IMG/VR virus record: IMGVR_UViG_3300021389_000188
Location: 1-21,202 of that record
DNA: 21,202 nt
Direction: 5' to 3' (one strand)
Source: a virus
The translations under genes and the position numbers were made by a program. Shown here in pieces: positions 1 through 21,202 of this stretch; position 1 is the first letter of the stretch; the number at the start of each line of letters is the position of its first letter. The notes under the pieces are model-generated. The model saw only the letters and a list, made by a program, of their open reading frames with translations, made no database searches and had not been told where the DNA came from.

Positions 1-466
1 GGGCCATGAGCTGTTGTATGCCGGCCATGGCTAAGTTAACTGCAAGACCCATTCCCATCATCTGCATACCTGAAAAAGTAGCACCCATGCCAGCAGACAT
101 AGTAGCACCGAAGCCAGCGCCTTGCATCGCAGGGAGAGCTGCACCTGCGGTATATATTACAAGTACTGCTAGAGCAATCGCGGCTAGGATCTTACCCATG
201 CCGCTCTTGGAGCCTGCAGGTATGGCTGTAATGGTAACATCGCCCTCTTTTAAAGGAATTAGTAAGTCCTCCTCTGCTACTGACTCTCCTGCCATGTCAA
301 TTGTAAAGCCTACATTCTTATCAATAGACTCTAATAAGTATTGTTTGAACTCAGGTCTATTTGCGTTTATACACTTTAATATGCTTTGATGAGAGTCTGC
401 ATCTACATAAAAGACTTCTCCGAACTTCTCTTTAAGCTCTCCAGCTAGGGTAACTTTACGACGCAT
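1..466 (-). CDS. Tail assembly protein I-like, 3' end outside window
   Basis: The frame opens at ATG 466 (MRRKVTLAGELKEKFGEVFY) and runs off the window, with 155 codons visible. The N-terminus is a ubiquitin-like sheet ending in LIPLKEGDVTITAIPAGSKS, and the rest is Gly/Ala/Met-rich and hydrophobic (MGKILAAIALAVLVIYTAGA, MGATFSGMQMMGMGLAV). This two-part layout and the position after K match lambda gpI, which acts in tip assembly with K and J. The J-like receptor-binding protein should follow outside the window. The start overlaps the K end by 11 bases. Confidence 0.85.
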   Translation of the reverse strand, partial: MRRKVTLAGELKEKFGEVFYVDADSHQSILKCINANRPEFKQYLLESIDKNVGFTIDMAGESVAEEDLLIPLKEGDVTITAIPAGSKSGMGKILAAIALAVLVIYTAGAALPAMQGAGFGATMSAGMGATFSGMQMMGMGLAVNLAMAGIQQLMA

Positions 467-1154
467 AACGATATACTCCAATTATATGTTTTTTCCAGAA
501 AGGATAGATATTCTCTCTGCAAGATATTCTGTTTTGTGCGTGATGATATATTAGATCATCACCTAAATATACTCCACAATGGTTGCCTACTGCGGATCTG
601 ATTGCAAAAATGATTAGATCACCTTTTTGCATATTACCTTCAACTTTCTTAAAACCCCAAGTACTAATATAGTCTTCTGTAAAGTAATCTAAACCTTTTT
701 CCCACCAGTCGTCTTCAAAAGGTATTCTTTTTGGTAAGTCAATTCCCTGGGCTTTATAGTAATCTATGCCTGCCTCTAGACAATCCGAAACACCGAACTC
801 ATAGTCCCTGCCATAAAGAGGCTTTGAAACACTCTCAGGCTCTAGGGTATACAAATCCATTTCTGGATAACTAAAGATATAGTAAGGCACTCCTGTTGCA
901 TTACAATAATTTACATCTGAAATGCTTGGGTCACAGCTTGCATCTGGGTGACTATGAACCACTCCTACAATATCACACTTTCTTGAGATTTTTAAGTATT
1001 GCTGAGAGTCTATTACGAAATCTTCCTCGCCTTCTGCAATATTGTCGCAAGGGAACCACTGTAGATCCCCTTTAACTACTCCCAGTACTCCGCAACCTTC
1101 TTTTGGGTACCATTCCTCAAAATGCTTTTGTATCTGCTCTAAAAATTGAATCAT
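456..1154 (-). CDS. Tail tip peptidase K-like (JAB/MPN plus NlpC/P60)
   Basis: I take the ATG at 1154, one base after the L stop, giving 232 residues; an in-frame ATG at 1220 would add a tail that overlaps conserved L sequence and lacks a ribosome site. Domain one is a JAMM metalloprotease: Glu19 in KEGCG and HSHPDASCDPSISD with His67, His69, Ser77 and Asp80 in the exact HxHx7Sx2D spacing. Domain two is NlpC/P60, with Cys125 in VSDCLEAG and His192 in NHCGVYLGDDLIYHH. Lambda gpK has the same two domains and acts in tip assembly and possibly wall digestion. It overlaps the next gene by 11 bases. Confidence 0.9.
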   Translation of the reverse strand: MIQFLEQIQKHFEEWYPKEGCGVLGVVKGDLQWFPCDNIAEGEEDFVIDSQQYLKISRKCDIVGVVHSHPDASCDPSISDVNYCNATGVPYYIFSYPEMDLYTLEPESVSKPLYGRDYEFGVSDCLEAGIDYYKAQGIDLPKRIPFEDDWWEKGLDYFTEDYISTWGFKKVEGNMQKGDLIIFAIRSAVGNHCGVYLGDDLIYHHAQNRISCRENIYPFWKKHIIGVYRYAS

Positions 1155-1155
1155 A

Positions 1156-2322
1156 TTAAAACTTCTGGGTTCCTGGAAACCCTCCAAAAGGTAGTACGCC
1201 CTGCTTATTTTTTCTGCCATCTGGTGGCAGGTGGTCTTCTAGAGTTGCTGCGCCGCCAGGAAAATCTATTGGAACGTACTGAAAGCGACATTTACAAGAT
1301 TGTAATGTTTTACCACAGTTATCGTCTCTCACCCAATATTTAGAAGTATCGCTAGGCAGAATTGTACCTACAGAGGAAGTAGACGAATTATGTCCTAATA
1401 TACATCTCCATATATGGTCATTAAGGAAGACTCGATCTCCTACTGCATAGTCCTCATCAGTAGCATCATGCGCTACATATGTAAATATCGGAGCCCATAC
1501 AGTGCTTGGGGGCTTATTTTCACTTGCTGAAGTATGCTCAGCTATACACCTCCAATACTTGCCTCCATCCTCTACATATGAGGTGGCTTTATAAAGTTGG
1601 CCTGTTGCCCAATCTGGTGCATTTAAATCAGTAAACCAATCTGCGCGAAATAAGAGAGTATCATCTATATCAAAAAAGGCTCTATGTGGTCGGGTATCGT
1701 CGTCATAGAAGCCACTTTTAATAAATAAAATACTATCTGCAGGAAAAGTACATCCTCCTTTATTTGCCGCAGCGCCTTGATACTGCCAAGAACAGTACTT
1801 ACCTACTACTACACGTCTCGGTAGTTTTATACCTTCTAAATCATAAGGAACGGCTACCTCAAATACAACCATAGTATTATTTTCTGAAGCAATTCTATCT
1901 ATAATGTACTTAATAATAGGAAATTCTGTAGGAGCGGTACCAGCAGACCCCGCTGCGGATTCTCCATGTAGATGCTTTTTAAGAGTTCTTCGTCTTACCA
2001 AAGCAGATCCTATTAAATCATCGTTTGTAAAATCTCCAGATAAACCACTAAACATACTTAAAATATTAGCAACAGTAAAAGAAGGTCTAGCAGGTGCTCC
2101 ATCGGAGGCCATGTCTAACCCTTCCATAATTACTGGCATGGCTGTGTACGTTCGTAGATCATAAGGCGAAGCATTGTCTCTAAATTGAACTGTACTAAGA
2201 TCTGCTTCTAGCCCGTCATGGAAATAAAGCACTTGACCGTCTTCAAGCGCTAGCTCGAATAAATCTATGAACGCACTCGAAGGCTCTAGTTGTTGTAAGT
2301 CTGTTGCAATTATATCACTCAT
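1156..2322 (-). CDS. Minor tail protein L-like with carbohydrate-binding-like insert
   Basis: The N-terminal part (DLQQLEPSSAFIDLFEL, FHDGL, ANILSMFSGLSGDFTNDDLIGS, KLPRRVVVGKYC) matches lambda gpL, a tip protein that binds an iron-sulfur cluster through four Cys. Here the likely ligands are Cys177 and Cys191, then Cys336 and Cys343 (or 345). Between the pairs are two tandem modules of about 45 residues (about 237-280 and 288-331) with the pattern Y..G..Y.CI..HTS..P..W and VGDRV..ND.IWRCI.GH...W, resembling CBM5/12-like folds. At 388 residues it is longer than lambda gpL (232). The insert may let the tail tip bind surface sugar; this is inference. Confidence 0.82.
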   Translation of the reverse strand: MSDIIATDLQQLEPSSAFIDLFELALEDGQVLYFHDGLEADLSTVQFRDNASPYDLRTYTAMPVIMEGLDMASDGAPARPSFTVANILSMFSGLSGDFTNDDLIGSALVRRRTLKKHLHGESAAGSAGTAPTEFPIIKYIIDRIASENNTMVVFEVAVPYDLEGIKLPRRVVVGKYCSWQYQGAAANKGGCTFPADSILFIKSGFYDDDTRPHRAFFDIDDTLLFRADWFTDLNAPDWATGQLYKATSYVEDGGKYWRCIAEHTSASENKPPSTVWAPIFTYVAHDATDEDYAVGDRVFLNDHIWRCILGHNSSTSSVGTILPSDTSKYWVRDDNCGKTLQSCKCRFQYVPIDFPGGAATLEDHLPPDGRKNKQGVLPFGGFPGTQKF

Positions 2323-2702
2323 GGTTCGTAAACTCTCCTAAGAGTTGCTGTTAAATTATAAAAATCATCGTATGCGTATGCAGTATTGTACGAATCACAT
2401 ACGACTTTTATGTCTTTCTCTCCAGTTCTGGTAGTGTTATTTGTATCTGGTAGTGTAAAAGTAAAGTTAGCAGCTCCGTTCTGGGCATCTAAAAAACTTA
2501 CAACATCATCAATAAATGCTTTTGTTCTATTATTGAACGAAATATTATAACTTTCTTGTAAGCTGTTTATACCGTCAGCTACTCTTTGCTCGTACCCGTC
2601 ACCAAAGCGAGCAACTAAAACGGAAGGCTCGCTACCTCTTGATAGACCTTTATCGGGAGTAGCGTATGCTGATAATCCGTCGTATATAAATCCTGTTGCC
2701 AT
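2319..2702 (-). CDS. Minor tail protein M-like
   Basis: The 127-residue protein (SRGSEPSVLVARFGDGYEQR, YNISFNNRTKAFIDDVVSFL, NFTFTLPD, TATLRRVYEP) matches the lambda gpM/phage minor tail family in length and in the FGDGYEQR signature. These proteins form the ring between tape measure/tube end and the tip. The start overlaps the tape measure stop (TAATG) with GGAG seven bases upstream; the TGA overlaps the next ATG. Confidence 0.87.
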   Translation of the reverse strand: MATGFIYDGLSAYATPDKGLSRGSEPSVLVARFGDGYEQRVADGINSLQESYNISFNNRTKAFIDDVVSFLDAQNGAANFTFTLPDTNNTTRTGEKDIKVVCDSYNTAYAYDDFYNLTATLRRVYEP

Positions 2703-5700
2703 TATGCTGCTCCGTACGGGTTAAGTATACCGCCCGATCTCTTTTGGTTTTGTAATTCTTTCTGGACTGCTGCTGCTACTGCTGCACCCATCTTATCCAT
2801 ATCCATACCTTTTCCGCCTTGGGTAGTTGTTTGTCCATCGGAAGCTACGTTTACTGTAATATTATTGTTTGTAGTACCGCTTCCCGCACCTTTCATTTCG
2901 ACAGGAATTGAGTTGCCGTTCGGCAGAGGTACTACTGCTTCTGTTCCGTGCAACACTGCAGGGTACCCAGAAGTTGAACCACTTGCTACACCGCCGGCTG
3001 AGTAACCTTTAGGAGGCATGGCTATGCCTCCGTTTCTGAACCCGTCTGGCGACAGTCTTGCTAAACCAGCATTGCCCGTGCCGCCTGTATCTACAGTGTC
3101 TCCACCGAAACCGCTACCAATAGACCCTCCAAACCCACCTATCGCCATTTTGAGAAGTTTAACGGTTATCAGCTCTGCAATTACTTGAGCCAACGAATTC
3201 AAGATTCCTTGAGCCATACTTGCAAAAGCCTCTTTTACCGTCATAGTACCATTTATTAAGCCAGTAAACGCAGACGTCATATTAGACTCAATAGAGTTAG
3301 CCAGATTATTTGCAATTTTGGCACCATCTGTTAGCGCAAGGTTGGCTCTTCTAACAAGGTCTTCTTGCAAAAATACTTGAGCGTTTATCTCTTCCATCTC
3401 TGCTAGCTGTGCTTTTGTAGGGTTTTCTACTGTTTGTAGCATATCCCTTTTTAATTGGGCCTGCTCACGCATCTGACTAAGTTTTAACTCAGCATTCGCT
3501 ACTTTATTTAGCTCCTCTCTACGCTTTTTAAGCCCAGGAAACTCTATATCAGGAGCATCTAAGGTTTGCTCTATATTTAACGTTTGAGCCTCTAAGGCGT
3601 GACGCAGTTTTTGGTCTCGTAGTTCTTTCATCAGATCGATCTCGTCTTGAAGACCTTTAATTCTTTTCTTCTGTTCTTCTGCTGCGAGAGCGTTGCTAGC
3701 AACAAGGGATTGTTCAAGTTCTAGCTGACTTTTAAGAGTCTCCATGTACACTTCTATATCTGATTTAGGGAACATCTTATTACGAAGGTCTACAGCTGTT
3801 TTTGCATTTTGATCAGCAAGACGGGTTCGCTCATCTACCACCTTTCCTAGATTTATATAAGCTAATATTGTATTGTGGATCTCATTTTGAGTCACTCTCT
3901 CACCATTTTGCAGCCTACGGTTCATATCTAAGAAGGCCTTGCCTTCGTTACTGTTTCTTAATAACATATCAGAGCGCATCAGCAAAACATCTGCTTGTTT
4001 TTGCAATATTTCTAAAAAGTTCTCCAAAGCCTCAGTCTGTTTAGGGTCTGTAAGAGCAGCAAGAGAAGCTTTTTCTTCATCAAGTTTACCTCGTGTTACA
4101 CGAGCAAACTCGCCAAATGGATCTTCGGCGGTTGGCTGCCCGCTGAAGGGATTCCTATAAGTATCAAGAAGAGCGTTTAACTTTTCAATTTCCTTTTCCG
4201 ACCTTGCAATTTCTGGCAAAATCTCAGTAGAAACAAAAGCAGATTCAAAGGCTACCTCGTCGAGTGACGGAATATTTGCTAGTGCTCTGCCTACGCTCAT
4301 AATTACGCTTGCAGTTGCTGAACCTTCTCTGTTTATCTCTTTTTGAATAGCTACAAAATGCTCCAAATCTTCATTTACGGATTTAAGTTTATCTCCAAGA
4401 ATATCGGTTGCACTTACAACTTCTTCTGTTGCCTCTTTTTGAGAAAAGAATCCTTTGACAAGCATTGCAATACTTGCAATCATACCAACATATCCAAGAA
4501 GAGAGAAAGCTCGAGATATAAACGCTCCGGCAACAGAAGCACCTTTTGCTAAAGAGTTCATAGCACTCAAGCCTGTTGTTTTTAGTTTGAGAAATGCTGC
4601 TGAAGCACTTTTTTCCATCTTATTATAATCAGCGGCCATTTTCTTAGTAGCTGAGCTATTTGCCAACATCAGATCGTCTAGATGACGAATCATTGCTATT
4701 GCCTGCTTTTTATTGAAATCTTTAAACACTCCGTTTCTTTTAAGAAGCTGGCGTTTCAAAGCACCAAGCTGTTGATTACTTAACTGATCTCCTGCTCTTA
4801 ATCTACCTAAAACAGTTCCTGCGCCCGATTCTACGCCCGATAACCCTGAAGTTAGGGAAGCCCTTGCTGATCTACCTAAAGCAGCTCTAGCTTTAGGGTC
4901 TGCTCCTGCTGCTGCAAGTGCTCTATTATAAGCATCCAACGCAGATTTTGCGTTTTGGAAAGCGATCGCGGATCTATCCGCCGCAGCCTCCGCGGCGTTG
5001 CCTAAATTTGCTAATCCTGGAACAGCTGCTCGAAGAACAGGGCCAAGGAAGCCTGCAACAGCTAATCCCACTAACAGAGGAAAGTCTGTAAGTAGTTTAG
5101 CTAGTGGACCTGCTGCTTTTTCTGCGATAAGTTTTATTTTGTTAATAATATCATCAAAAGCTTTGCTTAGTTTTGCATATTTATTAGTCTGTACTCCGGT
5201 AATTGCTAAAATTCTTCCATACTTTTCTTCTGCTTGTGTGAGTACATTATTTGCAACTGCCTGGCTCTTTTCAAAAGTAGTCAAAGCATTTGCATCTTTA
5301 CCCAAGGCACGAGCGTATTCTTCGCTGGCATCCGTTAGACGAAGAATAATACCGAGTTCGTCAAGCAGTTCTGGTTCAGCTTTTGTTACACCTCGAACCA
5401 GTCGATTAAAGGAGTCAGTAACATCTCTACCGAGTATCGCACTGGCATCTTTTGCTGCCTTACCAAGACGAATAAGCTGATCAGGATCTAGTCCAGATGC
5501 AATACCTATAGCTGCTGCTTGAGAAGCATCCTGAAAAGTTACCTGAGCGTCTGTTGCTGCAATAATATCGTTTGCAAGAGTTCTCATTGCAGTACCTGTT
5601 GCACCTGCGTAAGCTTTTTGACCCGCTTGCAAAACGGCAAGATTACCTGCTCTTTTTAGAAATCCAAATGCAGCACTAACGGCAAAGATTTGTGCCGCCA

Positions 5701-5929
5701 AGGTAGCGTAAGCAGCTACAAGGCCGCCTGTGCCTTGTGCCATCTTTGAAAAGTTTTTGGTAGTATTTGAAGAGGCTTGAGCAGCACCTTTTAGATTTCT
5801 ATCCGCATTCCGTGCGCCTTTTGCAGTATCGTCTAGTCCCTTTGCAGCTTTTTTGGACTCGAGACCAAGCTTTTTAGTTGAGCCTTTGTCATCTACTTTT
5901 ACGTCTATTTCAACTTTATTCTTCGCCAT
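2702..5929 (-). CDS. Tape measure protein
   Basis: The 1075-residue protein sets tail length and enters the cell at DNA ejection. It has a Lys-rich coiled N-terminus (about 1-55), a hydrophobic stretch (GGLVAAYATLAAQIFAVSAA), two more hydrophobic segments (PLLVGLAVAGFLGPVL; YVGMIASIAMLVKGF), long charged coiled coils in the second half, a Gly-rich region and the tape-measure C-terminal motif AVLHGTEAVVPLPNG (about 990-1005). Using about 1.5 angstrom per residue as known for helices, the tail would be around 1,500 angstrom. It starts at a TAATG overlap with T and AAAGG just upstream. Confidence 0.93.
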   Translation of the reverse strand: MAKNKVEIDVKVDDKGSTKKLGLESKKAAKGLDDTAKGARNADRNLKGAAQASSNTTKNFSKMAQGTGGLVAAYATLAAQIFAVSAAFGFLKRAGNLAVLQAGQKAYAGATGTAMRTLANDIIAATDAQVTFQDASQAAAIGIASGLDPDQLIRLGKAAKDASAILGRDVTDSFNRLVRGVTKAEPELLDELGIILRLTDASEEYARALGKDANALTTFEKSQAVANNVLTQAEEKYGRILAITGVQTNKYAKLSKAFDDIINKIKLIAEKAAGPLAKLLTDFPLLVGLAVAGFLGPVLRAAVPGLANLGNAAEAAADRSAIAFQNAKSALDAYNRALAAAGADPKARAALGRSARASLTSGLSGVESGAGTVLGRLRAGDQLSNQQLGALKRQLLKRNGVFKDFNKKQAIAMIRHLDDLMLANSSATKKMAADYNKMEKSASAAFLKLKTTGLSAMNSLAKGASVAGAFISRAFSLLGYVGMIASIAMLVKGFFSQKEATEEVVSATDILGDKLKSVNEDLEHFVAIQKEINREGSATASVIMSVGRALANIPSLDEVAFESAFVSTEILPEIARSEKEIEKLNALLDTYRNPFSGQPTAEDPFGEFARVTRGKLDEEKASLAALTDPKQTEALENFLEILQKQADVLLMRSDMLLRNSNEGKAFLDMNRRLQNGERVTQNEIHNTILAYINLGKVVDERTRLADQNAKTAVDLRNKMFPKSDIEVYMETLKSQLELEQSLVASNALAAEEQKKRIKGLQDEIDLMKELRDQKLRHALEAQTLNIEQTLDAPDIEFPGLKKRREELNKVANAELKLSQMREQAQLKRDMLQTVENPTKAQLAEMEEINAQVFLQEDLVRRANLALTDGAKIANNLANSIESNMTSAFTGLINGTMTVKEAFASMAQGILNSLAQVIAELITVKLLKMAIGGFGGSIGSGFGGDTVDTGGTGNAGLARLSPDGFRNGGIAMPPKGYSAGGVASGSTSGYPAVLHGTEAVVPLPNGNSIPVEMKGAGSGTTNNNITVNVASDGQTTTQGGKGMDMDKMGAAVAAAVQKELQNQKRSGGILNPYGAA

Positions 5930-6357
5930 TAGCCTTTCACGTTATGGGTGAAATTTTTTCCACCGCCCGCAGATGATTTTCTTTCGTCTGCCTTTCGTTT
6001 TCTTTCTGACTCTTCTGCTCTAGTTTGTACTACGATTCCTTCGTACATTTTCATTATATACATCATTGTGCGCGGTTCTTCAACTTCATACAAACTAAAC
6101 AAGTATTCTATATTTCCCCATTGTTTTCCTAGGTAGCTACCAGACATGCCTTCCCACTTGTCTTCGAGTAGTCCAAATAGAAAAAATGCCACTTGGACCT
6201 CCACGGGAAAATCCGAGGGGTCGAGTGGCATCTTTTGGGGGTCGGGCTCTTGCCCTAATTCTTCACAGATACGTAAATACTTGTCTACATCAATTGAATT
6301 AGACTGTTTTACATATCTTTCAAGTAGGGTGTTTATTTCTCCTACTTGTTCCCAGTA
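5929..6357 (-). CDS. Tail chaperone T domain, made as GT by -1 frameshift
   Basis: The T part is open in the -1 frame from the slippery site (YWEQVGEINTLLERYVKQ...) through PLDPSDFPVEVQVAFFLFG to a basic end (KRKADERKSSAGGGKNF). Reading 6764-6357 in frame 0 and then 6357-5929 in frame -1 gives a GT fusion of about 278 residues. The ATG at 6231 has no ribosome site and starts within the domain, so it is not a likely independent start. In lambda, GT recruits the tape measure through T while G coats it. The TAA overlaps the tape measure ATG. Confidence 0.88.
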   Translation of the reverse strand, partial: YWEQVGEINTLLERYVKQSNSIDVDKYLRICEELGQEPDPQKMPLDPSDFPVEVQVAFFLFGLLEDKWEGMSGSYLGKQWGNIEYLFSLYEVEEPRTMMYIMKMYEGIVVQTRAEESERKRKADERKSSAGGGKNFTHNVKG

Positions 6358-6363
6358 AAATTT
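6321..6363 (-). promoter_or_regulatory. Programmed -1 ribosomal frameshift signal
   Basis: The slippery heptamer A AAT TTT (6357-6363, frame 0 codons AAT TTT) fits X XXY YYZ. After an eight-base spacer comes a perfect eight-pair stem, CAAGTAGG/CCTACTTG (6341-6348 with 6321-6328), with a 12-base loop. The chaperone G stop codon sits within the 5' arm. Confidence 0.9.
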
Positions 6364-6764
6364 TCGAGATCGCCCACTGTCTCAGTAACCCAGCTATCAA
6401 AGTCGGTTGAGTTTCTCATCAAAAGTTCTGCGTTGTCGTGGGTGTATGCAAGTTCATCGTCTGGGTCAAGTGCCGATATATCTACCAAAAGAAGCTCTTC
6501 TAGGTAACGATACTTTAGGCCTGTCCAGCCTTTAATGACTGCTTTACAGTATTCTAATAAAAACTTATCTTCGTCAAGAATTTCTTCAGGTTGACGAGTC
6601 TTTTTACTAAACTTAGTGCTAACACATTTCTTACGAAGTTTTACTAGCTCTTCTCTGCCTAAGTAACATAGGCTTACTTCCATTCCTGTATAGCCGGGGA
6701 AGTCAATTGATACTGTCTTACTTGGTGTCATTAGAGTGGCTAATGAAATAGGGGTGTCGCTCAT
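6342..6764 (-). CDS. Tail assembly chaperone G
   Basis: The 140-residue protein holds the place of lambda gpG, between tube and tape measure genes. It has an N-terminal beta part (TPSKTVSIDFPGYTGMEVSL) and helical segments (EELVKLRKKC, FLLEYCKAVIKGWTGL). Such chaperones bind the tape measure during tail polymerisation and are not in the virion. It ends LENFTGNK and TAG. The TAG lies in the 5' arm of a stem-loop just past a slippery site that redirects a fraction of ribosomes to make GT. Confidence 0.87.
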   Translation of the reverse strand: MSDTPISLATLMTPSKTVSIDFPGYTGMEVSLCYLGREELVKLRKKCVSTKFSKKTRQPEEILDEDKFLLEYCKAVIKGWTGLKYRYLEELLLVDISALDPDDELAYTHDNAELLMRNSTDFDSWVTETVGDLENFTGNK

Positions 6765-6838
6765 GTTTTATCCTTTCTATATAAATTATGGTTAAAGAGC
6801 AGGAAAGTTATTTTCCGTACTTCTATTTTGTAATACAT

Positions 6839-6875
6839 AGTATAATGGACTAGGACCTGAAAGTCAAGAACTATT
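6839..6875 (-). promoter_or_regulatory. Sigma70 promoter (P1) for tail assembly genes
   Basis: TTGACT (6862-6867) and TATACT (6839-6844) have 17-base spacing, with GAAAAATA ending four bases upstream of the -35, as in the promoters at 14387 and 20882. It lies in the 169-base gap after the tail tube terminator. Predicted leader to the chaperone ATG at 6764 is about 68 bases and ends with a GAAAGGAT ribosome site. Confidence 0.85.
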
Positions 6876-6885
6876 TTTCACAGGG

Positions 6886-6918
6886 GACGAAAAAAGGGAC
6901 CGAAGTCCCTTTTTAGCG
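6886..6918 (-). terminator. Strong UUCG hairpin terminator after tail tube gene
   Basis: AAAAAGGGAC-TTCG-GTCCCTTTTT is a perfect ten-pair stem (6891-6914) with a C(UUCG)G tetraloop and a run of T on the minus strand. The A/T symmetry makes it bidirectional. It separates the head/tail-tube unit from the tail-assembly unit, which has its own promoter right after it. Confidence 0.92.
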
Positions 6919-6933
6919 AGTTACATTTTTGTA

Positions 6934-8082
6934 TTAGACTGTTACGCCTTTATAAACAATTGTAGCTTCATCTGCGTCATTGATAGTACTAGGCAAAGCG
7001 TGGAAGTTAACCTCTACTGAGATTACGTCTTCAATACTGTGCGTAGGCACTTCTAAATGACAGGTCGGTAAAGTTACTTGCATTGTAGGAGCAGAAGTAC
7101 CACCGATATCAAACACTAGGTTGAAGTCGTTAGTTACAACATCCGTAGACTCGATTAAGTCTTCAAACAAATCGGCGCTTCCTGCTGCACTATTACTCAA
7201 GTAGCAAGTAAAGCTTCCGCCAATATTACGTGTACCAGTTACGTGACCAATTGGCTGATTGACTACACCCAAAGTCTCTGGAGTCAGATAAGTAATATTG
7301 TTCTCAAAATTCAAGCTTCCGCCTGTTAATGTAAGAGTGTACGAACCAACAATAGAGCCTTCTGCAGTATTTCCTGTAGTAGTCAAAGTAGTAAGACGGT
7401 TACGAATAAAGTTATTCGTAGCAGAGGTAGCTTCACTGATAGTCACAGTAGGGACAGCAGTGGCGTCAATTTCTGTAATAAGAGATGCAAAGCCAGCCCA
7501 GTTAATAGTAGCAATACCATCAATATCAAAATCAATACCTGCACTATTTACTACGGAAGATGTTAATTTGTAAGCAGTGTGAGTTGCGTCGGCGATAGTA
7601 CCACTACCCATTAAAAAGTAAATATCATAGGTCTTTAAAGTTACTAAGTTTGAACCTTCGAAATCAATGGTACAAGTTGTGGTGGTGTTGGCAATATTAT
7701 CAGACCAAACGGACTCGGTAGCACCTGAAGAAGGGGTGAAATCTGCATTACCTACTAAACCATTCCAAAGGGCTTCTTCGACTGCGTGCACGTGTGCGTC
7801 GGAACCAGTATCTTCCCAACCGCCTGTGGCTGCCGCAGTAGACGCAAAAGGACGTGCATATGTGCTGAAAGACCATTCTGCAGGTGCATAAGAGTCATTG
7901 AACATTTGACGAGCGCGTCGGCTAGTTGTACCACCTGAAGCGGCCATTTCGTTTAGAGTAATTTCGGAAGCATTGGTAGCTTGAGAAAAAGAAAATCCAT
8001 CAAGAACCGGAATCTCCCATACTGTAGTACCATCTGATACCATTACTCTGGTGTTTCTGCTAAAAAATAGATCATTAGCCAT
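6934..8082 (-). CDS. Major tail tube protein
   Basis: The 382-residue beta-rich protein starts MANDLFFSRNTRVMVSDG, then WEIPVLDGFSFSQATNASEI and EWSFSTYARPF, typical of siphovirus tube proteins, and ends with VEVNFHALPS and TIVYKGV. It is longer than lambda gpV (about 246), with an extra Thr/Ser-rich beta region in the middle (about 120-260) that may be a surface domain. AGGAG seven bases before the ATG gives strong initiation, and a strong terminator follows; both fit a very abundant protein. Confidence 0.88.
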   Translation of the reverse strand: MANDLFFSRNTRVMVSDGTTVWEIPVLDGFSFSQATNASEITLNEMAASGGTTSRRARQMFNDSYAPAEWSFSTYARPFASTAAATGGWEDTGSDAHVHAVEEALWNGLVGNADFTPSSGATESVWSDNIANTTTTCTIDFEGSNLVTLKTYDIYFLMGSGTIADATHTAYKLTSSVVNSAGIDFDIDGIATINWAGFASLITEIDATAVPTVTISEATSATNNFIRNRLTTLTTTGNTAEGSIVGSYTLTLTGGSLNFENNITYLTPETLGVVNQPIGHVTGTRNIGGSFTCYLSNSAAGSADLFEDLIESTDVVTNDFNLVFDIGGTSAPTMQVTLPTCHLEVPTHSIEDVISVEVNFHALPSTINDADEATIVYKGVTV

Positions 8083-8146
8083 GAGTTAATCTCCTGTATT
8101 ATCTTGAAAAGGCTTGGGCGTGAACTTTTGCTCGTGCCAGCATTTT

Positions 8147-8599
8147 CTAATATCGAACCTCTATCAGCATCTCTCCGACGCCTAAAGGTTCAAGTACACC
8201 TTCATCAGTGTCTATACTGATTATAGTGATTTGTTGTGTAGACTGACTGTTACCTGTACGATCAGTATACGTTAATCGTGAATTTTCTTCTATTACGGTT
8301 TCTATATCTTCTAGGAGGCCATCTAAGGCAGATACAGAGTCTTCATCATGCACATAACATCTAACAGTTATAGACAAAAATCTATCTTTGTATCCAGCAC
8401 CCTGATACGCTCTTGTTTCTGAGCCTGCGTTCAAATGTACTGCAGGAAACTCCTCTACTTCATCCCAAAACTTTAGTCTTGGAGACACATTATCGTTTAA
8501 CTCGGTCAGATACCCACCTGCTCCGTTAATCAATTTTAGCTTTGCCACAAGAGCATTGATAATGCCCAACCGTCTTGTGGTATAGTCTCTTTCTGCCAT
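8147..8599 (-). CDS. Tail terminator protein (gpU-like)
   Basis: The 150-residue protein (RRLGIINALVAKLKLINGAG, EEFPAVHLNAGSETR, FLSITVRCYV, LLEDIETVIEENSRL, LIEVRY at the end) has the alternating helix/sheet order and typical VRY end of tail terminators, which form a ring capping the tail tube and limiting its length. GGAG six bases before the ATG is a good ribosome site. It ends with TAG, and the frame stays open for 15 more codons to a TAA, so readthrough would add a short basic tail. Confidence 0.8.
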   Translation of the reverse strand: MAERDYTTRRLGIINALVAKLKLINGAGGYLTELNDNVSPRLKFWDEVEEFPAVHLNAGSETRAYQGAGYKDRFLSITVRCYVHDEDSVSALDGLLEDIETVIEENSRLTYTDRTGNSQSTQQITIISIDTDEGVLEPLGVGEMLIEVRY

Positions 8600-9960
8600 T
8601 ACACTCTCCTAGTGTAGAATCTACCGATCGCAAACTCTGCTGCAATCTCTCTGATGGATTTATCAATGAGACTTCTTGGGTCTCTTTGACCATTTGCCCA
8701 AGGAGGAGCACCTGCTCCATCCTCAAACACCTGATAAGGGTCTCTCTGATAGGTATAGCCTATACTTGGGAAACCTTTATTGGTTGCCATAATATCAGTT
8801 GCTCGTACACTCTCTGCAAAGCGCCCTGTTTGGTTTTGTAGGCTAGGGCTGTTCATATTCTTTCTTACAGTTTCGGGGAGCTCTTTGTTAATCGCTGCAA
8901 GTAAAGCTAGTGGAGACCCCGCAACTCCTTTTTTAGCAGTAGTAGTTAAAGTTGTTTTATCACTATCTTTATACTGCTGTCTTGTTGCTTTTGGCTTCTT
9001 GCTTTTAAGAGTTCCTTTACCTTTTGATCTTTTTACTTTTGTAGACTCTGTTCTGACTTTGGCACGAGGACTTTTCCGTAGCGGCCCAACAAAGTCTTCA
9101 ATTATAATCTTTCTTCGCTTTTGTACAGAGGAATCCGAACCTTCTATATAGGCCCACTCTTTTCCAATTTTATCTGCTGCTTTCTTTAGGGCTTTATTTA
9201 GCTCAAGTACCTCATTCTTTTCTTTAGAAGTAGAAGCTCGGTTAATTGCCTTACTCTCCATTTTTACACGAATAACGTCAAGAGGAGGGCCTTTATCATC
9301 TTTACCTATCTCAAAAGTTATCACTCCTGCAAGCTCGTCTATAACTTTGCTAGCTAGAGGGCTGAGGGTTTTATTCCCATCGAACTTCCAAAGGGCTTGC
9401 TGTACTTTTGCTGCTCGTTGAAGAGAAACGGAGCTATCTTTTTCATGCCCTAAATCAAGAAAACCTTTTCTACTTGAGATTAGCTCTGCTCGACTCTCTT
9501 CTTTCCTACCGCTGTTTAGCTCTCTTAGCTTTTTATTTAGTGCTCTAATCAAAGGTCTTTGTGCAGCCTGTTTCATTCTTTTAAAAGTGTTAAACACGTT
9601 TGCAGATCTGCCAGGCTTTGATGCTAGTACGAACGTAAAGTTAAGGGAACTCCCTTGCAGCTCTGATGTTCTAGTCCATTTCTTACCTGTTTTATCGAAC
9701 TCTTTTGGGTGAAACTGCTTGTAAAGGGTTCTTACCATTTTTCGCACTTCTTTGCGAACAATATCTCTAGTGCCCTGCGACAGTGTGCTTACACCCTCTC
9801 GGGCCTTCATCTCTGTCTCTACTTCTTTAATAATATCTTCGGCATCAAGTGTGAACTCGTGAACCTCATAGTTACTAATAAGTGTTCTGTATGCTTCTGA
9901 GCTTTTCTTAATGTCCTTCTCTATATCTTGTAAGACACTTAGTAAGGATACTCTAGACAT
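8599..9960 (-). CDS. Long neck/head-tail joining protein with gp10-like C-terminus
   Basis: At 453 residues this is much longer than HK97 gp10-type proteins (about 130). The last ~110 residues (NQTGRFAESVRATDI, PSIGYTYQRDPYQVFEDG, SLIDKSIREIAAEFAIG) look like that family, which joins head to tail. The first ~340 residues are highly charged, helical and Lys-rich, with KVKRSKGKGTLKSKKPKATR in the middle, and have no recognised family. The position between connector and tail terminator supports a neck role. It starts at a TAATG overlap and ends at another. The N-terminal part could be a fused partner or a scaffold for tail attachment. Confidence 0.7.
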   Translation of the reverse strand: MSRVSLLSVLQDIEKDIKKSSEAYRTLISNYEVHEFTLDAEDIIKEVETEMKAREGVSTLSQGTRDIVRKEVRKMVRTLYKQFHPKEFDKTGKKWTRTSELQGSSLNFTFVLASKPGRSANVFNTFKRMKQAAQRPLIRALNKKLRELNSGRKEESRAELISSRKGFLDLGHEKDSSVSLQRAAKVQQALWKFDGNKTLSPLASKVIDELAGVITFEIGKDDKGPPLDVIRVKMESKAINRASTSKEKNEVLELNKALKKAADKIGKEWAYIEGSDSSVQKRRKIIIEDFVGPLRKSPRAKVRTESTKVKRSKGKGTLKSKKPKATRQQYKDSDKTTLTTTAKKGVAGSPLALLAAINKELPETVRKNMNSPSLQNQTGRFAESVRATDIMATNKGFPSIGYTYQRDPYQVFEDGAGAPPWANGQRDPRSLIDKSIREIAAEFAIGRFYTRRV

Positions 9961-10547
9961 TAAAAGTTCTTATAAAGATCCAGTATACGTTTGATATGAT
10001 CGGGGAAGCCTACATTACCAGACTGCCCAGAAGTACCTTGATTCTGGATGCTTGCGCCTGACAAAGTTTGACGCTGTTTATGTTCATCTTTATGGTAGTA
10101 AGAAACTAAGTCGATTACTGCTAATTTAAGGTCTGCGGGGCAGCCATTATATCCACCTTTATAAGTGACTTTAACAGCCCCTGGGCCTTTTGCAAAGTTC
10201 TTGTAACCATTCGATCCATTGCTACGAAGAATTGAGTCAGTTTCACGATCTACATAATAGTCTGAGTCGTTTACAAGAGTAACATAAGAAGATGAGATAG
10301 ACTCTCTTTCTTCTACAGAAACCACTTGATTAAGAGGCACTTCATCTACAGATACAGTGTAGTTATCAAAATCTATATTAAAAGTCTCTATCTTATTGAT
10401 AAGATAGTAGTCTACAAGAGTATTGTTACAATAAGTTTTTACTAATTGACTCACAGAAGTAATTATATCGTTCAGACGACTATCCTCACCGAAACCAGTG
10501 ATCTTTTTCGCTATTTTGTAGTCTTCTAAAGTAATTAAATTTGCCAT
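9960..10547 (-). CDS. Head-tail connector (gp6-like)
   Basis: The 195-residue protein begins with ITLEDYKIAKKITG and DSRLNDIITSVSQLVKTYC, the helical N-terminus typical of HK97 gp6/phage QLRG-type connectors. A beta segment (VDEVPLNQVVSVEE, YYVDRETDSILR) and DLKLAVIDLVSYYHKDE follow. These proteins form a ring under the portal that seats the tail. Position just after capsid agrees. The ATG has no clear ribosome site. Its TAA overlaps the next ATG (TAATG). Confidence 0.85.
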   Translation of the reverse strand: MANLITLEDYKIAKKITGFGEDSRLNDIITSVSQLVKTYCNNTLVDYYLINKIETFNIDFDNYTVSVDEVPLNQVVSVEERESISSSYVTLVNDSDYYVDRETDSILRSNGSNGYKNFAKGPGAVKVTYKGGYNGCPADLKLAVIDLVSYYHKDEHKQRQTLSGASIQNQGTSGQSGNVGFPDHIKRILDLYKNF

Positions 10548-10568
10548 ATTCTATAAGTCCATTAGTAA

Positions 10569-10600
10569 AAACTTAGGGGAGCGAACTCCCCCTCGTTTTT
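10569..10600 (-). terminator. Hairpin terminator after major capsid gene
   Basis: On the minus strand GGGGGAG-TTCG-CTCCCCT forms a seven-pair stem (one G-U) at 10575-10592, followed by TAAG and five T. The plus strand also has a T-run beyond the stem, so it may act in both directions. It lies in the 67-base gap before the connector gene, so it probably reduces transcription beyond capsid without stopping it fully, as no new promoter is seen there. Confidence 0.75.
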
Positions 10601-10614
10601 TACTCTTTATGCTA

Positions 10615-11904
10615 TTAAGCAGCTGGTCGAACCAATGAAGAGCCAACACCAGAGATAATCTGGCTGAAGCCCATAGATTGGCTAGATACGATAGCTGTAC
10701 GCTGGTTAGCAACTTCGTAGTCAGTCTCAACCTGCAAACCACCCAGACGTGGGATGATGAATGCGTCACGGTTAGCAACAACAGCGTCACCGTCAACACC
10801 AAGCTGGTCACTTACTACAACTGGAGAGCCGTAGAAGTTAGCGATAGTACCAGTAATACGTGCAGCATTATCCATGCCTACCTGCTGGAACTCATCGAAC
10901 TCACCTTCTTGGAGCAGCTCGTTATAAGCAGCAACAGAAAGGATATAAACCAGACGAGAAGGATCAACGCCCAGGTTGCCCAGAGCAGTACGGCCCGCAA
11001 GTAGATCTTTACGACCCATAACTAGCTCAGTGCCTTCGTCAGTAGCAGAAGCATTGTCAAGAATATCTACGATAGTCTTTTCAACTTTCTTAGCCTGCGC
11101 GTGTGCAAGAGCGTTCATGATGATTGGCATTACAGTAGCAACCATAACTTCATCAGTGTTGTTGTCGATAAACTGACCAGCGATCAGACGATTAGTAGTC
11201 AGAGTAACATTACCCAGAGCGTACTCACCATCAGTACCACCGCCATCAGCGATACGGTTAGTAGCAGTACCGATACCACCAGTGTCTTGAGCAGCCTGAG
11301 TTGGCTCCAAACCTACTGGGATAACAGTCTTCTGAGCAGTAACAGCCAGCTCGTCGAAGAAGTTAGCAGCACGGTAGTTCAAACGTACGTTCTCTTCGAA
11401 CTTATCGATAGCAGTTTGTTCAACAGCACCGGTGAAAGCAACGTTAGCTTTCTGAAGAGCAGCTTGACCAGTAGCAGTGTCTTCGAAAGACTTGCCTAGT
11501 ACTTTAGCAACCATAGAAGCGTTCATGAAATCCTTACCGAAGCTAGACAGATCACCTGATTTCTGACCACGGCCAGAGAAGTCGCGCTTGCTGTTACGCA
11601 TAGCTTCCAGCTCAGCTGAGTGCTCTTTAAGGGCAGACTCATACTTCTCTAGTACTTCAGCCATGTTAGCATCTTTAGTAGTTAGTTCTTTTTGCATATC
11701 AGCTTCGAGAGCTTCAACGCCTGTTTTAACACCAGTTTCGATGCTTGATTTGATTGCTTGTGCTTCAGCAGCTTTAGCAGCTTCTGCGTCTTGAGCGGCT
11801 TTTTCAGCTGCTTTTTGCTCGGCCTGCTTCATTGCGATTTTAGCAGCAGTTTCGTCTGCAACCTGCTTCGCAAAAGCTTCCAAGTCGATTTGATTCTTGT
11901 CCAT
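10615..11904 (-). CDS. Major capsid protein from internal start within the fusion
   Basis: An in-frame ATG at 11904 (codon 208, MDKNQIDLEAF) has AGGAG with six-base spacing (11911-11915), stronger than the site of the outer start. It would give a 429-residue capsid protein with its own delta domain and no protease. Codon use changes at this point: by hand count Asn is AAT in 12 of 13 codons before it and AAC in 16 of 21 after it, as expected if the downstream part is translated far more. This would set the protease-to-capsid ratio by initiation. The nested product is inferred, not observed. Confidence 0.75.
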   Translation of the reverse strand: MDKNQIDLEAFAKQVADETAAKIAMKQAEQKAAEKAAQDAEAAKAAEAQAIKSSIETGVKTGVEALEADMQKELTTKDANMAEVLEKYESALKEHSAELEAMRNSKRDFSGRGQKSGDLSSFGKDFMNASMVAKVLGKSFEDTATGQAALQKANVAFTGAVEQTAIDKFEENVRLNYRAANFFDELAVTAQKTVIPVGLEPTQAAQDTGGIGTATNRIADGGGTDGEYALGNVTLTTNRLIAGQFIDNNTDEVMVATVMPIIMNALAHAQAKKVEKTIVDILDNASATDEGTELVMGRKDLLAGRTALGNLGVDPSRLVYILSVAAYNELLQEGEFDEFQQVGMDNAARITGTIANFYGSPVVVSDQLGVDGDAVVANRDAFIIPRLGGLQVETDYEVANQRTAIVSSQSMGFSQIISGVGSSLVRPAA

Positions 11905-12525
11905 TTTGATCTCCTGATCTGCGGAATTAAGTTCCGCGCTTTTCGGTGTGTGGTCACTAGCTACATTTGAAGCGTTTGCTTCGTCCTTAGCCAGAGACTG
12001 ACCGGCTAGATCTACACGATTAGTGAAAGTTTTTTTGAATTCGTCGTATTCCTCAGTGGAATCAAACGACTTCGCGAGCGAAAAAGTAGCTGCCTGATTG
12101 CAGGGTACCGATACAACCGATACTTCAAACAACTCAGCGTCCTTAATCATTAGTCCGTCAGTTTCTTTTAGGTAGTCCGCGTCCTTGACTTTGAAACCGA
12201 CGGAAAAGGCTCCAAGGACACCGTCTTTAACGAGTTCAGCAACATTGCCAGGGGCATTTTTGCTAATCTTACATTCGAGTTCTAAACCATTTGGTCCTGC
12301 TTTCATACCTGTGGCTCGACCAATTGGTCTATCATAGTCATGATTAAACAAAATAATTGGATTTTTCTCAAAATTTTGTAGTCCACCTTTAGTCCAAGCC
12401 TCAGCTGAGATTGTATCACCTGCGCGATCAAAATCTGCTGTACTAGCCATACCACGAATCATTACTGATCCATCGTCTGATTCTGCGGCTTTGAAAGTAG
12501 ATGTTAGATTAAAAATCTTATTCAT
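10615..12525 (-). CDS. Prohead protease fused to HK97-fold major capsid protein
   Basis: This 636-residue frame joins two head genes that are usually separate. Residues about 1-160 are a U35-type prohead protease: NHDYDRPIG with His62, GAFSVGF with Ser108, and LFEVSVVSVPCNQAA. A linker leads to Met208, and 208-330 is an Ala/Glu/Lys-rich coiled coil like the HK97 delta (scaffold) domain. About 330-636 is the capsid fold, including VPSRLVYILS-like and YGSPVVVSDQL segments. A strong internal ribosome site before Met208 suggests that capsid protein is also made alone. The outer ATG has only weak GAG upstream. It ends with tandem TAA TAG followed by a terminator. Proteolysis would remove the delta domain during maturation. 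Confidence 0.92.
   Translation of the reverse strand: MNKIFNLTSTFKAAESDDGSVMIRGMASTADFDRAGDTISAEAWTKGGLQNFEKNPIILFNHDYDRPIGRATGMKAGPNGLELECKISKNAPGNVAELVKDGVLGAFSVGFKVKDADYLKETDGLMIKDAELFEVSVVSVPCNQAATFSLAKSFDSTEEYDEFKKTFTNRVDLAGQSLAKDEANASNVASDHTPKSAELNSADQEIKMDKNQIDLEAFAKQVADETAAKIAMKQAEQKAAEKAAQDAEAAKAAEAQAIKSSIETGVKTGVEALEADMQKELTTKDANMAEVLEKYESALKEHSAELEAMRNSKRDFSGRGQKSGDLSSFGKDFMNASMVAKVLGKSFEDTATGQAALQKANVAFTGAVEQTAIDKFEENVRLNYRAANFFDELAVTAQKTVIPVGLEPTQAAQDTGGIGTATNRIADGGGTDGEYALGNVTLTTNRLIAGQFIDNNTDEVMVATVMPIIMNALAHAQAKKVEKTIVDILDNASATDEGTELVMGRKDLLAGRTALGNLGVDPSRLVYILSVAAYNELLQEGEFDEFQQVGMDNAARITGTIANFYGSPVVVSDQLGVDGDAVVANRDAFIIPRLGGLQVETDYEVANQRTAIVSSQSMGFSQIISGVGSSLVRPAA
11905..11915 (-). 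promoter_or_regulatory. Internal Shine-Dalgarno for capsid start
   Basis: AGGAG followed by ATCAAA and ATG inside the protease-capsid gene. It decides the start of the capsid-only product. Confidence 0.75.
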
Positions 12526-12526
12526 A

Positions 12527-12817
12527 TTATTTCTCTACAGTACTTGCCCTGAGTGCTTCTAAAGGGTCTTTGCTTTCCTCTACAGGTTCATCCTGTGGAG
12601 GGTTTAGTGCTAATGCACAGAGTTCTTTTTCTGCGCTTTGTACTTTGGTTGTGAAAGAACCCCAAGTATTAAAATACCTCTTCCAGGTTCTTCGTAAAAC
12701 TGCGTCTGGCTTTCCAGTTGGGTACTTATCCTGCAACCCTTTATAACTAGAAGGTATCTCACCTATCTCTGCAAACCATACTGCGGCCTTTCTTACTATC
12801 CTGTCTTTTGTGTTCAT
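12527..12817 (-). CDS. Unknown 96-residue protein between portal and protease
   Basis: I do not recognise this protein. It is predicted mainly helical: an N-terminal basic helix (MNTKDRIVRKAAVWFAEIG), a middle with aromatic and basic residues (AVLRRTWKRYFNTWGSF), and an acidic Pro/Glu C-terminus (DEPVEESKDPLEAL). Its ATG overlaps the portal TGA, and its TAA is one base before the protease start. Its place between portal and protease suggests a role in prohead assembly or as a small connector, but nothing in the sequence proves it. Confidence 0.6.
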   Translation of the reverse strand: MNTKDRIVRKAAVWFAEIGEIPSSYKGLQDKYPTGKPDAVLRRTWKRYFNTWGSFTTKVQSAEKELCALALNPPQDEPVEESKDPLEALRASTVEK

Positions 12818-14001
12818 TCTTCCTCTTCTGGAGGCCTACCGCCTTCATCTGGGTTAGCTGCTGAACCTGCAATATTTGCAGGAACTCGTATATCGTTAGC
12901 ATCATCTCTAGTATCGTACCCAAGAGCTTCGCGAGCTTCGTTCGGGCTAATGATACCGCCATTCACCAATGAGGTGTAGTAGGCTGATGCGTCACGTAAC
13001 TCGGGCTGCAGAGCAGGTACTCCGGTTACGTCTTCTACAATCTCAAAACCAAAGTAGCGAGAGAGTGCTGAATTTAATTTGTTAATATTTGTCAGTATAG
13101 TCTCTAAGTAATACAGGCGCATATTCGGGCGAATATTTGCATTGTTTCCAGAGTCTAGTAGAATTGGTGGAACACCGATTGCTTTCAGAATAATCTTTTC
13201 GTTTTCTGCAATAGCTGTTTGAAAGTCTAACTCTTTAAAGTTTACATTTGAGATCTTATCAACCTCTAGGCCACCATCAAGAATCAAAGGATTACGACCA
13301 CCGGCATCAGGGCGGTAGCGAGCTTGCCAAGAAGTCATCATACGCTCTTTGATTTTCTCTGAAAGAGTGTTTGGCGACTTTAGTACTAAACCCGGAACTG
13401 CTCCGTTCTCGAAAAACTTATCCTGAAACTTTCTCATACGAGTCATAAGCATCATAGTTCGAGTTGCAGGCTTCAGTCGAGACACACCACGGAATACATC
13501 GTGGAAAGAGTTTTCTTTAACGTGGATAATTTCTTGAGGAGAATAATCAATATCATTATAGCTATACTTTTCAATATAGGTCTTTGGATCTCCATGAATT
13601 ACTACATTATCGGCTGGTAAGTGGTAAAGGTGCGCTCCATCAAAGTAGATAAAGATGTTACCATCAAGAAGTAAGTCTGTGAAAAGATTACGTCTAAATG
13701 TGTTAATGTCTTGGAAAGGGTTAGGCTCTTTTGAAAGAAGTAGCTCAACTTTTGATCGCTTAACGCCTTTAACAACGCCAGGCATTGCAATAGGCTTAAC
13801 AGTGGTGCGTACACCCGCAGAGTCATCAACTACCATGTTTACGGCTCGGTTTACTACTTCGAGTTCTTCATAGTAAAACTCGTAGCTGCCTGTATGCTCT
13901 CTAGAAGATTCAACATTATTACCCACCCACATCTGTATAGGGTTGAGCTTTTCCTCAACTTCTACAGGGGCTTTCTTTTCAAAAGGATTATACCAGGCCA
14001 T
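12814..14001 (-). CDS. Portal protein (HK97 gp3-like)
   Basis: The 395-residue protein forms the dodecameric ring at the capsid vertex through which DNA passes. It starts MAWYNPFEKK, has the core segments NLFTDLLLDGNIFIY and HLPADNVV, a stem/wing region (MRKFQDKFFENGAVPGLVLK), KAIGVPPILLD, and the characteristic LVNGGIISPNEAREALGY near the C-terminus, followed by a Pro/Glu-rich tail. Length matches the HK97-type family. The start overlaps the HNH end and its TGA overlaps the next ATG (ATGA). Confidence 0.93.
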   Translation of the reverse strand: MAWYNPFEKKAPVEVEEKLNPIQMWVGNNVESSREHTGSYEFYYEELEVVNRAVNMVVDDSAGVRTTVKPIAMPGVVKGVKRSKVELLLSKEPNPFQDINTFRRNLFTDLLLDGNIFIYFDGAHLYHLPADNVVIHGDPKTYIEKYSYNDIDYSPQEIIHVKENSFHDVFRGVSRLKPATRTMMLMTRMRKFQDKFFENGAVPGLVLKSPNTLSEKIKERMMTSWQARYRPDAGGRNPLILDGGLEVDKISNVNFKELDFQTAIAENEKIILKAIGVPPILLDSGNNANIRPNMRLYYLETILTNINKLNSALSRYFGFEIVEDVTGVPALQPELRDASAYYTSLVNGGIISPNEAREALGYDTRDDANDIRVPANIAGSAANPDEGGRPPEEEE

Positions 14002-14353
14002 GTTTTTCTCTTTGAATCTCTACCCAGCGCATCTGCTTTTTTGCGGTTCCGAGGACAGGATCTTTTCCGTAAATTTTATGTAGTGCTAAATGATGGTGAT
14101 GACATAAAGTCACTGTATGGTCATATAGCTCGGCACTGTGTTCTTCAATGAAGTCATCCCTGAGTGCTTGTATATAGTCAGGGTTCAGTTTGTTTTTTGT
14201 AAGCCACTGGTTTAGGAGTGGTGTCAAGCTATAAAAATGGTGGAAATCAAGTTGCTCTGTCTCGCCACAAATACGACACTCTGTCCCTTTCTCATACTTG
14301 GACTTTGCCTTGTCTCGTACATACTTTACTGCGTCACGTTTTAGTTTAGGCAT
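13988..14353 (-). CDS. HNH endonuclease
   Basis: The 121 residues contain a zinc-type CRICG (Cys26, Cys29), the central LDFHH (His38, His39) and TLCHHHHLALH (Cys84 to His92), the layout of HNH nucleases with a metal-bound beta-beta-alpha fold. HNH proteins next to large terminase and portal genes are common in cos-packaging phages, where they assist terminase cleavage of concatemers; this position suggests the same. It is a small stand-alone protein and shows no sign of being inside an intron. It overlaps the portal start by 14 bases. A weak GGAAAG precedes the ATG. A homing endonuclease is the alternative. Confidence 0.85.
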   Translation of the reverse strand: MPKLKRDAVKYVRDKAKSKYEKGTECRICGETEQLDFHHFYSLTPLLNQWLTKNKLNPDYIQALRDDFIEEHSAELYDHTVTLCHHHHLALHKIYGKDPVLGTAKKQMRWVEIQREKHGLV

Positions 14354-14386
14354 TTTCTTTCCGGTTCTTCATTTTTCATTAGAAGA

Positions 14387-14423
14387 ATTATATCGAGTTT
14401 AAGGTAACTTGTCAATAACTATT
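14387..14423 (-). promoter_or_regulatory. Consensus sigma70 promoter (P2) for HNH/portal/capsid genes
   Basis: TTGACA (14410-14415) and TATAAT (14387-14392) are separated by 17 bases, with GAAAAATA ending four bases upstream of the -35. It lies in the 86-base gap between large terminase and the HNH gene. The spacer block ACCTTAA and the TATAATTCTTC end are shared with the promoter at 20882. Predicted leader to the HNH start is about 27 bases. Confidence 0.87.
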
Positions 14424-14439
14424 TTTCCGTAGGTCATCG

Positions 14440-15744
14440 CTAGAAGGATACATTTGCAGTAATAAACGAGTATAGTGCATAGCGAAGTGCGTCTGCCATG
14501 TGCGATGCCATGTTATGTTTCGGTTTTTCCTTTATAAGATTCGGATTTGGATCCCACTGATACGCATCTACACAGGCGAGCGATTCCTTCGCAGCTTGAT
14601 CAACAAAGAGGGAGTCGTTGTCGATAATGGCTGCAACATGGCCAATTCCATCGATGATAGATTTCTTCGCGTTAATAGTTGATATTCCATAGTTCTGCGC
14701 GAAATCGAACCTTGTTTGTTGAGCAGCTGAGTCAATATAAATATAATCAATATCCCAACGATCAATGAGTTTTTGGATCTGTTCTGCATGCTGGTCTGTG
14801 GTTCTCTCGTTATTAAAATACTCGTCTAGTAAATAGAACTTCTCGGTGTCCCAATCGTAAGCAATTACACACATTGCAGTTGGGTCTCTAAAACCAACAT
14901 CGAGACCCGCAAATACATCCATCTTGCTAGTATCAAAGTTAGCGAGGTCTTGTACCTGAGTCTCAAAGTTAAAGTTCCAGATCTGACCTTCATAAGTATT
15001 AAAGTCGGCCTCGTACTCCTGCTTAAACTCTGCCTCTGACATAGACTTTCGTGCTTCTGAAATATCGCTCTCAGACATACGCGGATTATCTTTATAAGTA
15101 GCACGAATACTGCACCACTCTGGAAACTCATCTGAAAAGCCTCGCATGAAGAACTCAGAGAACCAATTATTGCGACCCCGTGGGGTAGAGATAAAGATTG
15201 CTTTTGAATTTGGCTTATCTAGGGTAGGTCGAAGTGCTACGTTGAAAGCATCTCTACCATCTGCAAGTGCGGCCTCGTCGAATATGATAAGATCATAAGA
15301 ACGACCTACACAAGAGTCAACCTGGTTTACAGAACCCATTCGTACTGTAGAGCCATTAGATATTTCGATCACTTTATCTTTGGCGTTATCTTTTGTAACC
15401 TCTAGATCGAAGTGCTTAATCAAGTTCCTTTGTAGATCAAAAGAAATCTGAGACAAGGAGTAGTTAGGAGACATGATTAAGATTGTAGAGCCTGGTACTA
15501 GAGACACAAGCTGTCCAATAATGTTCGCAATGTATGTCTTACCTTGACGTCTAGAAATAGCCGCAGAGACAAAACGATACTTAGGGTTATTGACCGCATT
15601 GATAATTGCTATCTGCGATGGTAGAGGTGTGATGTTTAGTAGGTCCAAATAAGGAGCTACGGGGAGCTTGAGAAACCTTGCCTCAGATTGTAGTTCAACT
15701 ATTTCGTCAGAGATTATATCTCTCCGACTTATTTCAACTGCCAT
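14440..15744 (-). CDS. terL: Terminase large subunit
   Basis: The 434-residue motor ATPase and nuclease packages DNA through the portal. The ATPase half has the Walker A variant SRRQGKT (64-70), Walker B LIIFDEA (152-158) and an ISTP coupling motif (185-188). The RNase-H-like nuclease half has acidic residues at D282 (GLDVGFRD), D338 (YIDSA) and D418 (HMADALRYAL). Length is typical. AGGAAG six bases before the ATG supports the start, which overlaps the cysteine peptidase gene by 16 bases. It ends with TAG, followed by CGA TGA in frame. Unlike in most related phages, the small terminase is about 5 kb upstream. Confidence 0.95.
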   Translation of the reverse strand: MAVEISRRDIISDEIVELQSEARFLKLPVAPYLDLLNITPLPSQIAIINAVNNPKYRFVSAAISRRQGKTYIANIIGQLVSLVPGSTILIMSPNYSLSQISFDLQRNLIKHFDLEVTKDNAKDKVIEISNGSTVRMGSVNQVDSCVGRSYDLIIFDEAALADGRDAFNVALRPTLDKPNSKAIFISTPRGRNNWFSEFFMRGFSDEFPEWCSIRATYKDNPRMSESDISEARKSMSEAEFKQEYEADFNTYEGQIWNFNFETQVQDLANFDTSKMDVFAGLDVGFRDPTAMCVIAYDWDTEKFYLLDEYFNNERTTDQHAEQIQKLIDRWDIDYIYIDSAAQQTRFDFAQNYGISTINAKKSIIDGIGHVAAIIDNDSLFVDQAAKESLACVDAYQWDPNPNLIKEKPKHNMASHMADALRYALYSFITANVSF

Positions 15745-16136
15745 TTAATTCTTCCTAAAAAGTATAATCGTGCAAAGACTTCGATAGGGGTATATGCTAT
15801 TCTTGGAAATTCATAACCCTTCTCCTCTAAAGCCTCTCGTGTTGTCCATTTTTGTTGTATATTGTCGATATACATATTATCGTACTGTAGTACTGCATGA
15901 CCTTCTCCACCAACTCTGCAAAATCGCATCTTGGCTTTAAAAGTTAATATGTCTTTCCAAAAACCTTTCATAGACTTATTGTTAATATTATAAAGAAGAG
16001 TTAGGGAGTAGTCCTCGCAGTCTCCTTCATAAGGAGCTTCTTTCAATATAGTCCAATACTCGTAAGTATGAAACTGCTCTTTGTCATACCGGTACTTCCA
16101 GTTTTTATTTAAATTATCAACTTGTTCTTTAAACAT
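15729..16136 (-). CDS. Transglutaminase-like cysteine peptidase
   Basis: The 135 residues carry the elements of bacterial transglutaminase-like cysteine proteases: Cys40 in EGDCEDYSLTLLYN, His80 in GGEGHAVLQYD and Asp91 (or Asp86) in NMYIDN. This is the usual Cys-His-Asp order. The protein is shorter than most bacterial members, and no signal peptide is present, so it should act in the cytoplasm or in the virion. Its end overlaps the large terminase start by 16 bases. Possible roles are processing of a virion or host protein, or cell-wall peptide cleavage. The fold assignment is fairly secure; the substrate is unknown. Confidence 0.7.
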   Translation of the reverse strand: MFKEQVDNLNKNWKYRYDKEQFHTYEYWTILKEAPYEGDCEDYSLTLLYNINNKSMKGFWKDILTFKAKMRFCRVGGEGHAVLQYDNMYIDNIQQKWTTREALEEKGYEFPRIAYTPIEVFARLYFLGRIKWQLK

Positions 16137-16438
16137 TATTTTTTACCTACGGCTTCTTTAGCGTAAAACGCTGCAACAATAGCGGCTACGGAAACAAAGT
16201 AGGTAGGGGCCATATTACCTAATGTTTTTTGAGCTTCGTCTAAGCCTATTAGAGAGGCCAGTACTACAGCGAAGGGATAAAGTAACATTCCACCAAGTGC
16301 AAACCAGGCCATGTTTCTTTGCGCATCTCGCATAGCATCTGCATCTTCTAATTCTTTTCGGCGAGCTTCAAGGTACATAGCTTCTTCTGAGTTAGATACC
16401 TTGCCGTCTCCATTTGTGTCTGCTGGATGATATTCCAT
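16136..16438 (-). CDS. EF-hand protein with two membrane helices
   Basis: A textbook 12-residue EF-hand loop, DTNGDGKVSNSE (residues 7-18), has Asp, Asn, Asp and Glu at ligand positions 1, 3, 5 and 12 and Val at position 8. A charged helix (19-43) follows, then two hydrophobic helices (about 44-65, AWFALGGMLLYPFAVVL; and 76-94, APTYFVSVAAIVAAFYA) and a short Lys-rich end. The two-helix hairpin and small size are holin-like, and the loop suggests Ca2+ or Mg2+ binding outside the bilayer. There is no endolysin nearby to confirm lysis. Both stop and start overlap neighbours as TAATG, indicating coupled translation. Confidence 0.65.
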   Translation of the reverse strand: MEYHPADTNGDGKVSNSEEAMYLEARRKELEDADAMRDAQRNMAWFALGGMLLYPFAVVLASLIGLDEAQKTLGNMAPTYFVSVAAIVAAFYAKEAVGKK

Positions 16439-17163
16439 TAAGCTGGATCCTCTCCTGAAATAATAAGGTCGAAGTTACAAATTATCTCTGACCCCGCGGA
16501 GGTGGTTATAGCCTGCAAGTCAATATCAGTCTTTGCAGGCATGCGCATTCCTGTATATAAAGACTGTGTAAAACTATTTTGAAATACTTTAATCTCGCTT
16601 TTTAGCTGAAAACTCTCTCCTTCTTCACGGCAATATAACTGTACAGTTGCATCGTCGTTTTTGCCTGTAGAACTAGTATAGTTTAAAAGATAGCCTACAT
16701 AACCTGCTGGGATTGTATACACAGCCATTTGAGTTTGTCCTACACCTTCTGCAATTTGAGCTACTACAGTTCCTGTTCCTGATACTGTGTGTGCGGTAAT
16801 TGTTCCTGCATTTGCACTTCCAATATAACTCATGCGATGAACTCTTCGAAAAGTGTTATCAAATTGAACCGCGGTTGCTCCCGTCATTGCTTTGGTCTCT
16901 ACTTGCTTTATGTAGTTTGCATCTAGGCCTTCTATTGTAAGGAGTCCCGTATCTGCGCCCTCATCACTCTTTGCAAAGATATTTTGACCACCAGCATCAA
17001 AGGCAGACCAAGGATATAGACCTCCTGCACTCCACACGCTTTCCTGCGCGGTACCTGATAGCGCGGGATTGTGTCCAAATTTATGGATAGGGTGTAGATA
17101 CTGTCCAAGCCCATCTGTATTGTGTGCGTGTCGAATGAAATCGAAATCGGTCATTGCTACCAT
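16438..17163 (-). CDS. Probable virion structural protein (beta-rich)
   Basis: About 240 residues with the N-terminal signature DFDFIRHAHNTDGLGQYLHP followed by IHKFG, then mostly beta-type sequence with Gly/Thr/Ser turns and a final strand NFDLIISGE. Two starts are possible, 17163 and 17154 (MTDFDF); neither has a strong ribosome site. From memory this N-terminal signature occurs in conserved structural proteins of marine podo- and siphoviruses, where the role is unclear. A capsid decoration or spike protein is a fair guess. The TAA overlaps the next ATG. Confidence 0.6.
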   Translation of the reverse strand: MVAMTDFDFIRHAHNTDGLGQYLHPIHKFGHNPALSGTAQESVWSAGGLYPWSAFDAGGQNIFAKSDEGADTGLLTIEGLDANYIKQVETKAMTGATAVQFDNTFRRVHRMSYIGSANAGTITAHTVSGTGTVVAQIAEGVGQTQMAVYTIPAGYVGYLLNYTSSTGKNDDATVQLYCREEGESFQLKSEIKVFQNSFTQSLYTGMRMPAKTDIDLQAITTSAGSEIICNFDLIISGEDPA

Positions 17164-17465
17164 TTTACTTTATCCGCCCAATATGCTGCTGACATTTTGC
17201 CTTTAGCTATATTCTTTGCGTGACGTGCTTTAAACGATCTACGCTTTGCTTTCATTGCTTCTGATTCTCCAGCCTTGGGCTTCCCTGCCGTACGAGCTCC
17301 TTGCTGGCCGAAACGAATCGTTTTAATTTTGTCCCCAACCTTAGCCACAACAATGTGAGACTTCTTCGGGTGTTTTGGAGTACGTTTAGGTTTATTATAA
17401 CCACTGACTCCAGCCCTTTTTAATCTGCCATTAGGCTTCTTCTTACCTTTTCTTTTTGCGGCCAC
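17157..17465 (-). CDS. Basic protein (SGYNKPKRTP...MSAAYWADKVKW type), GTG start
   Basis: The start is GTG at 17465, with AGGAG eight bases upstream; the only later ATGs would remove most of the protein. The 102 residues include SGYNKPKRTPKHPKKSHIVV, a short beta segment (KVGDKIKTIRFG), FKARHAKNIAKGKMSAAYW and ADKVKW at the end. I recall this pattern from many marine phages as a conserved hypothetical. It ends with TAG, followed one codon later by an in-frame TGA. Function is unknown; the charge suggests nucleic acid contact. Confidence 0.65.
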   Translation of the reverse strand: MAAKRKGKKKPNGRLKRAGVSGYNKPKRTPKHPKKSHIVVAKVGDKIKTIRFGQQGARTAGKPKAGESEAMKAKRRSFKARHAKNIAKGKMSAAYWADKVKW

Positions 17466-17727
17466 TGCTCTTTCTCCTTTTCACGAATGTAGATACATTA
17501 CGTGGCTTACCTCCAGGATTACCAGCTGCGCGCTTTCTACGGATTGCTGACTTTCTCTGTGCAGGTGTCATGCGGGCTGCTTTTGCAGCGGGCACACATT
17601 TGGGGTACTTTCCTGTCTTTGCTACGGATCTACCACAAGTGTGGTATCCTCCACCTTTTTTAGGTCTGGAAATATCTACCCACTTTTCTTTGAACCACTT
17701 AGTAAGCCCGCCTTTGGTCTTTGCCAT
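17443..17727 (-). CDS. Basic protein with WVDISRP / CGRS / CVPAAKA motifs
   Basis: Ninety-four residues, strongly basic. It contains KWVDISRPKKGGGYHTCGRS, then KYPKCVPAAKAARMTPAQ, then a Lys/Arg/Ser-rich tail. The two Cys and adjacent His could hold a metal or disulfide. Similar sequences are familiar from environmental phages and giant viruses without a known role. GGGAG seven bases before the ATG is a good ribosome site. Its 3' end overlaps the next gene by 23 bases. It is probably a DNA-binding or virion component, judged only from charge and company. Confidence 0.65.
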   Translation of the reverse strand: MAKTKGGLTKWFKEKWVDISRPKKGGGYHTCGRSVAKTGKYPKCVPAAKAARMTPAQRKSAIRRKRAAGNPGGKPRNVSTFVKRRKSSGRKKKR

Positions 17728-17912
17728 TACTTGACTCCCATTCGGTACTTACCGCCGCGTTTCTTGTACTCTCTCACTAAGTATGCGTTTGCATATGCGG
17801 AAGGGTATACTTTAAACTTTCTCTTGGTCTCCGACTTTACTCTTGAGTATAGTCTTTTATTCGTCGGAACTGGTTTCTTCTTCGCGGCTTTCCTCTTCCT
17901 CTTCACTGCCAT
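17727..17912 (-). CDS. Very basic small protein (VYPSAYANAY motif)
   Basis: I place the start at the ATG at 17912, giving 61 residues, because GGAG lies seven bases upstream; an in-frame ATG at 17948 would add an unlike MCQCPSSFWRLK and has no good ribosome site. The N-terminus is MAVKRKRKAAKKK. A conserved-looking block (KFKVYPSAYANAYLVREYKK) is followed by RGGKYRMG. From memory, this block recurs in small proteins of phages and large DNA viruses, of unknown function. High positive charge suggests nucleic acid binding. The TAA overlaps the next ATG. Confidence 0.6.
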   Translation of the reverse strand: MAVKRKRKAAKKKPVPTNKRLYSRVKSETKRKFKVYPSAYANAYLVREYKKRGGKYRMGVK

Positions 17913-18042
17913 CTTCAGTCTCCAAAAGCTCGATGGGCATTGGCACATCTAGGAATTTAATAGCTTCTTGCTCTGTGGCAAATTTATGAAGCTTTCCATC
18001 AACTCGGACGCACCAGCGACCTCTCTTTTCATATATACCCAT
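17857..18042 (-). CDS. Small protein with beta-like head and acidic tail
   Basis: The N-terminal half (YEKRGRWCVRVDGKLHKFA, TEQEAIKFL) looks like a short three-stranded sheet plus helix, reminiscent of arm-type or AP2-like DNA-binding folds, though this is a weak resemblance. The last 24 residues contain 14 Glu/Asp. TAGGAG six bases upstream supports the ATG. The DNA of the acidic tail overlaps the Lys/Arg-rich N-terminus of the next gene in another frame by 56 bases. An acidic protein among four strongly basic ones could be a charge partner or chaperone; this is inference. Confidence 0.6.
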   Translation of the reverse strand: MGIYEKRGRWCVRVDGKLHKFATEQEAIKFLDVPMPIELLETEDGSEEEEESREEETSSDE

Positions 18043-18254
18043 TATTTGCTCCTACGTTTGCGATTCTTGCTCGCTCTTTGGCCTCTTTTGGGTTTGCTTG
18101 GTTTCTTCTTCGGCTTCTTCATAGCTTTCTCAAAAGCTGCGTGTGTTTTACCTGCCATGTGAATCTTCCCCTTTCCGGCACCGTGACTATGAGTACCGCT
18201 TAAACCTAACCGCTTCGCTGCTTTCATAGCGGCTGCTTTAGTTTTATATCGCAT
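18042..18254 (-). CDS. Very basic small protein (KTKAAA / GTHSHGAGKGK type)
   Basis: These 70 residues are about one third Lys/Arg with a single acidic residue. A conserved-looking core (MKAAKRLGLSGTHSHG, AGKTHAAFEKAMKK) is followed by a run of Lys/Pro/Arg to the end. The composition fits a nucleic-acid-binding or DNA-condensing virion protein. Similar short proteins with SGTHSHG occur in marine phages as far as I recall, with no known role. AGGA seven bases before the ATG is a reasonable ribosome site. The TAA overlaps the ATG of the acidic-tailed protein that follows. Confidence 0.6.
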   Translation of the reverse strand: MRYKTKAAAMKAAKRLGLSGTHSHGAGKGKIHMAGKTHAAFEKAMKKPKKKPSKPKRGQRASKNRKRRSK

Positions 18255-18255
18255 C

Positions 18256-18714
18256 TTATTTTCCTAACGGATTGGACAAGAAGTCCATTCCGTCCCAGAG
18301 CTCTTGTATCTCACGCTTTAGTACTTTTACCTCGCCTTCAATACCTTCCAGCTCTTTAGTCTTTAATTCTGCTCTTTGTACTACACCTTTCATGGCTTCC
18401 ATTTCTTTCTCAACTTCAACCATTCGTTCTTGAATGGCAAGGAGTTTTGTCTGTTGGCCCATGATTGTTTCGAGATTAGTACCAAATGAAGCTAGCTTTC
18501 CCTGGAGTTGAGAAATGTCGTTTGCTTCGAGTTCTTTCTCAATAACAGTAATTTGTTCGTGGAGAGGGGCAACGTCTGGAATTTCGTAAGCCTCTACCGC
18601 TTCAAGTCTAGCATATACAGAGGAAGCTGTCCATATTCCTCCAGCAATTGTAGAGATAAATGCTAGTACAACTGCAATTTGTGCTCCGCTGAATCCTACG
18701 CCGTCGACCTTCAT
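18256..18714 (-). CDS. Membrane-anchored coiled-coil protein
   Basis: One N-terminal hydrophobic helix (about residues 10-32, GAQIAVVLAFISTIAGGIW) is followed by a long heptad-type region (about 45-145) dense in Glu, Lys and Leu (EKELEAND, MVEVEKEMEAMKG, LKREIQELWDGM). The protein should sit in the inner membrane with a rod facing one side. A GAGG Shine-Dalgarno precedes the ATG, which overlaps the previous TGA (ATGA). The layout is compatible with an i-spanin-like or holin-accessory protein. There is no outer-membrane lipoprotein partner next to it, so spanin is only one option. Function is unknown. Confidence 0.6.
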   Translation of the reverse strand: MKVDGVGFSGAQIAVVLAFISTIAGGIWTASSVYARLEAVEAYEIPDVAPLHEQITVIEKELEANDISQLQGKLASFGTNLETIMGQQTKLLAIQERMVEVEKEMEAMKGVVQRAELKTKELEGIEGEVKVLKREIQELWDGMDFLSNPLGK

Positions 18715-19580
18715 CGTGCAATATCCTCGTTACAGTCTGTTCCAGAGAAGAAGCACTTGTTTTGTGTAGGACCGTTTAAGTAGAAATCACTGTCAGCACC
18801 ATTAAACAAAACCTCTGTACGTGATGCCATAATATCAATTCCAAACTGGTCAGTACCATTCATAAAGACTGCGAATGCGTAACCACTTGAGTTCTCAGCT
18901 GTAAAGTCTAGAAGTACTGCACTAGACTGGTGTGCGAAACTAAGGTTGTCGGCTGCGTCAGTGAATCGTACGCCTGCAGTGTCTGCACCTTCCTGAAGCC
19001 AGGCTGATGCTGCTTCGTCAGATGCTACCGCAATATAAGCTGCTGCGTTCGCGGCATGGCTTGCCACATCATCAAGGCTTTCGTTATAAACCTGAATATC
19101 TTCTGCTGAGATTGTCAGCATTTGCTCATTCGAGGAAACAAAGTCCTGAAGATTCTCTTGCTGTTCCACATCCTGTGTTTGCTGTGCTTCAACTGCCATG
19201 TCAGAAACCTGCACTACTGTTGCGAGATCTACTGTAATCTCTGCAAAAGTATCAATAGCATCGTTCATTAGACCAATCTCTATTTGTCCTTGATCGTTCA
19301 AAAACTGGGAAGCAGTGTAAGCTGTAAAGCTTGCCATGCCTTGAAGCGCACTATTGTAAGCCTCTGCTTCTGCTGATGAAATATGAGCATCTGTCTGTAC
19401 ACCAAGAGGCGCGATACCAACGTTTGTAGCGTTCATAACAGTAGCTGCGCCTACATACTGAATACCTAAATCAAGCTTACTTGCAATAGTGCTTGAAGTA
19501 GTTACTAAGTTATCGATCTCATTCGCTGGTGCGGAAACGCTCGCTAATAGACATGCCGTCGCTAGAATCTTCTTGTTCAA
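18711..19580 (-). CDS. Secreted/periplasmic protein of unknown function, TTG start
   Basis: The start is TTG at 19580. It has AGGAG nine bases upstream, and an in-frame TAG five codons upstream excludes a longer form. The N-terminus MNKKILATACLLASVSAPA is a good signal peptide with cleavage before NEIDN. The mature protein (about 270 residues) is rich in Ala, Asp, Glu, Gln and Ser, with helical segments in the middle and a beta-like C-terminus (YAFAVFMNGTDQFGIDIM) plus two Cys near the end (KCFFSGTDCNED). I recognise no family. It overlaps the preceding secreted protein gene by 62 bases, and its TGA overlaps the next ATG. The pairing of two exported proteins suggests a shared periplasmic task, which is inference. 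Confidence 0.65.
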   Translation of the reverse strand: MNKKILATACLLASVSAPANEIDNLVTTSSTIASKLDLGIQYVGAATVMNATNVGIAPLGVQTDAHISSAEAEAYNSALQGMASFTAYTASQFLNDQGQIEIGLMNDAIDTFAEITVDLATVVQVSDMAVEAQQTQDVEQQENLQDFVSSNEQMLTISAEDIQVYNESLDDVASHAANAAAYIAVASDEAASAWLQEGADTAGVRFTDAADNLSFAHQSSAVLLDFTAENSSGYAFAVFMNGTDQFGIDIMASRTEVLFNGADSDFYLNGPTQNKCFFSGTDCNEDIAR

Positions 19581-20232
19581 CGCTATCTTCTCCTATCCCT
19601 AGTAACGAGTTGTACCAGAGTTGCTTGGCTGTGTAATAAGGCTTAGAGACATACTTGGGCTTGATCGGACATTTAAGATAATTCTTCTTCTTGTCGCAAG
19701 TCCTTCGTTCCTCTTTACCCTCCTTTACTTTGCCATAATTCGGAATATAGAGTTCCGGATTACTTTTCATCATTAAGTAGGCTCTTTTACCTACAATTAG
19801 TTTTCCTCTTGTTAAGATTGGACACGGGGTGCCAGATATAAACATCGACTCCCACACTTTGTGGTCTTGGCACATTCGTGCTACTGCTGCGACCTTCATT
19901 CCAAGGTCTGATAATACTTTTGAATCTCTTCTACGGTTACAGTTCGGATCTTCTTTAAATTTTCCACTCGAGAAACCTACCATTCCTGTCTGGAGAGACC
20001 CACCTGACCCTTGAAGGCACGTTTCAACCCCGTTCGCCATATAGCTAGGACTAATCGCTGAACCTACGGGGATAGAGCTCGAAGAGCCAGCTCCATTATA
20101 GTTCGTAGTTGAAGATGCCGACGAGTTGTTACTTCCTACAGTCGAGTTCTCAGCATTTGTATTTAACGAACCATCTTGCGTAGTATCGCCAATTGCGAAA
20201 GAAGAAACTAAAAGTAGTAGAACTAGTCTCAT
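19519..20232 (-). CDS. Secreted Cys-rich protein of unknown function
   Basis: A short clear signal peptide (MRLVLLLLVSSFAIG, cleavage about residue 15) precedes a low-complexity Ser/Asn/Thr/Gly linker (about 16-60). A conserved-looking core follows (GMVGFSSGKF, NCNRRR, GMKVAAVARMCQD, FISGTPCPI). The tail is basic, then acidic. Six Cys (about 72, 98, 121, 137, 179, 188) suggest disulfides in the periplasm. From memory, similar exported proteins with the CQD...GTPCP pattern occur in marine phages with no assigned function. The ATG overlaps the previous TAA as TAATG. The 3' end overlaps the signal peptide of the next gene by 62 bases. An outer-surface, periplasmic or superinfection role is possible but unsupported. 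Confidence 0.7.
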   Translation of the reverse strand: MRLVLLLLVSSFAIGDTTQDGSLNTNAENSTVGSNNSSASSTTNYNGAGSSSSIPVGSAISPSYMANGVETCLQGSGGSLQTGMVGFSSGKFKEDPNCNRRRDSKVLSDLGMKVAAVARMCQDHKVWESMFISGTPCPILTRGKLIVGKRAYLMMKSNPELYIPNYGKVKEGKEERRTCDKKKNYLKCPIKPKYVSKPYYTAKQLWYNSLLGIGEDSVEQEDSSDGMSISERFRTSE

Positions 20233-20426
20233 TACATCGTCGATAAAGTTACGATCACACCGGCTAGAAACAAAATAATTGTACCGCCGAGTGCGTAAAA
20301 TCGCCCTTCCATACGACCGAGAGTATCTTCTATGTTCTCTAATCGTACAAATGTGGTCTTCCAGCGTTCTTCACACTGTACTTCGTGGGTGCGCAGCTCT
20401 AGCTCGAGTCTATTATTCTGATCCAT
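20232..20426 (-). CDS. Small coiled-coil protein with C-terminal membrane helix
   Basis: The 64 residues split into a charged helical half with heptad-like spacing (LELELRTHEV, LENIEDTLGRM, about 5-42) and one hydrophobic helix (about 44-63, containing IILFLAGVIVTL) that ends at the C-terminus. This topology resembles XhlA-type haemolysin/holin-associated proteins, but the similarity is one of layout only. It could be a holin partner, an inner-membrane anchor or a membrane-bound assembly factor. Its start overlaps the small terminase end by 14 bases and its TAA overlaps the next ATG, so translation is probably coupled. No lysis enzyme is visible in the window to support a lysis role. Confidence 0.6.
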   Translation of the reverse strand: MDQNNRLELELRTHEVQCEERWKTTFVRLENIEDTLGRMEGRFYALGGTIILFLAGVIVTLSTM

Positions 20427-20664
20427 TGAGTAATTTTTCCATTAACTTACCATAGTTGCCCTGGCCGAACGGTACTTGCTCGTTGATCTGGACATTAGTT
20501 TGGTTCTTGATGTTACCATTCTCAGCCTTCTGGAGGTCGGTCTGAGCTTTGATTTCATCTATACGCATTTTATGGGCCATTTGTAGTAAATCAGCTAAGT
20601 CCTTACTAGAGTATACACCAGATTCCTGGGCTTCTTCAAGTTTGGATGCGATCATACTGTCGAG
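20413..20664 (-). CDS. Terminase small subunit, C-terminal part after in-frame TAG
   Basis: This is the direct in-frame continuation of the 20665-20874 frame after TAG: LDS, then Met at 20655, then SKLEEAQESGVYSSKDLADL and a charged helical stretch ending YGKLMEKLLNGSE with TAA. The helical, charged composition and the NVQINEQVPFGQGNYG segment fit the C-terminal oligomerisation and portal-contact part of small terminases. If translated separately, the ATG at 20655 is available and gives 80 residues, but I see no Shine-Dalgarno before it. Reinitiation after the TAG nine bases upstream is the only obvious separate route. Its end overlaps the next gene by 14 bases. Confidence 0.65.
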   Translation of the reverse strand, partial: LDSMIASKLEEAQESGVYSSKDLADLLQMAHKMRIDEIKAQTDLQKAENGNIKNQTNVQINEQVPFGQGNYGKLMEKLLNGSE

Positions 20665-20667
20665 CTA
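20665..20667 (-). other. In-frame TAG inside small terminase: candidate recoding site
   Basis: The amber codon is preceded by ATT GGT TCT and followed by CTC GAC AGT ATG in the same frame. A six-base inverted repeat, AAGAAC/GTTCTT with a seven-base loop, abuts the TAG on its 5' side; it could be chance. Whether the site is read through is not known. Confidence 0.6.
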
Positions 20668-20874
20668 AGAACCAATGTTGTTCTTGTTTCGATAACCCAT
20701 GTCGAGATACACTGTGTCGATATACTTTTTAACTTCTCGTTTGTTCAGTTGTTCGACTACGGCTGTTTCAGGCACCTGAAGATAGTCACACACGCCTCGG
20801 ATGTTTCCGAATTGTAGGTAACTATTGGCTATTTCCAGCCCTTCAGGTGATATTGTGGTTAATTCTTTTGCCAT
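20665..20874 (-). CDS. Terminase small subunit, N-terminal part ending at in-frame TAG
   Basis: This 69-residue frame encodes a helix-turn-helix-like region (LEIANSYLQFGNIRGVCDYL, then VPETAVVEQLNKREVKKYI, about residues 13-51), typical of small terminase subunits that recognise phage DNA for packaging. It stops at TAG (20665-20667) after NNIGS. The same frame continues without interruption as LDSMIASKLEEAQESG, and the two halves together match my memory of one continuous small terminase. No Shine-Dalgarno is present because the promoter -10 sits seven bases upstream. The first 69 residues alone would lack the usual oligomerisation helices. The interruption could be a nonsense mutation, programmed readthrough, host amber suppression or a sequencing error. 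The terminase call also rests on location at the head of the packaging module. Confidence 0.7.
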   Translation of the reverse strand: MAKELTTISPEGLEIANSYLQFGNIRGVCDYLQVPETAVVEQLNKREVKKYIDTVYLDMGYRNKNNIGS

Positions 20875-20881
20875 GTGAAGA

Positions 20882-20924
20882 ATTATACTAAGATTAAGGT
20901 CTTATGTCAAGTAGTATTTTTCGA
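20882..20924 (-). promoter_or_regulatory. Strong sigma70 promoter (P3) for small terminase
   Basis: A perfect -35 TTGACA (20905-20910) and perfect -10 TATAAT (20882-20887) are separated by 17 bases. GAAAAATA, like a proximal UP element, ends four bases upstream of the -35. The -10 lies only seven bases before the small terminase ATG, so the transcript should start at or within about two bases of the start codon. It shares layout and several sequence blocks with the promoters at 14387 and 6839. Confidence 0.85.
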
Positions 20925-20927
20925 AGG

Positions 20928-21202
20928 TTACTTGATAAAAACGTACCGAACTTCTACTTCAGCTCCGTTCTTTGAAAAATCTTTCGTACTTTCGATCTTT
21001 CCTTTTACTAGAAGGCGTTCATGTACCTTCATCTTATAACCAAGCTCCGCAGACTCTTCTCCAGTTTCGATATAAAAATTATTTTCGAACTTGTACCCTA
21101 GTCGCAGGTAATCTGAAGTCTTCGAACTGTCGAGATCTGACTTGTACTTATATTCAACGTACCCATCGGCGCTTGCACAGGCCGACCACAAGATGACGCT
21201 CG
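20928..21202 (-). CDS. Exported beta-strand-rich protein, 5' end outside window
   Basis: The reading frame is open to the window edge, so the start is missing; 91 codons are visible. The first visible residues, SVILWSACASA, look like the end of a signal peptide with an ASA cleavage site, so the TTG at 21191 is probably an internal Leu and not the start. The mature part begins DGYVEYKYK. It continues as short alternating hydrophobic/polar strands (DYLRLGYKF, NNFYIETGE, SAELGYKMK, LLVKGKIES, AEVEVRYVF) and ends near an aromatic residue. This pattern fits a small outer-membrane-type beta barrel or beta sheet. I do not recognise a named family. The gene ends with TAA just before the promoter of the small terminase gene. 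Function is unknown; a role in the host envelope is inference from the signal peptide and strand pattern. Confidence 0.6.
   Translation of the reverse strand, partial: SVILWSACASADGYVEYKYKSDLDSSKTSDYLRLGYKFENNFYIETGEESAELGYKMKVHERLLVKGKIESTKDFSKNGAEVEVRYVFIK

Follow-up and report, generated by a model that had tools for sequence, protein, structure and literature searches.

A predicted internal capsid start and a covarying RNA element within a phage protease-capsid fusion gene

Our analysis suggests that a single gene in the window (the whole 21,202-nt stretch of viral DNA analysed) encodes two nested proteins: an internal start, together with an RNA element, would drive synthesis of the capsid subunit, and the outer start would yield a protease-capsid fusion as the minor product. 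We give this reading a probability of roughly 0.8. Annotated fusions of this kind occur in several phage groups, and the literature that we found leaves unexplained how a protease on every capsid subunit is avoided. An internal start with its ribosome site guarded by a structured, dual-coding RNA is our proposed and testable answer. Neither the RNA element nor the nested capsid protein would be picked up by automatic annotation.

The internal start and its two predicted products

The gene, its ribosome sites and its protein parts are located as follows.

10615-12525, minus strand: protease-capsid fusion gene, 636 codons from the outer ATG (open reading frame; Peptidase_S78; phrog_80/617/4523; T5 pb8 homology)
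12526-12545, minus strand: weak outer ribosome site GTAGAGAAATAAT before the ATG at 12525 (duplex energy -2.9 kcal/mol)
12058-12474, minus strand: prohead protease domain, residues 18-156, with His62 and Ser108 (Pfam PF04586, E = 1e-14)
11911-11915, minus strand: internal Shine-Dalgarno (SD) sequence AGGAG
11902-11904, minus strand: internal start codon ATG (Met208)
10615-11904, minus strand: nested capsid reading frame, 429 aa, with the delta domain at about 208-359 and the mature capsid at about 360-636 (T5-family capsid match; optimal-codon fraction 0.77)

The sequence-only reading had placed AGGAG-N6-ATG in frame at codon 208 and considered it stronger than the outer ribosome site, and both statements were borne out. 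The motif lies at 11915-11902 on the minus strand within the 636-codon frame. Pairing with the standard anti-SD sequence, which may differ from the 16S tail of the host, was -7.4 kcal/mol at the internal site versus -2.9 kcal/mol at the outer start, and pairing was weaker than at the internal site for all remaining in-frame ATG codons. The gene thus has the in-frame ATG and SD required of a nested internal-start gene, with a product predicted from the sequence.

To collect homologues, IMG/VR was scanned three times with the fusion and capsid proteins, and a further scan used DNA patterns of the start region; this resulted in 322 matching loci, 191 of them distinct, with the own-genome locus and named relatives included. 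Some survey patterns contained the SD or its peptide; most did not, and their matches agree. The comparison with homologues proposed earlier found the internal ribosome site in every case: all 176 distinct fused homologues had an in-frame ATG and a GGAG-containing SD at the aligned position (AGGAG in 146, AAGGAG in 25, TTGGAG in 3 and TAAGGAG in 2), counts that are not independent events because the homologues are related. The residues before the internal start varied (Gln, Lys or Leu, then Glu), and the Glu codon was always GAG. Of 78 homologues, 71 had a stronger SD at the internal start than at the outer start. On one metagenomic contig only (L119, 40-195), the linker carried a TAG, while the internal start just after it was intact. 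Two candidates for split genes within the fused clade were rejected: L314 was actually fused, the apparent split being an alignment artefact, and in L101 the capsid part was frameshifted, probably through faulty assembly. Genome contigs matched unrelated marine metagenome-assembled genomes, and therefore no host is claimed.

Codon use changed within the gene beyond chance, but the change began somewhat after codon 208. Asn was encoded by AAT at 12 of 13 positions upstream and by AAC at 16 of 21 downstream (p = 2e-4), and Phe and Ile shifted in the same sense (p = 0.007 and p = 0.001, respectively). Asp, which had been reported to follow the same trend, did not shift (GAC/GAT 10/8 vs 16/13, p = 1). 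Counting E. coli-type optimal codons, the fraction was 0.34 in the protease half versus 0.77 in the capsid half; the remaining genes of the window ranged from 0.24 to 0.46, which includes the value of the protease half. The best change point was codon 262 (support 222-306); its log-likelihood ratio was 40, and 500 permutations gave at most 8.4, indicating that the break starts after the internal start and not at it; the change was centred 15-100 codons downstream of Met208. Optimal codons were commoner downstream in all 150 homologues compared, and a similar low optimal-codon start was found in some separate T5-type capsid genes.

Both protein parts could be assigned. The protease domain belongs to PF04586 (S78 prohead protease), with a score of 55.3 bits versus the gathering cut-off of 21. 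His62 and Ser108, invariant in 36/36 fused homologues, are presumably the catalytic pair, judging from what is known of the S78 family. The 429 aa from Met208 matched residues 12-445 of 458 of the T5-family capsid 8zvi (E = 3e-17), so that homology to a T5-type capsid (HK97 fold plus delta domain) extends across the whole precursor. Lys359-Ala360 aligned with T5 Lys159-Ala160, where the 299-residue mature T5 chain begins, and Lys359 was invariant in the same 36/36 homologues; a maturation cut after Lys359 (K359/A360) is predicted. The AlphaFold model of the fusion was modest (mean pLDDT 57.8); in it, the protease domain is rich in beta structure, residues from about 172 to 214 are unstructured, long helices span 215-311 and the capsid fold follows, for which the best Foldseek matches in the PDB were the DT57C and T5 capsids. 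The protease and delta part matched the profiles of PHROG 617 (major head protein) and 4523 (major head and protease protein), of about 626-644 positions, but the matches ended near residue 300 and the capsid part was unmatched.

The full-length fusion is probably made as well, because the open frame, the His62/Ser108 active site and the Lys359 maturation site are all kept. Rare initiation at the weak outer start would produce the 636-aa protease-delta-capsid fusion, and frequent initiation at Met208 would produce a 429-aa delta-capsid precursor equivalent to T5 pb8. The fusion would co-assemble via its delta/capsid part, through the covalent linkage a restricted number of proteases would enter the prohead, and these would remove the delta domains by the predicted cut after Lys359. 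Upstream of Met208, within the codons of the linker and of the C-terminal end of the protease, the mRNA would fold into the helices described below, pairing with itself and leaving AGGAG unpaired, which would promote capsid initiation. We infer the ratio of fusion to capsid, the co-assembly and the action of the RNA through ribosome access. The internal initiation proposed in the sequence-only reading gains support, on the sequence level, from the conservation of the site, the T5 capsid match, the codon bias, the synonymous constraint and the RNA element.

The RNA element and competing explanations

The RNA element is the more novel part of our results and was overlooked in the earlier reading. 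At codons 143-226, synonymous variation was down to 0.15-0.6 of the expected level. In an unbiased covariation scan of the whole 1,908-nt gene in 86 non-redundant homologues, every helix that scored substantially and contained at least two covarying pairs fell between -165 and -17 relative to the internal ATG, and none was found elsewhere in the gene. The helices are listed below.

12041-12069, minus strand: RNA hairpin H0, outer stem TCGTT/GACGA and inner stem ATTCC/GGAAT (covariation, largely at wobble positions)
11944-12004, minus strand: RNA stem C, CGGT at 12004-12001 with ACCG at 11947-11944, enclosing H1 (GCC/CCG versus GCA/CCT wobble covariation)
11957-11994, minus strand: RNA hairpin H1, stem A CTGGCTA/TAGCTAG and stem B GAAGC/GCTTC (paired in 99% and 97% of cells, with compensatory changes)
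11921-11937, minus strand: RNA hairpin H2, GCGGAA/TTCCGC, 5 nt upstream of the internal SD (double changes in 5/6 pairs, 0/500 shuffles)

The compensatory changes in five of the six H2 pairs were seen among 25 distinct junctions. In H0 and stem C the strongest coupled positions included wobble bases, and the coupling there therefore does not come from the protein sequence. With an alignment built without structure, 95.5% of cells were paired versus 86.1% in shuffles and 89 cells had double changes versus 22.5 in shuffles; sliding the helix partner abolished the pairing signal. One G-U pair was invariant in 33/33 sequences. Conserved G-U pairs fit only a sense RNA, and a DNA cruciform or an antisense RNA is unlikely since these pairs would become A-C mismatches. 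We also considered H2 as a terminator on the antisense strand (plus-strand match at 11920-11938), but some homologues, L224 and L316 among them, lack the T run.

A covariance model of the element gave one match in each of 12 related records, and Rfam 15 gave no match to the element at the gathering threshold or at E up to 5. The folding z-score for -170 to -12 was -3.5 in the group of the window versus -0.85 in control regions, and -1.4 to -1.5 at the junctions of the T5-type phages and of a second fused group (see below). The element was not convincingly present in the T5-type split phages, where model hits were weak at best, or in the second fused group. An ancestral H2 in T5 phages was rejected as well, their junction hairpins being unremarkable in energy (mean z -0.97) and the model hits weak. 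Small hairpins (CTAGC/GCTAG or CTACC/GGTAG) were noticed about 20-40 nt before T5-type capsid starts, e.g., L083:3540-3593; they are suggestive, though statistically not firm. The H1/stem C part was deleted in four homologues (L207, L210, L211 and L248), indicating that it is not essential; H2 and the SD were kept there, and H2 may thus be the core. In folding models, the predicted SD accessibility was 0.74 for the native sequence versus 0.37 with synonymous upstream codons, and such synonymous codons weakened the fold in silico in 40/40 homologues. We think it fairly likely that this element of about 150 nt in the protease and linker codons serves specifically to control capsid output from the internal start in a large marine phage group, be it as an enhancer, a switch or a processing signal.

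How the element acts could be read in other ways. It may mainly be a signal for mRNA processing or stability: an endonuclease would cut in or near H1, and H2 would cap a capsid-only message translated from AGGAG. H1 and stem C do form a hairpin of about 19 pairs that is irregular and contains an internal loop, and processing would leave H2 at the 5' end; however, the four homologues without H1 still keep H2 and the SD, and we regard this explanation as possible but unlikely. The element may also be a regulatory switch, to which the capsid, the protease or another factor binds, repressing or timing capsid translation. Its size, multiple helices and strong covariation resemble translational operators, and an alternative pairing GGTCAG/CTGGCT at 11989-12003 competes with stem A, as a two-state switch possibly would; in L005, L006 and L203 the corresponding pairing GGTCAG/CTGACC is perfect. 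Few loop sequences are conserved, however, and the predicted ground state has the SD open, and we regard the switch, too, as possible but unlikely.

Explanations that dispense with internal initiation on the fusion message fit less well. A separate internal promoter could give a capsid-only transcript, the conserved region then being promoter DNA, and the constrained region does reach codon 143. But no sigma-70-like promoter was found in 11850-12850, and the constraint shows as covarying base pairs, G-U pairs among them, which points to RNA and makes a promoter improbable. It is very improbable that only the fusion is made, with capsid subunits released by cleavage and the internal site persisting as a relic of once-separate genes. 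Relatives encode protease and capsid separately, and the protease present could cut the linker; yet a relic would hardly be kept at the nucleotide level in 176/176 homologues, nor would the codon break and the covarying RNA, and if both parts were translated one to one, high-expression codons in the downstream part only would have no reason.

Relation to known systems and neighbouring genes

Fused protease-capsid genes (in actinophages and PHROG families) and nested head genes are known already. In phage lambda, gene C contains an in-frame internal start for Nu3, so that a smaller number of protease-tagged molecules and a larger number made from the internal start have the same C-terminus. However, the nested product there is a scaffold and here it is a capsid subunit, and the likeness drawn here is one in the mode of working. 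The available parts of the papers on Arthrobacter AM/AU/AN, Microbacterium EE/EL and Rhodococcus RRH1 phages report protease-(scaffold)-capsid fusions that, like the window gene, join protease and capsid in a single gene, and these parts describe the fusion without an internal start or RNA element (PMC5513430, PMC7302621). We saw no close sequence relation of these genes to the window gene. In RRH1 gp07, an AAGGA-N9-ATG stands in frame between the parts of the protein. In our limited search of the literature, no internal start in protease-capsid fusions was found; nor, in the literature and libraries searched to the same limited extent, was the combination of fusion, internal start and covarying dual-coding RNA.

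T5 and the Demerecviridae share with the window the order portal, small gene, protease, capsid, head completion, tail completion, terminator and tail, and their capsid, with the delta domain fused to it, is homologous end to end (PMC5292684). The T5 prohead contains 775 copies of pb8, from which the protease pb11 removes the N-terminal scaffolding domain (PMC5292684). In T5-type phages, however, a stop separates protease (pb11) and capsid (pb8) into two adjacent genes, as in the named Demerecviridae members examined, whereas the window gene is fused. A second fused set, nearer to T5 (L394, L396, L403, L407 and L412), also had an SD and an ATG in frame at the junction, with the codon break in 5/5. 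In a maximum-likelihood tree of the capsid, all two-gene T5-type members formed one fully supported branch apart from the window gene, and one change sufficed to explain the fused and split states. The branch of the split T5-type phages lies among or beside fused lineages. Under midpoint rooting, one of the possible roots, the fused state would be the older; the change may have been a fusion or a fission, and the tree leaves room for a fused state older than the two-gene T5 arrangement.

Elsewhere in the window, a row of several very short Lys/Arg-rich basic proteins was observed at 17157-18254, and a small HNH-endonuclease-like gene (phrog_3497, phrog_8048) lies between the terminase and portal genes at 13988-14353. 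At 456-1220 there is a protein with a JAB metallopeptidase-like and an NlpC/P60 domain, of a kind seen at tail tips.
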